Source: Dactylococcopsis salina PCC 8305 (GTDB lineage Bacteria > Cyanobacteriota > Cyanobacteriia > Cyanobacteriales > Rubidibacteraceae). Taken from it: a DNA stretch of 64,000 bases. Both the position numbers and the translations under genes were made by a program. The DNA is taken from contig NC_019780.1 of NCBI RefSeq assembly GCF_000317615.1, positions 1,881,840-1,945,839 of the forward strand, in the 5' to 3' direction. A model generated the notes under the pieces. That model made no database searches. It had not been told where the DNA came from and saw nothing but the letters and a program-made list of their open reading frames with translations. The stretch's first letter is position 1. Every line of letters begins with the position of its first letter. This document shows positions 1 through 64,000 of this stretch, piece after piece.

Positions 1-44
1 ATCGATGATATGACCCTAGTTGTGATTCAAGTTTGTTGATTTTT

Positions 45-79
45 GTTATTGGTGATTGGTTATTGGTTATTGGTTATTC
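45..79. repeat. Heptamer tandem repeat (TTATTGG)
   Basis: Several degenerate copies of a 7-bp unit TTATTGG run up to the 3' end of the folate gene. It is one of many heptamer tracts in this window, resembling the short tandemly repeated repetitive (STRR) sequences known from cyanobacteria. Confidence 0.6.
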
Positions 80-80
80 A

Positions 81-683
81 TTACTCCCCTTGTCTCCCGT
101 ATTTTGATAACTGGTCACTGTTAATGATCAATCGTTGATCTGTACAAACCCCATCCAGGGGAACATCCCAAGCATCAGTAGGTAACTCGGAAACCAAAGC
201 CAGATCAAAAACAATGCCAATTTTAGAAATCCTTCGCCATTGGGGTTGAGCAAACAATCGATCGTAAAAGCCGCCCCCATATCCCAACCGATACCCACGA
301 GAATCACAAGCAACGGCTGGCACTAAAATCAAATCGACAGCTTCAGGAGAACAAATTGGCGCAGAAGGTAAAGGTTCTCGAATCCCAAACCCACCCTTCG
401 TTAAAGCGTCTCCAGGCTTCCAAAAATGCCAACTCAGTTCATTTTCCACACAGCGAGGCACTCCCCAACTATAAACACTGAGATTGAATAAAGGATCAAG
501 ACTGGGTTCGGAACGAAAATAAAAATAACTGAGGATCGTTCCCCCCTCAGACACAACAGAAGACATATCTAAATATTGATTTAATGCTTCACAGATCGCC
601 TGACTTTTATTGTCCCATTCTTGCTCAGAGAGGGATTTTCGAGCTTGTAGCAATTCTTTTCGTAATCTCTTTTTATCTACCAT
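81..683 (-). CDS. 5-formyltetrahydrofolate cyclo-ligase
   Basis: ATP-dependent conversion of 5-formyl-THF to 5,10-methenyl-THF in cytosolic one-carbon metabolism. The roughly 200-residue protein has a basic N-terminus (KKRLRKELL) and the family signature GYGGGFYDR at about residues 134-142, plus FYFRSEP near 55-60. The length is normal for the family. I start at the Met of MVDKK because AAGGGG lies just upstream. The frame stays open to 746, but that upstream ATG has no ribosome binding site. It is divergent from desA across about 175 bp that presumably hold both promoters. Confidence 0.9.
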   Translation of the reverse strand: MVDKKRLRKELLQARKSLSEQEWDNKSQAICEALNQYLDMSSVVSEGGTILSYFYFRSEPSLDPLFNLSVYSWGVPRCVENELSWHFWKPGDALTKGGFGIREPLPSAPICSPEAVDLILVPAVACDSRGYRLGYGGGFYDRLFAQPQWRRISKIGIVFDLALVSELPTDAWDVPLDGVCTDQRLIINSDQLSKYGRQGE

Positions 684-858
684 TTTTCCCCTTAAAAGCG
701 TAGGAAGTGCTAAATGTCTCTTCCCAGAGAGCAAAATCTCTGCCATGCTATAAATGTAAAGGTTCGTTAAGAAAACTCAGATTCTCCCGATTCACCAACA
801 GGGAAATCATTGAGGCATTTTACCGAAACCAGCCGTTCATTTATCAAATCACAATTAT

Positions 859-1917
859 ATGACCAAAACGATACCAAAAACGCCCAAGGATGCTTCGCAG
901 GAGTTAATTAATTCTGAGATACGGTTACGAGATGTGATCAAAACGATTCCGAAAGAATGTTTTCAGAAAAATCCGCGTAAAGCCTGGTCATCGGCGTTAA
1001 TGAGTGTCATCGCCGCCGCCATTGGTTACAGCGCCATCGCCTTTTCCCCTTGGTTTCTTTTGCCCTTCGCTTGGATTTTTACGGGAACTGCATTAACAGG
1101 ATGGTTTGTAATCGCCCATGACTGTGGACATCGATCGTTTGCCAAAAAGCCTTGGGTGAATGACATAGTGGGTCACATTTTTTTACTTCCTTTGATTTAT
1201 CCCTTTCACAGTTGGCGTGTGCTTCACAATATCCATCACCAGCACACCAATAAACTGACAACCGATAATGCCTGGCATCCTTGGCTAACGGAAGATTATG
1301 ACAAAACCCCAAAACTATTACGTTTTTTAGAAAGTCCTTTTCATGGACGGTTATGGTGGCTTTCCTCGATTTTTCACTGGGGAAGTCTTCACTTTTTACC
1401 TTCTGCGGTTGTGCCGCGTGAACAGGGAAAAGTCAAATTATCTGTTACCGTCGTCGCTATTTTTTCTCTTGTGTTCTTTCCCACTCTCTTGCTGACGGTG
1501 GGAGTTTGGGGAGTGGTGAAGTTTTGGTTAATGCCTTGGCTGGTTTATCACTTCTGGATGAGTACCTTTACTTTAGTTCACCACACCGACACCGACATTC
1601 CCTTCCGCTACGCTGACAATTGGAACGAAGTGGAATCACAACTTAGCGGAACAGTTCATTGTGATTATCCACGCTGGATTGAGTTTCTCTGTCACGATAT
1701 CAATGTTCATATTCCCCATCATGTTTCTGTTGGCATTCCCGCTTACAACTTACGTTTGGCTCACGAGAGTTTACTGGAAAATTGGGGAGAGTATTTACAA
1801 CTACGGACGTTTTCTTGGGGAATGATGAAAGAGATTGTGGATCAATGTCATGTTTACGAGCCAGAAGTGGCTTATCTCTCCTATAAAGCATATAACAGAA
1901 GAAACGCTTCTGATTAG
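859..1917 (+). CDS. desA: Delta-12 (omega-6) acyl-lipid desaturase
   Basis: Membrane di-iron desaturase that puts a delta-12 double bond into glycerolipid acyl chains, using ferredoxin as electron donor in cyanobacteria. The three histidine boxes are intact: HDCGH at 87-91, HNIHH at 123-127 and HIPHH at 284-288. Long hydrophobic segments flank them (about 45-80 and 195-235). The length of 352 aa and the blocks GTALTGWFV, FWLMPWLVYHFWMSTFT and NVHIPHH match cyanobacterial DesA closely. It stands alone as a single-gene unit. Confidence 0.95.
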   Translation: MTKTIPKTPKDASQELINSEIRLRDVIKTIPKECFQKNPRKAWSSALMSVIAAAIGYSAIAFSPWFLLPFAWIFTGTALTGWFVIAHDCGHRSFAKKPWVNDIVGHIFLLPLIYPFHSWRVLHNIHHQHTNKLTTDNAWHPWLTEDYDKTPKLLRFLESPFHGRLWWLSSIFHWGSLHFLPSAVVPREQGKVKLSVTVVAIFSLVFFPTLLLTVGVWGVVKFWLMPWLVYHFWMSTFTLVHHTDTDIPFRYADNWNEVESQLSGTVHCDYPRWIEFLCHDINVHIPHHVSVGIPAYNLRLAHESLLENWGEYLQLRTFSWGMMKEIVDQCHVYEPEVAYLSYKAYNRRNASD

Positions 1918-2052
1918 AGTCTGATGGTTTCTTGGGACTAAGTTTTACAAAAAATTAAACTTTGTGACGTTCGATCGCGCAATCTGGGAAGAAGGTGCTA
2001 TCTTCTTTAGAGGTGAGCCGATTGTTGCAATTAAATTAGAGAGGAGAACACC

Positions 2053-2247
2053 TTGAACTGGGAACTGGAACAAGCACAACCTTCCGCACAAGATCAAGTT
2101 CGTGATTATGTGGCGCAGCTACAGCTTCACATGGCGTTACAAGCTCGTAACTTAGTCCCAAGTCTCACTCAAGCTAGAGATAGCCGTGAGCAACTTTTAC
2201 AAGACACTCAAGCCAGTGTCGAAAAAATGGCTTCTCGTCAAATTTAA
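2053..2247 (+). CDS. Small hypothetical protein (64 aa, TTG start)
   Basis: Not recognised. It is a hydrophilic, Gln-rich, probably all-helical protein without membrane segments (LQLHMALQARNL, SREQLLQDTQASVEKM). No ATG is available; the TTG is chosen because a strong GAGGAGA ribosome binding site lies 8 bp upstream. A terminator-like hairpin follows the stop within 20 bp, so it looks like a complete small transcription unit. Its size recalls small cyanobacterial regulators such as NblA, but the sequence does not match that family. Confidence 0.6.
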   Translation: MNWELEQAQPSAQDQVRDYVAQLQLHMALQARNLVPSLTQARDSREQLLQDTQASVEKMASRQI

Positions 2248-2265
2248 TTTAAGATCAATGTTTTT

Positions 2266-2321
2266 AGAGACGTTCCATACTTCGACAAGCTCAGTAACAG
2301 GAACGTCTCTACATTTTTTTT
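2266..2321 (+). terminator. Hairpin plus T-tract after the small gene
   Basis: An 11-bp inverted repeat, AGAGACGTTCC (2266-2276) with GGAACGTCTCT (2300-2310), is followed by ACATTTTTTTT. This is the shape of a factor-independent terminator for the gene ending at 2247. The same GACGTTCC palindrome also occurs inside REP-like repeats at 35455 and 48192. Confidence 0.65.
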
Positions 2322-2327
2322 GATTGA

Positions 2328-2460
2328 TGTTGGGTTTCATTTCATTGCACCCAACCTACGTTTTTGTAACTAATTGATGTTGGGTTTCATTTCATTGCAC
2401 CCAACCTACATTTTTTTTAATTGATGTTGGGTTTCATTTCGTTGCACCCAACCTACGTTT
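2328..2460. repeat. Three tandem REP-like copies (family 1)
   Basis: Three copies at about 48-bp spacing of the palindromic repeat TGTTGGGTTTC...CACCCAACCTAC. GTTGGGT pairs with ACCCAAC to form a hairpin. This is the most abundant dispersed repeat in the window, with roughly 25-30 copies on both strands. Confidence 0.85.
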
Positions 2461-2471
2461 TTGTAACTGTT

Positions 2472-2721
2472 GGGAAGCTAAAAGTTTTACTCAATAAGGA
2501 TTTGAGGCGATTAAGTTCAGCCAAAAATGCAAGTTCATTGATTGTTTAATCGTCACGCACCTTGCCTTTTGCCTTTTGCCTTTTGCCTTTTGCCTTTTGC
2601 CTTTTGCCTTTTGCCTTTTGCCTTTTGCCTTTTGCCTTTTGCCTCTTGCCTTTTGCCTTTTGCCTTTTGCCTTTTGCCTTTTGCCTCTTGCCTTACTAAA
2701 CCAATCAATGGACTTTTTCAG
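2472..2721. mobile_element. MITE-like element, family 1, copy A
   Basis: It runs from GGGAAGCTAAAAG through a block shared with copy B at 14040 (TTTGAGGCGATT, AATGCAAGTTCATTGATTGT, CGTCACGCACCTTGC). Next come about 19 copies of the heptamer TTGCCTT (2561-2695), and it ends at GGACTTTTTCAG. It has no coding capacity. The right terminal repeat stops at CAG, where it meets the 3' end of the nnr gene, so this copy is truncated or fused to that gene. Confidence 0.65.
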
Positions 2722-4283
2722 GAGGCACTAACTATCCACCGACTGAGATATTGGGTGAGGGTAAAGGCATCTACTCCCAAATCACTGTGGACTTTACTGG
2801 CGATAATCCCAGTTTGCGCGTGCCATACCGCTGCGGTTGCGGTGAGACTCGCCGCAGAAATGTTTTCCCGATCGGATTGAGCAATTAATCCGCCTAATAA
2901 TCCCGCCAAGACATCGCCGCTTCCCCCTCTCGCTAAAGCGGGGGTACTTTCTGGAATTACCCAAGTTTCTCCCTCACCTGCAATAATGCTTCTTGCCCCT
3001 TTGAGAAGAATTGTGGTTTCGGTTTGTTCCGATGCAATTTGAGTTCTGGTGATGAAATCATTGGTTTCCGTCACCAGTTGCGGAAATAAACGTTTGAACT
3101 CTCCAGGATGTGGCGTGAGGATTGTTGTCTCAGAACGAGACTTTAGAGCCGTCATTGGGTCGGATTGCGCGATCGTGTTTAAGGCATCAGCATCAATGAT
3201 TAAAGGCGTTGTTGCTTCTAAAACCAGAGGGAGAATCAATCTCGCTTCTAAGGTTAACCCCGGACCAATAACGATCGCATCATAATTGTCCCACTCCATA
3301 GCTTTTGTCGGCAATTCTGCAATTCCACCCCGACCGAACACCGATTCGGTTTCTGCACAATCCATAATAATCGCTTCGGGAAGATGGGTGACTAACATGG
3401 ATTTTAAGCTCGTCGGTGCGGCAATACTCACCATTCCCACACCACTCCCACGAGCGCCTAATCCCGTGAGAATTACGCCTCCAGCATATTGGCGAGAACC
3501 AGCGATGATTAATAAATGTCCTTGTTTGTATTTGTGGGTAACAAGGGGACGCGGTAGCGGCAGAAACGATCGAGCCACACTCTCACTCATGGTTTTGATC
3601 ACTTCTTTCTCCCCTAAAACCGCTTTCACATCTGCTAGGGGAATCCCAAAATTGATTAACTCGACTTTCCCCAGATAGGGAAGACTCCTATCTTGAAAAA
3701 AAGCTCGTTTCCATAATCCCAGACAAAATGTATAGTCCGCTTCGATCGCGCTTCCTAAAACCTCCCCTGTATCGGTATCTAACCCCGAAGGTAAATCAAT
3801 ACTAATCACAGGAATTGACCAGTGATTGATTGCTCCCACTGCTGCCGCTAAATCCCCTGTTAACGATCGCGTCATACCAAAGCCAAATAACCCATCAATG
3901 ATCACCTCACATTCACTTAACCCTTCGATCGCTTGACTCACAGGAATCCTTAAACTGATGGCATAATCGTAATGCGCTTGAGTTAACTCCTTTCCCTTGA
4001 CAAGAGGACGATACAACTTCACCTCATACCCTTTCAGATATAACTCACGAGCGACCACAAGCGCATCACCGCCGTTATGTCCAGGTCCCACCATCACCCC
4101 AATTTTAGAAACAACCGTGAGAGGATACAACTCCATAATCTTTTCCGTAATCAATCCTGAAACCTTTTCCATCAAAGCAGCAACAGGCATTCCCGCCTTA
4201 AACATTCGTTGCTCGATCGCGGCCATTTGCTTTGCACTGACAACAAAGTGTTCAATAGTATCTGTACATCTACGCTCATTCAT
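2718..4283 (-). CDS. nnr: Bifunctional NAD(P)HX epimerase / ADP-dependent dehydratase
   Basis: Repairs hydrated NAD(P)H. The N-terminal YjeF-type epimerase (about residues 10-210) interconverts NADHX epimers and carries [17 protein letters not shown]. The C-terminal ribokinase-like dehydratase (about 235-515) carries [13 protein letters not shown] and the [10 protein letters not shown] nucleotide loop. The length fits the two-domain form. I start at MNERR because AGGAG lies 9 nt upstream; an earlier ATG at 4292 abuts that site. The stop codon lies within the terminal repeat of the neighbouring MITE. It is divergent from trmH. Confidence 0.93.
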
Positions 4284-4297
4284 TACCGACATCTCCT

Positions 4298-5008
4298 ATG
4301 GGTGAAACCAAACCAGTGCTTCCTCGACGTTACCACCGACTCCGCGACGTTTTGAACCGACGACAAACCGATTTAACTGTCCTTTTGGAAGATGTCCACA
4401 AACCCCACAATTTCTCAGCGATTATCCGCACCTGTGACGCTGTGGGTGTATTCGCGGCGCATGGGGTGTATAACGAAGGAGATGTTCCCGCATTCAGTGA
4501 AACCGCCAAAGGAAGCGAAAAATGGGTTGATATCCACACTCATCCCGATTTAGAAACCGCAGTCAATCATCTGAAAGCGCAGAACTTTACCCTCTATGCA
4601 ACCCATCTCACGGAGAATGCTCTCGACTATCGCACCATTGACTATACTAAACCGTCCTGTATTCTCTTTGGCGCAGAAAAATGGGGAGTCAGCACAGAAG
4701 CAATGGCACTTGTGGATCAAGCGATTTATATTCCGATGTTGGGGATGGTGCAATCTTTAAATGTTTCCGTAGCAGCAGCAGTGATTCTCTTTGAAGCCCA
4801 ACGACAGCGACTGAATGCTGGTTTCTATGACCATTCTCGTTTTGAACCAGAAGTGCGCGATCGTATCTTATTCCAATGGACTTACCCTAATTTAGCCAAC
4901 GCATACGATCGAGCAGGAAAACCCTATCCCCCTCTCGGAGAAGACGGCACCATCCTCACCGATGTCGATTCGATGGAGGAAACGAAACCCAACAACCATC
5001 AAACGTAG
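4298..5008 (+). CDS. trmH: tRNA (guanosine-18-2'-O)-methyltransferase TrmH
   Basis: SpoU-family SAM enzyme of the trefoil-knot fold that 2'-O-methylates tRNA. Motif 1 NFSAIIRTCDAVGV (about 38-51, with the catalytic Arg), motif 2 FGAEKWGVS (about 124-132) and motif 3 MVQSLNVSVAAAVILFEAQRQR (about 147-168) are all present. Its start is 14 bp from the chosen start of the divergent nnr gene, so its promoter must lie inside that gene. The last codon and TAG stop belong to a REP-like repeat (CGTAGGTTGGGT). Confidence 0.88.
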   Translation: MGETKPVLPRRYHRLRDVLNRRQTDLTVLLEDVHKPHNFSAIIRTCDAVGVFAAHGVYNEGDVPAFSETAKGSEKWVDIHTHPDLETAVNHLKAQNFTLYATHLTENALDYRTIDYTKPSCILFGAEKWGVSTEAMALVDQAIYIPMLGMVQSLNVSVAAAVILFEAQRQRLNAGFYDHSRFEPEVRDRILFQWTYPNLANAYDRAGKPYPPLGEDGTILTDVDSMEETKPNNHQT

Positions 5009-5036
5009 GTTGGGTGAAGCGAAGCGTAACCCAACA
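5006..5036. repeat. REP-like repeat, family 1, at the trmH stop
   Basis: GTAGGTTGGGTG...GTAACCCAACA. Its first TAG is the stop codon of trmH, so the repeat has inserted at, or captured, the end of the gene. Confidence 0.8.
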
Positions 5037-5050
5037 CTAATCAATCTGGA

Positions 5051-5466
5051 AACCCAACAGCCAATCAAGGCTTGATCGAATCATCCCCATGCTACTATAG
5101 GAAATAGTGCAATCAATCTCATCCTTTCAGAAAGCACATCGTAACGCTTACTGTCAACGTCACTTAAAAATCTTTAACAATCCCCTCCCAAAATTAGTGT
5201 CAATAAACTTGCCAAGGCTTGACAAAATTGGGATTTCCGAAACGAAGCAATGAGGCTTTTACCCCAGTCAAATGAATTGAAGACACACCATCCCGTGGGA
5301 TTATCATTTTTCAAATCATACCTGAAACGGCGCAATCTCGTCAAGTTTTTTCTCTTGATTTTTTCCGTTAAGAAAGATAAACCGCCTGTTTTGATAGAAA
5401 AGACTAATCGAAGATTGAATTAACTTGAGCGTTACTTATTTGAACTTGACAGAATAACAGTCATGC
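5051..5466. repeat. Duplicated non-coding unit, copy 1
   Basis: About 415 bp repeated almost identically at 5509-5923 (offset 456-458 bp). No open frame of useful length exists on either strand. Both copies keep a palindrome ATCCCGTGGGAT, the nested hairpin arms GTCAA...TTGAC around GCCAAGGC, and a minus-strand promoter. Each copy is preceded by a family 1 REP, which may have mediated an unequal exchange. Confidence 0.85.
5315..5344 (-). promoter_or_regulatory. Sigma-70-type promoter in duplicated unit, copy 1
   Basis: On the minus strand, TTGACG (5344-5339) and TATGAT (5320-5315) are separated by 18 bp, giving a predicted start near 5308. The motif and spacing are identical in copy 2. The downstream conserved stretch to about 5150 has no coding frame, so a small RNA is a possible product. 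Confidence 0.5.
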
Positions 5467-5481
5467 TACCCACAGAACTAA

Positions 5482-5516
5482 AACGTAGGTTCGGTGAAGG
5501 ACACGAAACCCAACAG
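5482..5516. repeat. REP-like repeat, family 1, between duplicated units
   Basis: GTAGGTTCGGTG...CGAAACCCAACA, a slightly diverged copy lying exactly between the two duplicated units. Confidence 0.75.
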
Positions 5517-5923
5517 CCCATGAAGGCTCGATCGAATCATCCCCATGCTACTATAGGAAATAGTGCAATCAATCTCATCCTTTCAGGAAGCACATCGTAA
5601 CGCTTACTGTCAACACCGCTTCAAACTTTTTAACAATCCCCTCCCAAAATTAGTGTCAATAAACTTGCCAAGGCTTGACAAAATTTGGCTTTCCGAAACG
5701 AAGCAATGAGGCTTTTACCCTGATCATCAGAATTGAAGACAGACCATCCCGTGGGATTATTGTTTTGCTAATCATACCTGAAACGGCGCAATCTCGTCAA
5801 GTTTTTTCTCTTGATTTTTTCCGTTAAGAAAGATAAACCGCCTGTTTTAATAGAAAAGACTAATCGAAGATTGAATTAACTTGAGCGTTACTTATTTGAA
5901 CTTGACAGAATAACAGTCATGCC
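5509..5923. repeat. Duplicated non-coding unit, copy 2
   Basis: Second copy of the unit at 5051-5466. Differences cluster in a short stretch around 5719-5770 and near 5620; the remainder is nearly identical. It lies about 80 bp upstream of the small gene at 6007, so it could also be that gene's leader region. Confidence 0.85.
5771..5800 (-). promoter_or_regulatory. Sigma-70-type promoter in duplicated unit, copy 2
   Basis: TTGACG (5800-5795), an 18-bp spacer and TATGAT (5776-5771) on the minus strand, conserved exactly from copy 1 while nearby bases differ. Confidence 0.5.
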
Positions 5924-6006
5924 ATCTAAACAGCTAAGTGATCAATGCCAAAACTCAAACCAGATTCAGATAAGATACATTAAGAAAGAAACTTATGCTT
6001 TAACTT

Positions 6007-6264
6007 ATGTTCTCCATTGATTTAACTTTGAAATATAGCCCGATTCCGATTACCGTCCAACGGAAAGAGTCTGAAGACGCACAAAAGGTTTATAAAGACG
6101 TGATGGAAACACTGAAATCACCAACGCCTCAACTGGTGGAACTAACCTGTGAGAAAGACCCAGAGAAGAAAGTAGCAGTATTTAGCGATCAAATCAGTGC
6201 GGTGATTCTGTCGCAGAAAGATGGTAGTTCCGCCGGACGACCCGCAGGCTTTTTCATGCAGTAA
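6007..6264 (+). CDS. Conserved cyanobacterial hypothetical protein (85 aa)
   Basis: Small soluble protein, MFSIDLTLKYSPIPITVQRK at the N-terminus and GRPAGFFMQ at the end. I recall it as a short family restricted to cyanobacteria with no assigned function; no catalytic motif or membrane segment is visible. It begins at ATG 6007 and is followed directly by a strong UUCG-loop terminator, so it is probably monocistronic. Confidence 0.75.
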   Translation: MFSIDLTLKYSPIPITVQRKESEDAQKVYKDVMETLKSPTPQLVELTCEKDPEKKVAVFSDQISAVILSQKDGSSAGRPAGFFMQ

Positions 6265-6270
6265 TCGGAA

Positions 6271-6300
6271 AGAGGCGTTCTTCGGAGCGTCTCTTATTAT
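6271..6300 (+). terminator. UUCG-tetraloop terminator
   Basis: AGAGGCGTTC and GAGCGTCTCT form a 10-bp stem closed by a C(TTCG)G tetraloop and followed by TATTATTT, just after the stop at 6264. Confidence 0.75.
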
Positions 6301-6324
6301 TTGGAAGGAAGCAAGAGGAAAACA

Positions 6325-6996
6325 GTGACAGAAGCCGCTATTGCCGTAAAAAAGATTAATTTCGGTTGGCAATCTCAAGAATTGATTTTGAAAGATTGTT
6401 CTTTAGAGATTCCGCGCGGAGAATTTTGGATGCTATTGGGGAACAATGGCAGTGGGAAATCAACCCTCCTGCGGATTTTAGCAGGGTTATTGAGTCCACA
6501 GAGCGGAGAGTGTTATGTAGAACAGCCGTTAGGATTCGTGTTCCAAAATCCCGATCATCAGTTAGTGATGCCAACAGTGGGAGCAGATGTTGCCTTTGGC
6601 TTGGTGTCAGAAAACTTAAATTGGATCGAAAAGCGCGATCGCGTCCAAGAAGCATTAAGCGCCGTTAATCTCGGCGGTTGGGAAAGACGACCGATTTACG
6701 CCTTGAGTGGCGGACAAAAACAACGGATTGCCATTGCAGGAGCGATCGCGCGGCATTGTCCCGTCTTATTATTAGATGAACCCACCGCATTATTAGACCC
6801 CGACACCCAACAAGAATTAGTAGAACAAGTGCGCTCATTGGTCAAAACTCGGGGTTTAACCGCCCTTTGGATTACTCACCGTTTAGAAGAACTAGATTAT
6901 TGCGATCGAGCCTTGATTTTAGAACGAGGTCAAATCACAAAACAAGGAACGCCACAGGAATTAAAAACCTATGTCAGTTCGGTATCATCTGCATAA
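6325..6996 (+). CDS. ABC transporter ATP-binding protein (CbiO/EcfA-like)
   Basis: Cytosolic ATPase of an energy-coupling-factor type or cobalt-type importer. Walker A is GNNGSGKST, the Q-loop region is FVFQNPDHQLV (typical of CbiO/EcfA proteins), the signature is LSGGQKQRIAIAGAIA and Walker B is LLLDEPTALLDP. I start at GTG 6325 because AGAGGA precedes it; the frame is open back to TTG 6301. No permease or substrate-binding partner lies nearby, so the substrate is unknown. Cyanobacteria and plants share such orphan ATPases (NAP14/ABCI11 type). Confidence 0.82.
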   Translation: MTEAAIAVKKINFGWQSQELILKDCSLEIPRGEFWMLLGNNGSGKSTLLRILAGLLSPQSGECYVEQPLGFVFQNPDHQLVMPTVGADVAFGLVSENLNWIEKRDRVQEALSAVNLGGWERRPIYALSGGQKQRIAIAGAIARHCPVLLLDEPTALLDPDTQQELVEQVRSLVKTRGLTALWITHRLEELDYCDRALILERGQITKQGTPQELKTYVSSVSSA

Positions 6997-7089
6997 TGCT
7001 CGAATAACGAAACAAATAGTTTAATTTCGTCCCAAAACCTTCTAGAGTAATAGCAGATCAAACTTCAATCAATAATTGCAGTGGGTGAC

Positions 7090-8265
7090 ATGGGTATTGA
7101 GCGACGTAAATTTCTACAACAAACTGGACTAGCCTTATTAGCGTGGGGTGTAAATGGACAAATCAAACTGTCCTTCCCTCCCTCACTGAGAAGAAAGATA
7201 TTACAACAAACTCAAGTCTTAGCCAGTGGTAGGGGGAGAAAACTCGCCTTATTAGTGGGAATCAATCAATATAACGGAAATAATCTCAAAGGTTGTATTA
7301 CCGACGTAGAACAACAAGAAGAACTCTTACGATATCGGTTTGGGTTTCAACCGCAAGACATCCTCACCCTCAAAAATAGCGCCGCCACCCGTAATCAGAT
7401 TATTACCGCATTCCAAGAACATTTAATCAAACAAGCGAAGCCAGACGATATCATCGTCGTTCATTTCAGTGGCTGAGGAATCCCTATCCCTAGTACAGTG
7501 GGAACGCAAACCGAAGCGGTAAAATCAGCAGTGATGCGTTTAGTCCCGAAATTAAAAACGCTTTTAGCGGCGAAATTATGTCGTTTAACCGTCAATGATG
7601 GGTCATCTCGGTTAGGATTAAGAGCAACTTTAGAAACCGTTTCCGCTACAGAAGAAACCACTCCTGTGATTAGTCAAGAGACCTTTCGCTATCGTCAAGG
7701 GAAAGAGTTTTTCTTTGATACTCAATCTTTACCTTATGCCTTAGCTGGGGCGTTTCCTCAGATTGCTACAGGAACACAGATTCAATATCGTTTAGAGAAT
7801 ATCAGCGATCGATCGATTTATTGTTTGCTTTTCGGCGTTGATTCTGGGGCAAATCCTTTGTGTTTTTATTCTCCCGATTCTTCCTCCGTCACTGATCCCT
7901 CTCAAAGCACCCAACCGTTACAAAACTTAAAATTATCTCCTGGAGAAGTACGGGTGATTCCGAAAACCAATGCTTCCTATAAATGGCGCATTCCCGGACC
8001 GACAGGTTTATCAGAAATTTATCTACTCGGTAGTAGTCAACCCTTCACGCAAACTCTAAAAGTATTATCTCAAATTCCTCGATCGAAAGGACAAGGAGAA
8101 CGAATCATTGATTTATCTGATCCCTTAAAAGTCGTACAAGCGATACAGTCAGACTTACAAACAGCAAGTAATGTCCCCAGCGAAGTCACGAATGGTGATA
8201 ATAATGTTTACGCCCTTAATGTCAATTGTTGGACAACCTTGAGTTTTGTGTATCAAGTGGTTTAG
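7090..8265 (+). pseudogene. Decayed caspase-like (orthocaspase, peptidase C14) protein
   Basis: The N-terminus has a twin-arginine-like leader (RRKFLQ plus a hydrophobic stretch). The start of a p20 caspase fold follows (KLALLVGINQY, DDIIVVHFSG), and the frame meets TGA at 7474 immediately before the expected catalytic HG. The same frame resumes at once with the conserved C-terminal region (TEAVKSAVMRLVPKLKTLLAAK...). The segment with the catalytic His and Cys is absent, so the gene carries a large internal deletion plus a stop and cannot encode an active protease. The C-terminal part could still be translated from GTG 7498. Confidence 0.8.
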
Positions 8266-8301
8266 TAAACTGTTATTAGTATGTTAATCAACCTCTGTGC
8301 T

Positions 8302-8568
8302 ATGCAAGTAACAATTGATCTTCCTGAAGAAATTGGACAACAATTAACAAAAAAATGGGAGAACTTACCTCAAAAAGTGTTAGAATCCCTAGCAATTGAA
8401 GGTTATCGTGAAGGGGTGCTAACTTCTGCACAAGTTCAGGAAATTCTGAAGCTAGAATCTCGTTGGATAACTGAAAAATTTCTTAGTGAATCTCACGCTT
8501 ATTTAGATTATGCAGAACAAGAGTATCAAGAAGATATAAATACTCTATCTCAACTTTTTAAGGAATGA
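8302..8568 (+). CDS. UPF0175-type antitoxin
   Basis: Small protein beginning MQVTIDLPEEIGQQL, the typical start of the UPF0175 family, with the helix-turn-helix-like stretch VLESLAIEGYREGVLTSAQVQEIL. It is the predicted antitoxin of the PIN-like protein that follows with no gap. I prefer this Met over the upstream ATG at 8281 because family members start at M-x-V/I-T-I-D. It probably neutralises the toxin and autoregulates the pair. Confidence 0.78.
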   Translation: MQVTIDLPEEIGQQLTKKWENLPQKVLESLAIEGYREGVLTSAQVQEILKLESRWITEKFLSESHAYLDYAEQEYQEDINTLSQLFKE

Positions 8569-9036
8569 ATGATTGTTGTTGCGGATACCTCACCCATTTG
8601 CTACCTGATTTTAATCGGAGAGATTAAGGTTATTTATTCTTTGTTTGACTCTCTCTATCTTCCTCAAGCGGTGTATGATGAGCTAAACGATGAAGGAACG
8701 CCGCAAGTGGTTAAGGAGTGGCTACAGCAACTACCTCAACAGGTGAGAGTCATTGCTTCTAGTGAAATTAAAGTTGCTAGTTTATCTCATTTGCATCGAG
8801 GAGAATATGAAGCCATCCTTTTAGCTGAAATCATTAAAGCAGAATTGATTATTATCGATGAAAAGGCTGGAAGAAAAAGTGCTAAACAACGAGGCTTGAA
8901 TGTAACTGGATTACTGGGAATTCTTAAGTTAGCGTCAAATAAAAATTTAATTAACTTTACTACAGCAATCGAACAGTTAAAAGCGACTAATTTCCGAGTG
9001 TCATCTAGTTTATTACAGTCACTGTTAGAACAGTAA
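8569..9036 (+). CDS. DUF3368 PIN-like toxin
   Basis: Predicted nuclease toxin of a type II system. It has the DUF3368 start VVADTSPICYLILIG with the first PIN acidic residue, LPQAVYDEL, RGEYEAILLA, and LIIIDEKAGRKSAKQRGLNVTG with further acidic residues. Its ATG follows the antitoxin TGA directly (GAATGAATG), so the two are translationally coupled. Length of 155 aa is normal and no lesion is visible. Confidence 0.83.
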   Translation: MIVVADTSPICYLILIGEIKVIYSLFDSLYLPQAVYDELNDEGTPQVVKEWLQQLPQQVRVIASSEIKVASLSHLHRGEYEAILLAEIIKAELIIIDEKAGRKSAKQRGLNVTGLLGILKLASNKNLINFTTAIEQLKATNFRVSSSLLQSLLEQ

Positions 9037-9046
9037 AACTGCTGTC

Positions 9047-9067
9047 GGGGTGAGTAATGATCACCCC
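9047..9067. terminator. Bidirectional hairpin between convergent genes
   Basis: GGGGTGA (9047-9053) pairs with TCACCCC (9061-9067) around a 7-nt loop, between the toxin gene and the convergent ispH. There is no long T-run, so termination is plausible but not certain. Confidence 0.5.
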
Positions 9068-9096
9068 AACTTCTTAACTTACTTTCTCTCTCTTAA

Positions 9097-10304
9097 TTAA
9101 CTAACCAACGCCATATTTTTTGCCACCAAAATCTTCTCAATCACATCTTCTACCGCTTGATCTGGTGTAGAAGCGCCAGAAGTAATTCCTACCGTAATCT
9201 CTCCCTCTGGAAGCCAATTTTCCATGGTCTCTAAATCTTTTCCTAACGGTTTATGTTCAATCTTATTCCCTTCAAAAATACGACTTCCTCCATCAATATG
9301 ATAAGAAGGAATCCCATATTCAATGCCAATTTCTTGTAAATGAGTAGTATTAGAAGAATTAAAGCCACCAATGACCACCAAGAGAGATAAGTCTTCTTTG
9401 ACCAAATTTAACATAGCATCTTGTCTTTCTTGGGTGGCATCACAAATCGTGTTAAAACTCATAAAATGCTCATTAAATTCTGTCGGACCATATTTTTCTA
9501 ACATCGTCCGTTCAAACAATTTCCCAATTTGTTCAGTTTCACTTTTAAGCATCGTTGTTTGATTCGCAATGCCAACTTTATCCAAATCAACATCAGGATC
9601 AAAACCAGGGGAATAGGCTTGATAAAATTTTTCTAAAAACGCTTCTTTGTCGCCACCGTGTAAAATATAGTTGGCTACATATTGCGCTTCTTCTAAGTTT
9701 AAAACCACTAAATATTTTTCAGCAAAAGAACTGGTGGCAACCGTTTCTTCGTGATGATATTTTCCATGAATAATGGAAGTGTAACTCTTTTTCTTATGCT
9801 TTTCTACAGAGTTCCAAACTTTAGAAACCCAAGGACAAGTCGTGTCAACAATCGTACAACCTAAATCATTTAAGAGTTGCATTTCTGTAACACTAGCCCC
9901 AAAAGCTGGTAAAATTACGACATCTCCTTCATCAACAACCGAGAAATCTTTTTCTCCATTTTCAACGGGAATAAAACCAACATTCATGTCTCGTAAATGT
10001 TGATTCACAGAAGGATTATGGATAATTTCATTCGTAATCCAAATGCGTTCTTTTGGAAAGTGTTGACGAGTTTCATAAGCAATCGCAACCGCACGTTCCA
10101 CTCCCCAACAAAAACCAAATGCTTCGGCTAAACGAATGGTAACATTTCCTTTTTTAAGCGATAATTATTATCTCGTATTTCTTGGATTAAATTACTTTGA
10201 TATTCTGATTGAAGTAACTCGTTAATTTCCTCTTCGTGACCAAACCCACGACGATGATATTTATCTGAGTGGTGAAGAGAACGTTTAAAGGCTTTTGTAT
10301 CCAT
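9097..10304 (-). CDS. ispH: 4-hydroxy-3-methylbut-2-enyl diphosphate reductase, split by a -1 frameshift
   Basis: Last step of the MEP pathway, making IPP and DMAPP with a [4Fe-4S] cluster. Frame 1 encodes [12 protein letters not shown] to NNYRLKK, then drifts to a stop at 10128-10130. The second frame carries [21 protein letters not shown] and the rest to 9097. The cluster cysteines lie in GFCWGV, TTCPWV and CDATQER, all in the second frame. The switch falls exactly on A AAA AAG (10155-10149), a classic -1 slippery heptamer; a -1 slip gives [17 protein letters not shown], the expected family sequence. Because IspH should be essential, I read this as one gene, either frameshifted at expression or carrying an A7-to-A6 sequence error. 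A second start (MGMDTK) lies 6 bp upstream. Confidence 0.88.
10149..10155 (-). promoter_or_regulatory. ispH: Candidate -1 slippery site in ispH
   Basis: Minus-strand A AAA AAG in the correct phase (codons TTA AAA AAG). A weak nested stem can be drawn just downstream (AAATG...CATTT around TTCG...CGAA). No Shine-Dalgarno-like stimulator is evident upstream. Confidence 0.55.
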
Positions 10305-10389
10305 TCCCATAATTGCTTTTTTTTGCTGGCAGCAAGATGATATAACTTGTTTCCCATCCTATCTTATCGGAAATCTTCGATTACCTTTT

Positions 10390-10481
10390 TGTTATTCGTT
10401 ATTCGTTATTTGTTATTGGGGATTTGCGGAAAAGGTATCGTAGAGATGTAGGTTGGGTGAAGAGTAGCGAAACCCAACATT
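10390..10481. repeat. Heptamer tract plus REP-like family 1 copy
   Basis: GTTATTC/GTTATTT heptamers at about 10390-10420, then GTAGGTTGGGTG...CGAAACCCAACA at 10449-10481, between ispH and the recombinase gene. Confidence 0.75.
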
Positions 10482-10502
10482 GATTTCCATTAAACCGACA
10501 GT

Positions 10503-11783
10503 TTAAATAAAGAAAACGAGATTCAGTTCCCATTTTGAGGGGGTTTGGTAAAATATCTCTATGCGTTGGATGAACTCTCGGAAGTAAAACCGCCGTTCCG
10601 ATTCTGATAAGTCTAACCAGAATTGTCGCAAGGAAACTGTCTGCGCGATCGCGCTAAGGTTTTCAGGGGGAGATTGTGCAATCTGACTTTGATATGCCGC
10701 AATTTCAGTGCGTATTTTATAACGTCGCAGTTGTGCCGTTTCAGCATCTAATACCCCATGAGTTTCTAACTGGGAGACCTGCGCTAAAATCTCTTGTAAC
10801 CCCTGAATTTTGCTTTCTAAAGCCTGTTTTTGTTCCCCTAACCCTTCTGAGTTCATTTTGGCGACAGCTTGCGGTAATTCCTCACAAACGCGATCGATGC
10901 TAGAACTTAAAACCGCTTGATACGGAATCCCTTGACACTGGGGGGAATGAGGACAATGATGAGGACGTAAATATAAGTATTCTCGCTTTTTACTTCGCAT
11001 CGTCACTTGTGTTATCCTCAAAGGACACTGGCAACTTCCACAAACCACTAATCCAGCTAAAGAACGGGGGGCGCTGGCGGTGCGGGGTGGCAGTTTACGA
11101 TTTCGTCTCAGCAATCGATCGATCTGTGCGGCTTCGTCTCTGGTTAAAATCGGAATATGGGTGTTAGGAATCACGTCTCCGTTTTTGTAGCCCAAGTCTC
11201 CCCGATAGCTGGGATTCGTCAACCAATGACGACCCGTAGCAACAGAAATTTTTTTCCCATACCGACGTTCTAAATAGCGTACTGCGCCGCGTAATGATCC
11301 ATAGAGAAGGAAGTGTTCAAAAAAATCCTTAACGACGGGTGCGGTGCTACGATCGAGAATATATTTCTCTTTTCCTCTACGATAACCATAGGGCGCTTTC
11401 CCTGGTGGCGGTTGAGCATTCAAACGATTCTTGGCGTGTCCTCTTTCCAGTTGACGACGACGCTGTTGTTGGTGGAGAGAGGCAATAAAATCAAACAAAT
11501 GCTGATGATCTAATTTCTCATCGGCAACTGCTACAATTTTACAACTCAATGCTTCCAGTTGTTCGATCGAGCTTTTCACCGCGTCTAAATTTTCTCCTAA
11601 CTCTCCCCAACTGCGAACCAAAATCACATCGGGTGGCGTTAACCCACAATCGACTAAAAGTTGTTCCCATTCTTGTCTCCCTCCCCGATCATGGTAAACG
11701 CGATCGATCGTTCTTCCCCAATCATACTTTTCTTCAGGAGAATCCAGAAGCGGATCACTGTAGCAATAAGCAAAAACCGTCAT
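10503..11783 (-). CDS. Large serine recombinase family protein (XisF-like)
   Basis: It has a resolvase-like N-terminus (about 1-110; AYCYSDPL with a candidate catalytic Ser near residue 9, and VILVRSWGELGEN). A recombinase domain follows (PPPGKAPYGYRRG..., about 125-235). Then comes a zinc-ribbon with paired cysteines (CGSCQCPL and later HCPHSPQC) and a C-terminal coiled coil. The architecture matches large serine recombinases such as cyanobacterial XisF. The N-terminal catalytic region is divergent from canonical resolvases (no SxxxQ motif), so activity is uncertain. Its ATG overlaps the stop of the upstream VOC gene by 4 bp. Confidence 0.75.
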   Translation of the reverse strand: MTVFAYCYSDPLLDSPEEKYDWGRTIDRVYHDRGGRQEWEQLLVDCGLTPPDVILVRSWGELGENLDAVKSSIEQLEALSCKIVAVADEKLDHQHLFDFIASLHQQQRRRQLERGHAKNRLNAQPPPGKAPYGYRRGKEKYILDRSTAPVVKDFFEHFLLYGSLRGAVRYLERRYGKKISVATGRHWLTNPSYRGDLGYKNGDVIPNTHIPILTRDEAAQIDRLLRRNRKLPPRTASAPRSLAGLVVCGSCQCPLRITQVTMRSKKREYLYLRPHHCPHSPQCQGIPYQAVLSSSIDRVCEELPQAVAKMNSEGLGEQKQALESKIQGLQEILAQVSQLETHGVLDAETAQLRRYKIRTEIAAYQSQIAQSPPENLSAIAQTVSLRQFWLDLSESERRFYFREFIQRIEIFYQTPSKWELNLVFFI

Positions 11784-12142
11784 TCTGCACTGAGTTCAAC
11801 AATATTCCCATCGGGGTCTTTTGTAAACAAAGCCGCACGACCAGAAGCACTACTTTGTAAGGGATAACCCCCTTCTCGCAAACGAGTTTTAATCAACTCT
11901 AAATCATCCACCGCAAAAGCAATGTGAGGATTACGCCCCCATTTTTCTCTATTCACTGGTGTTGTTTTCCAGTTTGCATCTTCAATCAGATGAATCTGAT
12001 CATCTCCCACCTGATACCAAACTCCAGGAAACTTCAAGGAACGTTCTGCTTTCGGCAACTCTAACACTTCCGAATAAAACGCTTCTGAGGCTTTTAAATC
12101 AGAAACGAGGATTGCGGTGTGGAGATAACGAGTGACTCCCAT
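11780..12142 (-). CDS. VOC (glyoxalase/bleomycin-resistance) family protein
   Basis: Compact 120-residue protein with two beta-alpha-beta-beta-beta modules: LHTAILVSDLKASEAFYSEVLEL at the start and HIAFAVDDLELIKTRL...LFTKDPDGNIVELSAE at the end. Metal-ligand positions His8, His53 and Glu117 (approximate) fit the fold. An AAGGGA site precedes the ATG. The stop overlaps the start of the recombinase (ATGA), so the two are one operon. The substrate cannot be told from sequence. Confidence 0.85.
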   Translation of the reverse strand: MGVTRYLHTAILVSDLKASEAFYSEVLELPKAERSLKFPGVWYQVGDDQIHLIEDANWKTTPVNREKWGRNPHIAFAVDDLELIKTRLREGGYPLQSSASGRAALFTKDPDGNIVELSAE

Positions 12143-12241
12143 AGTTCCCTTCTAGAATTGCTTTTTTGTGCTTTTTTTTGCAGGCGCATCTTTCCCCATT
12201 ATTACAATAGCATAAAAATCAGCATTTAGCAAGAGGAAACT

Positions 12242-12328
12242 TTAATAAACAACATCGTGAGAACCAAGAGCCAAAAGGAGAATTGAGTTTTCTTGAGATT
12301 TTGGAGCGATTTTAAGAGTATTAGTCAT
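12242..12328 (-). CDS. Short ORF coupled to the interrupted small gene (28 aa)
   Basis: The frame begins at an ATG overlapping the stop of the interrupted gene (GATGACTAA) and reads MTNTLKIAPKSQENSILLLA... before stopping after 28 codons. It could be a tiny gene or the first part of a decayed downstream partner. I do not recognise it. Confidence 0.3.
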   Translation of the reverse strand: MTNTLKIAPKSQENSILLLALGSHDVVY

Positions 12329-12473
12329 CTAGTTCCCTCAAGAGATCACTAGCAGTTCCTTTCCGAGTTTTTCCCTCGATAAACTCTTGTTGCGTTTCTT
12401 TTACTGCTTTAATCAAATCATTTCGTTTTTCTTCCTGAAGACGCTTGTTTACCACTTCAACATACGTGGCAAG
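12321..12473 (-). pseudogene. 3' part of a small antitoxin-like gene split by a TnpB element
   Basis: Encodes the C-terminal half LATYVEVVNKRLQEEKRND... to SDLLRELDD-stop. The 5' half lies at 13922-14014 on the other side of the TnpB element. Joining 12473 to 13922 restores one frame of exactly 82 codons. The highly charged helical protein resembles small cyanobacterial antitoxin-like proteins, but I cannot assign a family. Confidence 0.65.
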
Positions 12474-13921
12474 GATTCTCCGACTACATCGCGTTAGCGA
12501 TTAGTCGTGGGAGGAAGGGCGCACATCTTCACTAAGTTGTTATAATCAGAGAAGTTCGTGAGGTAAAGAAAATGAAACAGGTTATCACCGCCAAGTTAAG
12601 GTTAGACCTTTCTCAAGAGCAGAAAACGCTTTTGCGAGAGGTTTCTTTAGCTTATCGTGATGCTCTGAATTATATTTCACAAGTTGCCTTCGACAATAAT
12701 CGAACCAGCAGTGCCAACAAACTCCAGAAGCTAGCTTACTACGACATTCGCGACCAATACAGTTTACCATCTCAGATGGCTTGTAATGTTTGTCGTCAGG
12801 TAGGAGCAACTTATCGAAGCCTCTGGACTAAGGTTAAACAAAACAGCCAACATCGCAAACAGGGAAAAACCAAAAAAGGTACAAGGGTTTAGATAACCCA
12901 CCGCACTTTGTTTCTAGAACCTGTAACCTTAACTATGGTAGGGACTTCTCTTTCGTTAAAGAAGGAATTAGTCTCATTACCTTACAAGGTCGAATCAAAG
13001 TTTCTTATTCTGGCTATCAAAAACACTTAGACTTGATTAAGTCTGGAGAGGCTAAAGCCAAAGGAGCAAAGATTTACTATACTCCTTCTAATAAGAATTA
13101 TTACTTATTAGTCAGCTTAGAAATAGAGAAACCTGATATCGAACCCACAGACATTAAACGGGTTAGCGGTGTTGATGTTGGTCAACGATATCTAGCTGTT
13201 GAGACTGATACTCAAAATCAGGTCAGTTTCTACAACGGAAAATCAACTATTCATAAAGCAAATCATTACCAAAGGAGAAGAAAATCGTTACAGCGCAAAG
13301 GCACTCGTTCCGCTAAAAGAAGACTGAAGAAGTTATCAGGACGAGAGAGACGGTTTCGCGCTGATATTAACCACCAAGTTTCTAAGAAGGTCGCTAAATC
13401 TAACTCCTTAATTGGGTTAGAAGATTTAACCCACATTAGAGAAAGAACTAATCCTCGCTGTAAAGGTAAAAAAGCATCTAAAAAACAGAAAAAGGCTAAC
13501 CGTAAACAAACCAGTTGGTCTTTTGCTGAACTCCAAAGTTTCATTGACTATAAAGCAGTATTTAATGATTCTTTGGCAATTAAAGTAGATGCCGATTACA
13601 CCTCACAAACTTGTCCTCATTGTGGACATACATCTAGAGGGAATCGACCTAACAAGGGATTAAATTTTCACTGTGAAAACTGTGGGTTTGATCTTCATGC
13701 AGATTTGGTGGGAGCTAGAAATATAACAATGAGAACGCTACTTGTTCGGCAAGACTGGGCGAGTACGGGTAGTTTGTCAGCCTGCCCAGATGATCCTTCG
13801 GGATCGTTGGATGTTTCGTCGGATGAAGCCAAAGCCATGCGCCTTTCGAGGTTCATGGAACTGCGGTGGACGGCAGAAACAAGCCCCAATCACATCGCGT
13901 TTAGCGATTGATTGCGGGTAG
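12474..13921 (+). mobile_element. IS200/IS605-type TnpB-only element
   Basis: The boundaries are deduced from the interrupted gene: removing 12474-13921 restores its frame. Near the left end is a hairpin (GACTAC-ATCGC...GCGAT-TAGTC, about 12483-12506). Near the right end is a similar hairpin (CAATCA-ATCGC...GCGAT-TGATTG, about 13887-13914). There is no target duplication, as expected for this superfamily. No TnpA gene is present, so movement would need a transposase supplied elsewhere. Confidence 0.75.
12572..13911 (+). CDS. tnpB: RNA-guided nuclease TnpB (OrfB), frameshifted
   Basis: The first part (12572-12877) holds the N-terminal domain (MKQVITAKLRLDLSQEQK...). A -1 shift at a run of six A (12872-12877) continues as KRYKGLDNPPHFVSRT, the expected family block. 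The RuvC acids are visible: Asp in SGVDVGQRYLAVE, Glu in IGLEDLTHIRE and the last Asp in DLHADLVGARN. The zinc finger CPHCGH...CENCG is intact. As written the gene is broken unless A6 slippage or a sequence error explains the shift. The stop lies inside the right-end hairpin, the area where omega RNA usually arises. Confidence 0.8.
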
Positions 13922-14014
13922 TTGACTCAAGATTTTGCGATCATCTACAGACAAACTTTCCACTAAGTTAATCGCTTCTTCTAGTTTTGATGTTCCTTCT
14001 AGATCAGTAGCCAT
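13922..14014 (-). pseudogene. 5' part of the small gene split by the TnpB element
   Basis: Encodes MATDLEGTSKLEEAINLVES...KILSQ and then runs into the element. It joins in frame with 12321-12473. The ATG at 14014 has a GGAA immediately upstream; the frame is also open a little further into the neighbouring MITE. Confidence 0.65.
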
Positions 14015-14043
14015 TTCCGTGATCTTAGTTAAGGCTTGCTGTT

Positions 14044-14251
14044 GGGAAACTGAAAGTCTTACCAAATTTTGAGGCGATTCAGTTCAGATCAAAATGCAAG
14101 TTCATTGATTGTTCAATCGTCACGCACCTTGCATCAAAACCTTCCCCTCCTACCGATCAATCAACCCTCCTGCCTCCTGCCTCCTGCCTCTTGCCTCTTG
14201 CCTCTTGCCTTTTGCCTTACTTAACCAACCAATGGACTTTTTCAGCAACCC
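14044..14251. mobile_element. MITE-like element, family 1, copy B
   Basis: Left end GGGAAACTGAAAG, the shared block TTTGAGGCGATT ... AATGCAAGTTCATTGATTGT ... CGTCACGCACC, an interior of CTCCTGC/CTCTTGC heptamers (14166-14216), and right end ACTTTTTCAGCAACCCC. It is non-coding and closely related to copy A at 2472, with a different interior. Confidence 0.7.
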
Positions 14252-14280
14252 CTAGTTAAGTCTTTGTTTCTATTTTAATC

Positions 14281-14300
14281 AGGTGGGCATTGCCCACCCT
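14281..14300. repeat. REP-like repeat, family 3 (GGTGGGC palindrome)
   Basis: GGTGGGCATTGCCCACC forms a near-perfect palindrome 25 bp downstream of the 3' end of the BI-1 gene, where it could also act as a terminator. Related copies lie at 39507, near 20628 and near 53118. Confidence 0.7.
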
Positions 14301-14324
14301 ACCAGTAGATCGGTAACTTGAGGA

Positions 14325-15053
14325 TTAGTCACGACCGCCACTGAGGGCAATCACTAATCGTAAGATAAAGATAAACAAGTTGATGTAAGTGAGATACATG
14401 GAGAGAGCGGCGGGAAGATATTTATCATCCTCGTAGGTGCGAGGGAGGATATAGAAATCAACCACAGCCACACCAGCAAATAAAAGCGTTCCAAAGCCAG
14501 AAATTCCAATTTCTAGCCAAGTGGGTGTAAAAACACCAAAGAAGCTAAAGAGGAGTTGACCGACTAAAACCACCAAGAGAGCAATCACTCCCAGTTGTAC
14601 GGTTTTAGTTAAAGCCATTCCGTCTTCATCGGAAAGGTTAGAACCAACGGAACGAGCAACGATAAATGTCGCGCCACAGCCTAACGCTGCGATTCCCACA
14701 CCGCCAACACCAGCACTGCTGCTGAGAGCCACATAAATCAAGCCACTGAGGGTATAACCCGATAATAGGCTATAAAGGGCGAGTAGGGGAAGCGCGGTGC
14801 TATTGTTGCCATTTTCTGCGACTCCTCGCGCCACAAAAAATAAGACTAATTCGGCGATGATGGCAGCGATAAATGTGGGCATAAATAGCTGAGGAGCATT
14901 GCTAATCACGCCTAAGCCACCATAAGTTCCCAACGCGGTGAGAACTAATCCTCCTCCTAGATAGGGAAGGGCATTAGAGATGACATTGGGTCCAATAATT
15001 GCACTGCCACGAGTTTCCTGCATGGCTTTGCGGAAGTTATAACTATTACTCAT
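14325..15053 (-). CDS. Bax inhibitor-1 (BI-1/YccA-like) family membrane protein
   Basis: Integral membrane protein with about seven hydrophobic segments spread over 242 residues. It has the BI-1-like ending YEDDKYLPAALSMYLTYINLFIFILRLV, in which the acidic residues fall between the last segments. Members act as membrane stress or pH-dependent leak proteins in other bacteria; the role in cyanobacteria is unknown. It is a single gene with its own upstream region, convergent to the TnpB element. Confidence 0.85.
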   Translation of the reverse strand: MSNSYNFRKAMQETRGSAIIGPNVISNALPYLGGGLVLTALGTYGGLGVISNAPQLFMPTFIAAIIAELVLFFVARGVAENGNNSTALPLLALYSLLSGYTLSGLIYVALSSSAGVGGVGIAALGCGATFIVARSVGSNLSDEDGMALTKTVQLGVIALLVVLVGQLLFSFFGVFTPTWLEIGISGFGTLLFAGVAVVDFYILPRTYEDDKYLPAALSMYLTYINLFIFILRLVIALSGGRD

Positions 15054-15144
15054 AGCGGTTTCTCTTTGCTAAGGTTAACTGACACTTTTATCTCTTATTG
15101 TGGCGGATGACACCCGTAATGGGTAGTGGAGAAAACCGATATTT

Positions 15145-15873
15145 TCATGATTCTTTTTGATAGGCGACACCGAGATAGAGTTCGCCAATTTTGGGATTAT
15201 CTAATAATTCTTTTCCAGAACCAGTGGCTCGATCGACCCCATTTTCGAGAACATAACCCCGATCGGCCATTTCTAGTGCTTTACGAGCATTTTGTTCCAC
15301 GAGAATAATTGCTTTTCCCGTTTGGTTAATGGCTTGTATCTGTTCAAAAACACTGTTCACCAGTAGGGGAGATAACGCCGCCGAAGGTTCATCTAAAATC
15401 AATAAATCGGGATCAAGCATTAACGCTCGTCCCATTCCTAACATCTGTCGTTCTCCGCCAGAGAGAGTTCCTGCTTTTTGGCGGCGACGTTGTGCCAAGA
15501 CGGGAAACATAGTGTAAATTTTATCTTTGAGAGCGTTTAGTGATCCTTTACAAATAAAGCCTCCCATTTCCAAATTTTCTTCGACGGATAAGGCAGCAAA
15601 AACGTTAGAAATTTGTGGAACGTAACACATTCCTCGTTGGACAATTTCGTTCGGTTTCAAGCCACCAATACTTTCTCCCTTAAAGTTAATTTCACCAGAA
15701 CTAGGAGTGAGTAATCCGAAAATGGCTTTGGCGAGAGTCGATTTTCCCGCACCGTTGGGACCGATCACTGCGACTAATTCTCCAGGGTTAATATGAAAGT
15801 TAATCCCCTGCAAAATATACAAGCCTTTGATATAGCCAGCGTAAACGTCTTTAACGGTGAGAAGATGATTCAT
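15145..15873 (-). CDS. livF: LivF-type ABC transporter ATP-binding protein
   Basis: ATPase of a branched-chain or neutral amino acid importer (LivF/NatE type). Walker A is GPNGAGKST, the Q-loop region is CYVPQISNVF, the signature is LSGGERQMLGMGRALM and Walker B is LLILDEPSAALSP; the H-loop region reads ILVEQNARKAL. Length of 242 aa is typical. The permeases and binding protein are not in the window; in cyanobacteria the nat genes are scattered, which fits an isolated natE. Confidence 0.85.
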   Translation of the reverse strand: MNHLLTVKDVYAGYIKGLYILQGINFHINPGELVAVIGPNGAGKSTLAKAIFGLLTPSSGEINFKGESIGGLKPNEIVQRGMCYVPQISNVFAALSVEENLEMGGFICKGSLNALKDKIYTMFPVLAQRRRQKAGTLSGGERQMLGMGRALMLDPDLLILDEPSAALSPLLVNSVFEQIQAINQTGKAIILVEQNARKALEMADRGYVLENGVDRATGSGKELLDNPKIGELYLGVAYQKES

Positions 15874-15903
15874 GGGAGGACTGTTACTGTAAGTTCTGAT
15901 TGT

Positions 15904-16131
15904 CTATTGTGGCGTATTTTGTAAATCTGGACGTTCTTCAGGAACGATCGCCCCTTCTACGGGACAAACTTGTAAACAAATACCACAGTCGATACAGGTA
16001 TCAAAGTCGATCCAATACCACTCAGTTCCTTTTTCGTTTTTGCCGGGTCCTTCGTGAATACAAGCGACGGGACAAGCGCCCACACAGTCAGCAACGCCTT
16101 CACAAGTGTTCGTAACGATCGTATAAGGCAC
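15904..16131 (-). CDS. Bacterial-type [4Fe-4S] ferredoxin (75 aa)
   Basis: Small soluble electron carrier. The first cluster motif is spaced unusually, CEGVADCVGACPVAC, and the second is canonical, CIDCGICLQVCPVEGAI. The start MPYTIVTNTCEG matches the 7Fe/8Fe ferredoxins that begin M-(P/S)-(Y/H)-x-I. Length is normal. It lies about 30 bp upstream of the ABC ATPase on the same strand, so they may be cotranscribed. Partners cannot be inferred. Confidence 0.88.
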   Translation of the reverse strand: MPYTIVTNTCEGVADCVGACPVACIHEGPGKNEKGTEWYWIDFDTCIDCGICLQVCPVEGAIVPEERPDLQNTPQ

Positions 16132-16300
16132 GGTCTTTCCTCTGCTTCATTTTTCTTCACCTTAGCAAGGATAACATATAGCAATCAGCAACGATTTATA
16201 ACAATTAATCGCCCCCTAACCCCCAATCCTGGGGGAATTTAGTGAAGCGACTTCTCACAGAAGAAGTCACAGAGGCTTTGGTCATGGAACGTCTCCCAGT

Positions 16301-16407
16301 GAACAAATAACGAATAACGAATAACAAATAACGAATAACAAATAACGAATAACAAATAACGAATAACGAATAACGAATAACGAATAACAAATAACAAATA
16401 ACGAATA
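16301..16407. repeat. Heptamer tandem array (AACGAAT/AACAAAT)
   Basis: About 15 copies of a 7-bp unit alternating AACGAAT and AACAAAT. A GACGTTCC-like half-palindrome and a CCCCC(N)GGGGG hairpin (about 16212-16238) precede it. The open frames across it are artefacts of the repeat. Confidence 0.85.
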
Positions 16408-16441
16408 TTGGTGTTGGGTTTCGTTACCTCCACCCAACCTA
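16408..16441. repeat. REP-like repeat, family 1, upstream of map
   Basis: TGTTGGGTTTC...CACCCAACCTAC lies about 45 bp before the map start. Confidence 0.8.
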
Positions 16442-16486
16442 CTTTCTATAATGGTTGAATGATATCCTGATAATAAAGTCCAATTT

Positions 16487-17335
16487 ATGAACTTTCTCAC
16501 CGAACTTCTTTCTCCGAAAACCTCTCAAACTACAACGAAAACCGCACCACAACGAAAGCGCCATCGGGGAACTGAAATTAAAAATAGCCTCGAAATCGAA
16601 TTGATGCGAGAATCAGGGCGCATTGTGGCGACGGTTTTAAAGGAAATTTCCCAAATTGCTGCACCTGGAATGACAACGATGGAGTTAGATGCTTATGCAG
16701 AAAAACGTATCCGAGAAATGGGCGCAACCCCTAGTTTTAAGGGATATCATGGCTTTCCTGGGTCGATTTGTGTTTGCTTAAATGATGAGGTGGTACATGG
16801 GATTCCCAATGCAAAAAAGGTGATTCGCAATGGTGATTTATTAAAGGTGGATACGGGTGCGTATAAAAATGGCTTTCATGGCGATTCCTGTATTACGATC
16901 GCGGTTGGTAAGGTGAAACCGAAAGCTCTAGAATTAATGGCAGTTGCGGAAAATGGGATGTATGAAGGGGTAAAACAAGTTAAAGCTGGAAATTCTTTGT
17001 TAGATATTGCTGCGGCGATCGAGGATTATGTCACCAGTAAAGGTTACAGTATTGTAGAAGGGTTTACGGGTCATGGTGTAGGTCGTAATCTCCATGAAGC
17101 ACCGGCGGTGTTTAATACCCGTACCGAACAACTCCCGAATGTGAAGCTGAAAGCGGGAATGGTGTTAGCCATTGAACCGATTATTAATGCGGGATCGAAG
17201 TTTACAAGAACACTGCGCGATCGCTGGACAGTGGTCACGATCGATAAATGTCTCTCCGCACAATTTGAACATACGGTATTAGTCACCAAAGAGGGTTATG
17301 AAATTTTAACCGATCGCGCTGAAGTTGAGAATTAG
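16487..17335 (+). CDS. map: Methionine aminopeptidase, type I
   Basis: Removes the initiator Met from nascent proteins, using two metal ions. The metal ligands are in the usual blocks: [18 protein letters not shown] (two Asp), [12 protein letters not shown] (His), LAIEPIIN (Glu) and QFEHTVLV (Glu). A roughly 35-residue basic N-terminal extension precedes the catalytic core, as in some cyanobacterial paralogs. It is monocistronic and convergent with the asparaginase gene, whose stop is only 6 bp away. Confidence 0.95.
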
Positions 17336-17341
17336 AGAAGA

Positions 17342-18292
17342 TTAAACAAACCCCAACTCTCCCACCACTTCCAAACGTTTATATTCACTGAGACTCATAA
17401 ACTTTTCTGCTAAACTGTCGGACATGGTGGGGGTAATCCAACCCATCTGCATCAATAAATCAATCGCGGTGGCATATTTCGCCCGTTTTGAGCCATCTAA
17501 GGCTTTAATTGCCAAGCCCATCCCTTCCCCAATGCGACCAATACATTGCACTCCTTCCGCGCCACTTTTACTCACTAATTCCCCATTACTCACCCTCATC
17601 AATTCCGTATCAAATTCTCCTTCCCCTGCGACCATTTCAGGATAATGAGTCATCGCACGGCTGATTCGTTCCAAATAGACATCATCCCCAGAAGACAAAT
17701 GAGCGTACAACGTCGCCATCTGGGATAACTGCATAAAATAAGTGGGAACACCACAATCATCCTGTACCGCAATAAATTCAGCACCTGGCATCTGTAACAG
17801 TTCTCCCACACCACTTAAAATCAATTCTTGAATCGCGCTACGATGACGCATATAGTTATTTAGCGTCCAACCCGATTGTTGACAGACGGCTAACATCCCC
17901 GCGTGTTTTCCTGAACAATTGTATTCGAGAGGGCTACGTTTGCCAGGTGGAATCGGACATTGTAAAGCACTGGGTTCTATATTTGCTCGCCAGAGAATAT
18001 TAAATACTTGTCGCGCTTGTTGAATTGTTCCCTGATGAGAACTGCAAATAATGGCTAAATCTTTGTCAGTGAGCTTAAAATGCTCTAATGCTCCCGTTTT
18101 CACCACAGGAAGCGCTTGAAAGGGTTTCAAGGAAGAACGAATAAAAGAACCCGTTTCCGAATCACCCGCAAAGGACAAAATCCGTCCTCGATGATCACAG
18201 ATTAAAGCGTGGACTTTGTGGATCGATTCGACAATCCCTTCTCGCAGGAGATGAACTTCTAATTCTGGGGTTTGCGTCCGTTTTTTGCTCAT
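17342..18292 (-). CDS. Asparaginase family II protein
   Basis: Predicted L-asparaginase of the thermolabile, Rhizobium-type class (pfam Asparaginase_II), unrelated to the classic EcAII fold. The conserved blocks RSSLKPFQALP, ICSSHQG, CSGKHAGMLAVCQ and GVPTYFMQL are present over 316 residues. The pair Ser-Ser-Leu-Lys and Cys-Ser-Gly-Lys-His form the active-site region of this family. It is probably cytosolic with no signal peptide, and ends 6 bp from map in tail-to-tail orientation. Confidence 0.85.
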   Translation of the reverse strand: MSKKRTQTPELEVHLLREGIVESIHKVHALICDHRGRILSFAGDSETGSFIRSSLKPFQALPVVKTGALEHFKLTDKDLAIICSSHQGTIQQARQVFNILWRANIEPSALQCPIPPGKRSPLEYNCSGKHAGMLAVCQQSGWTLNNYMRHRSAIQELILSGVGELLQMPGAEFIAVQDDCGVPTYFMQLSQMATLYAHLSSGDDVYLERISRAMTHYPEMVAGEGEFDTELMRVSNGELVSKSGAEGVQCIGRIGEGMGLAIKALDGSKRAKYATAIDLLMQMGWITPTMSDSLAEKFMSLSEYKRLEVVGELGFV

Positions 18293-18307
18293 AAATAATT
18301 GCTCAAG

Positions 18308-18811
18308 TTACAGGAAATAGGTGAGGAGTCGCCAAGCTAAAAGGTCGATCGCGCTGAGAATCACTAACACCAACGCCGTGATCTGCAACCGTTTAAAGAT
18401 GGGAGTAATCTGATAGGATACCACCAGTCGATCGCGCCTTAAAACGGAATCTGGTTTTTCCCAAGTTTGTCCATCGTACCAGCCCGACTCTTCATAAGGA
18501 ATGGCGGCTTTTTCCAGACGATTCCGAACATAAGACCATCCTAAATAAAGTCTGACCACCATAAAAACGACTAACAAACTCGCCCCCAAAGCACCACAAA
18601 GAAAAAATTGATAGGGATGAGTCGCGAGGGGAAAACTCCCGACAGTGAGAGGGCCCGCCATCACCCAACCCCATCCCCAAGTCCAAAGCAGTTTCCGAAT
18701 GTAACAGTCGCGACTAAATGTCACCCAACGAAAGGGCCAATCAGTTTTTAGTTTCTCATATTCATTGAGAGGAAGTTGTTCTGGGGGAACTGGACAAGGC
18801 TGAGAGATCAT
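18308..18811 (-). CDS. ycf36: Ycf36/CGLD27-like protein (DUF1230)
   Basis: Green-lineage conserved membrane protein of unknown function, with a role in iron-related chloroplast processes suggested for plant CGLD27. It begins CPVPPEQLPLNEYEKLKTDWPF, the family hallmark. Two central hydrophobic segments (about residues 40-85), VRLYLGWSYVRNRL, EESGWYDGQTWEKP and a C-terminal hydrophobic segment follow. I use the ATG at 18811; the frame is open to a TTG at 18829. It is 15 bp downstream of the asparaginase start region, on the same strand. Confidence 0.8.
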   Translation of the reverse strand: MISQPCPVPPEQLPLNEYEKLKTDWPFRWVTFSRDCYIRKLLWTWGWGWVMAGPLTVGSFPLATHPYQFFLCGALGASLLVVFMVVRLYLGWSYVRNRLEKAAIPYEESGWYDGQTWEKPDSVLRRDRLVVSYQITPIFKRLQITALVLVILSAIDLLAWRLLTYFL

Positions 18812-18879
18812 AAATAGCAAGGAAATCAATAATGATCAATCTTATCTTAATAGACAAAGTAGCCCCCAATAATCCAGCA

Positions 18880-19203
18880 AAATCCTGTTTAAGGAAGACA
18901 AGGAAGACAAGGGAGACAAGAGAGCAATGGGAGACAAGAGAGCAATGGGAGACAAGAGAGCAATGGGAGACAAGAGAGCAATGGGAGACAAGAGAGCAAT
19001 GGGAGACAAGAGAGCAATGGGAGACAAGAGAGCGATTTTTCTCCCGCATCTTCCCCATCTTCCCCATCTTCCCCATCTTCCCCATCTCCCCCATCTTCCC
19101 CATCTCCCCCATCTTCCCCATCTCCCCCATCTCTCCCGATTCCCGATTCCCGACTCCCGACTCCCGAACTACACTGAAAACATGAACTTTTTCAGCAAAC
19201 CCT
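18880..19203. mobile_element. MITE-like element, family 1, copy D (partial), with two minisatellites
   Basis: The right end is GAACTTTTTCAGCAAACCC (to 19203), the same terminal repeat as copies A-C. The interior holds about seven copies of an 18-bp unit (18911-19033, GGGAGACAAGAGAGCAAT), then about ten 9-bp units CTTCCCCAT/CTCCCCCAT (19041-19135) and CCCGATT/CCCGACT heptamers. A matching left end is not evident. Confidence 0.55.
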
Positions 19204-19305
19204 AATTAAGAATAATACGGGGGTGCGCGATCGAGTTTTTTATGTGTTTAATCGCATTGATGAAACTTGGTATAACAATCTGAGTTATCAATTTTTGCTC
19301 TGCTT

Positions 19306-19455
19306 AATTCCCCCAAAATTGGGGGCGAGGGGGCGTAATCGACAAATTCCCCCCAAATTGGGGGTGAGGGGGCGTAATCGACAAATTCCCCCCAAATTGG
19401 GGGTGAGGGGGCGTAATCGACAAATTCCCCCCAAATTGGGGGTGAGGGGGCAGAA
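19306..19455. repeat. 39-bp tandem array, four copies
   Basis: Units centred on CCCCCCAAATTGGGGG, followed by TGAGGGGGCGTAATCGACAA. It is a member of the CCCCC...GGGGG palindromic family (REP-like family 2) expanded in tandem just downstream of rsfS. Confidence 0.85.
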
Positions 19456-19471
19456 TTTGCCACTGATGACT

Positions 19472-19873
19472 TTATTCGTGATCCGTTTCTAATTGTTTAG
19501 CGTGTCCCCAGAAGGCTTCGATCCCGTAAAATTCTCGTTCCTCTGGCAATAAAATATGTGCAATTACATCGCCATAATCTAATAATATCCAGTTCCGTTC
19601 CTTTTGCCCTTCTGCGCGTATCGGTGCGTAATGAAATTGCCTTTCTACCGTATCCTCGATCGCATCTGAAATCGCTTTGACTTGGGTGCGCGAGTGACCG
19701 GTACTAATGACAAAGTAATCAGCGAGATAAGAAACTTCTGTTACTTCTAAAAGAACAATATCACTGGCTTTGCGAGTAGCGGCGGCTTCGACAATAGTTC
19801 GAGCTAATTTTTCGGCATCTGTCAAAGTAGGAGTGTTGGTGGAAGTGGAATTAGAGTTAGGCTGATGATTCAT
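19472..19873 (-). CDS. rsfS: Ribosome silencing factor RsfS
   Basis: Binds uL14 on the 50S subunit and blocks subunit joining in starvation. Family blocks are present: LARTIVEAAATRKASDIVLLEV, LADYFVISTGHSRTQVKAISDAIED, GQKERNWILLDYGDVIAHILLPEEREFY. The roughly 20-residue Ser/Thr/Asn-rich N-terminus is not conserved in the family. It lies downstream of yqeK, an association common in bacteria. Confidence 0.93.
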   Translation of the reverse strand: MNHQPNSNSTSTNTPTLTDAEKLARTIVEAAATRKASDIVLLEVTEVSYLADYFVISTGHSRTQVKAISDAIEDTVERQFHYAPIRAEGQKERNWILLDYGDVIAHILLPEEREFYGIEAFWGHAKQLETDHE

Positions 19874-19989
19874 GAAATCGGATGATTAATTTGCGTTCTG
19901 CTGACAATGGAAACTAAAAGGTTTTTCAATTCACTTATCCCTAAGATAGCGTGGATATTGGTCGATCGAGGGACAATTGCAGGAAGAAT

Positions 19990-20568
19990 TTAAACTTTTG
20001 TTGCTTGCATTGCCCAGTTACGAGTGGCGACAGTGCGAGGATGAATCGGACGACCTTTTTGGATCAACTTTTTAATACTCACATCGCACACTTGATAAAC
20101 GCCCCGATACAAGCTTTCCCAAGTAGCTTCTCGCATGGCGTTTAGTTCTTCATCATCACCGCGATTGGGTTCGAGTTTATCAGCGACAAACACAATACAA
20201 CTGATTTTAGACATTTCTGCATTCCCCAAAGTGTGTTCTGCGATCGCCCTTAAAATTTCTTCATCTTTGACGTGAAATGTATCTTCCGCTACGATCGCGC
20301 TCACATCAGCGTGTAATAAATGAGGACGCACCGCACAAATTTCGTCAATTACGATCTTTTTTTCTTGTGCCATTGCTAACAACTGATCGGCGGGAAAATA
20401 CTTCGCCAAATCGTGCATCAATCCTGCGGTTTGTGCTTTTTCTTCATCCGCCGCATGAACTTTCGCTACCTGTTTCGACATTTCTTCCACACCGAGAATA
20501 TGCTGAACACGGGAACTGGGAACATTTTCCTCTAACCAAGCTATTACTTTTTCTCTTTCTACTACCAA
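19990..20568 (-). CDS. yqeK: YqeK-type HD phosphohydrolase (symmetrical Ap4A hydrolase)
   Basis: Metal-dependent HD-domain enzyme that hydrolyses diadenosine tetraphosphate. HD motifs: RVQHILGVEEM, GLMHDLAKYF, HLLHADVSA, AIAEHTLGN and VADKLEPNR. I start at TTG 20568 because AGGAG lies 7 nt upstream; the frame remains open to 20640 into a REP-like repeat. It sits just upstream of rsfS, as in many bacteria, about 115 bp apart. Confidence 0.88.
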   Translation of the reverse strand: MVVEREKVIAWLEENVPSSRVQHILGVEEMSKQVAKVHAADEEKAQTAGLMHDLAKYFPADQLLAMAQEKKIVIDEICAVRPHLLHADVSAIVAEDTFHVKDEEILRAIAEHTLGNAEMSKISCIVFVADKLEPNRGDDEELNAMREATWESLYRGVYQVCDVSIKKLIQKGRPIHPRTVATRNWAMQATKV

Positions 20569-20653
20569 ATTTCTTCTCCTTTTTTTATAATCTGTGTTCA
20601 GTTTCGCGACTTTCCCCCCTTTTCCAAGTAGGGTGGGCAAGGCAAACCCCTAA

Positions 20654-21268
20654 TTAAAACGGATTGAACAATTGGTCAACGGTGAATTGCAATTCGGGGA
20701 AAGTGGGCGATCGAATGAGGTCATCTCTTTTAAACTGTTGAACCTCATACTCCCCATCAACTAAAGTATAAACGCTCAAAGTGGGTTGTTTGGGAGAACC
20801 AATATAGCGCCGTCCTCCAATGCCAAGATAATCCGCAATCCAATATTCTTCAATCCCCATACTTTCATAATCAGAGAGTTTGAGGGCGTAATCATCGCGC
20901 CAGTTGGTGGAAACAACTTCTACTATTAGCTTGACCGATTTTGGAGTCTGAAGGATTGAGGAACTTTCCCATCTTGGTTCATCAGCTAAACCGACGCGAT
21001 TAACCACAGCAATATCTGGTTCATATCCTGTATCGTCAGATATTTTAATAATACATTCTCTGGGGATAAAGTAAGGCAATTCCATTTGATCAATCGCGTA
21101 ATTCAATTTTTTGATACCAAACCCTGTAATTTCTGAATGTTTTCCTTTCGGCTTTGGCATCTCAACAATTACTCCTCGTTTTAATTCATAGTTAATTTCT
21201 GATGTTTCTGGATACCAATCAATAAATTCATCGAATGATAGGGGCGTTTTATCGACGGCTGCAATCAT
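20654..21268 (-). CDS. Uma2 family (DUF820) restriction-endonuclease-like protein
   Basis: PD-(D/E)XK fold protein of the family hugely expanded in cyanobacteria, function unsettled. Typical blocks are SFDEFIDWYPETSEINYELKRGVIVEMPKPKGKHSE, ECIIKISDDTGYEPDIAVV, VKLIVEVVSTNWRDDYALKLSDYESMGIEEYWIADYLG. The catalytic-like residues (Asp in EPDIAVV, Glu in IVEVVS and the following Lys) are kept. It lies downstream of the kinase-WYL gene on the same strand, about 80 bp apart. Confidence 0.88.
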   Translation of the reverse strand: MIAAVDKTPLSFDEFIDWYPETSEINYELKRGVIVEMPKPKGKHSEITGFGIKKLNYAIDQMELPYFIPRECIIKISDDTGYEPDIAVVNRVGLADEPRWESSSILQTPKSVKLIVEVVSTNWRDDYALKLSDYESMGIEEYWIADYLGIGGRRYIGSPKQPTLSVYTLVDGEYEVQQFKRDDLIRSPTFPELQFTVDQLFNPF

Positions 21269-21350
21269 TGATTTTACTCCTCCTTATTATCTCTCATATT
21301 AGGTTTACATATTGGCGTAAATTGTTGGGTTTTTACATCCAACGGACTTT

Positions 21351-23408
21351 TTAAGCGGATAATTCAGGATCGTTCATTGCTTCCAGAATTGCTTTTCCTT
21401 TCTCTTTTAAGGTTTCTCGTAAACTTTCAGGAGTAACCACTTTGGCTTCACCGCCAAAGCCTAAAATCCAACGCTGAAGGTCAATATCTTCTAATGACCA
21501 TTGTGGTAAACGAACCCGAAACCGATGAGGAAATTTCGGGTCGGAAGTTTTTCTTAAACTAAACAAGGTGCGATTTTTTCGTAATAATTCTCGATTGAAG
21601 GGTTGCGACATTTTCATTTGTTTGAGGGGGAAACGTTGTGTTCCTTCGCTAATAAAACGGAAGATTTTTTCGGTAAACCAGATTTCAATGGTGATTTCTA
21701 TTTGTTTTCGTTCCGCTTCTTCACTACTTAAATATTTTTGCTGCAGTTTGGGATCGTTTCCTAAAAAGATACCGCCACAACTTTTATAAAGGGTGATTAA
21801 ACGTTGCAAAGATTTAAGTTGGGCGCTGCGCGATCGAGTTTTGCTTTGAGTTTGTCCTAAAAATAATCGATCGAGGCGTTCAAATCGTAACAACCCCTTA
21901 TTCTCGCCCTCATTATGTTCAAATCCTAAATACCAACCGATATTATGAAAAACAATTTGTAACGGATAAATTTTAAACAAAGATTCAGTTTCAGGATTAA
22001 ACGTTCCTCCTCCTGGTATTCTTCCTAATTCTAACAATTGTCCCGCCTCGATCGCCCTTTCTAATTCCTCTGTTTTTAGCGCAACAGATAAATCCGAAAC
22101 TTTTTCCCGATCGACAATATTTCGATTATGAATTGCTCGCACAGGATAAGGATAAGACTGTGCTAACTTAGACGTTTCTATCCGTTGTTTAAAGCGTTCA
22201 TAAACCTGTAGCGCGATCGGATCATCTAAACTTTTCGCTTGTGTTTCTAACAAATAAAATACCTTAATCAAATCATTTTCTGATAAAATTGCTGTTCCTG
22301 CAAAATAACCTCGCTTCATCGGAAACTCTGGTAAAATCTCATAAGGCTTTAAAACTTTCTCTATATCTTTACGCACCCGATCTCGATAATCATCAGCTAA
22401 AATTTCTTCTTCCTGCATTCGTTTTACCAAACTATTTAAAGTTCCTTCCCCCTTCTTAAAAATAAACGGTTCATGGATAATCAAGCGAATCATTTTAATT
22501 AACCTTTCAAAGGTTTCTAAATCAGAATAACTATGTGTGGGTAATTCTGAATCTTCTTTAATTGTAATTTCTAAATCTTTTTTGATCTCTGCTTTGCCAA
22601 TAATACCATTAACTTCTAACCACTGTAAATCAGTTGAAATCGCTTCTGGATCAGCATATATCGGATCAGCAACTTTGCTCATAAAGGCACAAATTTCGTC
22701 CAATTCTGTCTGATAGGTTTGCTTTGGTTTCCCGACGACTGCTTCTAAAGTTTCAGGGGAAGTTTGTTGCAAATTTCCAATTCCAGGATAAGTTAACAGG
22801 AGGTGAATTAAATACATTAAACGCTCAAAGTCTAATAAATTAGAATAAGCATGACGGATGATTTTCTGAGTGCGATTTTGACGATTAATCACACTACGAG
22901 AAAATTGAGAAAGTTTTTGCTGAAATTGAGCCGTTAATGAGGTTTTTAATTGAGAATTAAGCGGATAAACAGCAACAAAACCTTCCGCAGCAATGGGAGG
23001 AAACGTTTTCAAAGATTCAGACATTCTTTTAATCACTGTTTCGGGAACTTTGCGCTCTCTTTTTTGATTCCATTGTAAACAAGTTTTTAGAGGCGTTTTC
23101 AAATGCCAACCGAACCATTCTACATTGTTATATTGATTGAGATGTTGTAATAATCCCATCCGCCAAGAACGTTTGGCATTCGTCGCATCATATATAATCG
23201 GATTATCTGCGTTAATATGGGCTTCAATTTGACGAAAAACCTCGGTTTCTATTGCTGACCAATTTCCTTGAATATTCTCATCTCCAAATAATTGTTCTCG
23301 GATTTTATCTGTAGAAACAATGCGATAATTGGGATTATTTTCTACAATATTCTGAGCTAAAGTTGATTTTCCACTGCTGGGACATCCGATTAAAATATGA
23401 CAAAACAT
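21351..23408 (-). CDS. Polynucleotide-kinase-like ATPase fused to a WYL-domain regulator
   Basis: 685-residue fusion. Residues 1-150 form a T4-PNK-type P-loop kinase (IGCPSSGKSTLAQ at 7-19; IIYDATNAKR; lid-like QKRERKVPETVIKRM). Two helical, HTH-like stretches follow (about 190-290 and 300-400). Next is a WYL domain (YPLQIVFHNIGWYLGFEH...GLLRFERLDRLFLG, about 490-540). The protein ends with a WCX-type module (LEDIDLQRWILGFGGEAKVV). WYL proteins sense nucleic acid or nucleotide ligands and often regulate defence or repair. Joined to a kinase, this protein may couple RNA/DNA end processing to regulation; that is inference. A Uma2 gene follows. Confidence 0.75.
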   Translation of the reverse strand: MFCHILIGCPSSGKSTLAQNIVENNPNYRIVSTDKIREQLFGDENIQGNWSAIETEVFRQIEAHINADNPIIYDATNAKRSWRMGLLQHLNQYNNVEWFGWHLKTPLKTCLQWNQKRERKVPETVIKRMSESLKTFPPIAAEGFVAVYPLNSQLKTSLTAQFQQKLSQFSRSVINRQNRTQKIIRHAYSNLLDFERLMYLIHLLLTYPGIGNLQQTSPETLEAVVGKPKQTYQTELDEICAFMSKVADPIYADPEAISTDLQWLEVNGIIGKAEIKKDLEITIKEDSELPTHSYSDLETFERLIKMIRLIIHEPFIFKKGEGTLNSLVKRMQEEEILADDYRDRVRKDIEKVLKPYEILPEFPMKRGYFAGTAILSENDLIKVFYLLETQAKSLDDPIALQVYERFKQRIETSKLAQSYPYPVRAIHNRNIVDREKVSDLSVALKTEELERAIEAGQLLELGRIPGGGTFNPETESLFKIYPLQIVFHNIGWYLGFEHNEGENKGLLRFERLDRLFLGQTQSKTRSRSAQLKSLQRLITLYKSCGGIFLGNDPKLQQKYLSSEEAERKQIEITIEIWFTEKIFRFISEGTQRFPLKQMKMSQPFNRELLRKNRTLFSLRKTSDPKFPHRFRVRLPQWSLEDIDLQRWILGFGGEAKVVTPESLRETLKEKGKAILEAMNDPELSA

Positions 23409-23492
23409 AATACTTAATGAGTGATTGATTATTCGTTATTTCATAACCGAGAATTGCTTATACCAATCCTAAATTTTATTTAAAAAATTGAT

Positions 23493-24328
23493 TGATGAAA
23501 GCCCCCAGAATTGGGGGTTTGGGGGCAAATTGATGAAAGCCCCCAGAATTGGGGGTTTGGGAGCAAATTGATGAAAGCCCCCAGAATTGGGGGTTTGGGG
23601 GCAAATTGATGAAAGCCCCCAGAATTGGGGGTTTGGGGGCAAATTGATGAAAGCCCCCAGAATTGGGGGTTTGGGGGCAAATTGATAAAAGTCCCCAGAA
23701 TTGGGGGTTTGGGGGCAAATTGATGAAAGCCCCCAGAATTGCGGGTTTGGGGGCAAATTGATGCAAGCCCCCAGAATTGCGGGTTTGGGGGCAAATTGAT
23801 GCAAGCCCCCAGAATTGCGGGTTTGGGGGCAAATTGATGCAAGCCCCCAGAATTGCGGGTTTGGGGGCAAATTGATGCAAGCCCCCAGAATTGGGGGTTT
23901 GGGGGCAAATTGATGCAAGCCCCCAGAATTGGGGGTTTGGGGGCAAATTGATGCAAGCCCCCAGAATTGGGGGTTTGGGGGCAAATTGATGCAAGCCCCC
24001 AGAATTGGGGGTTTGGGGGCAAATTGATGCAAGCCCCCAGAATTGGGGGTTTGGGGGCAAATTGATGCAAGCCCCCAGAATTGGGGGTTTGGGGGCAAAT
24101 TGATGCAAGCCCCCAGAATTGGGGGTTTGGGGGCAAATTGATGCAAGCCCCCAGAATTGGGGGTTTGGGGGCAAATTGATGCAAGCCCCCAGAATTGGGG
24201 GTTTGGGGGCAAATTGATGCAAGCCCCCAGAATTGGGGGTTTGGGGGCAAATTGATGCAAGCCCCCAGAATTGGGGGTTTGGGGGCAAATTGATGCAAGC
24301 CCCCAGAATTGGGGGTTTGGGGGCAAAT
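23493..24328. repeat. 38-bp tandem array, about 22 copies
   Basis: Each unit contains the palindrome CCCCCAGAATTGGGGG, then TTTGGGGGC and AAATTGATGC. About seven units at the low-coordinate end read GAAAGC, about fifteen at the other end read GCAAGC, and four in between have GCGGG. Because 38 is not a multiple of 3 and the unit has no stop, all three minus frames are open for 285-310 codons. I do not call a gene here. Confidence 0.95.
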
Positions 24329-24479
24329 GTATGAATCATGTAGAATTGGTACACTGCTAATATAGGTTAGCTTATTCCGCGGTAAATGGAAATAAATTAG
24401 CGCGAACGACAAACAGCGTCAGTAGGAGCGCAAAATGTTAAAATTACTTTACAAAAAGAGTCAGCGTTGAAATTTCGCT

Positions 24480-25352
24480 ATGAAATGTATAATTAATCGT
24501 CGCGCTCAGTTTTCTGCTGCCCACCGTTACTGGCTTCCAGAGCTAAGTGAAGCGGAAAATGAAGCCAAATTCGGAACAGGAAGTCGATACCCTGGACATG
24601 GACATAATTATGTTCTTTATGTTTCTCTAGAGGGGGAAATTGACCAATATGGGATGGTGATGAATCTGTCTGAGGTCAAACCTGTAATTCGGAAACAAAT
24701 TACTGAGCAACTCAATAACGCACATCTGAATGAGGTTTGGCGTGAGTTTACAGAAACACTCCCCACCACTGAAAATGTTGCGAGAGTGATTTGGCAGCGT
24801 TTAGAGTCTTATTTACCGTTGGTGAATATTCGTTTATTTGAACATCCACAACTTTGGGCTGATTATCAAGGAAGAAATATGGAAGCGTCATTAACTGTTG
24901 GTACACATTTTAGTGCAGCACACCGTCTCGCACGTCCCGATTTAAGTTATGAGGAAAATTGCGAAATTTATGGGAAATGCGCTCGTCCTCATGGTCATGG
25001 ACACAATTATCATTTAGAGGTGACGGTTACGGGAGAAATTGATCCTCGCACGGGAATGATTGTTAATTTGGAAAAACTCCATGATATTTTAGAGGAGTTT
25101 GTCGTCGAACCGTTTGATCACTATTTCCTTAATGAGGATATTCCTTATTTCGCAGAAGTTGTTCCTACTGCGGAAAATATCGCGGTGTATATTGGTCAGT
25201 TGCTACAACAACCCACTCAAGAGTTAGGGGTCATGTTGGATAAAATTAAGTTGATTGAAAGTCCTAATAATTCTTGTGAGATTAATTGTCGGTCTCTCAG
25301 TCAAGAATTTAGCAATCAAGCGACTCGTGAACCCGCTTTAGCGAGTTATTAA
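24480..25352 (+). CDS. queD: Double-domain 6-carboxy/6-pyruvoyl-tetrahydropterin synthase
   Basis: Pterin synthase family, either QueD in queuosine synthesis or a pterin-making relative. Two tandem domains are present: residues 1-130 (RRAQFSAAHRYW, RYPGHGHNYVLYVSLEG) and 137-270 (GTHFSAAHRL, GKCARPHGHGHNYHLEVTVTGE, PTAENIAVYI). Both keep the zinc histidines. The catalytic Cys before HGH is present only in the second domain; the first has Ser/Tyr there. The 38-bp array lies directly upstream. Confidence 0.85.
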   Translation: MKCIINRRAQFSAAHRYWLPELSEAENEAKFGTGSRYPGHGHNYVLYVSLEGEIDQYGMVMNLSEVKPVIRKQITEQLNNAHLNEVWREFTETLPTTENVARVIWQRLESYLPLVNIRLFEHPQLWADYQGRNMEASLTVGTHFSAAHRLARPDLSYEENCEIYGKCARPHGHGHNYHLEVTVTGEIDPRTGMIVNLEKLHDILEEFVVEPFDHYFLNEDIPYFAEVVPTAENIAVYIGQLLQQPTQELGVMLDKIKLIESPNNSCEINCRSLSQEFSNQATREPALASY

Positions 25353-25369
25353 CTGTTTTAATTGATTCT

Positions 25370-26275
25370 TTAATCATCATCGAGTTCCTGGCGACGAATG
25401 TTGAGACAACACCACTCTTTGCGTCGCCAGAGTGTTCCTACTTTCCAACCATGTTTTTCTAGGGAATCGGCGATCGGTTGTGCTTTTTCCATTAAAATCC
25501 CACTGAGAATCCCCCAAGTGTGAGGAAGGGCGATCGCGCTAAACTCTGGAATCAAATCTAAAATCACTTCTGCGAGAATATTACAGATAATCCCATCAAA
25601 ACCCTTGGGATACATGGAAGCCAAACGCTTCACACTCCCTTGTTCTACCAGCAACTGTTCTGATTTAACACGGTTCAATTGACGATTACTGCGAGTTGCT
25701 CGTACCGCTAGGGGATCAGTATCTACTGCGTAGGCTTTTTCCGCGCCAAATAGCAAGGCTGCGATCGATAAAATCCCTGAGCCACAACCGATGTCAGCAA
25801 TAATACCGCCTTTTTTTCCCATACTGTAACGCATTTCTACGGATTCTAAACACAGTTGTGTTGTGGGATGAACTCCAGTTCCAAATGCTACGCCAGGATC
25901 AAGACGAAGCACCACTCGTTCTGTATCATTAGGAGGAGAGAGCCACGCGGGACAAACCAAAAGGCGATCGCCAATTTCTTGAGGATGCCAATATTTCTTC
26001 CAACTACTCGCCCAATCTTGCTCATCAATGAGATGCCAACTGGTTTTAGGCTCTTCCACTCCCATTGTTACCGCATCTTGTTCTATCCAGAGAGATAGAG
26101 CGGCTAAATCTAGGGGATGCGCTCGCACTTGGGGGAGATAACCTCGTATCAACCGCAGTTCCTCTTTTTGCTCTGTTACCATCCCCTGACAACCAAATTC
26201 ATCCAACCGCCAGAAGAGAAGTTCTTCTAACGTCGGATCACACGAGATTTTGATTTCCCACCAACTATTTGTCAT
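25370..26275 (-). CDS. prmA: Ribosomal protein L11 methyltransferase
   Basis: SAM-dependent trimethylation of ribosomal protein bL11/uL11. It has the N-terminal substrate-recognition domain (about 1-110; [24 protein letters not shown]) and a Rossmann domain with the PrmA hallmarks [48 protein letters not shown] and CNILAEVI. Length of 301 aa is normal. It is convergent with queD, the stops about 17 bp apart. Confidence 0.95.
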
Positions 26276-26345
26276 CTTTCTTTGTTACTGGCTCTTGTAC
26301 CATTTTCTAATCAATTTATATCAGGTTCAGGTAATTGCTTATGAT

Positions 26346-26625
26346 TAGTGTTGGGTTTCGCTTCCCTCGTTTCAGTGATCAGTGATCAGTGATCAGTGAC
26401 CAGTGATCAGTGACCAGTAAGCAGTGATCAGTGACCAGTAAGCAGTGATCAGTGACCAGTGACCAGTGATCAGTGATCAGTGATCAGTGACCAGTAAGCA
26501 GTAAATTAATAAGTGATCGAGCATTTACTGTTACTAATTAAGTTTGAGAAATACTGGTCACTGGTAACTGCTTAACTGGTCACTGATTGTTGTTGGGTTT
26601 CGTTTCCCTCCACCCAACCTACAAG
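26346..26625. repeat. REP-like copies flanking a CAGTGAY heptamer array
   Basis: A partial family 1 REP at 26349-26363, about 18 heptamers CAGTGAT/CAGTGAC/CAGTAAG at 26384-26510, a spaced ACTGGTCACTGGTAACTG stretch, and a full REP at 26590-26622. It fills the intergenic region between prmA and serA; no promoter is obvious within it. Confidence 0.85.
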
Positions 26626-26648
26626 CTGCTTTTGGTTATTTTACCCGT

Positions 26649-28229
26649 TTAGAGCTTAATCGTATAAGCGTCTCGGATTCCCGAAATTTTAGTGATTTCG
26701 GTTAAAACGTCTTCTGGCAAGGGATCATCAATACTGAGAACCATTACCGCATCACCGCGAACAATTTTCCGTCCGACTTGCATACTGGCAATGTTAACAT
26801 TAAAGTTACCCAATAATGAACCAATTTGTCCGATAATTCCAGGCATATCACGGTGTAAGGTAAACAACATATAGTTATTGGGGGGAACATTAATCGGGAA
26901 ACCGTCAACATTAGTGATCCGCATTTCCTGATCACTGAGTAATGCTCCCGTGACAGAATGCTCTCCTAAAGAGCCAATGGCTTCCAAACGCAGTGAACCC
27001 GAATAATCATGCACAGAAGCATCTTTGGTTTCAATCACCCGAATGCCTCGCTCTTTCGCCTCGATCGAAGCGTTGACATAATTAACTCGTTCTCGCAACG
27101 CTTGTGAGAGTAAGCCTTTTAGTGCTGCCACGACGATCGGTTGGCTTTGACTATCGGTTAATTCTCCTTGCAGACGTACGTTTAACTGTTCCACACGCCC
27201 ACCAGCTAATTGACCCACTAAGTTGCCTAATGTTTCTGCTAATTGTAGGAAGGGACGTAATTTTTCCAACACATCTGGGTTTAAGCCTGGAATATTCACC
27301 GCCGATCGAGCGGGTAAACCCAGCAATACATCCCGAATCTGTTCCGCTACATCAACCGCGACATTAGTTTGTGCTTCTTCAGTGGAAGCGCCCAAGTGAG
27401 GGGTGAGAACCATATTTGCTCCCACATTGCGTAATTTTGACTCTCCTAGGGGTTCTTCTGCAAACACATCTAACGCCGCACCGCCGATCGTGCCATTTTC
27501 CACCGCTTCTGCGATCGCATCTTCATCAATCACTCCCCCGCGAGAACAATTAATAATGCGGGTGGTGGGCTTCATTTTCGCCAAGGATTCAGCATTAATC
27601 AAGTTTTCGGTTTCTGGAGTGCGAGGAATATGGAGAGTAATATAGTCAGCTTCGGTGAAAATCATCTCTAAATCCACCAAGCGACAGCCCAATTGTTCCG
27701 CACGTTCGGCAGAAATAAACGGATCATACGCTAACAATTTCATTCCCATGGCACGAGCAACTGTCGCCACATGAGAACCAATTTTACCTAATCCCACTAC
27801 GCCCAGAGTTTTCTTGTAAACTTCTGAACCAATAAACTGTTTACGTTCCCATTTACCACTTTTTACGGATTGATTAGCGTCTGGGATATGACGAGATAGG
27901 GATAACATCATCGCCAAAGCGTGTTCCGCAGCCGCGATCGTATTTCCTTCTGGGGAGTTAACCACGACAATTCCCCGACGGGTTGCGGTTGGTACGTCAA
28001 TGTTATCCACACCAACCCCAGCGCGACCAATAATTTTAAGTTGGTTTCCCGCTTCAATCACCTCTTGGGTGACTTTCGTTCCCGATCGCACCATCAGCGC
28101 ATCATATTCGGGAATGGCTTTGATCAATTCTTCAGGGGAAAGTTTAGTATTAACATCCACTTGCGCCACTTGGGAGAGAATATCAATCCCCGCTTGATCG
28201 ACAGAATCTGAAACTAAGACTTTAGACAT
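26649..28229 (-). CDS. serA: D-3-phosphoglycerate dehydrogenase
   Basis: First step of serine synthesis from 3-phosphoglycerate, NAD-dependent. Order of domains: substrate/NAD domain (VVGLGKIGSHVATVARAMG Rossmann motif; catalytic Arg in NCSRGGVIDEDA, Glu in FAEEPL, His in TPHLGASTEEA), the intervening ASB domain (about 320-440) and a C-terminal ACT domain (FTLHRDMPGIIGQIGSLLG) that normally binds serine as feedback inhibitor. Length of 526 aa fits the long form. Confidence 0.96.
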   Translation of the reverse strand: MSKVLVSDSVDQAGIDILSQVAQVDVNTKLSPEELIKAIPEYDALMVRSGTKVTQEVIEAGNQLKIIGRAGVGVDNIDVPTATRRGIVVVNSPEGNTIAAAEHALAMMLSLSRHIPDANQSVKSGKWERKQFIGSEVYKKTLGVVGLGKIGSHVATVARAMGMKLLAYDPFISAERAEQLGCRLVDLEMIFTEADYITLHIPRTPETENLINAESLAKMKPTTRIINCSRGGVIDEDAIAEAVENGTIGGAALDVFAEEPLGESKLRNVGANMVLTPHLGASTEEAQTNVAVDVAEQIRDVLLGLPARSAVNIPGLNPDVLEKLRPFLQLAETLGNLVGQLAGGRVEQLNVRLQGELTDSQSQPIVVAALKGLLSQALRERVNYVNASIEAKERGIRVIETKDASVHDYSGSLRLEAIGSLGEHSVTGALLSDQEMRITNVDGFPINVPPNNYMLFTLHRDMPGIIGQIGSLLGNFNVNIASMQVGRKIVRGDAVMVLSIDDPLPEDVLTEITKISGIRDAYTIKL

Positions 28230-28365
28230 AAGTTACTACTTTGAGATCAACATACATAGAGGGTGTCCTGTCTATGAGTTTAAGGGACAATTCGTCATTG
28301 TCTAGAGAATCCATAATGTATCTTTTCATACTTTTGACCAGAAAACTACTGTTATGGCGCTACGC

Positions 28366-28428
28366 AAGATGGGGGAGATGGGGGAGATGGGGGAGATGGG
28401 GGAGATGGGGAAGTTGGGGAAGATGAAC
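28366..28428. repeat. Nonamer tandem array (GATGGGGGA)
   Basis: About seven copies of GATGGGGGA/GATGGGGAA between serA and the membrane-protein gene. The same nonamer fills MITE copies C and D, and MITE family 2. Confidence 0.85.
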
Positions 28429-28495
28429 TTGCGGACGATCGTCTGATTAGAATGGAAATTGCTATATAAACACCAAAATCAATGATCAGGCATTT

Positions 28496-29005
28496 ATGAA
28501 ATATTTAATTGCGGTGCTTCCCGATCGAATCGAAGCGGAGGAAGCCTATACCAAACTCTTAAAAGAAGGAATTGATCAAAAACAAGTGGAAATGGTGGGA
28601 AAAGGCTATAAAACCGCCGATGAATTTGGTTTTCTGAATCCGAATCAGGAAGCGCGAAAACAGATTATCCGCATGGCAATTTGGTTATTTCCCTTTGGTT
28701 TTGCTGCTGGCTATGTGTTTAATGTTTTAACCGAAATCTATTTATTTGACTGGGCTGGTGCTTTGGGGAATCATATTATTGCAGGGTTCTTCGGTGCGAT
28801 CGCGGCTTTGATGGGGGCGTTTTTCGTCGGTGGCGGTGTCGGAATTGGTTTTGGGAGTGGGGATGCGCTTCCTTATCGCAATCGCCTAAATGAGGGCAAA
28901 TATCTAGTTGTAGTGAAAGGTTCAGAATTAGTCACTGAACAAGCAACTCGCCTATTGCGCCAGTTTAACCCAGAAACCCTACAAGGCTACGAAGAAAACC
29001 AATAA
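28496..29005 (+). CDS. Conserved cyanobacterial membrane protein (169 aa)
   Basis: Not assigned a function. An N-terminal alpha/beta region of the stress-protein YflT-like type (LIAVLPDRIEAEEAYTKLLKEGI..., about 1-45) precedes two hydrophobic segments (about 58-80 and 95-122, the second very Gly-rich: FFVGGGVGIGFGSG). A short C-terminal strand-helix follows (LVVVKGSELVTEQATRLLRQF). It probably sits in a membrane with both ends on one side. It is followed 16 bp later by the PSII S4 protein, suggesting cotranscription. Confidence 0.7.
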   Translation: MKYLIAVLPDRIEAEEAYTKLLKEGIDQKQVEMVGKGYKTADEFGFLNPNQEARKQIIRMAIWLFPFGFAAGYVFNVLTEIYLFDWAGALGNHIIAGFFGAIAALMGAFFVGGGVGIGFGSGDALPYRNRLNEGKYLVVVKGSELVTEQATRLLRQFNPETLQGYEENQ

Positions 29006-29021
29006 TTAATGATTAATCAGA

Positions 29022-29801
29022 ATGTTACCAAAAGAGCAAATTTTGAAGGGAGTGGAAAACCGCGAGGAAATCACTCGGATCATTGATATCGCTGAACAAG
29101 CGATGAAAACTTGGGAAGTGGTTTGTACTGACTTTCTTTCTCCTCCTGTGATGGTAGAGGCGCGGGAGAGGTTTTCTTCTCTCACTGAGATTCAATTTAT
29201 CGTTTGGGGCGGTTATCCGCAAGCGGAACGATCGCGCATGGCGATTGCTCGATCGGATTTACCGTTAGATCAATCACAAGTTCCCATTGCGGCTTTAGAT
29301 GTGGCGGGAAATTTTCTCTTTGATACCGCAAACCACCGCGATTTTTTAGGGGCAATTTTAGGCACGGGAGTGGTGCGTGGAAAAGTGGGGGATATTATTG
29401 TTTTAGGGGAACGTGGGGCGCAAATTTTAGTCGTTCCAGAGTTAGTTTCCTTTCTAGAAGCCAATTTAAATCAAGTGCGATCGGTGCCTGTTAAAACTCG
29501 TGAAATTACTTTAGAAGAACTCAAAATTCGTCCCCCGAAAAAGAAAGAAATGACAACAGTTGAGGCTTCTATGCGTTTAGATGCGGTGGCTTCCGCTGCG
29601 TTTGGAATGTCTCGGAGTAAAATGGCAAGCGCGATCGAACAGGGAAATGTGCGAGTCAATTGGAAACCCATTACTCAAACCAGTCATGCTTTAAAAGAAG
29701 GGGATTTAGTGGCGGTACAAGGAAAAGGACGCGCCGAAATTGGAGAAGTTTCCATTACTAAAAAACAACGCTATCGTGTCCAACTAACGCGATATCTTTA
29801 A
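29022..29801 (+). CDS. Photosystem II S4-domain protein (YlmH-like)
   Basis: RNA-binding protein found in oxygenic phototrophs. The N-terminal YlmH-like domain spans about 1-170 (GGYPQAERSRMAIAR, HRDFLGAILGTGVVRGKVGDI) and the S4 domain about 183-245 (MRLDAVASAAFGMSRSKMASAIEQGNVRVNW). The family was named from a supposed PSII role that remains undefined. Length is 259 aa. ATG 29022 follows the upstream gene closely. Confidence 0.85.
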   Translation: MLPKEQILKGVENREEITRIIDIAEQAMKTWEVVCTDFLSPPVMVEARERFSSLTEIQFIVWGGYPQAERSRMAIARSDLPLDQSQVPIAALDVAGNFLFDTANHRDFLGAILGTGVVRGKVGDIIVLGERGAQILVVPELVSFLEANLNQVRSVPVKTREITLEELKIRPPKKKEMTTVEASMRLDAVASAAFGMSRSKMASAIEQGNVRVNWKPITQTSHALKEGDLVAVQGKGRAEIGEVSITKKQRYRVQLTRYL

Positions 29802-29827
29802 ACCGATAAAATCGAGGGGGAAAATAG

Positions 29828-30473
29828 ATGGAGGTAGCGAAAAATTGGTGGGAGAAAGTCAGCGCGATCGTGGCGTTAATTGGCTAAAAGCAGGGAATTA
29901 CTCAGCAGTCTCCGCGAGAAAAGTGAAGATAATTTTCAGAATCAGGGGAAACAAGAATTAACTTATTTTCAAGCCTCGATCGCGCCTCTTTTAGAAAAAA
30001 ACTTTTATCGTAATGTTGATGAGTATGGCCGATTTGAAGATGAGTTTTGGCGCATTGATCTAATTTTTATCGGCTTTTTTGCGATCGAATTAACCGCACG
30101 AACCCGCAGCTTATCTCGCCGATCGAGTGTCTCAATTTTTTCTTGTAGTAAGGCAAAAGGCAAGAGGCAAGAGGCAAGAGGGTTGATTAATCGGTAAGAC
30201 TTCAAAGTTTTGATGCAGGGTTTTCACTATTGAGCGTTCAACACCTCGACTGCGCTCGGTGTTGACGCGCTCGCGAAGCCGAAGCGTCAATTTCCTTGCA
30301 CTTTTTTGAGGGGTTAAGAGCCTTAAAGCCTCATTGGGTAAAGGTTTCAGTTTTATTCAGGAAACCCTAATTATATTAAAAAATCTGAAGAAGCCGATCC
30401 GATCGAAACGATGGACGAAGTGGAAACCTTAACTAATTCTTCTCCTCCTGAAGAAGATGAGAATGTCAAATGA
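29828..30473 (+). pseudogene. Ion-channel-like cyanobacterial membrane protein, broken by deletion and a MITE
   Basis: Three remnants. 29828-29887 reads MEVAKNWWEKVSAIVALIG-stop. 29880-30135 in another frame reads ...YRNVDEYGRFEDEFWRIDLIFIGFFAIELTARTRSLSRRSS. After MITE sequence, 30371-30473 reads ...PIETMDEVETLTNSSPPEEDENVK-stop. These resemble the N-terminus, the central membrane region and the acidic tail of one conserved cyanobacterial membrane protein. An internal segment is missing after the first 20 residues, and a family 1 MITE separates the tail. Confidence 0.65.
30140..30368. mobile_element. MITE-like element, family 1, copy E (inside a pseudogene)
   Basis: From TAGTAAGGCAAAAGGCAAGAGGC, identical to the corresponding part of copy C, through an unrelated middle with a hairpin (AACACC...GGTGTT), to CCTTGCACTTTTTTGAGG, AAAGCCTCATTGGGTAAAGG, TTTTATTCAGGAAACCC. 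The terminal left repeat seen in copy C is replaced by gene sequence. Confidence 0.65.
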
Positions 30474-30494
30474 TAGGTATGATTTTCCAAAATT

Positions 30495-30561
30495 AACCCC
30501 ATATAATCCCCCCTAACCCCCCTTCGTAAGGGGGGAATCCCCCCTAACCCCCCTTCGTAAG
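30495..30561. repeat. Family 2 palindromic repeats (CCCCCCTAACCCCCC...GGGGGG)
   Basis: Two copies of CCCCCCTAACCCCCCTTCG followed by TAAGGGGGG. The second is interrupted by MITE family 2 and completed at 30761-30778. Confidence 0.85.
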
Positions 30562-30760
30562 CAGGGCTGTTTCATTCTCGGGGTCAAAATTGAATGCGAT
30601 CGCCTGAACCTCTTACGGTACGTTCGATCGAGACGTTTTTCCTACTTTTTGGCTTTTTCATAAGAAAAAAGAGTCCTGAAATCTCCCCCATCTCCCTTGT
30701 CTCCCTTGTCTCCCCCATCTCCCTACCTCCCTTGATTTCATTCATAATGAAACAGCCCTG
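30562..30760. mobile_element. MITE-like element, family 2, complete copy
   Basis: 199 bp bounded by inverted CAGGGCTGTTTCATT and AATGAAACAGCCCTG-type ends. It is flanked by an 11-bp direct repeat CCCTTCGTAAG (30551-30561 and 30761-30771) that looks like a target duplication within a family 2 palindrome. The interior contains CTCCCCCAT/TTGTCTCCC minisatellite and no reading frame. Confidence 0.78.
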
Positions 30761-30879
30761 CCCTTCGTAAGGGGGGGGATCAGAATTTGTCTAAATAATT
30801 TAGGAAATTTACAACGGATTGCAGTGTGAGATACTGAGAATATAAACAAAATTTAATATAAAAACAGGAAGCAATTGTT

Positions 30880-32604
30880 ATGGTCGCAACTCCCGTAAAA
30901 CAAAAGCGTTTAACCCTACAAACAGCAAATCTAACTTCCGACACTACTGCGATTCGCTGTTTAGATTGGGATCGCGATCGATTCGACATTGAGTTTGGGT
31001 TACAAAATGGAACGACTTACAATTCTTTTCTCATTCAAGGGGAGAAAACAGCGTTAGTCGATACCTCTCACGAAAAGTTCCGTGATCAATACTTATCCCA
31101 ACTGAAAGCATTAATCGATCCTACTAAAATTGATTATCTAGTGATTAGTCACACTGAACCCGATCACAGTGGATTAGTTAAAGATGTTTTGGCGATCGCC
31201 CCGCAAGCCGTAATTGTCGGGAGTAAAGTCGCAATTCAGTTTTTAGAAGGGTTTGTTCATCAGCCTTTTGAACGTCAAGTAGTAAAAACTGGCGAACAGT
31301 TGGATTTAGGAAACGGTCATCAATTAGAATTTGTGAACGCCCCGAATTTACATTGGCCCGATACCATGTTGACTTATGATTGGGGAACGCAGATTTTATT
31401 TACCTGTGATGTCTTTGGAATGCACTATTGTAGCGATGATCTGTTAGATTCCGATTTAGATGCGATCGCCCCCGATTATCGGTTCTATTATGATTGTTTG
31501 ATGGGTCCCAACGCTCGATCGGTGCTGTCGGCGTTAAAACGGATGGAAAAACTCGGTGAAGTGTCAACCGTCGCCAACGGTCATGGTCCGATTCTACAGT
31601 ACAACGTTCAAGAATTGATCGATCGATATCGCAACTGGAGTGAGAACAAAACCAAAGGAGAAAAAACCGTTGCGATGTTTTATGTCTCTGATTACGGATA
31701 CAGCGATCGCACCTCTCAAGCCATTGCTTACGGGATTACCAAAACGGGGATTAACGTAGAAATGATGGACTTATGCGCCGCAGATCAGCAAGAAGTGCGA
31801 GAATTAGTGGAACGATCCAGCGCGATCGTCGTGGGAATGCCGCCAGCGAGTGGGGAGAAAGCCACAGACACCAATGCCACATTAGGAACAATTCTCGCCT
31901 CCGTTTCTTCTAAACAGGCGATCGGGGTGTTTGAATCCTATGGGGATGATGATGAACCGATCGACACCATTAAAACCCGTTTTTCTGACTTAGGCTTAAA
32001 AGAAGTTTTCCCCGCAATTCGGATTACTGACACCCCAAGGGAAAGCACTTATAAACTCTGTGAAGAAGCAGGAACCGATTTAGGACAATGGTTGCAACGG
32101 GAAAAAACCGTTAAACAAATGAAATCCCTTGATAGCGACTTAGACAAAGCAATGGGGCGTTTAAGTGGGGGACTTTACATTATTACCGCGAAAAAAGGAG
32201 AATTAAAAAGCGCCATGTTAGCCTCTTGGGTAGCCCAAGCTAGTTTTGATCCTCCTGGCATCAGCATTGCAGTGGCAAAAGACCGCGCGATCGAGGCTTT
32301 AATGCAAGTGGGCGATCAATTTGTTCTCAACATTTTAGAAGAAGGCAATTATCACCATTTAATGAGACATTTCCTCAAGCGATTTAAACCCGGCGCCGAT
32401 CGATTTGAAGGAGTCAACACGCAAACCGCTAATAACAACTCTCCCATTCTGACAGACGCTTTAGCTTATTTAGAATGTGAAGTCATCAGCCGTATGGAAT
32501 GCAGCGATCATTGGATCGTTTATAGCAAAATCACTCAAGGACGAGTCTCCAAACCCGAATCCTTAACTGCAGTCCATCACCGCAAAGTTGGTAACCATTA
32601 TTAA
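30880..32604 (+). CDS. flv3: Flavodiiron protein Flv3
   Basis: NAD(P)H- or ferredoxin-dependent O2-reducing protein of the Flv1/Flv3 Mehler-like pathway. Domain order: metallo-beta-lactamase-like diiron domain (1-260), flavodoxin-like FMN domain (about 265-405, MFYVSDYGYSDRTSQAIA) and C-terminal flavin reductase (about 430-574). Diiron ligands are canonical: His91, Glu93, Asp95 and His96 in SHTEPDHS, then His in NLHWPD and Asp in CDVFGMH. The start matches Flv3 (DRFDIEFGLQNGTTYNSF). An AGGA site lies 12 bp upstream. Confidence 0.93.
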   Translation: MVATPVKQKRLTLQTANLTSDTTAIRCLDWDRDRFDIEFGLQNGTTYNSFLIQGEKTALVDTSHEKFRDQYLSQLKALIDPTKIDYLVISHTEPDHSGLVKDVLAIAPQAVIVGSKVAIQFLEGFVHQPFERQVVKTGEQLDLGNGHQLEFVNAPNLHWPDTMLTYDWGTQILFTCDVFGMHYCSDDLLDSDLDAIAPDYRFYYDCLMGPNARSVLSALKRMEKLGEVSTVANGHGPILQYNVQELIDRYRNWSENKTKGEKTVAMFYVSDYGYSDRTSQAIAYGITKTGINVEMMDLCAADQQEVRELVERSSAIVVGMPPASGEKATDTNATLGTILASVSSKQAIGVFESYGDDDEPIDTIKTRFSDLGLKEVFPAIRITDTPRESTYKLCEEAGTDLGQWLQREKTVKQMKSLDSDLDKAMGRLSGGLYIITAKKGELKSAMLASWVAQASFDPPGISIAVAKDRAIEALMQVGDQFVLNILEEGNYHHLMRHFLKRFKPGADRFEGVNTQTANNNSPILTDALAYLECEVISRMECSDHWIVYSKITQGRVSKPESLTAVHHRKVGNHY

Positions 32605-32639
32605 CCCTGTTTCCCCCTTTTCTAAGCAAGATACAGTTT

Positions 32640-33100
32640 ATCCCCCCTAACCCCCCTTTGAAAGGGGGGAACTAGGAGTAGGTTGGGTGTAGGGAAGCGA
32701 AACCCAACACCAACTATAAGCAGTAGGTTGGGTGTAGCGATGATTAGCAGTAGGTTGGGTGGAGTACAGCGAAACCCAACACCAACTATAAGCAGTAGGT
32801 TGGGTGGAGTACAGCGAAACCCAACACCAATGCAATGATCAGAGTTTATCCCCCTAACCCCCCTTTGAAAGGGGGGAACTAGGAGTAGGTTGGGTGGAGT
32901 ACAGCGAAACCCAACACCCATGCAATGATCAGAGTTTATCCCCCCTAACCCCCCTTTGAAAGGGGGGAACTAGGAGTAGGTTGGGTGGAGTACAGCGAAA
33001 CCCAACACCCATGCGATGATCGGAGTTTATCCCCCCTAACCCCCCTTTGAAAGGGGGGAACTAGGAGTAGGTTGGGTGGAATACAGCGAAACCTAACACC
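32640..33100. repeat. Composite tandem of family 1 and family 2 palindromes
   Basis: Four blocks pair CCCCCCTAACCCCCC-TTTGAAAGGGGGG with GTAGGTTGGGTG...CGAAACCCAACAC, joined by AACTAGGA; additional REP copies sit at about 32727, 32750 and 32800. The last three blocks repeat at about 95 bp. It fills the flv3-flv1 spacer. Confidence 0.9.
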
Positions 33101-33136
33101 AATGCTTTTGCAAAAATCATTAATAAAATAAGAATT

Positions 33137-34858
33137 ATGCAACCGAGAGATACACAAGTCCTTCCCATTGCATCCGAAACAACGGTCTATCGTTCTCGCA
33201 CTTGGGAACGGCTAAAATTTGAAATTGAATATGGTTTAAAACGAGGAACAACCGCAAACTCTTATCTGATTCAAGGGGAAAAAACTGCCCTTTTTGATCC
33301 TCCAGGACAATCCTTTACGGATATCTTTCTTCAGGCTTTACAACAGCGTATTTCTCCCTCTGAAATTGATTATTTGATTCTCGGTCATGTTAACCCCAAT
33401 CGTGCGGAAACCCTAAAAGCATTATTAAAACTCAATCCCGATCTCACCTTAGTTTGTTCTAATCCTGCTGCAATTTCGCTACAAAAACTCTTAGAAGAAA
33501 CTGTTCCGAACTATATCGTGATTAAAGGAGAAGAAACCCTCGATTTAGGAAACGGTCATCAGTTAGAATTTCTTTTAACCCCTACCCCTCGTTGGTCTGA
33601 TCAATTATGTACTTATGACCCAAAAACCGACATTCTTTTTACTGATAAACTTTTTGGGGCGCACGTTTGCGGCGAACAAATTTTTGATGAAGGTTGGCAA
33701 GTTTATCAAGAAGATCGACGCTACTATTTCGATTGTCTCATTGCGCCTCATGCCAATCAAGTCGCAGGGATTTTAGAAAAGTTGCAAGGGAAATCAGCGA
33801 AAATCTATGCAACGGGTCATGGTCCGATCGTGCGCTATGGGTTGCAAGAGTTAACCAATGCTTACCAAGAGTGGATTCATCAGCAACAACAACAAGCCAG
33901 TAAAATCGCCCTCTTATATGCCTCTGCTTATGGTAACACGGCAACCGTCGCCAACGCGATCGCGCGAGGAGTCACCAAAGCAGGAGTCGCCGTCGAATCC
34001 GTCAATTGTGAATTTACTGATCCAGAAAGCATTAAAACCGTGCTACAAACCACCGACGGATTTATCATTGGTTCACCCACATTAGGCGGACACGCCCCCA
34101 CCCAGATTCAAACCGCTTTAGGTGTGATTCTTTCCCATGCTGATAAAGGACAAATAGCAGGGGTCTTTGGGTCTTACGGTTGGAGTGGAGAAGCGATCGA
34201 CATCTTAGAACAAAAAATCAAAGACGCAGGGTTTCGTTTCGGGTTTGATCCGATTCGGGTTAAATTCAAGCCCACTGATAGCATCTTAAAATACTGCGAA
34301 GAAGCTGCAACCGATTTCGCCCAAAAACTGAAGCGAAAACAGAAGCGACAAACCCTCCGTCAAGGCGTAAATGATTCTCAAGCCGCGCGAACTGAACAGG
34401 CGTTAGGGCGTGTGGTTGGGGCGTTATGTGTGGTGACAGCTAAACAAGGAGAATTGCTGAGTGGAATGTTAGCCTCTTGGGTATCCCAAGCAACCTTTTC
34501 TCCCCCAGGGTTAACTGTCGCTGTAGCAAAAGACCGCGCGATCGAGTCTTTAATGCACGTAGGAAGCCCCTTTGTCCTCAACATTCTCCCAGAAGGGGCG
34601 GCAGGAAAGCAACTGCAAAAACAGTTTATGAAAAACTATTCTCCAGGGGAAGATCGATTCGCTTCCATTGAAACTGAGGAAGCAGAAAACGGTTGTCCAA
34701 TTTTAAGGCAAGCACTCGCTTACATTGAATTACGAGTGGAAAACCGCATGGAAGGCGGCGATCATTGGTTAGTGTATGGCGTAGCTAAGACTGGAAAAGT
34801 TTTAGAAGCCGAGAAAGTAACGGCGGTACATCATCGCAATTCTGGAACGCATTATTAA
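33137..34858 (+). CDS. flv1: Flavodiiron protein Flv1
   Basis: Partner of Flv3 in O2 photoreduction. Same three-domain order and length (573 aa), but the diiron site is degenerate: GHVNPNRAE gives His84, Asn86, Asn88, Arg89 where Flv3 has H-E-D-H. NLHWPD is replaced by TPRWSD, and the CDVFG Asp by Lys in TDKLFG. Such neutral or basic replacements are the known mark of cyanobacterial Flv1. The FMN (LLYASAYGNTATVANAIA) and reductase domains look intact. Confidence 0.92.
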   Translation: MQPRDTQVLPIASETTVYRSRTWERLKFEIEYGLKRGTTANSYLIQGEKTALFDPPGQSFTDIFLQALQQRISPSEIDYLILGHVNPNRAETLKALLKLNPDLTLVCSNPAAISLQKLLEETVPNYIVIKGEETLDLGNGHQLEFLLTPTPRWSDQLCTYDPKTDILFTDKLFGAHVCGEQIFDEGWQVYQEDRRYYFDCLIAPHANQVAGILEKLQGKSAKIYATGHGPIVRYGLQELTNAYQEWIHQQQQQASKIALLYASAYGNTATVANAIARGVTKAGVAVESVNCEFTDPESIKTVLQTTDGFIIGSPTLGGHAPTQIQTALGVILSHADKGQIAGVFGSYGWSGEAIDILEQKIKDAGFRFGFDPIRVKFKPTDSILKYCEEAATDFAQKLKRKQKRQTLRQGVNDSQAARTEQALGRVVGALCVVTAKQGELLSGMLASWVSQATFSPPGLTVAVAKDRAIESLMHVGSPFVLNILPEGAAGKQLQKQFMKNYSPGEDRFASIETEEAENGCPILRQALAYIELRVENRMEGGDHWLVYGVAKTGKVLEAEKVTAVHHRNSGTHY

Positions 34859-34865
34859 GCAGTTT

Positions 34866-35052
34866 GTCCCCTAGCCCCCAATTCTGGGGGAATTCGTTAT
34901 TTGTTATTTGTTATTCGTTATTTGTTATTCGTTATTTGTTATTTGTTATTCGTTATTTGGTCACTGATTACTGGTCACTGGTTACTGGTCACTGGTCACT
35001 GGTCACTGGTCACTGATCACTGGTCACTGGTCACTGATCACTGATCACTGCA
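34866..35052. repeat. Family 2 palindrome plus two heptamer arrays
   Basis: CCCCCAATTCTGGGGG at 34876-34891, TTATTTG/TTATTCG heptamers at 34893-34958, then ACTGGTC/ACTGATC heptamers at 34961-35050, reverse complement of the CAGTGAY array at 26384. Confidence 0.85.
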
Positions 35053-35091
35053 ATGGGTGTAGAGAAACGTAACCCAACAATCCCCTGCTAC

Positions 35092-35111
35092 TTAGGGTCT
35101 GCTGAAAAAGT
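35092..35111. mobile_element. MITE family 1 terminal fragment
   Basis: TAGGGTCTGCTGAAAAAGTA matches the left terminal repeat of copy C at 52246. What follows up to 35254 is not recognisable; it may be a remnant of a larger insertion. Confidence 0.5.
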
Positions 35112-35254
35112 ACGCGATCGCGCCTTCCAAATGCCTTCTTTCTTCACCGCGAATCAAAGCCATTTCTGGAGAACTTTCTCGATGGTGATCATGATTATTT
35201 CCCTGAAAAGTAACCCAACAAATGATGGGGACGTGATTCACTTTTAATCTGTGT

Positions 35255-35440
35255 TTTCGGCTTGACAGGCGGCGCGATCGGGCTTACTGTCTCTCGTCTA
35301 GTCAATCGCATCATCGTTACTGGCGCGGTGGGAATGACAGTTTATGGTGTCACTTGGCTTCTGTTTTTCCTCGGTATCTGGCTTCCCTTATTACCGATGT
35401 TATTGAGTCTCAGCGCCAGTAGTCTTTTAGCTTATAATTG
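35255..35440 (+). pseudogene. CHASE2-type sensor, C-terminal membrane remnant
   Basis: The frame reads TGGAIGLTVSRLVNRIIVTG...WLLFFLGIWLPLLPMLLSLSASSLLAYN. This resembles the double hydrophobic segment that ends many cyanobacterial CHASE2 proteins. There is no usable start and the extracellular sensor domain is missing. The frame then runs into a REP-like repeat that supplies its last residues. It is probably a gene fragment. Confidence 0.5.
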
Positions 35441-35493
35441 GTGTCGGGTTTCGCGTGGAGACGTTCCATGGAACGTCTCCACCCAACCTACTT
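35441..35493. repeat. REP family 1 with nested 28-bp palindrome
   Basis: Between TGTCGGGTTTCGC and CACCCAACCTAC lies a perfect 28-bp palindrome at 35455-35482 (centre GTTCCATGGAAC). A sister copy with three mismatched bases is at 48178-48231. Confidence 0.85.
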
Positions 35494-35504
35494 TTTATCA
35501 TTGA

Positions 35505-36272
35505 TTGAGCGAAGTTGATATTACAGAGTTAAATCATGCAATTGGAGGAAGAAAACCCATTATTGATATTTGGCAAACTCATTTAGATATTTTTCCCGAA
35601 GAAGAAAAAATATATTGGGCAATTCTGAGTGATGAGGAGAGAGAACGATCGAATCGCTTGGTGAAAGCAGAAGATCAAACCCGCTTTCTCGCAGGACGAG
35701 GAAAACTTCGATCGATCCTTGCTCACTATCTTAATGTAGCACCGCAAAACATCAAATTTACCTATCTTCCGCAAGGAAAACCAATCCTCGCCAGTTGTCA
35801 CCAGACTTGCTTACAATTTAATGTTTCCCACTCTCATAATTTAGCCTTATACGCCATTTCTGAACAAGCCGTAGGAATTGACCTAGAAATCATCCGTCCT
35901 TTACCCTCAGTTTTATCACTAGCGCAACGCTTTTTTACCCCGAAAGAAGTCGCCCATATTACCGCGCTACCTCCTCATCGGCAAACCGTAACGTTTCTAA
36001 AATTTTGGACAGCAAAAGAAGCCTATTTGAAAGCAACAGGAGAAGGATTAAAAGGACTGCAAAATATAGAGCTTACCGTATCTGCCACTGATTCTAATCA
36101 ATTTGATATTGTCAGCAATCAAGAAAAGATTAAATTATATTCTTTTACCCCTCAACCCGACTATATCGCTACAGTGGCTAGTTTTGGCGTAACGAGACCA
36201 ATGATCAATTTCATCTCATCAAGTAGGTTGGGTAAAAACAAGCGAAACCCAACCTTAGAATTCCCATCTTAG
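35505..36272 (+). CDS. 4'-phosphopantetheinyl transferase (Sfp/HetI-type)
   Basis: Transfers phosphopantetheine from CoA to acyl- or peptidyl-carrier proteins. Motifs: FLAGRGKLRSILAHYL, FNVSHSHN, VGIDLEIIRP (Mg-binding Asp and Glu) and FWTAKEAYLKATGEGL. Length is near normal. The start is unclear: TTG 35505 has no ribosome binding site and follows a REP directly, so the true 5' end may have been altered. The last 17 or so residues are read through another REP (36223-36254). Confidence 0.82.
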   Translation: MSEVDITELNHAIGGRKPIIDIWQTHLDIFPEEEKIYWAILSDEERERSNRLVKAEDQTRFLAGRGKLRSILAHYLNVAPQNIKFTYLPQGKPILASCHQTCLQFNVSHSHNLALYAISEQAVGIDLEIIRPLPSVLSLAQRFFTPKEVAHITALPPHRQTVTFLKFWTAKEAYLKATGEGLKGLQNIELTVSATDSNQFDIVSNQEKIKLYSFTPQPDYIATVASFGVTRPMINFISSSRLGKNKRNPTLEFPS

Positions 36273-36406
36273 GGAAGACATAATCAAAACAAAAACCTTC
36301 ACAATAGAAACTAAGAACAGCAAAGATATAATAATGTAGCAAGTTTCGCACTTACCATCCCAGACAAGGATGGACAATTCAATCTTAATTATTTTGGACA
36401 ATACCC

Positions 36407-37486
36407 ATGATTGATGTCATCATCGTTATCCTATTCGTCACCATTGCCGCTAGTCTCGGTTTTGGTAGTATCGACTTACTCCCAGATTCTGCTTTAGCCT
36501 CTGTCACCAATATCGAGGCTTTACGCTGGATTATTGGCAGTTTTACCGCCATAATTGGTTTAGCAGTGGGTCTCACCGCGCAAACCTCTTACCGTCGCTT
36601 AGAAAAGCAAACTCAAGAAACTCCCATTGAAGTAATCTTAACTCGTTCGGTGGGATTAGCGATCGGGCTATTAATCGCCAACTTGATGTTAGCACCGATT
36701 TTCCTATTTCCCATCCCCGAACAACTGAGTTTTATTAAACCCCTAACCGCAATTTTAGGGAGTGTGATTTTTGGTTTCTTGGGCGTTACCCTCGCCGACA
36801 CGCACGGTCGCACTTTCTTGCGGCTGATTAATCCCAACAGTATGGAATCCATTTTAGTCGCAGAAGGAACATTAAAATCCGCAACCACCAAAGTTCTTGA
36901 CACCAGTTGCATTATTGATGGACGCATTGAAGAACTCCTCAACACAGGATTTATTGAAGGACAAATGATTATTCCGCAATTTGTGTTACAAGAATTACAA
37001 AATCTTGCTGACACAGCCAACGACCAAAAACGAGTGCGCGGACGCAGAGGTTTAGATATCCTCAAGCGAATGCAACAAGAATATCCTGAACGCATTGTTA
37101 TCAATCGTTCCGACTATGATGATATTTACACCGTCGATGCAAAATTAGTGCGGTTTACTCAAGACATTAACGGCGTATTGCTCACTAATGATTACAATCT
37201 AAATAAAGTCGCTGATCTTCAGAAAGTCTCAGTTTTGAATATCAACGACTTAGCGCAAGCAATGCGTCCCATTTATCTGCCTGGAGATACCCTCGAATTA
37301 AAAATCCTCAAACAAGGGAAAGAACCAGAACAAGGAGTCGGTTATCTTCAAGATGGAACAATGGTCGTTGTGGAAGAAGGACAAGAATATGTAGGAGGAG
37401 AGTTACCCGTTGTCGTTACTTCTGCCTTACAAACTTCTGCAGGAAGAATGATTTTTGCTAAACCTGAAACTTCTGTCATTGCTTAG
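36407..37486 (+). CDS. PIN/TRAM-domain membrane protein (YacL-like)
   Basis: 359 residues: four hydrophobic segments (about 1-20, 40-60, 85-105, 112-130), a PIN nuclease-like domain (about 158-285; VLDTSCIIDGRI, VLQELQNLAD, VLLTNDYNLN with the acidic cluster) and a C-terminal TRAM domain (about 292-350). YacL of Bacillus, in the car/disA neighbourhood, has this layout. It is predicted to be a membrane-anchored RNase. A TATAATAATG-like -10 sits about 75 bp upstream. Confidence 0.87.
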   Translation: MIDVIIVILFVTIAASLGFGSIDLLPDSALASVTNIEALRWIIGSFTAIIGLAVGLTAQTSYRRLEKQTQETPIEVILTRSVGLAIGLLIANLMLAPIFLFPIPEQLSFIKPLTAILGSVIFGFLGVTLADTHGRTFLRLINPNSMESILVAEGTLKSATTKVLDTSCIIDGRIEELLNTGFIEGQMIIPQFVLQELQNLADTANDQKRVRGRRGLDILKRMQQEYPERIVINRSDYDDIYTVDAKLVRFTQDINGVLLTNDYNLNKVADLQKVSVLNINDLAQAMRPIYLPGDTLELKILKQGKEPEQGVGYLQDGTMVVVEEGQEYVGGELPVVVTSALQTSAGRMIFAKPETSVIA

Positions 37487-37535
37487 AATCATTTAGTCTT
37501 ATTGTAAGCATTGCATCAATTACTCACTCATTATT

Positions 37536-37733
37536 ATGCTTACTGGTATCCTAGCCATTCTTGCGATTTCAGCAGCCGCAGGAATGCGAATTGCTCTCCC
37601 TTTGCTAATCATTGGTTTTATGGAGAGTCGCAGTTATTGGTCTAATGTTCCACTCCTGAACCAACTTCATTGGTTAGCGATTCGCAGTTCTACTGCTTGG
37701 AAAAAATGGAAAACCAGTAAAATTAAGGATTAA
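37536..37733 (+). pseudogene. DUF4126-like protein, N-terminal fragment
   Basis: Begins MLTGILAILAISAAAGMRIALPLLIIGFM, the start I recall for DUF4126 membrane proteins. It diverges after VPLLNQLHWL and ends at 65 residues, where family members are about three times longer. Its stop overlaps the stop of the convergent glucosidase by 3 bp, so the missing part was probably deleted there. It may still encode a small membrane peptide. Confidence 0.45.
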
Positions 37734-39412
37734 TTTTCAGGTGATTGATGGTAACGAAAAATCGAAACTTCAAAGGGTTGTAGCAATTTCGGTAAGGCAA
37801 TAATTTCGCCAACTTGTAAACTTGTCGAGAGTAAAACTTCCCAATTTTTAGCAGGAATCGCTCGATCGAGATCGAAATTCTTTTCATAAGAAAAATTAAT
37901 CACCACTAATATGGTTTCCCTTGCTGTTTCTCGTAAATAAGCTAAATGTTCATAGGGATAATTAATCAGTGGTGTCCAACTTCCTTTCCGCAACGCTTCA
38001 CTTTCTTTCCGCAATTCAATTAACTGACGATAGAAACTTAAAACCGAATCTTTTTCCGTTAATTCTGTCTCCACATTCACCGTTTTATAATTATCATGTA
38101 CTGGCAACCAAGGGGTAATATCTTTCCCAAAACTAAACCCTGCTTGTGCTGAAGTATCCCATTGCATCGGGGTTCTTGTGCCATCTCTAGACGGTAAACA
38201 TTCCTCATCTAAACAACTAATTGCCGCTTGATCTCGCACCTGTTCTAAGGGAATATTCTCATGGTTGATCATTCCTAATTCTTCCCCATAATATAAAATA
38301 GGAGTGCCGCGAACCGTTAACAGAATTGTTGCTGAGGCTTTCGCAATGGCGGTGGTATCAAAGCATAAACTACATTCTGACCAACGAGAAAGATGGCGAG
38401 GGAGATCATGGTTATTGAGGAAATAAACTGACCAAGCATCGGCGGGAGTTAAACGTTCTTTTTTCTCAATTTCTCTTTGTAAATAACCTGGATACCAAGG
38501 ACTTAAAGGAAACTCAAACGTCAGGGGAAGATGTAACTCATCATTATTTGCGCCATGAAAAATCACAGAATCATAAAGACGATTATCTATGAACGTTTCC
38601 CCAATTAAAACTCGGTGATCATATTCATCAATAATACTTCTAATTTCTCGGATTATTTCATGGTTTTCGGGTAAGTTTTTGTCATAAATATGATATTGAT
38701 CTTTGTATTTTTTTTCGCTACCTCCAAATTTTACAGGATTATTCCGAAAGTATTTATCTTGACTATAAACACTAGACGCATCGAGACGAAACCCATCCAC
38801 ACCTAAGTTTAACCAGTAGCGAATAATTTCATAAATCGCCGCCCTTACTTCTGGGTTGTGCCAATTGAGATCAGGTTGATTAGAATTAAAAGCATGATAA
38901 TAATATTGTTGTCTTTGTTCGTCATACGTCCAACCTATTCCTCCAAAATAGGATAACCAATTGTTGGGAATACCCCCATCGGGTGTCGGATCATGCCATA
39001 AATACCAATCACTTTTCGGATTATAACGGCTCGATCGCGCTTCTAAAAACCAAGGATGTTGATTCGAGGTATGATTAATGACTAAATCCAGAATGACTTT
39101 TATGTCTCGTTGATGCGCTTCTTCTAGGAGTAACTTAAAATCATCCATCGTCCCAAAAGTTGGACAAATATCATAATAATCACTGACATCATAACCATTA
39201 TCAAACATCGGTGATTGATGAATCGGAGATAACCAAATCGCATCTACTCCTAACGCATTTTCTTGTTTATCCTTACCCGTATTTAAGTAATCTAACCGTT
39301 GGATAATTCCCTGTAAATCGCCGATCCCATCTCCATTCCCATCAGCAAAGGTTAAAGGATAAATTTGATAAATGACACTTTCTTTCCACCATTCAGGTTG
39401 TCTTGTAAACAT
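37730..39412 (-). CDS. GH13 family alpha-glucosidase-like enzyme
   Basis: Retaining glycoside hydrolase acting on alpha-glucosidic bonds. (beta/alpha)8 barrel motifs: DLVINHTS (region I), GFRLDASSVY (nucleophile Asp), LIGETFID (acid/base Glu) and FLNNHDLPR (stabiliser Asp). The N-terminus WWKESVIYQIYPLTFADGNGDGIGDLQGI is typical of oligo-1,6-glucosidase, trehalose-6-P hydrolase and sucrose isomerase subfamilies. Length of 560 aa suits them. There is no signal peptide, so it is cytosolic; the exact substrate is not decided. Confidence 0.88.
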   Translation of the reverse strand: MFTRQPEWWKESVIYQIYPLTFADGNGDGIGDLQGIIQRLDYLNTGKDKQENALGVDAIWLSPIHQSPMFDNGYDVSDYYDICPTFGTMDDFKLLLEEAHQRDIKVILDLVINHTSNQHPWFLEARSSRYNPKSDWYLWHDPTPDGGIPNNWLSYFGGIGWTYDEQRQQYYYHAFNSNQPDLNWHNPEVRAAIYEIIRYWLNLGVDGFRLDASSVYSQDKYFRNNPVKFGGSEKKYKDQYHIYDKNLPENHEIIREIRSIIDEYDHRVLIGETFIDNRLYDSVIFHGANNDELHLPLTFEFPLSPWYPGYLQREIEKKERLTPADAWSVYFLNNHDLPRHLSRWSECSLCFDTTAIAKASATILLTVRGTPILYYGEELGMINHENIPLEQVRDQAAISCLDEECLPSRDGTRTPMQWDTSAQAGFSFGKDITPWLPVHDNYKTVNVETELTEKDSVLSFYRQLIELRKESEALRKGSWTPLINYPYEHLAYLRETARETILVVINFSYEKNFDLDRAIPAKNWEVLLSTSLQVGEIIALPKLLQPFEVSIFRYHQSPEN

Positions 39413-39506
39413 ATTTTTTTGAGGAGAACCTATACTAATTTACTCCTATATTTTACTGTAACTAATTTTACCGTAAACGATCTGAATGGAAAATCGCTCA
39501 TTGACC

Positions 39507-39531
39507 GTAGGGTGGGCAATGCCCACCCTAC
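39507..39531. repeat. REP-like repeat, family 3
   Basis: GTAGGGTGGGCAATGCCCAC plus CCTAC is a 25-bp palindrome with a single unpaired centre, in the spacer between the divergent glucosidase and HAD phosphatase genes. Confidence 0.8.
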
Positions 39532-39597
39532 AAGATGTAACATATACTTTTTAAATTGGTTTACAATTTTACTGATCTCTTAAACTAAATAACAATT

Positions 39598-40254
39598 ATG
39601 CTACAAGCAATTATTTTTGATATGGACGGATTACTAATAGATTCTGAACCGTTTTGGCAACAAGCGGAAATAGAAATTTTTGCCAAAGTGGGACTAAATT
39701 TGACTTCTAAATTGTGTGAACAAACAATGGGTTTAAGAATTGATGAAGTCGTTAATTATTGGTATCAACGTCATCCCTGGGAAGAGCCTTCTCAAGAAGA
39801 AATCGCCCAGCAAATTGTCAAAAGAGTAGTTGAATTAATCGAAACTCAAGGAGTCGCCAAAACAGGCGTTTATCCTTTATTTGAATGTTTAGAAGAGACC
39901 AATCTTCCTTTAGCTTTAGCCTCCTCTTCTGATTATGTTCTTATTGAAGCTGTCATCAAACGCTTAAACTTACAAGATAAGTTTACCGTGATGCAATCAG
40001 CAACGGCGGAAAAGTATGGAAAACCTCACCCTGCGGTTTATCTTAGCACAGCAGAAAAACTCGGAGTCAGAGCAACCAATTGTTTGGCGTTAGAAGACTC
40101 CTTCAATGGGGTTTTAGCCGCCAAAGCTGCGAGAATGATCTGTTTTGCGATTCCAGAAGGCTACCCACAACCTGATCCTAGATTTGTGATTGCTGATCAG
40201 ATGTTTCCCTCCTTGCTAGAAGCGAAAACGGCTTTGATCGAATTGATCAATTGA
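39598..40254 (+). CDS. hxpB: HAD superfamily sugar-phosphatase (HxpB/YniC-like)
   Basis: Phosphatase of small sugar phosphates such as 2-deoxyglucose-6-phosphate and hexitol phosphates in E. coli. HAD motif I FDMDGLLIDSE, motif II ASSSD, motif III Lys in EKYGKPHP and motif IV ALEDSFNG are intact; the cap domain spans about 17-85. Length of 218 aa matches. There is a short gap to the convergent hemH. Confidence 0.85.
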   Translation: MLQAIIFDMDGLLIDSEPFWQQAEIEIFAKVGLNLTSKLCEQTMGLRIDEVVNYWYQRHPWEEPSQEEIAQQIVKRVVELIETQGVAKTGVYPLFECLEETNLPLALASSSDYVLIEAVIKRLNLQDKFTVMQSATAEKYGKPHPAVYLSTAEKLGVRATNCLALEDSFNGVLAAKAARMICFAIPEGYPQPDPRFVIADQMFPSLLEAKTALIELIN

Positions 40255-40265
40255 TCGCAAAAGTG

Positions 40266-41429
40266 TTAAAGTAGCCCAACAAAATGTAAGGGACCCGCAC
40301 CACTAATTAATTCAATCATCAACGCTACAAAGCCTAACATCGCTAAACGACCATTCCAAACTTCAGCAGTGGTTGTCATTCCCCATTCCCAACGTTCTTG
40401 GGGATACATTTTTAGATTTTTCTTCAAAGGAGTAACTTCCGCAAAGCCTCGATCGGGCGACTCTAAGGCATTTTCCACGCAATTTGTCAAGGCTTGGATA
40501 AAAGTTGCATCCGTGTTTAAGGCGGGAACGCGATGGAAATTTTCAATCCCAGAGGCTTCTGCTAATTCTCGGTATTCAATATCAATTTCTTGTAGGGTTT
40601 CGATATGTTCGGAAACAAAACTAATGGGAACAACTAATAAGTCTTTTACCCCTTGTTTCCCTAAATTTTCGATCGCCTCTTCTGTATAGGGTTTTAGCCA
40701 TTCTACCGGACCGACTCGACTTTGATAAGCGAGGGTATGATCATTAGGACGGTTGAGGGTTTCCATAATCAAACGAGTGCATTCCTCAATCTCGTATTGA
40801 TAGGGATCACCCGCCTCTTCCACATAACTGAGGGGAACACCATGGGCGCTAAAGAAAATATGCACCTGTTCTGGTTGAGAAAACTTATCTAATTCTTGGG
40901 CGATTAAATTCGCCATCGCTTGTAAATAAGCGGGTTCATCATACCAAGACGGAATGACCGTGTAGGGAATTTTTTGTAACGCGGGGTCTTTCTGCCAAAT
41001 GCGTTCGAGAATGCGGAAACTTGACCCACTGGTGCTAATGGAAAAATGAGGATATAACGGAAGAATGACGAGTTTTTCTAATTGATCTCGTTTAATGCGA
41101 ACCACTGCTTCTTCTGTAAATGGATGCCAATAGCGCATTCCCACATAAACCCGTGCGTCTTGTCCTTCCGCTTCCAATTGTTGTTTCAGCGCCCGCGCTT
41201 GTTCCTCTGTGATTCGGCGTAGGGGAGAACCGCCCCCAATTTGTTTATAATTTTCTTGAGACTTGCGCGATCGCGCGGTAGAAATTAACCAAGCTAATGG
41301 CTTCTGTAACCAAGATACAGGTAAACGGATGATTTCTGGATCAGAAAACAAGTTGTATAAAAAAGGACGAACATCCTCCAATTCATCCGGTCCACCTAGA
41401 TTAAGCAGTAAAACCCCGACTCGACCCAT
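40266..41429 (-). CDS. hemH: Ferrochelatase with C-terminal chlorophyll a/b-binding segment
   Basis: Inserts Fe2+ into protoporphyrin IX. The catalytic domain (1-325) has [40 protein letters not shown] with the essential His, and [21 protein letters not shown] linker leads to a transmembrane CAB helix (about 350-380; [22 protein letters not shown]), found only in phototrophs. The helix binds pigments and helps dimerise the enzyme at the thylakoid. Confidence 0.95.
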
Positions 41430-41584
41430 AATAAGTATTGTTGATAAAGTTTAATTTTTCAGTTTCTTTATTAAGTTTAACAATATCTTGCTAATTGAGT
41501 TAATCTTGCAAGAAGCATCAGAAATTCCCTGAAAAACCCTGATAGGATGGAATTGTACCATTTTAGATGTTGGAGAGGACAAGA

Positions 41585-41776
41585 ATGATCGCTCTGAATG
41601 TTCCCACAATCAAATGTGAAGGTTGCGCCGAAGCCATTACCAATGAGATTAAAACCCATGATCCCAATGCTCAGGTGAATGTGGATGTAGAGAATAAAAT
41701 TGTTAACGTGGAAACCAGCGCCACAGAAGCCGCCGTGAAAGACATGATTACCGCCGCTGGGCATAGTGCAGCGTAA
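41585..41776 (+). CDS. atx1: Heavy-metal-associated copper chaperone (Atx1-like)
   Basis: 63-residue ferredoxin-fold metallochaperone that hands Cu(I) to P-type ATPases. The metal site is TIKCEGCAEAI near the N-terminus (Cys pair at about residues 11 and 14); AAGHSAA near the end holds a His in the position used by cyanobacterial Atx1. I start at ATG 41585, which follows GGAGAGGA at 6 bp; the frame is open to TTG 41567. Confidence 0.85.
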   Translation: MIALNVPTIKCEGCAEAITNEIKTHDPNAQVNVDVENKIVNVETSATEAAVKDMITAAGHSAA

Positions 41777-41814
41777 AATTAACATTAGTTCAGATTGAGC
41801 TTAATTCTTGAGTT

Positions 41815-42360
41815 ATGGAGCAATTTCCCTTTCGCTCAGAAACCTTCTATTATTTCGCCTATGGCTCTTGTATGTGTCCCGTTGATCTCAAACGCACGTT
41901 ACAAGAGGAGGCTTACCCCTATATTATCGCGCCCGCCACTTTACCCCATTATCGTCTCGGTTTTTATCATCGTTCCTCTCGTCGCAATTGTGGCGTGTTA
42001 GATGTTGTTCCTGATGCTAGTGCTTCAGTAATTGGCGTTTTATACCAACTCCCAAACCGCTTTAGTGAAGCGTTAGACATTCGAGAAGAAGTTCCTACTC
42101 AAGGGTATCGACGAGAAGCGGTGAGCGTTCAATGTCAGGGGAAATGGTATCACGGCGTTCGCACCTATACGGTAGTGAATAAGTTACCCCAAGAAATTCC
42201 GCCGAATGAATGGTATTTTCATGTTGTCTTGCGCGGTGCGACCACTTGCGGCTTGCCAGAAGATTATCGTTGGCAGTTGTTCTATCAAATGTATAACTTG
42301 CGTCAAAAATATGAGAGTACCGATAAAATATCACAAAGGAATGAATTTCTGGGAAAATAG
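41815..42360 (+). CDS. Gamma-glutamylcyclotransferase-like (AIG2/BtrG fold) protein
   Basis: Begins FYYFAYGSCMCPVDLKRTL, the YGS substrate-binding loop of the GGCT fold. A candidate catalytic Glu occurs in LDIREEVPTQGYRREAVSV. Members cleave gamma-glutamyl dipeptides or modify glutathione; the substrate here is unknown. Length of 181 aa is normal. It is spaced 2 bp before the thioesterase gene, so they probably form one unit. Confidence 0.82.
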   Translation: MEQFPFRSETFYYFAYGSCMCPVDLKRTLQEEAYPYIIAPATLPHYRLGFYHRSSRRNCGVLDVVPDASASVIGVLYQLPNRFSEALDIREEVPTQGYRREAVSVQCQGKWYHGVRTYTVVNKLPQEIPPNEWYFHVVLRGATTCGLPEDYRWQLFYQMYNLRQKYESTDKISQRNEFLGK

Positions 42361-42362
42361 CT

Positions 42363-42854
42363 GTGGCACAATTTGATCATCCTTCTCAAATCCCCCCATC
42401 TGATGCGATCGAGCCAGATCACTCTCTTCATGCCAGCACTGACAATTGGTTTGAGTATGGGATTCGAGTTTATCCTCATCATACCGATTACATGGGAGTG
42501 GTTTGGCATGGAACTTATATTCACTGGTTGGAAGAAGCAAGAATTGAATATCTGCGTTCTCTAGGCTTAGACTACAGTGAATTAGTGGCGCTAGGTTGCG
42601 ATTTACCAGTGGTTGATCTCTCTTTGCGGTATCACTCCCCTTTACGCTTAGGGAATGACGCGATTATTCGCACAAGAATGAATGAAATGTCTGGGGTGAG
42701 AATGCACTGGGATTACCAAGTTCAATCTTTAGACAGAGAAACGAAGTATCTCACCGCACAAGTTACTCTAGTGGCGGTCGATCGAGAACAAGGAAAGATT
42801 ATGCGGAGTTTACCGCCGACTGTCAAGGATATTTTAGTTAAATTACAAAATTAG
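42363..42854 (+). CDS. menI: Hot-dog thioesterase, probable DHNA-CoA hydrolase
   Basis: 4HBT superfamily acyl-CoA thioesterase. The core block YPHHTDYMGVVWHGTYIHWLEEARIEYLRSLGLDY holds the catalytic Asp. CDLPVVDLSLRYHSPLRLGN matches what I recall of the cyanobacterial 1,4-dihydroxy-2-naphthoyl-CoA hydrolase (Slr0204 type) in phylloquinone synthesis. About 28 residues precede the core. GTG start 2 bp after the upstream stop. If not MenI, it is a YbgC/FadM-type thioesterase. Confidence 0.7.
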   Translation: MAQFDHPSQIPPSDAIEPDHSLHASTDNWFEYGIRVYPHHTDYMGVVWHGTYIHWLEEARIEYLRSLGLDYSELVALGCDLPVVDLSLRYHSPLRLGNDAIIRTRMNEMSGVRMHWDYQVQSLDRETKYLTAQVTLVAVDREQGKIMRSLPPTVKDILVKLQN

Positions 42855-42934
42855 AACAAACTGCACTGTAGATAGACTAATCTCCTAAGATGATTTGGTA
42901 AGATGCACCTTATAGAATTTGGAGATAAGAAAAA

Positions 42935-43159
42935 ATGATAAATATTTTAATGCAAGCGGAAGCCGCAACAGAAGCTGGTGGCAGTTTACCCATTTCCTTT
43001 ACTGCGGTTTATGTTGTTGGGTTTATCGCGGCGGTTACGATCGGCTCGATCGCTTGGTATAATTCTAAACGTCCTGCTGGTTGGGAAGGACAAGATCGTC
43101 CCGACTGGGTTCCCGAAGTTGATACGAAACAGGACGAAGAATCAGAAAATAAGTCTTAA
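42935..43159 (+). CDS. psb35: Photosystem II assembly-associated small protein, Psb35-like
   Basis: 74-residue single-span protein: short N-terminus, a membrane helix (about 20-44, ISFTAVYVVGFIAAVTIGSIAW), then YNSKRPAGWEGQDRPDWVPEVD and an acidic tail. The block around the helix and KRP-GWE matches what I recall of Psb35 (Ssl2148 of Synechocystis), a CP47-module assembly partner. A GGAG site lies 12 bp before the ATG. It is assigned from memory. Confidence 0.62.
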   Translation: MINILMQAEAATEAGGSLPISFTAVYVVGFIAAVTIGSIAWYNSKRPAGWEGQDRPDWVPEVDTKQDEESENKS

Positions 43160-43195
43160 ACTTCAAGATATAGTCAAAACCTGCGAGGGTAGCCT

Positions 43196-43362
43196 TTGTA
43201 AGGGGGGAATCCCCCCTAACCCCCCTTTGTAAGGGGGGGAATCCCCCCTAACTCCTCACAGTATGGCGGAATCCCCCCTAACCCCCCTTTGTAAGGGGGG
43301 AATTCCCCCTAACTCCCCACAGAAAAAGTAGGTTGGGTGGAGAGAAGCGAAACCCAACACCA
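43196..43362. repeat. Family 2 palindromes (three) and one family 1 REP
   Basis: CCCCCCTAACCCCCC-TTTGTAAGGGGGG copies at about 43209-43240 and 43270-43300, a degenerate one between, then GTAGGTTGGGTG...GAAACCCAACACC at 43330-43362. The remaining stretch to 43497 holds a few CAGTGAT-type heptamers and nothing else I can identify. Confidence 0.85.
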
Positions 43363-43497
43363 AGCAGTTACCATGTACCAGTAGTTCTTAAACTTAATTA
43401 GTCAGTAAAAGTGAAAGATTGATCGATTATTAATTTACTGCTTACTGATCACTGGTCACGCTTTATGGGGGTTGCAAATTTATCGTAATAAAATTAT

Positions 43498-44448
43498 ATG
43501 GAAAAATGTATTGTTACAGGGGCTGGGGGCTTTGTTGGCTCTCATTTAGTGGATGCTTTACTCGCACAGGGGAAAACAGTAATCGGAATTGATGAGTTTA
43601 ACGATTATTATGACCCGAAACAAAAACGAACGAATATCTCCAACGCTTTGGCAGATTCTCGGTTTCAGTTAATTGAAGAGAATATTCTTAATCTAGACTG
43701 GACAACACTTTTAGCCGATGTGGATGTCGTGTTTCATCAAGCCGCACAAGCGGGAGTAAGGGCGAGTTGGGGTCAAACGTTTTCCTTATACACAGAACGC
43801 AACCTCAACGCGACACAAGTTATCTTAGAAGCGGCAAAGGAAGCACCACAGTTAACGCGATTGGTTTATGCGTCTAGTTCTTCCATTTATGGGAATGCGG
43901 AACAATTACCGACTCCTGAATCAACTTGTCCGCAACCTGTTTCTCCTTATGGGATTACTAAGTTAGCAGCAGAACAATTATGTTGGCAGTATCATCAATG
44001 TTTTGGTGTGCCAGCGACGGCGTTACGTTATTTTACCGTTTATGGTCCCCGACAACGCCCTGATATGGCGTTTCATAAGTTTTTTAAGGCGGTGTTACAA
44101 GGGGAAGCTATTTCGATCTATGGTGATGGGTTACAAACTCGTGATTTTACTTTCATTCAGGATGCGATCGAGGCTAACCTTTTAGCAGGATCGGTGGCGG
44201 AAGCGGTGGGACAAGTGTTTAATATCGGTGGTGGGAGTCGGGTTTCTTTGACTCAGGTTTTAGAGAAGATGGAAGCGGTGACGGGGAAACGCATCGATCG
44301 AAATTATCTCCCGAAAGCCACTGGAGACGCGAGAGACACTGCAGCAGATATTAGTAAGGCGCAAAAAATACTAGGTTATCATCCCCAAGTGGATTTATTC
44401 ACGGGATTAACTCAGGAATGGGAGTGGATGCAAAGGAATTATTATTAA
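43498..44448 (+). CDS. NAD-dependent sugar-nucleotide epimerase/dehydratase
   Basis: Extended SDR enzyme, probably UDP-glucuronate or UDP-glucose 4-epimerase type. NAD site TGAGGFVGSHLVD; VFHQAAQAGVRASWG; catalytic YASSSSIYG and YGITK (Tyr-x3-Lys); RYFTVYGPRQRPDMAF and GDGLQTRDFTFIQDA are typical of the UDP-glucuronate 4-epimerase branch. 316 aa. It would supply activated sugars for exopolysaccharide or LPS; the partner genes are elsewhere. Confidence 0.85.
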   Translation: MEKCIVTGAGGFVGSHLVDALLAQGKTVIGIDEFNDYYDPKQKRTNISNALADSRFQLIEENILNLDWTTLLADVDVVFHQAAQAGVRASWGQTFSLYTERNLNATQVILEAAKEAPQLTRLVYASSSSIYGNAEQLPTPESTCPQPVSPYGITKLAAEQLCWQYHQCFGVPATALRYFTVYGPRQRPDMAFHKFFKAVLQGEAISIYGDGLQTRDFTFIQDAIEANLLAGSVAEAVGQVFNIGGGSRVSLTQVLEKMEAVTGKRIDRNYLPKATGDARDTAADISKAQKILGYHPQVDLFTGLTQEWEWMQRNYY

Positions 44449-44455
44449 ATGTTTG

Positions 44456-45018
44456 CCCCCTGACCCCCAATTCTGGGGGAATTTGCCCCCTCACCCCCAA
44501 TTCTGGGGGGGATTTGCCCCCTCACCCCCAATTCTGGGGGGATTTGCCCCCTCACCCCCAATTCTGGGGGGATTTTCCCCCTGACCCCAATTCTGGGGGG
44601 ATTTTCCCCCTGACCCCCAATTCTGGGGGGATTTTCCCCCTGACCCCAATTCTGGGGGGATTTTCCCCCTGACCCCCAATTCTGGGGGGATTTTCCCCCT
44701 GACCCCAATTCTGGGGGAATTTGCCCCCTCACCCCCAATTCTGGGGGGATTTTCCCCCTGACCCCCAATTCTGGGGGGATTTGCCCCCTGACCCCCAATT
44801 CTGGGGGGATTTTCCCCCTGACCCCCAATTCTGGGGGGATTTGCCCCCTGACCCCCAATTCTGGGGGAATTTGCCCCCTGACCCCCAATTCTGGGGGAAT
44901 TTGCCCCCTCACCCCCAATTCTGGGGGAATTTTCCCCCTGACCCCCAATTCTGGGGGAATTTTCCCCCTGACCCCCAATTCTGGGGGAATTTGCCCCCTC
45001 ACCCCAATTCTGGGGAAG
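44456..45018. repeat. 30-bp tandem array, about 19 copies
   Basis: Unit: CCCCCAATTCTGGGGG, then ATTTTCCCCCTGA or AATTTGCCCCCTCA. Several units are 29 or 31 bp long. It sits between the epimerase and psbN. Open frames across it on both strands are repeat artefacts. Confidence 0.93.
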
Positions 45019-45104
45019 GGAGTTAAGCATTTTGCTAGATTGATGAGAATGCGCGAAGAAATATGTACAATTGTAAATGATAGCTCTCATTTTTAATCAT
45101 ACCT

Positions 45105-45236
45105 ATGGAATCTGCAACAGTAATTAGCCTTTCAATTGGCGCGATTGTTTTAGCTGTAACCGGTTATTCTCTCTACCTTTCTTTTGGTCCTCCTTCTGCG
45201 GAACTAAGTGATCCATTTGAAGATCACGAGGATTAA
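45105..45236 (+). CDS. psbN: PsbN, PSII assembly factor (43 aa)
   Basis: Single-span thylakoid protein needed for assembly of the PSII reaction-centre heterodimer and repair from photoinhibition. It encodes a hydrophobic helix (ISLSIGAIVLAVTGYSLYLSF) followed by GPPSAELSDPFEDHED, the diagnostic PsbN ending. The usual neighbours psbH, psbB and psbT are not in this window. A repeat array lies about 85 bp upstream; a TACAAT hexamer at 45066-45071 is a possible -10. Confidence 0.93.
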   Translation: MESATVISLSIGAIVLAVTGYSLYLSFGPPSAELSDPFEDHED

Positions 45237-45264
45237 CACTTCTTTCTAGGAAAAGACTCTTTAA

Positions 45265-45428
45265 TGTCGGGTAATCCCCCCCTTTCAAAGGCTAGGGGGG
45301 ATTCTCCCCTTTCAAAAAGAGTCCTGAAATCTCCCCCATCTCCCTTGTCTCCCTTGTCTCCCCCATCTCCCTGCCTCCCTTGATTTCATTCATAATGAAA
45401 CAGCCCTGGGGGTTAGGGGGGATTCTCC
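45265..45428. mobile_element. Partial MITE family 2 inside a family 2 palindrome
   Basis: 45315-45408 is nearly identical to the right half of the element at 30562-30760 (AAGAGTCCTGAAATCTCC... to AATGAAACAGCCCTG), but the left half is absent. It is flanked by CCCCTTTCAAA and GGGGGTTAGGGGGG of a palindromic repeat. The strand of insertion is the same as in the complete copy. Confidence 0.72.
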
Positions 45429-46559
45429 CTAGCCTGATGAAAGTTTGGTCTTAATGGTTTCCACTAAGGCTTCGATCGCTTCGACAGTGGTAAAATAATG
45501 CACACAAGCGCGAATACAATCAGGATCAGCTAACGTTCGTAAGAGAAACCCCTCTTTTTCTAATTCGGTGACAAAGGGTTTATGGGAAATGTTCTCTAAC
45601 TGAAAGGAGACTAAACCCGCTTCTGGGGGAGAGGTGCGTAAACAATGAATCCCTTTGAGATTAGAAAGGCGTTCCCACAGTATTTTACTTAATTCACAAA
45701 TTTTATGATAACGTTCGGTAGTAGTTCCCCATTGATGATGTTGCTCGATCGCGCTTGTTAATCCCATATACTGAGGATAAGCGGCCGTCGCCACCTCAAA
45801 CTTCCGTCCATCTTCTTTGTAACTCACAGGTTTTCCTCGGTCATCCAGATTAATCCCACGCCAACCGATAAACGTAGGACGCAAATCACTAAAACTCGGT
45901 TTGGAAATATACAACCCACCCACGCCCGCCGGACCACATAGCCATTTATGTCCAGTAAAGGCATAAAAATCAACGTCAGTGTGGGGTAAATCTAACGGTA
46001 ATGATCCCACCGACTGCGCCGCATCCACCAAGACTTTTACTCCCTGTTGATGACAGACTTCCGTAATTGCTTTTAAGGGAAGCACCTGTCCAGTATTCCA
46101 CAACAAATGAGATAACACCACCAACTTTGTATTCTCTCGCAGATGCTGTTTAAATACCGCCGTTGGATCACCTTGATTGAGAGTGTCCATAATCGGACAG
46201 GTAGAATAGTTAATTCCGAAACGATCGGCAATTTCTTGAATGGTGGCAATAATCCCAGGATGTTCACAGTCGCTGAGAAGAATATGATCTTGCTTTTGCC
46301 AACTCAGTCCCCATAACGCTATATTACAGCCAACGGTGACATTTTCTGTGAGAGTAATCGTTTCTGGGGTTGTTCCTAACTCCTGCGCGATCGCCTGACG
46401 GGTGTTGGCGCTTTCTTCCTGTAACCACGCATTAACCCCTTGGGAAAAAGGCCCCTGTTCTTGGATTTTATCATATCCCTGCTCGATCGCGCTCAAAGTT
46501 TGCGGTGATAGTGGCCCTTGTCCACCAAAATTAAAATAACCTTTCTGTTTCCAACCCAT
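45429..46559 (-). CDS. Cysteine/cystine lyase-like class V aminotransferase
   Basis: PLP enzyme of the NifS-like fold, closest by recollection to the cyanobacterial L-cysteine/cystine C-S lyase C-DES. Key blocks: YFNFGGQGPLSPQTL, LTENVTVGCNIALWG, SDCEHPGIIATIQEI, VDAAQSVGSLPLDLPHTDVDFYAFTGHKWLCGP with the PLP Lys. The Cys loop of true desulfurases is not seen, which fits a lyase. Only about 6 residues precede YFNFGG, slightly shorter than usual. Confidence 0.78.
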   Translation of the reverse strand: MGWKQKGYFNFGGQGPLSPQTLSAIEQGYDKIQEQGPFSQGVNAWLQEESANTRQAIAQELGTTPETITLTENVTVGCNIALWGLSWQKQDHILLSDCEHPGIIATIQEIADRFGINYSTCPIMDTLNQGDPTAVFKQHLRENTKLVVLSHLLWNTGQVLPLKAITEVCHQQGVKVLVDAAQSVGSLPLDLPHTDVDFYAFTGHKWLCGPAGVGGLYISKPSFSDLRPTFIGWRGINLDDRGKPVSYKEDGRKFEVATAAYPQYMGLTSAIEQHHQWGTTTERYHKICELSKILWERLSNLKGIHCLRTSPPEAGLVSFQLENISHKPFVTELEKEGFLLRTLADPDCIRACVHYFTTVEAIEALVETIKTKLSSG

Positions 46560-46659
46560 GTTTAATTTCCAGCATTGTCCCCTTTTAGCCTAACGGTTTT
46601 CTTGCCCTAAGATCAAAAGTTATTCACTCCTATATTCTTTCGCCCCTAACCCATCAATA

Positions 46660-48147
46660 ATGTTGTTAAGTGATATTGTCCTTTTAGATTATAAACGTTG
46701 TAATCGTCGCCCCTTTTTAGATTTTTATGGTGATCCTAGTGAACAGGAAGAAACCAGAGAATTTCTCTTAAAACTGCGAGAAGAAAATCGAAATCAAGTT
46801 TTAGACATTCTAAACAATACTATCTATTATCAACTGGAAACCCCTTCCGAAGACTGGAGGAATCGCGGTCGAGAAACACTAGAAATGATGGAAAAAGGGG
46901 TTGATTGTATTCTGAATGGGGTATTATGGCAAACGGGTTTATCGGGTTGGAATATTCCGTTTTCGGTTCAGGAAACGGTAACTTTGTTGGCAACTCCCAG
47001 TTTATTAATTAAACAACCAGGTGATTCTATTTTTGGGAATTGGCAATACGAAGCAGTGAGTATTAAATTAGGTCGTCGTCCGAAGCCAGAATATAAATTA
47101 GTTGCTTCATTTCAAGGAAAACTTTTGTCAATGATTCAAGGAACAGAATTAGTTAATCCGCGTTTAATTCTTAAGTCTCGGAGTGAACATTCTGTCAACT
47201 TAAATCTTTGGCTTTCTCGCATGGAAGAAACCTTAACCGCGATTTTAGCAATGTTAATTTCTCGACAAGAACCGGAGGTATTTATTTCTCGACAACGTTG
47301 CAGTTTATGTCAATGGCAAGGGTTCTGTTATGAGGTGGCACAAGAACAAGAACATCTTTCTTTGTTACCTGGTGTGACACCGAGTCGTTATGAAGTTTTA
47401 AAGCAATTAGGGTTAACTTCTTTAGCGAGTTTAGCACAGGGAAATGAGCAGTTATTAGCGGACAATTTTGGAAAAAGTATTGCTTCTGATCTCAAAAAAC
47501 AAGCGATTTCTACCTTTTATAAAACACCTTTGTTAAAATCAGGTTCTCCCGCATCTATTTTAGAGACAATTCCCACTGCACCTCGCGAAATTTACTTTGA
47601 TATTGAAGCTGAACCAGAACGAAATTTAGACTATTTACTCGGTGTTTTAATTGTGGATTATGAAGAAAATACCGAAACATTTTATCCCTTAGTTGCGAAA
47701 ACGCCAGAAGCAGAAGCAGAAATCTGGGAACAGTTTTTAGATTTAGTTTTCCTTGATCCCTATGCTCCGATCTTCCATTATTCTAAATATGAGGCGGAAA
47801 CAATTAGACGGTTGGCTACGCTTTATAATACTTCACGAAAACAGGAACAGTTGCTACAAAAACGGTTAGTTGATCTACACGATCGAGTCACCCGATTTCT
47901 GATTCTTCCCACTGAAAATTATTCCTTAAAAACGATCGCGCAGTGGTTAGGGTTTCAATGGCAAGAAAAAGGAGTCAGTGGCGAACAATGTGTCTGTTGG
48001 TATGATCAATGGTTAAAAACGTACGATCGCGCTCTTTTAGACACAATTATCCGCTATAACGAGGATGACTGTCGAGCTACCTATCATCTCAAAACTTGGC
48101 TAGTTAATTTCTTATCTTCCTCTAGCCAAATTTGGAAAGATAAATAA
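46660..48147 (+). CDS. TM0106-family RecB-like nuclease with RNase H-like domain
   Basis: 495 residues. The N-terminal PD-(D/E)XK-like part has a candidate Fe-S set: CNRRPFLDF at about 14 and CSLCQWQGFC at about 216-225, a spacing like that in Cas4/AddB. Around 230-275 is a helix-hairpin-helix-like stretch (LLPGVTPSRYEVLKQLGLTSLASLAQ). The C-terminus (about 300-485) is a DEDD/RNase H-like exonuclease (YFDIEAEPERN, YNEDDCRATYHL). Predicted DNA repair nuclease, substrate unknown. Confidence 0.78.
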   Translation: MLLSDIVLLDYKRCNRRPFLDFYGDPSEQEETREFLLKLREENRNQVLDILNNTIYYQLETPSEDWRNRGRETLEMMEKGVDCILNGVLWQTGLSGWNIPFSVQETVTLLATPSLLIKQPGDSIFGNWQYEAVSIKLGRRPKPEYKLVASFQGKLLSMIQGTELVNPRLILKSRSEHSVNLNLWLSRMEETLTAILAMLISRQEPEVFISRQRCSLCQWQGFCYEVAQEQEHLSLLPGVTPSRYEVLKQLGLTSLASLAQGNEQLLADNFGKSIASDLKKQAISTFYKTPLLKSGSPASILETIPTAPREIYFDIEAEPERNLDYLLGVLIVDYEENTETFYPLVAKTPEAEAEIWEQFLDLVFLDPYAPIFHYSKYEAETIRRLATLYNTSRKQEQLLQKRLVDLHDRVTRFLILPTENYSLKTIAQWLGFQWQEKGVSGEQCVCWYDQWLKTYDRALLDTIIRYNEDDCRATYHLKTWLVNFLSSSSQIWKDK

Positions 48148-48177
48148 TATCAAAGGAAGGGTAATTGCTTATAATTG

Positions 48178-48400
48178 GTGTTGGGTTTCGCGTGGAGACG
48201 TTTCATGGAACGTCTCTACCCAACCTACTTTTTTGTCCTTTGTTCTTTGTTTTCTAATGACTAATTGGTGTTGGGTTTCGTAAACTCCACCCAACCTACA
48301 TGGTTGTCTAGTTGGGGGAACTAATACTATTTTCAACAATTGGCACTACACACCAACCCATTGTTCCCCCCTTTCAAAGGGGGGTTAGGGGGGATTTATT
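48178..48400. repeat. Two family 1 REPs and one family 2 palindrome
   Basis: REP with a nested GTGGAGACGTTTC...GAACGTCTCTAC palindrome (48178-48231), a second REP (48266-48299) and CCCCCCTTTCAAAGGGGGG-TTAGGGGGG (48365-48392). The rest to 48436 holds nothing recognisable. Confidence 0.85.
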
Positions 48401-48436
48401 GTAACTCGACTTTTCCGAAATGGTATAACATCATAT

Positions 48437-49528
48437 TTATGGTTTTTGTGCGATCCAATATTTACTGACAAAATGGTTTTGAACATCATTGAGAATAAAA
48501 CCAGCTTCCGTGAGTCTTTCCCCTAAATCATCATGGATATAGCTTTTATAATAAGGCTCATGGAACATTGCAGGGAAGTTTTCCATCATTGGCATTAACT
48601 CTGGATTTTCCATTGCTTGTATCGAATCGCAAATGACAAAAATGCCTCCAGATTTCAACACTCGAAACACTTCATTAATGACATTTTGACGGGCTTGGGG
48701 TGGTAATTCATGGAAGGTAAAAACACAACTTACACCATGGAAAAACTGATCTGAATAAGGAAGACTCTCGCCATTACTTTGGATTAATTGCGGTAATTCT
48801 CCTGGAATTTCTGATAGTAGTTGATTCGCTTTTCTGAGATACGCTGGGGATAAATCTGTTCCATGTAAAGAAACTTTGGGTAACATTCCTCGGATATTAC
48901 GAAGGGTGCGCCCAGTTCCACAAGCCACATCTAAAACTTTGGTTTCTGAAGAATGGAAAGAAGCCACTTCTCTTAATCCGAGTTTCAAGGGGGCTAAAAT
49001 CCGTCGCCGCATCGCGTCTGCTGCTCCATTGAATAATAATTCAACTTGTAGATCATACAAGTTTGCGGATAAATCGCTGAGATAACCATTGGTTTGATGA
49101 TGGAAGTTTTGCAGATAATATTGGGGATAGCCTTCGGTGTCAATGTCTGGAGAAAATTCCTGATACCGTTTATTTTGTATCCGATCCCAAATCGATGGCA
49201 AATCTAACCAGACCATCGGATAATAGATGAAAAAATCATCCCAAGGATTGTCAAAAAGTAAGTCAGTGGGATAAATTCCTTTTTCGGCTTCTTCCCAGTC
49301 TGTTTCTAGCAATTGATTCAAGCGTAACCGCACCTGGTTTAATATGTCTGGGGGTAAGGATTGAACTTCCTCTTCTTGTTGTGGAAGGGCTAAACTGGTG
49401 ATGCGAGAACTAATGGTTTTATGAGTGAAGGCGAAAATGTTCTTACTTTGCTGAAAGGTGTTATAGGCTAACTTGGTTAAAGGATTTAAAGCTCGATCGA
49501 GTTGGTTAGAAGATGCTGTGGAGTCCAT
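48437..49528 (-). CDS. Class I SAM-dependent methyltransferase (363 aa)
   Basis: Methyltransferase_11-type domain in the C-terminal half (about 195-330): LDVACGTGRTLRNIRGMLP, HGTDLSPAYLRKANQLL, SCVFTFHELP, EVFRVLKSGGIFVICDS. The first 190 residues form a distinct region rich in Trp and aromatics (NPWDDFFIYYPMVWLDLPSIWDR) often seen in cyanobacterial homologs. Its target is unknown; no membrane spans. Confidence 0.8.
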   Translation of the reverse strand: MDSTASSNQLDRALNPLTKLAYNTFQQSKNIFAFTHKTISSRITSLALPQQEEEVQSLPPDILNQVRLRLNQLLETDWEEAEKGIYPTDLLFDNPWDDFFIYYPMVWLDLPSIWDRIQNKRYQEFSPDIDTEGYPQYYLQNFHHQTNGYLSDLSANLYDLQVELLFNGAADAMRRRILAPLKLGLREVASFHSSETKVLDVACGTGRTLRNIRGMLPKVSLHGTDLSPAYLRKANQLLSEIPGELPQLIQSNGESLPYSDQFFHGVSCVFTFHELPPQARQNVINEVFRVLKSGGIFVICDSIQAMENPELMPMMENFPAMFHEPYYKSYIHDDLGERLTEAGFILNDVQNHFVSKYWIAQKP

Positions 49529-49615
49529 AATCCGCTTCTTAGGTACTGTATAGTTTTGTTAAGATTGCTTAGAAATTATTATAGCAATCATTGAATATCC
49601 GCCCCCTAAGATAAA

Positions 49616-49858
49616 GTAGGTTGGGTGAAGGGAAGCGAAACCCAACAGCAATCAGTAAAAGCGAAAGTAGTTTCGCCCCCTAACCTCCAAGTTTGGGGGA
49701 ACTGGAAGTTTCGCCCCCTAACCCCCAAGTTTGGGGGAACTGAAAGTTTCGCCCCCTAACCCCCAAGTTTGGGGGAACTGGAAGTTTCGCCCCCTAACCC
49801 CCAAGTTTGGGGGAACTGGAAGTTTCGCCCCCTAACCCCCAAGTTTGGGGGAACTGGA
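49616..49858. repeat. REP family 1 plus 38-bp tandem array, five copies
   Basis: GTAGGTTGGGTG...GAAACCCAACAG at 49617-49649, then five units of GCCCCCTAACCCCCAAGTTT followed by GGGGGAACTGGAAGTTTC (49671-49858). It lies downstream of the S4 gene. Confidence 0.9.
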
Positions 49859-49900
49859 AGAGAGTTGATTGCTAGCTAGGTCTTACCAGTCATCGAGTTA

Positions 49901-50092
49901 CTATAATTCCACCGTATAAGTAATGCCAAAAACCGTCACTCGATCGCCATTCACTAATTTTTTACCGCGACGGGTTTCGATTTCATCATTGACTAAAACT
50001 TCTTCATCCCAAATTATCATCTTTGCTTCCCCTCCAGTTTGTGTAATGCCTTTATATTTGAGAAATTGATCAAGTTTAATGGTTTCGTTCAT
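49901..50092 (-). CDS. S4-domain RNA-binding protein (YaaA/YbcJ-like)
   Basis: 63-residue single S4 domain: IKLDQFLKYKGITQTGGEAKMIIWDEEVLVNDEIETRRGKKLVNGDRV. Members are associated with ribosome assembly (RlbA/YaaA type). Length is normal for a stand-alone S4. It has its own upstream region, divergent from the Phd antitoxin. Confidence 0.87.
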   Translation of the reverse strand: MNETIKLDQFLKYKGITQTGGEAKMIIWDEEVLVNDEIETRRGKKLVNGDRVTVFGITYTVEL

Positions 50093-50188
50093 CTAGGGAA
50101 AGGATAAAAAAAGTATTTTAACGTAAAACTTAAGTCTTGTTAAGATTTTAATATAACTAAGCTAAGTTTAGCCAAGTCAGCAAACAAG

Positions 50189-50428
50189 ATGAAAATTACA
50201 AACATTCACACTGCGAAAACATCTCTCTCACAACTGATTGCATCAGCATTAGAGGGAGAAGAAGTGATTATCAGCAAAGCGGGTAAACCGCTTGTGCGTC
50301 TGATTCCTTATCATTCTAGCCAAGAGCCTAGAATACCTGGAGACTGGGAAGGTCAAGTCAAAATGGCTGATGATTTTAATACGACTCCTGAAGAAGTCAT
50401 TGAAGGCTTCTATGGAGAGAAAACATGA
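50189..50428 (+). CDS. Phd/YefM-family antitoxin
   Basis: DNA-binding antitoxin: ITNIHTAKTSLSQLIASALEGEEVIISKAGKPLVRLIPY is the full Phd-type fold, and PGDWEGQVKMADDFNTTPEEVIEGFYGE is the toxin-binding tail. Its TGA overlaps the ATG of a VapC reading frame that is now truncated, so it appears to be an orphan antitoxin. It may still autoregulate its promoter at 50110-50180. Confidence 0.85.
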   Translation: MKITNIHTAKTSLSQLIASALEGEEVIISKAGKPLVRLIPYHSSQEPRIPGDWEGQVKMADDFNTTPEEVIEGFYGEKT

Positions 50429-50487
50429 GTTATTTACTGGATACTCACGCGCTACTTTGGTGGTTAGATAATAATCCTACTGCTTAA
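50425..50487 (+). pseudogene. Truncated VapC/PIN toxin remnant
   Basis: MSYLLDTHALLWWLDNNPTA-stop is the standard start of a PIN toxin, including the first catalytic Asp, cut off by TAA after 20 codons. The sequence downstream has no further PIN motifs, so the rest is deleted rather than simply frameshifted. Confidence 0.75.
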
Positions 50488-50579
50488 TTTACTGATTCTA
50501 ACTGAGAAGAAAATCTCAAGTCCTTCAGAAAATACTATAAAGTTATAATATTATGTTCAACTCTAATTAAATCACAAGA

Positions 50580-50819
50580 ATGTCTTATCAAGAGATTAAT
50601 TTACACAATCGGGAACATCAAATCATCAGCGCGATCGAGCGTGATAATCGCAGTTTACCAGATTCATTTCGAGAAGCAAAATACAAAAAAATGTCAAATT
50701 CTCCCTATTTGTTTTTACGGGGAACTAATCATTTCAATATGCGGATTGCGTCCAACAAGATTATCAAACCTTTCTCGCCTATTTTGAACCCAAATCTACA
50801 TAATAAATTGGGGTTATAA
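50580..50819 (+). pseudogene. DUF2252-like N-terminal remnant
   Basis: REAKYKKMSNSPYLFLRGTNHF resembles the phosphotransferase-like DUF2252 N-terminus (KMA-SPF-F-RGT-H). The homologous part stops after about 53 residues; the remainder is not recognisable, and the frame ends at the 3' end of mgtE. Family members are about 400 residues, so this is a fragment. Confidence 0.45.
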
Positions 50820-52202
50820 ATCCAGCACAATGCGAGCAATATTAAAGTAAATTAACACGCCTAAAACATCCACTGCGGTAGTAATAAAAGGCGCAGACAT
50901 TAAAGCAGGATCAAGTCCAAGAGAACGGAAGAGAAACGGTAAAGCTGAACCCGCGACAGAGGCTAAAATCGCGATCGCAATTAAACTTAATCCGACGGCG
51001 ATCGAAACAACCAAACTTCCTTGTAGCCAAAACGACCAAAGTGTCGCCACTGATCCCAAAATTAAGCCTAATAACGCGCCCGCGAGTGCTTCTCGAAAAA
51101 TCACATAACCCACCCCTAAAGAACGGATTTCATCGGTGTTTAAGCCTCGAATGACAACCGTTGAAGACTGCGCTCCCACGTTTCCCCCCGTACCCGTTAA
51201 AAGGGGAATAAACGCGGCGAGAGTAACCACTTGTTGTAAGATGTCTTCTTGGGATTGAATAATGCTACCCGTGACGGTATTGGTTAGTAACAAGACGAAC
51301 AGCCAAACCACTCGTTTACGAGCTACCGCGAGGAGGTTGGTTTGGAAGTAGTTATCGCCGTCGGATTGAACGCCGCCAAGGGTATAAATGTCTTCTGTGG
51401 TTTCTTGTTCTAAAATGTCCATGACATCATCAACCGTGACGACACCGACTAAACGCTGTTCTCGATCGACCACTGGAATCGCTAATAAATCATACCGTTG
51501 AATCAAACGCGCCACTTCTTCTTGATCCGTATCGGTGTAAACGGAAACCACTTCCCGCGTCACAATTGCTGAGAGGGGCGCTTCAGGAGAGGCTAACACT
51601 AAATCTCTGAGAGAGACAATTCCTGTGAGGTGACGAGACGCATCGGTGACATAAAGATAGTAAATAATTTCCGAGGCGTTGGCAAGATTGCGAATCCGTT
51701 GTAAAGTTTGCTCTACCGTTAGACTATCTTTAAGGGAGATATATTCTGGGGTCATAATGCGTCCCGCAGTGTCTTCCTGATAGCCTAAGAGTAAAGCGGT
51801 GTTTTGACGCTCTTTTGGACTCATTTCTGCCAATAAGCGCCGCACTACCTTCGCGGGGAGTTCATCGAATAAACGAGCGCGATCGTCTGGGGACATTTGA
51901 TCCACAATTTCGATCACTTCTTGACGCTTAAATTCTTCAATTAGTGCTTGTTGGACGCTAGAATCAAGATGTTCGTAAACTTCGATCGCTTCGGTTTTGG
52001 AGAGGAGACGAAACGCGATCGCCTGCATGGATTCTGGCAAATTCTCGATCGCTTCGGCGATATCCACTGCTTTCACGGGAACAAGCAACGATTTTGCCCC
52101 TTCTAAGTTATTCTTTTCCAGTAGAGCTTCCAGTTGATTTCTGACTAACTCAGGAATTTCACTATGGGGGGTGTTTTCGATTGAAGATACAGATTCAGCC
52201 AC
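50814..52202 (-). CDS. mgtE: Magnesium transporter MgtE
   Basis: Mg2+-gated Mg2+ channel. Domains in order: the N superhelical domain (about 15-125; LDSSVQQALIEEFKRQEVIEIVDQMSPDDRARLFDELPAKVVRRLLAEM), two CBS domains (about 135-260; IMTPEYISLKDSLTVEQTL, IPVVDREQRLVGVVTVDDVMD), a plug helix and five membrane helices (about 285-462; PLLTGTGGNVGAQSSTVVIRGL is the pore motif). I start at GTG 52202 because AGGAG lies 8 nt upstream; an upstream TTG at 52226 is open. Confidence 0.94.
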   Translation of the reverse strand: MAESVSSIENTPHSEIPELVRNQLEALLEKNNLEGAKSLLVPVKAVDIAEAIENLPESMQAIAFRLLSKTEAIEVYEHLDSSVQQALIEEFKRQEVIEIVDQMSPDDRARLFDELPAKVVRRLLAEMSPKERQNTALLLGYQEDTAGRIMTPEYISLKDSLTVEQTLQRIRNLANASEIIYYLYVTDASRHLTGIVSLRDLVLASPEAPLSAIVTREVVSVYTDTDQEEVARLIQRYDLLAIPVVDREQRLVGVVTVDDVMDILEQETTEDIYTLGGVQSDGDNYFQTNLLAVARKRVVWLFVLLLTNTVTGSIIQSQEDILQQVVTLAAFIPLLTGTGGNVGAQSSTVVIRGLNTDEIRSLGVGYVIFREALAGALLGLILGSVATLWSFWLQGSLVVSIAVGLSLIAIAILASVAGSALPFLFRSLGLDPALMSAPFITTAVDVLGVLIYFNIARIVLDL

Positions 52203-52245
52203 AGCAACTTCTCCTAACCGATGCAATCATATCTACTATATTAGG

Positions 52246-52529
52246 GTTTGCTGAAAAAGTTAATTAGTTGGCGTAGTAAGGCAAAAGGCAAGAGGCAAGA
52301 GGCAAAAGGCAAGATGGGGAAGATGGGGAAGATGGGGAAGATGGGGAAGATGGGGAAGATGGGGAAGATGGGGAAGATGGGGAAGATGGGGAAGATGGGG
52401 AAGAAAAATTGTCTCCCTTGTCTCCCATTTCTCCCATTTCTCCCTTGTCTCCCTTGCACTTTTTTGAGGAGTTAAGAACCTTAAAGCCTCATTGGGTAAG
52501 GGTTTCAGTTTTATTCAGGAAGCCCTATA
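52246..52529. mobile_element. MITE-like element, family 1, copy C (complete)
   Basis: Bounded by TA-GGGTTTGCTGAAAAAGT and TTCAGTTTTATTCAGGAAGCCC-TA, so GGGTTTGCTGAA and TTCAGGAAGCCC act as imperfect terminal inverted repeats flanked by a TA dinucleotide, as in IS630/Tc1-type elements. The interior is mosaic: GGCAAAA/GGCAAGA heptamers, about ten nonamers GATGGGGAA (52313-52403) and TTGTCTCCC repeats. It has no reading frame except across repeats. Confidence 0.75.
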
Positions 52530-52661
52530 TTAGGTTTCAGGATGATTCGTTACGCTCGATCGAACTGGATAATTTTTTCTGCTAAAATTAGACTCAGGGT
52601 TGGTGAGGACGTTATATCCTAAGATTAGGATTGAGTTTAAGGTAAATTTTAGGAGTAAATT

Positions 52662-53108
52662 ATGACAGAACCCACTAACACCAATGATCAAAGCAACGAA
52701 ACCAATGTTTCTCAAAGTAGTTCTATTGAAGTGAGCGATCGAACGAACTCCTTAGTGGATCAAAATATGCCCAATGCGTCTGATCAAGTGAGACAAGAAA
52801 CGAAACAACTCATAGAAGCAATCACTCGTAAGGCACAATCAGAAACCCAAAAAGCGGGAGAACTTGTCCAAGAAAACTATCTTGAGGCGGTGCGTAACAT
52901 TCGTACCGAAATCGAAAAACTCAATCTTGATCCTGAAAGAGTCGAAGAGTCCATTAAATTAGTCCAAATGGATGCGGAGAAAAATTGGGAGTCTTTAGTC
53001 AAAGAATTTGAAGACTTTGGCAATCGTCTGAATGAAGCGGCGCAAGCAGCTTGGTCAATTTTAACCGCTTCTGATGATGATTCCGATTCTTCCTCTCAAT
53101 CCAAGTAA
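52662..53108 (+). CDS. Conserved helical hypothetical protein (148 aa)
   Basis: Function not recognised. The first 45 residues are Ser/Thr/Asn/Gln-rich and probably disordered. About 45-140 are highly charged amphipathic helix (VRQETKQLIEAITRKAQSETQKAGELVQENYLEAVRNIRTEIEKLN), and the tail is Asp/Ser-rich. No membrane segment. GGAG lies 8 bp before the ATG. Its 3' end overlaps the tail of the convergent small membrane-protein gene by 48 bp. Confidence 0.7.
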   Translation: MTEPTNTNDQSNETNVSQSSSIEVSDRTNSLVDQNMPNASDQVRQETKQLIEAITRKAQSETQKAGELVQENYLEAVRNIRTEIEKLNLDPERVEESIKLVQMDAEKNWESLVKEFEDFGNRLNEAAQAAWSILTASDDDSDSSSQSK

Positions 53109-53327
53109 TGATCTAATCATTGGGTGGGCCTCCCCCACCGCAACACCGATTAAACATTTAAACGCCCTGTGGTAATCAACTGATCGCCGACTGCTGATAA
53201 AAACCAACAGAATCCCGATCGCGATCGCACCAGCACCGAGAAACTTTCCCGCGTTGGGCATTGTAAAAAATAACAACACCCCAAACGTCAGGAACAAAAT
53301 TGAGCCATCCGCAGCGACACCGCTCAT
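53061..53327 (-). CDS. Small membrane protein coupled to the Ctp protease gene
   Basis: 88 residues with two hydrophobic segments (about 8-22 and 26-45: GSILFLTFGVLLFFTM, GKFLGAGAIAIGILLVFI). Its ATG overlaps the TGA of the protease gene (ATGA), a good sign of coupled translation. After residue 55 the frame crosses a family 3 REP-like palindrome (53118-53140), which supplies the unconserved-looking tail and pushes it into the convergent gene. The original protein was probably about 55 residues. Confidence 0.55.
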   Translation of the reverse strand: MSGVAADGSILFLTFGVLLFFTMPNAGKFLGAGAIAIGILLVFISSRRSVDYHRAFKCLIGVAVGEAHPMIRSLLGLRGRIGIIIRSG

Positions 53328-54619
53328 TGACTGACTCCCACCTGTGATGAATTATTTTGTTTGGCAATCTCTTGTTTTAACACCGAAAGCGCCTCCGAAA
53401 ACTGCGGATCAGCAAGAGTGCCAATTTGCGTGCGATCGCGCTGTAACGCCTTTTGTTCTGCCTCACTAATTTCCGAGACGACATCGGGAGCAATCCCTTC
53501 TTCGTTGATATCCCGTCCATCAGGCGTTAAATACTTCGCCACCGTCACCGCCAAACCAGAGCCATCTCCTAAACCGCGCACCGATTGCACCAACCCTTTA
53601 CCAAAGGTTTGCGTGCCGACAATCACTGCTCGCTCCTGATCTTGCAATGCTCCAGAGAGGATTTCACTCGCACTTGCCGAACCGCCGTCAACCAATACCA
53701 CTAAAGGTTGATCCGTCAAAGCATTCCCCTTCGCCCGTTGGGCATCTACCTCTCCTTGACGGTTGACAGTAGAAACAATTTTTCCTTCATCAATCCACAT
53801 CCGAGAAATTTGAATACTCGCTTGTAGTAATCCTCCTGGATTCGATCGTAAATCCAAAATATAGCCCTGTACTGATTTTTCCTCAAACTCTTGGATTGCA
53901 GTTCGCATTTCCTGGGCAGCATTAGAGTTAAACTGATTGAGGCGAATATAACCAATTTCTCCCCCTTGCCGCGTTTCGTGTAAACGAGCTTTCACAGGAT
54001 GCACTTCAATCCGAGCGCGAGTAATCTCATAATCAAACTCTTGCTCCCGACGTTGAATGGTTAAAGTCACATTTGAGCCAGGTTTCCCCCGAATCAGATT
54101 AACCGCATCATTTAACTCCATTCCTTTCGTGCTTTTCCCATCAATCGCAACAATTAAATCTCTTGCTAAAATTCCCGCTTCATAAGCAGGAGTCTCTTCA
54201 ATGGGAGAAACCACTCGAATGTAGTCTGTTTCTTCATCTAAAGCGATTTGGATTCCCACTCCAGTTAACTCACCAGAAGTGTCAATTTGGAGATTTTTAA
54301 ATGCCTCTGGGTCCATGAAACGGGTATAAGGATCATCAAGTTGATCCAACATTTGATTAATTGCCTGATACGCTTCCTGTTTGTCTTCATAGGAGCGATC
54401 GAGATATTCTTGTCGTACCGCCTGCCAATCAACTTGATTAAAAGTCCCATCAACATACTGCTGATTAATAATTTGCCACACTTCATCAACCAATTCTTTG
54501 GGACTTTCTCGGAAAAAGGCTTGACTTTGAGATAAATGAAGTCCTGCACCAGTAACCGCAACTGTTGTTAACATGGCTGCGGTTGCTCCCAGAACTAAGC
54601 CGCGTTTTGTCATTACCAT
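53324..54619 (-). CDS. Carboxyl-terminal processing protease (S41, CtpB/CtpC-like)
   Basis: Secreted or lumenal Ser/Lys protease. Order: signal-like hydrophobic N-terminus (about 8-30), an N-terminal helical domain, PDZ domain (about 100-190; GVGIQIALDEETDYIRVVSPIEETPAYEAGI) and catalytic core with VDGGSASASEILSGAL (nucleophile Ser) and GTQTFGKGLVQ (Lys base). The motif DPYTRFMDPEAFKNLQIDTSGELTG is typical of the CtpB/CtpC branch rather than CtpA, which matures D1. Symbol left open. Confidence 0.9.
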   Translation of the reverse strand: MVMTKRGLVLGATAAMLTTVAVTGAGLHLSQSQAFFRESPKELVDEVWQIINQQYVDGTFNQVDWQAVRQEYLDRSYEDKQEAYQAINQMLDQLDDPYTRFMDPEAFKNLQIDTSGELTGVGIQIALDEETDYIRVVSPIEETPAYEAGILARDLIVAIDGKSTKGMELNDAVNLIRGKPGSNVTLTIQRREQEFDYEITRARIEVHPVKARLHETRQGGEIGYIRLNQFNSNAAQEMRTAIQEFEEKSVQGYILDLRSNPGGLLQASIQISRMWIDEGKIVSTVNRQGEVDAQRAKGNALTDQPLVVLVDGGSASASEILSGALQDQERAVIVGTQTFGKGLVQSVRGLGDGSGLAVTVAKYLTPDGRDINEEGIAPDVVSEISEAEQKALQRDRTQIGTLADPQFSEALSVLKQEIAKQNNSSQVGVSQ

Positions 54620-54754
54620 AAGTCTTAGGGGGATTGTAATTTTAAAAATATGAGGAGTTAAGCCTACCCTAGCACAGGTTTTAATTTGGGAAAAACACTA
54701 GGCAATATTACGGTAATATAAAAGTGAAGACTAGTATTTATTCTCAAAATAATT

Positions 54755-55558
54755 ATGAGTTTTAGTTATTCCCCAGTTAATGAGATTCAAGATCAACGCC
54801 AAGCATTAAGGCGACAAAAGCAATTGGAAAAGATGCAAGGGGTTTGGCGATCGATGCTCACCCTCAGTTTTGCCACTGGCTTAATCTGGTCAAGTTTCCA
54901 ACCGCAATGGACAATTAACCAACTGGAACAAGTAGAGATTCAAGGGAACGAATACCTGAGCGCCGAGGCACTGAAAAACATCGTCAAGGAAACCACCCAA
55001 CAATCCATTTTAACCCTAAGCCCCGATCGCATCGAGGAAATTTTACAAAATCAAGCTCCCATTGCAGAAGTCACCGTCGCCCGTGACCTTTATCCCCCGC
55101 AAGTAACGATCGCCATTGAAGAGCGAGACCCCGTCGCCTTGACAATTCCGAATTCGGCTGCAATCAACCCTTTAGCAGAAGGATATTTAGACGAAAAAGG
55201 AAACTGGATGTCAAAAGAGAACTACCAATCATCAGAAACCTTCCCCACCGTAACCCTAAAAGTCATTGGATACCGACCCCAATATCGCCTACAGTGGGCG
55301 CAAATTTACCCACAATTGCAGACTCACCCCCTAGAGATTACCACAGTAAATTGGCAGAACCCTGCTAACCTCATTCTAGAAACCGAAATCGGGGAAGTCC
55401 ATTTGGGGGGAAACCTAGAAAGCCTTCCCAAACAACTCGAAGTCTTAGCGCAATTTCCCACCCCCCTTGAAACCCCATCAGGGGAAAGCATCGACCACAT
55501 CAACTTAAAAAACCCAGACTATATATTGATTGAAAAACCTTCGGAAATTAAGAATTGA
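54755..55558 (+). CDS. ftsQ: Cell division protein FtsQ/DivIB
   Basis: Single-pass membrane protein of the divisome. Short cytoplasmic N-terminus with a basic patch (RQALRRQKQLEKMQ), one membrane helix (about 32-48), a POTRA domain (about 55-125; INQLEQVEIQGNEYLSAEALKNIV) and the FtsQ beta domain (about 130-250). It lies 190 bp before ftsZ in the same orientation, as in other cyanobacteria, and is divergent from the Ctp gene. Confidence 0.88.
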   Translation: MSFSYSPVNEIQDQRQALRRQKQLEKMQGVWRSMLTLSFATGLIWSSFQPQWTINQLEQVEIQGNEYLSAEALKNIVKETTQQSILTLSPDRIEEILQNQAPIAEVTVARDLYPPQVTIAIEERDPVALTIPNSAAINPLAEGYLDEKGNWMSKENYQSSETFPTVTLKVIGYRPQYRLQWAQIYPQLQTHPLEITTVNWQNPANLILETEIGEVHLGGNLESLPKQLEVLAQFPTPLETPSGESIDHINLKNPDYILIEKPSEIKN

Positions 55559-55749
55559 TCATTAATTAAAAATGATGGATAATTTCCACAATTGATGATT
55601 CCATCTCGGTTCAAAGTTTCCCCACTCTGTCTTTTAAAGATTCGCTTAAGGTATGCTGATAGTAATAATTCCGTTATTTTTATTTCTATAAATAATTAGT
55701 TCGAGATGATCCTTCCCCCACTGTTGCTCTAAGACTCTAATCTGTAACC

Positions 55750-57009
55750 ATGAAAACTGAAAAGCAAAAATCCCCGAAGTTTGACGCCTCCTTAAGTATG
55801 TCCGAAGAGGACAACCAGTCCAATGGTTTGGACAACTTCAACCTCGACGACTTACTCAACTCATCCCATAACGATCGCGAAAAATCAACCAGAGAAAAAG
55901 CAAGGAGTAACAATATCGTGCCTGGAAATGTGGCAAAAATCAAAGTAATCGGTGTTGGTGGTGGCGGTTGTAATGCTGTCAATCGGATGATCGCCAGCGA
56001 TGTTACAGGCGTAGAATTTTGGGCAGTCAATACCGACGCACAGGCGTTGTCTCGTGTGACCGCCCCCAACAGTCTGCAAGTGGGAGAAAAACTCACCAGA
56101 GGCTTAGGTGCAGGGGGGAATCCCTCCATTGGACAGAAAGCAGCCGAAGAATCGCGAGACGAAATTTCTAATGCCCTTGAAGAGACTGACTTGGTATTTA
56201 TTACGGCAGGTATGGGGGGCGGTACTGGCACTGGAGCCGCCCCAATTGTCGCAGAAGTGGCAAAAGAAATGGGCTGTTTAACGGTCGGAGTGGTAACGCG
56301 ACCATTTACCTTTGAAGGGCGCAGACGCACCAGCCAAGGGGAAGAAGGCATCGCGGCACTTCAAACTCGTGTAGATACGCTGATCATTATTCCCAATGAT
56401 AAACTGCTCTCTGTCATTGATGAACGAACCCCTGTGCAAGATGCGTTTCGGGTTGCTGATGATATCCTCCGTCAAGGGGTGCAAGGGATTTCCGACATTA
56501 TTACGATTCCAGGTTTGGTGAATGTGGATTTTGCCGATGTACGAGCGGTTATGGCGGATGCTGGTTCAGCGTTGATGGGAATTGGTACGGCTTCTGGAAA
56601 GTCACGGGCTGCGGAAGCCGCCACTGGCGCGATTTCTTCTCCGTTACTCGAATCCTCCATTCAAGGGGCGAAAGGCGTTGTCTTTAATATCACAGGAGGA
56701 AGTGATTTAACCCTGCATGAAGTGAATACGGCGGCGGAAACCATTTATGAAGGGGTGGATCCCAATGCCAATATAATTTTTGGTGCGGTGATTGATGACG
56801 GAAAAATGGAGGGAGAAATCCGAATTACAGTCATTGCGACGGGATTTTCTGGGGAAGAAACCAGCAAACCCACCAAAAAAGAAGCAAAAACAACCGCCAC
56901 CAAGAAACCAACACCTCTTTCCCAAAAAGAGAGGAAAGAAAACACTGATCAAGGGGATAAGAAAGAGTTAGATATCCCAGAATTTTTACAACGTCGTCGC
57001 AATCGTTAG
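55750..57009 (+). CDS. ftsZ: Cell division GTPase FtsZ
   Basis: Tubulin-like GTPase forming the Z ring. N-terminal spacer of about 60 acidic residues typical of cyanobacteria, then the core: [18 protein letters not shown], tubulin signature [22 protein letters not shown], synergy-loop [11 protein letters not shown]. The C-terminal conserved tail ends [12 protein letters not shown], the binding site for ring partners. It is followed 12 bp later by thiD. Confidence 0.97.
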
Positions 57010-57021
57010 GGAGGGGTTTTA

Positions 57022-57822
57022 ATGAACTGTCCAACAGCTTTGACGATTGCGGGTTCTGATAGTGGTGGTGGTGCGGGAATACAGGCAGATTTGCGGACAT
57101 TTGCCTTGAATTGCGTTCATGGGATGAGTGCGATTACTTGCGTTACCGCTCAAAATACGATCGGAGTGCAGCGTGTGGATGCTCTTCCTCCAGAAGCGGT
57201 TTCCGCTCAAATTGAGTCCGTTGTTAGTGATATGGGGGTGCAAGGGGTAAAAACGGGAATGATGCTAAATTCGGGCATTATTCAGGGGGTAAAAAGCGCG
57301 ATCGAAGCCTACCAGTTGGAAGAGAGGTTAGTTGTTGATCCCGTGATGGTGTCACGCAGTGGCGCACAATTACTTGATGATACTGCGATCGAGCAGTTAA
57401 AACAATTGATTCCTCTGGCTTGCTTAGTCACGCCTAACCGTTACGAAGCGCAACTCCTCAGTGGAATAGAAATTAAAACAATTGATGACATGAAACGAGC
57501 CGCCGAAACCATTTATACTTATGGCGTAAAGGCGGTATTAGTTAAAGGGGGCGCAATGTTAGGAGAAAATCGAGGCGTGGATGTGTGGTTTGATGGAGAA
57601 ACCTTTGATCTCTTGAAAACAAAATCTGTAGAAACCAAAAATAATCATGGTACAGGTTGCACCCTTTCCGCTTCGATCGCTGCTAAAATTGCTTTAGGAA
57701 AAGACTTAAAAACCGCCGTTGTCGAAAGCAAAAATTATGTCACCCGTGCTTTAGAATCGGCTCTAGACTTAGGAGAAGGAAACGGACCATTAGGACATTT
57801 CTTTCCATTATTAGAGAAATAA
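57022..57822 (+). CDS. thiD: Hydroxymethylpyrimidine/phosphomethylpyrimidine kinase
   Basis: Thiamin synthesis: two successive phosphorylations of HMP to HMP-PP. Ribokinase fold with [66 protein letters not shown] and the anion-hole/catalytic motif [20 protein letters not shown] lies before the ATG. No TPP riboswitch is visible in the 12-bp gap after ftsZ, so it is probably cotranscribed. Confidence 0.95.
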
Positions 57823-57829
57823 AATAATT

Positions 57830-58318
57830 ATGACCTCAAATTATAAATTTCAAGGAATTAATGCCCCTGCTAATAAAAATACACCAACTGTTCCCATGTC
57901 AGTTTATCGAGAATTAGCAGGAGAATTACAAACTTATAAAAATCAAATTAATGATTTAAAAGAAGAAAATCGACAATTAAATCAGGAGAATCAAAGTTTA
58001 CGATCGGAAATTCGGACTTTGATGCAAGCGGTAAAAAAGTTAGAAAACACCTTAAACTATTGGGAAGAAAAACCTCATTATCCTTCATGGAAAACCCCTG
58101 TTGATAATCAAGAAAGCGAGACAAATTATGAGTTTCCTGAACTGCATCAAGAAAAGTGGTTAAGTCATCAAGAAGAAACGAATCATAAGATAACTAAAGA
58201 TGAGGAAAATTCAGAGATTAATGGTTGGTTAGTCGCCGCAATTATTGTGATGATTGTCTTTACATTTTCTGGGATTGGGTTTATGGTAGCACGTCCCCTA
58301 TTAAACAGTGACCAGTAG
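57830..58318 (+). CDS. Coiled-coil protein with C-terminal membrane anchor
   Basis: Function unknown. Heptad-like coiled coil at about 25-80 (YRELAGELQTYKNQINDLKEENRQLNQENQSLRSEIRTLMQAVKKLENTL), a polar linker and a single C-terminal membrane helix (about 133-155, LVAAIIVMIVFTFSGIGFMVA), so probably tail-anchored. It is only 7 bp after thiD. The final codons and TAG stop come from a CAGTGAC heptamer and a REP-like repeat (CAGTAGGTTGGGT). Confidence 0.65.
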   Translation: MTSNYKFQGINAPANKNTPTVPMSVYRELAGELQTYKNQINDLKEENRQLNQENQSLRSEIRTLMQAVKKLENTLNYWEEKPHYPSWKTPVDNQESETNYEFPELHQEKWLSHQEETNHKITKDEENSEINGWLVAAIIVMIVFTFSGIGFMVARPLLNSDQ

Positions 58319-58437
58319 GTTGGGTGGAGGAAACGTAACCCAACATCAATCAGGATGTAGGTTGGGTGGAGGAAACGTAACCCAACATCAATCAGGATGT
58401 AGAATCCCCCCTAACCCCCCTTTGAAAGGGGGGAAAA
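58316..58437. repeat. Two family 1 REPs and a family 2 palindrome before hisS
   Basis: GTAGGTTGGGTGGAGGAAAC...CCCAACATC at 58315-58346 and again at 58356-58388 (41-bp direct repeat including ATCAGGAT), then CCCCCCTAACCCCCC-TTTGAAAGGGGGG at 58404-58433. Confidence 0.88.
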
Positions 58438-58489
58438 GATCAAACCAAATCACCAAGAACAAATAACAAACAACAAATAACAAATAAAT

Positions 58490-59773
58490 ATGGGAGAAAT
58501 TAAAGCATTAAGAGGAACTAGAGATATATTGCCAGAAGAGGTGAATTATTGGCAGCAAGTGGAAACTGTCGCTAAAGAAATTTTGACAAAAGCGGCTTAT
58601 ACAGAAATTCGTCCGCCGATTTTTGAACAAACGGCTTTGTTTGAACGGGGAATTGGTGAAGCAACGGATGTGGTAAGTAAAGAAATGTACACTTTTGTCG
58701 ATCGCGGCGATCGAAGTTGTACCCTAAGACCAGAAGGAACAGCAGGAGTGGTTCGCGCTTTCATTGAACATGGACTCCACGCCCAAGGGGTGCAACGGCT
58801 TTGGTACACTGGACCCATGTTTCGCTACGAACGTCCTCAAGCGGGAAGACAACGGCAATTTCATCAAATTGGTTTAGAATTAATCGGATCGCCCTCCCCT
58901 GTCGCTGATGTGGAAACGATCGCCCTCGCTACCGATATTTTAGAAACCCTGGGTTTAAAACATCTCAGTTTACAACTCAATTCAGTGGGAAATAATGAGG
59001 ATCGACAACGGTATCGTGAGGCACTGGTGGCGTATTTAACCCCCTACAAAGATCAGTTAGACTCAGACTCTCAATATCGCCTCGATCGAAACCCTCTACG
59101 GATTCTCGACAGTAAAGACGAACAAACCCAAGCCATTTTAGAAAATGCGCCCCGTTTACTGGATCATCTCGACGCAGACTCCCAAGCACATTTTGAAGCG
59201 GTAAAACGCCAACTCACTGCGTTAGGAATCGACTACACCATCAATACCAATTTAGTGCGCGGTTTAGATTATTACACTCACACCGCTTTTGAGATTCAAT
59301 CGGCGGATTTAGGGGCGCAAGCAACTGTCTGCGGTGGTGGGCGCTATGATGGTTTAATCGGTCAACTGGGCGGAAACGAAACGCCTGCAATGGGTTGGGC
59401 GATCGGGATGGAAAGATTGATTTTGCTGCTAAAACAATTGAAACCCGTTCCCAAACCTGAATTAGACATTTATTTGGTTTCTCGCGGCGATCGAGCAACA
59501 GCACAGGGTTTAAAAATCGCTCAAACCCTACGTCATCAAGGATTGAGAGTAGAACTAGATTTGAGTGGCAGTCAATTCAAAAAACAGTTTAAACGTGCCG
59601 ATCGCAGCGGCGCGATCGCCTGCTTAATTATCGGAGATGAAGAAGTAGAACAAGGCACTGTTAACCTAAAATGGATGGCAACCCAAGCGCAATCAGTTTG
59701 GCAACAAAGCGAACTAATTGCTAATGGCGACCAACTCCGTCAACAAATCTGGGAAGCAAAGCATCGGGAATAA
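58490..59773 (+). CDS. hisS: Histidyl-tRNA synthetase
   Basis: Class II synthetase. Motif 1 around [30 protein letters not shown], motif 2 [21 protein letters not shown], histidine A motifs [15 protein letters not shown], motif 3 [15 protein letters not shown], and the C-terminal anticodon-binding domain (about 330-427). Length is normal. ATG 58490 follows heptamer-rich DNA; no strong ribosome binding site is seen. Confidence 0.97.
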
Positions 59774-59785
59774 CCGAAAGGAATC

Positions 59786-60946
59786 ATGGAAAACTGGGAA
59801 TTTTTCCTGCAAAAAATCGGTGAGGAAAACTGGTTGAGGATTGAAACCGCCGCGCCAGAATTTCCCACAGGGCGATATGTCATCGCCGCCCGTGCGGCAC
59901 ACCACGCAAAAGAATCGATCGAAGTGGAAGTGAGGGAACAAGACAGCAAAACTCGAAGCCAACAAAACTCCTGTCAGCTTGATCCAGAAGGATTTGGAAT
60001 TTTACTTCGAGAAATTGAATTAACCCCTGGGGTGTGGGAAATTCAATGTCGAAGCGATCTGCTTTCCGAATTGATGGGAGAAAGTTGGGAAATTACCCTC
60101 ACCTTGCGGATTACTTTAGATTTAGAAAAGTCGCCGTTAAGACTCAATCCTGAAGAAAGCAGTGGAGAAGACTTAAACCAGCTTCGATCGCGCTTAATTG
60201 ATGATGCCGATCAATTTTTACAAGAAGTGGTAACTGAATTATTCCCCTCCTCATCGACATTTCCCGCTTATTCCCCAGAAAAAGTTAAAGATTATTCACT
60301 GCAAATTGATCAAGACATATTAATCACCCAGACAAACAAACCGATCATTCTTTCTGGAAAAATATCCACTCAAAAACAACCCCCTCATCCAAAACTTCGT
60401 CTTCACCTAACCCTCCGTGATCCTCGTACTGGAAACCTTGTCGCCGAATTATTCCCTCGCCTTCGAGATCAACCTTTTCCACTAACCTTCTGTTATTCTC
60501 TCACCGTTCCCTCTCCCTGTGACAGTTATTTGCTTCAGGGAGAGATTACCCTTTTAGAAAGTAACCCCGAACAACCCGAAACAATTTTGGATTCTCAGCC
60601 CTTTACCGTCAGCGCCAACTGGGAAAAACTGCAACCCTTCCTTGTCGGTGTCATTACAACCGCAACCGTTTCTCATCCTCCAGCCCCCCTATCACCGTTA
60701 TCATCAGATCAAAGGGAATTAAGCAACGAATCTTCCCAACGGTGGCGCGGCGTGATTCCCCCAAAACTCAAGAAAAAAGGGGACAATAAAAAGAAAAGTC
60801 CTCCCACCCTTCCGAAACTTCCGAACTCAACAAAGGGAAAACCGAAAGAATATGTTTGGTCAAAACCTGATCAAGATACAGAAACGGCTTCCGAGTGGGA
60901 ATTACTCCCAGAGTTAGCGATTATTTCAACTGACGAAACACAGTAA
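59786..60946 (+). CDS. Conserved cyanobacterial hypothetical protein (386 aa)
   Basis: Not recognised beyond being a predicted soluble protein. The N-terminus (WEFFLQKIGEENWLRIETAAPEFPTGRYVIAARAAHH) and WEIQCRSD...WEITLTLRI look like beta-sandwich modules. The C-terminal 110 residues are Pro/Ser/Lys-rich and low-complexity (PPKLKKKGDNKKKSPPTLPKLP). It is 12 bp after hisS and directly precedes the Cys-rich protein, suggesting a three-gene unit. Confidence 0.7.
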   Translation: MENWEFFLQKIGEENWLRIETAAPEFPTGRYVIAARAAHHAKESIEVEVREQDSKTRSQQNSCQLDPEGFGILLREIELTPGVWEIQCRSDLLSELMGESWEITLTLRITLDLEKSPLRLNPEESSGEDLNQLRSRLIDDADQFLQEVVTELFPSSSTFPAYSPEKVKDYSLQIDQDILITQTNKPIILSGKISTQKQPPHPKLRLHLTLRDPRTGNLVAELFPRLRDQPFPLTFCYSLTVPSPCDSYLLQGEITLLESNPEQPETILDSQPFTVSANWEKLQPFLVGVITTATVSHPPAPLSPLSSDQRELSNESSQRWRGVIPPKLKKKGDNKKKSPPTLPKLPNSTKGKPKEYVWSKPDQDTETASEWELLPELAIISTDETQ

Positions 60947-60949
60947 TTG

Positions 60950-61342
60950 ATGATGGACAATTGGACAAAAGAATTTTTGGCGTTTTGTGATTCTGTTAAC
61001 CAAGAAATAGAAAGTTTCTTTGCAGAAATGGAAGAATTACCGCAATTAATTAACGAGGCGATTGTAGAAATGGAAGAAACTTTAACTGAGGAATTAGAAC
61101 TATTTTCCCAAGACTGCGAAGAATTATTTACTTTTTTAGTGACAGAGATTGATGAGACGGAAGAGGAAGAAAGCGACAGTGAATTTGTTGTTACTTCTAA
61201 AGTTTATCCTGATCAAAATACTCATCCCGCTTGTCAAGGGTGTCGTCACTATCACGGTTATGTTTATGGGGGAAATTTATTTGTTTGCGGAATGCACCCC
61301 TACGGTTGGGATGATGAAAATTGTCCCGATTGGGAACAATAG
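60950..61342 (+). CDS. Acidic protein with C-terminal Cys/His motif
   Basis: 130 residues. The first 80 are an acidic helix (Glu-rich, EEMEELPQLINEAIVEMEETLTEELELF). The last 35 hold HPACQGCRHYHGYVYGGNLFVCGMHPYGWDDENCPDWE, in which four Cys and several His could bind zinc or iron. The start is ATG 60950; a second ATG follows at once. It overlaps nothing and is read with the gene before it. A small cyanobacterial family of unknown role. Confidence 0.75.
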   Translation: MMDNWTKEFLAFCDSVNQEIESFFAEMEELPQLINEAIVEMEETLTEELELFSQDCEELFTFLVTEIDETEEEESDSEFVVTSKVYPDQNTHPACQGCRHYHGYVYGGNLFVCGMHPYGWDDENCPDWEQ

Positions 61343-61620
61343 TTGTCGGTTAGGTGGAGGAAATGCAACTCAACTACCAACACTTATTATCCCCCCTAAC
61401 CCCCCTTTGAAAGGGGGGGGGGAAAGATCAAAAGTAGTAGGTTGGGTGGAGGAAAAGATCAAAAGTAGTAGGTTGGGTGGAGTGAAGCGTAACCCAACTA
61501 CCAACACTTATTATCCCCCCTAACCCTCTTGGTAAGAGGGGAAAGATCAAAAGTCAGTAGTAGTAGGTTGGGTGGAGGAAAAGATCAAAAGTAGTAGGTT
61601 GGGTGGAGTGAAGCGTATTT
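61343..61620. repeat. Mixed REP family 1 and family 2 repeats
   Basis: Several REP halves (GTAGGTTGGGTGGAG near 61437, 61467, 61562 and 61596), two full copies and two CCCCCCTAACCC palindromes in the convergent spacer between the Cys-motif gene and guaA. No other feature is seen. Confidence 0.85.
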
Positions 61621-61622
61621 AA

Positions 61623-63248
61623 TCATTCCCATTCGATCGTGCCTGGGGGTTTAGAGGTAACATCATAAACCACTCGATTCACCCCTTTCACCTCATTCAC
61701 CATGCGATTAGAAATCGTTTCCAGTAAATCGTAAGGAACTCGTGACCAGTCTGCGGTCATTCCATCTTCACTAGAAATCAAACGCAAGACAACGGGATGG
61801 GCGTAAGTGCGTTTATCTCCCATTACGCCAACGCTGCGGATGGGAAGTAACACCGCGAAAGCCTGCCAAAAATCTTGATAGCAATTTTGTTTTTTAATTT
61901 CATCTCGCACCACAAAATCAGCATCCCGAAGAATATTTAACCGTTCGGCGGTAACTTCCCCGATGATACGAATCCCTAATCCTGGTCCTGGGAAAGGATG
62001 ACGTTGAATGATTTCCTCTGGTAAATCAAGAGAACGACCGACTTTTCGCACTTCATCTTTAAATAGTTTCCGTAGGGGTTCAACTAATTTAAAGCGTAAG
62101 TCTTTCGGTAAACCGCCAACATTGTGATGACTTTTAATTTTTACGGCGACTCGTTCTCCAGTTTTCGGATCAACGTTGGTGTCCGCCGATTCGATCACAT
62201 CAGGATAAAGTGTGCCTTGGGCGAGATAGTCAAAGGGTCCCAGTTCTTGGGATTTTTCTTCAAACACTTGGATGAACTCGTGACCAATGCGACGGCGTTT
62301 CTCTTCTGGATCACTGACTCCTTCCAGTTGGGCTAAGAATCGATCGCGCGCGTTGACGTATTCCACAGGGATATGAAAGCGATCTTTAAATATCTCAATC
62401 AGTCGTTCGGGTTCGCCTTTCCGCATAAATCCCTGATCGATGAACATACACACCAACTGATCGCCGATCGCTTTATGGAGGAGAAACGCCAAGGTTGAGG
62501 AATCTACGCCACCAGAAAGGGCGAGTAATACTCGTTTATCTCCCACTTTCCCGCGCACTTCTCGCACTGCTTCTTCCACAAATGCTTCTGGTGTCCAGGT
62601 AGGTTCACACTCACAAATTTTATAAACAAAATTCCGAATTAAAACCGCACCACCAACGGAATGAACGACTTCTGGATGGAATTGTACCCCATAGTATTTC
62701 TTTTCTGGGTGCGCGATCGCGGCGCAGGGGGTGTTTTCGGTATGGGCTAAAACTTCAAACCCCGTCGGAAGTTTGAGACAAGAATCACCATGACTCATCC
62801 ACATGGTCGCCCCATCTTCCACCCCTGGAAACAGCGTTTCTTCCTCATCAATGTGTAGTGAGGCTTTCCCATACTCAGCGCGATCGGCGCGTTTGACCAC
62901 TCCCCCGAGTTGTTGAACCATCACTTGCATTCCGTAACAAACACCAATAACAGGAATCCCTAATTCCCAGATTTTTGGATCAACAGTGGGCGCCCCTTCA
63001 TCATAAACTGAACTGGGACCTCCCGATAAAATAATCCCGTGAGGGCTGAGTTTTTTCAATTGTTCGGCGGTGGTGCGATAGGGAAGCACTTCCGAATAAA
63101 CTTGGGTTTCACGAATGCGCCGCGCGATCAGTTCTGAGTATTGAGAACCAAAATCCAGGATCGCGATCATTTGGCGGTTGATGCTTCCTGTAATTTCTGC
63201 TTGCTCGATCGCCGCACTTTTTTGGGAGGAGTCTGTTGAAGTAGTCAC
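61623..63248 (-). CDS. guaA: GMP synthase (glutamine-hydrolysing)
   Basis: Last step of GMP synthesis. Class I glutamine amidotransferase domain (about 28-215; [17 protein letters not shown], nucleophile Cys in GVCYGMQ, HPE dyad), ATP-pyrophosphatase domain with PP-loop [15 protein letters not shown], and dimerisation domain ending [15 protein letters not shown]. Length of 541 aa is normal including a 25-residue N-terminal extension. It is downstream of cbiD on the same strand, about 140 bp apart. Confidence 0.97.
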
Positions 63249-63390
63249 GGTGGTTTCGGGGTTGATTTACGGTAGTTTTTAAGCGTCCAGATTAGCAGTT
63301 TATTTTTAGATATCCCTTCATTGTAACAAAGGAATATCCTTAGTTATCTTAATACTACTTATAATTTAACATAACTTATCCTTTAAATTC

Positions 63391-64000
63391 TCAGCCTCTC
63401 TTGAGTGAGGGAAGAAATTGTCTCGCAGAAGAACTCATGGTAATAATATTTCTGTTGCGATCGAACAACACTGATCCCACTGTCACCGCTTTCTCAGCGT
63501 GTTTACGAATATAATCTTGTGAATTTTCATCAATTCTACGGGCGATCGCGCTGTAAACCCGATCGACAATTTCCTCCCCATCACTCAACCCTCGCAAATA
63601 CTCCAACCCCGCTTCTGTTGTCTCACTCGCCAACAATTGCTGTAATCTATCTGTTGATAGTCCCACTTTCGCCCCTAACGCGGTTAAAATTTCCAAACGA
63701 GCATCTGCTAAATGGTGATGAGTGTGAAAAACACCGCCAGCGAGTTTAATCAGTTTTCCGTGATAGCCAAACAACACTAATGATTTTACACCTTGTTCCC
63801 CTGCGGCGACTAACAACGGACCCAACCAGTTCGCCGTTTTCACCAGTTGTTCTGGATTAATTCCTTGTTTTTGCGCCAAATCTAAGCCATTTTCCCCGAC
63901 GCAAAACACTAAAGTTGAAAATTCCCTTGCTTTTCTCCCTAATTCTTCCTGAAACGCCGTTAATTGTCCAGGTGCGGTTAACGGTTGCGAAATGCCAGTT
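63391..64000 (-). CDS. cbiD: Cobalt-precorrin-5B (C1)-methyltransferase CbiD, 5' end outside window
   Basis: Anaerobic-type corrin ring methylation in cobalamin synthesis. The frame is open through the window edge at 64000; visible blocks are TGISQPL, LVFCVGENGLDLAQKQGI, WLGPLLVAAGEQGVKSLVLFGYHGKLIKLAGGVFHTHHHLADARLEIL, all typical of CbiD. The C-terminal half is complete to the stop at 63391. Cyanobacteria often keep cbiD next to guaA, as here. Confidence 0.9.
   Translation of the reverse strand, partial: TGISQPLTAPGQLTAFQEELGRKAREFSTLVFCVGENGLDLAQKQGINPEQLVKTANWLGPLLVAAGEQGVKSLVLFGYHGKLIKLAGGVFHTHHHLADARLEILTALGAKVGLSTDRLQQLLASETTEAGLEYLRGLSDGEEIVDRVYSAIARRIDENSQDYIRKHAEKAVTVGSVLFDRNRNIITMSSSARQFLPSLKRG

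Follow-up and report, generated by a model that had tools for sequence, protein, structure and literature searches.

Within the 64,000-nucleotide stretch of the Dactylococcopsis salina PCC 8305 genome analysed here (NC_019780.1, positions 1,881,840 to 1,945,839; hereafter the window), a non-coding block occurs twice in succession, which raises the question of whether the pair is a mere duplication or belongs to something that the cell uses, and in the latter case whether as DNA or as RNA. A first-pass annotation had proposed twin small RNAs transcribed leftward, or a duplicated leader. The comparison of the pair with its relatives in the host genome, in the genus and in other cyanobacteria leads us to a family of intergenic elements, for which we weigh several explanations below.

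The tandem pair in the window

The block is indeed present twice, at a spacing of 456 nt both in a first alignment (92% identity over 300 nt) and in the longer one summarised in Table 1, and not at the 457 nt initially reported. The TTGACG-18-TATGAT promoter predicted on the minus strand stands unchanged in both units with 10 of 12 consensus matches, and the palindrome and the inner inverted repeat described with it are likewise identical between them. Sigma-70-like sites are not rare here, with six in the region of this promoter (P1) against 2.4 expected (sd 1.5). The claim that the differences cluster outside these features is not borne out within the pair, as the clustering of its 24 differences is not significant (longest identical run 79 nt, P about 0.14); the pair alone could therefore be a mere tandem duplication and proves nothing. 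Over the family as a whole, uneven conservation is clear.

The pair adjoins trmH and points at the 3' end of this gene. The locus is a synteny break whose two neighbours are non-adjacent in relatives, so that no empty site can be read there. GTAG-tagged palindromic repeats border the first unit and, in degenerate form, lie between the units; dozens of similar stretches occur genome-wide, often near copies of the element. They are REP-like and may be compared with the REP repeats described in PMC3733652.

Table 1. Features of the tandem pair and of hairpin-bearing element copies in the host genome (positions in the window unless a contig is given)
Feature	Position	Strand	Remark
Tandemly duplicated block, unit 1 (element plus flank)	5049..5466	.	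94.3% identity over 418 nt
Tandemly duplicated block, unit 2	5505..5922	.	94.3% identity over 418 nt
Element copy 1, right-end motif to left-end TGTCAA/TTGACA	5134..5451	-	Boundaries from family alignment
Element copy 2	5590..5907	-	Boundaries from family alignment
Predicted promoter P1, copy 1, TTGACG-18-TATGAT	5315..5344	-	Best conserved family block
Predicted promoter P1, copy 2	5771..5800	-	Best conserved family block
HLR1-like site, copy 1, TTTATCTTTCTTAACG	5366..5381	-	10/14 consensus positions; weak
HLR1-like site, copy 2	5822..5837	-	10/14; weak
Leader block ATCCCACGGGAT / palindrome ATCCCGTGGGAT, copy 1	5290..5301	-	Same letters in both units
Leader block / palindrome, copy 2	5746..5757	-	Same letters in both units
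TGTCAA...TTGACA inverted repeat beside conserved T-run, copy 1	5198..5224	-	Identical between units
TGTCAA...TTGACA inverted repeat, copy 2	5654..5680	-	Identical between units
Right-end motif P2, TTGACA-N14-GTGC, copy 1	5134..5157	-	Rigid spacing in family
Right-end motif P2, copy 2	5590..5613	-	Rigid spacing in family
GTAG-tagged palindromic repeat (REP-like), borders unit 1	5005..5036	+	Inverted repeat; dozens of similar genomic stretches
Degenerate GTAG-tagged repeat, between units	5485..5515	+	No inverted repeat detected
Copies with hairpin in P1: L017, L021, L025 (near 3091), L026 (near 3041)	G000:C1:1423416, 2590207, 2833273, 3380280		

Other features of the window were recorded in passing. 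At 7081–8265 a Peptidase_C14 (caspase-domain) frame, which stops at 7476, is followed in phase by a DUF4384 frame from 7498 on, and this seems to be a metacaspase-like gene split by an in-frame stop. Positions 10503–11783 encode an integrase-like protein (phrog_95), and 13033–13911 hold a transposase frame (phrog_506) that is TnpB-like by eye; the frame just upstream of the latter (12572–12892) gave no family match.

A family of intergenic elements in the host genus

A DNA search of the host genome, a single contig of 3.78 Mb, returned at least 25 further places with 70–89% identity to the block, as well as many matches to the GTAG-tagged repeat, among the 40 candidates scored out of 478. A model built from sequence only with 27 copies (R1) was then run on nine genomes, six of them (G000 to G005) from a single genus. 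It found 29 strong copies in the host (G000; cut-off of 65 bits or more), six in G001, two in G002 and one each in G003 and G005, which form the genus set of 39 copies; none was found in G004, of the same genus and 85% complete, or in three other genera of the host family. Four weak matches in the host (19.6–24 bits) were excluded from the count; one of these (L090, 3492–3628) was matched by a second model (R2, built on 32 of the 39 copies) as a diverged partial copy, comprising the right part without P1. Besides the window pair, close-set copies are found at four host sites (C1 near 3.615, 2.855, 2.593 and 0.149 Mb). At one locus (L009, 3010–4601), two copies lie 1116 bp apart and the tandem duplication includes a 104-aa gene.

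The two window blocks are a tandem duplicate within this family of intergenic, non-coding elements of about 320 bp. The conservation of the promoter supports the idea of leftward RNAs; twins specific to this locus do not survive the comparison, the pair being two tandem copies among 29 strong ones.

Conserved blocks at fixed distances

Read in the direction of the putative transcript, which is the minus strand of the window, most genus copies have AT-rich blocks, then an HLR1-like repeat, TTTACAttTCTTAAC, and then the P1 stretch AAAATATTGACGARATTRCGCC.TTTCAGGTATGAT. The conserved blocks of the 39 copies stand at rigid spacing, the P1 consensus among them reading TTGACGA-TTRCG-TTTCAG-TATnAT. 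In most copies P1 is followed by a leader block, AATAATCC.A.GGGA..TCTGTC, then by TTCGTT and then by CTTGTCAAG; the -35 and -10 boxes together with the leader make up the most conserved stretch of the family. Further on comes a T-run whose ATTTT is invariant among the 27 and the 32 aligned copies, and finally a right-end TTGACA (P2), often with RTGC 12–14 nt beyond it. From the start of TTGACG to the start of the last TTGAC, the P1–P2 distance is 185–188 nt in 39 of 39 genus copies (184–187 when counted from the second base); the letters between the conserved blocks vary and this length stays fixed. The left-end TGTCAA is variable, even a loose match being absent from 11 of the 39 copies and shifting in position in the rest. 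Near the T-run a TGTCAA is kept in most copies, and its pairing with TTGACA is not.

Ten pairs of copies at five shared loci were compared with their shuffled counterparts; six of these pairs are from the ntcA locus and are not independent, and single values are rough as end gaps in the aligner were free. With these limits, mean identity exceeded the shuffle expectation by 0.37–0.39 for P1, the leader and the right block, by 0.21 left of P1, by 0.11 in the middle and by 0.05 beyond the element; the upstream flank, which is partly coding, gave 0.23. Uniform divergence of the block among relatives had been named at the outset as counting against the proposed RNAs or leader, and conservation is instead block-wise.

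An identical hairpin of about 48 bp was observed inside the -35 box of P1 (TTGA^C), at the same point, in four of the 29 host copies (Table 1). With up to three mismatches allowed, these are its only matches in the host genome; outside the element, G001 has one version with three mismatches and G002 has two. The insert has the look of a very small mobile hairpin with a specific target site.

Neither a reading frame nor a conserved fold

Lack of coding potential, noted already for the pair, extends to the whole family. There is no long frame over the block, no copy is stop-free over 270 nt in any of the six frames, and on shorter spans the stop-free copies number no more than 5 of 39 per frame, with neither a conserved frame nor 3-base periodicity; protein-coding sequence was ruled out on these grounds. 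On both strands, almost all frames contain fewer stops than simple shuffles do (e.g. 67 versus 108), which we read as a composition effect.

The hairpins that the annotation had emphasised do not hold as a general feature. RNAalifold predicted seven pairs over 27 copies, none of them covarying, covariation analysis over 39 copies gave no helix, and six single 150-nt pieces folded like their shuffles (z-scores of -0.37 to 1.59); a structured non-coding RNA is thus unsupported. Searches of the whole window against Rfam yielded no match at the gathering score, and at a relaxed threshold the block and the copy of one relative gave chance-level matches only. Intrinsic terminators were not convincing in most copies: the T-run is conserved in the genus, and a terminator at this point was rejected because the hairpins beside it are weak outside a single genome of another family, G392.

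Two further candidates were discarded. Phage or plasmid origin was rejected for want of a viral or plasmid match in collections from which records of the host or very near genomes were possibly excluded, the P1 motif pattern giving no match in viral contigs. An origin of replication tied to CyRepA1 was rejected as no CyRepA1 scored above the cut-off in the host, despite its 29 copies; the host DnaA gene (C1:44–1363) lies away from the copies. Among titles and abstract openings of the open-licence literature, no description of the element was found.

Occurrence in other cyanobacteria

Public genomes gave no match to an initial, strict motif pattern. With a looser pattern for the P1 block, 29 stretches of the public genome collection were matched, all titled cyanobacteria: 19 contigs of Limnofasciculus baicalensis, a number in which one copy split between contig ends may be counted twice, five of UBA11153, and five single ones from two Microcoleus, two Oscillatoriales MAGs and one uncultured cyanobacterium. 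Of 291 genomes of the class, three gave a match to model R2 (200 positions): G000, G002 and, from another family, G009. Under strict filters, a core model across lineages (R3, 34 chosen rows) found matches in 11 of 388 class genomes, including two of the host genus; in depth, it found them in 13 of 28 selected genomes, some of these matches being weak or evidently due to chance. The alignment across lineages comprised 13 of the 39 genus copies, 4 of 5 Microcoleus-type and 14 of 16 far copies, and no Limnofasciculus-type copy.

The P1–P2 layout could be read in five other families, represented by G009 and Microcoleus-type copies together with G392 (one family, f2), and by G035, G039, G324 and G013. 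The distance to P2 is 182–192 nt in Microcoleus-type copies, G392, G035 and G013, and 203–205 nt in G039 and G324. Written as a regular expression, the right-end motif is present in 16 of 29, 3 of 6, 0 of 2, 0 of 1 and 0 of 1 genus copies by genome, in 4 of 5 Microcoleus-type copies (one, L200, ends before the right end), and in 5/5, 3/5, 1/2, 2/3 and 1/1 copies of G392, G035, G039, G324 and G013, respectively; its frequency in shuffles is 0.4%. None of 22 Limnofasciculus-type copies has it, and these keep the P1 half only; 150 nt of downstream sequence were demanded for this count, which excludes 2 of 24 such copies. From this and later counts L231, L233, L236, L239 and L242 were excluded as weak, coding-like or chance-like, and L206–L209, L211 and L216 were read and left uncounted.

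A single strict pattern of the whole layout found matches in 3 of 388 genomes (10 matches in G000, one in G009 and six, two of them overlapping, in G035), and the reversed control matched 0 of 388. No match to this pattern was found in G392 or G002. The copies of G035 keep ACGA..TT.CG, and the three that were read lack the TTG of the -35 box.

Gene context and shared loci

The copies lie between genes in both orientations, a few being overlapped by short mechanical frames. Some point at the next gene (ntcA, mnmG, a dnd-related methyltransferase gene and trpS follow in sense direction), and others face the 3' end of a convergent gene. Such placement fits an independent transcription unit and not the promoter of a neighbour.

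The commonest genus copy lies upstream of ntcA, assigned by TIGR03697, in four of the six genus genomes (G000, G001, G003 and G005). Judged by NtcA, the relatives of the host are cyanobacteria. The corresponding copy is degenerate in G002 and was not found by the model in G004, supporting that it is not essential to ntcA. By eye, G004 shows a possible relic upstream of its ntcA. The sole copies of G003 and G005 (L087 and L088) were also seen to lie between a CyRepA1 replication-protein gene and ntcA. A copy upstream of mnmG is common to G000 and G001, which have three further loci in common. In a tree of the 39 copies, the mnmG pair groups together with a recent G001 duplicate (96/78) and the pair from a kef-like locus also groups (87/92); the dnd-related, ridA and ntcA copies are not resolved into locus groups.

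An HLR1-like site in part of the family

The RpaB (HLR1) motif is given as KTTACAWW-N2-KTTACAWW (PMC13421787, PMC9241938). Within 60 nt upstream of P1, the best match to it falls 35 to 37 nt ahead of TTGACG in 36 of the 39 copies from the genus, with a mean score of 10.9 of 14 compared to 9.26 in shuffles (sd 0.13) and with 14 of 14 in the ntcA copy; when 110 nt are searched, the best match falls at -36/-37 in 23 of 39 copies only. The best match was located at -35/-36 in 6 of 7 copies of G035, from another family, and at -77/-78 in 11 of 18 Limnofasciculus-type copies. In copies of the genus, of G035 and of Limnofasciculus type, scores exceeded those of all 200 shuffles; they did not in the other five of eight groups (Microcoleus-type, G392, G039, G324 and G013). 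Control by light or redox state is a reasonable guess for this part of the family only.

What the element may be

The element is probably a working regulatory unit. Our preferred reading, a tentative one with a little under an even chance, is that of a free-standing, multi-copy cassette made of a promoter and a short non-coding RNA, which would also provide the leader of a gene lying downstream in sense. The sigma-70-type P1, together with a regulator site upstream of it that is HLR1-like in certain lineages, would drive synthesis of a short and largely unstructured RNA. Its 5' end would lie about 36 nt past the first T of TTGACG; its 3' end would be reached near +150, at the conserved T-run, or near +190, at the right-end motif, which would give an RNA of about 115 to 180 nt. 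This RNA would carry the conserved single-stranded blocks AAUCC.A.GGG and AAACCCUGAUU..UCGU, and copies would multiply through local tandem duplication and dispersal. Upstream of ntcA, mnmG, the dnd-related methyltransferase gene or trpS, the cassette could double as a leader, in the manner of actuatons. The sequences show a conserved family with a fixed layout, whose copies stand between genes in either orientation; transcription, the ends of the RNA, light or redox control and any function in trans are inferred.

The recurrence of the P1 core across lineages, the strong conservation of the promoter boxes and leader, the near-constant position of the HLR1-like match in most genus and G035 copies, the 29 strong host copies, the copies retained at shared loci and the placement in both orientations all count in favour of a cassette. 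Against it stand the lack of a covarying fold, or of any fold above shuffles, and of a convincing terminator in most copies; the HLR1-like site, weak in the window copies and at shuffle level in five groups; the three G035 copies read without the TTG of the -35 box; and the position of G392 and G002 outside the strict layout. The main argument against it is that the P1–P2 length is far more rigid than an unstructured RNA needs.

That same rigidity argues for a nucleoprotein site at the level of DNA, where an OmpR-type regulator, RNA polymerase and others would sit on conserved blocks at fixed helical spacing and act by looping the DNA, bordering domains or altering supercoiling locally, any RNA being incidental. 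This possible, though unlikely, explanation accounts for a distance that is nearly constant throughout the genus and falls into two narrow ranges where the right-end motif was found elsewhere, for variable letters between the blocks with no RNA fold, for a layout pattern with matches in three genomes and none for its reversed control, and for placement independent of orientation. However, the strongest block resembles an ordinary promoter complete with its -10 box, the binding proteins are hypothetical, and the Limnofasciculus-type copies keep the P1 half alone.

Ongoing transposition of a MITE-like, non-autonomous repeat, with an outward promoter present by chance or serving spread, is an unlikely source of the likeness among copies. 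It would explain the abundance of copies in the host and on many Limnofasciculus contigs compared with one or few elsewhere, their occurrence both in tandem and dispersed, and the TGTCAA/TTGACA near both ends of many of them. But it leaves unexplained the internal conservation (P1, leader and T-run, not just the termini), the persistence of shared-locus copies between species and the missing terminal repeats, since no extended terminal inverted repeat exists beyond at most the 6-bp TGTCAA/TTGACA, whose left member is missing in 11 of 39 copies. Moreover, single-copy genomes retain the layout, and an unsystematic look revealed no partner transposase or target duplication.

Distinctly unlikely is a broader idea, that of an ancient cyanobacterial DNA element in which a multi-protein complex keeps a light- or redox-responsive promoter at a fixed distance from a second motif some 186 bp downstream of it, dozens of intergenic sites reporting or setting the transcriptional or topological state of the chromosome and no RNA acting in trans. 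Finally, we regard as very improbable that the copies are duplicated cis-acting promoters or leaders serving just their neighbouring genes, in a regulon that arose as one promoter, perhaps the ntcA one, was copied: the sole copies of G003 and G005 and one each in G000 and G001 do point at ntcA, and mnmG, the dnd-related methyltransferase gene and trpS are also downstream in sense, but a purely local role is contradicted by the orientation of the many copies, including the window pair beside trmH, that face the 3' end of the next gene, and the ntcA copy has decayed in G002.

With members in several cyanobacterial families and as many as 29 strong copies in one genome, these non-coding elements would make up a family not described before, apparently under selection without RNA structure or coding capacity. 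Its sequence would link it to photosynthetic redox control in some lineages and, at the commonest genus copy, to the nitrogen regulator ntcA.

Comparison with known systems

Correia-type elements are bacterial MITE-like repeats. The element resembles them, as well as the bacterial MITE Nezha (named in PMC3733652), in being short, non-coding, dispersed and intergenic with a possible promoter; it differs from such repeats in having no clear terminal inverted repeat, in being conserved inside and in being retained at shared loci. With the HLR1/RpaB-regulated promoters presented in PMC13421787 and PMC9241938, it has in common a direct repeat of 10-bp period upstream of a sigma-70-type promoter. 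Its matches are partial, and their inferred position is about -73 to -58 and not the -66 to -45 of those promoters.

The actuatons of Synechocystis, as characterised in PMC5386190, are sRNA cassettes that read-through turns into 5' leaders as well. The element would match them in its combination of a promoter and a short RNA, in its shifting gene contexts and in the copies lying sense-upstream of genes. Actuatons are defined by mapped transcripts, whereas the element is known here from its sequence, with up to 29 copies per genome, many of which have a convergent or distant downstream gene. Yfr2, a multi-gene family of cyanobacterial sRNAs, has RNAs of 65–80 nt in Synechocystis (PMC5386190); the element, which has no Rfam match, is set apart from it by this description and not by alignment. 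Like Yfr2 (PMC5386190; see also PMC6778093), it forms several paralogues per genome, occupies varied contexts and is widespread in cyanobacteria.
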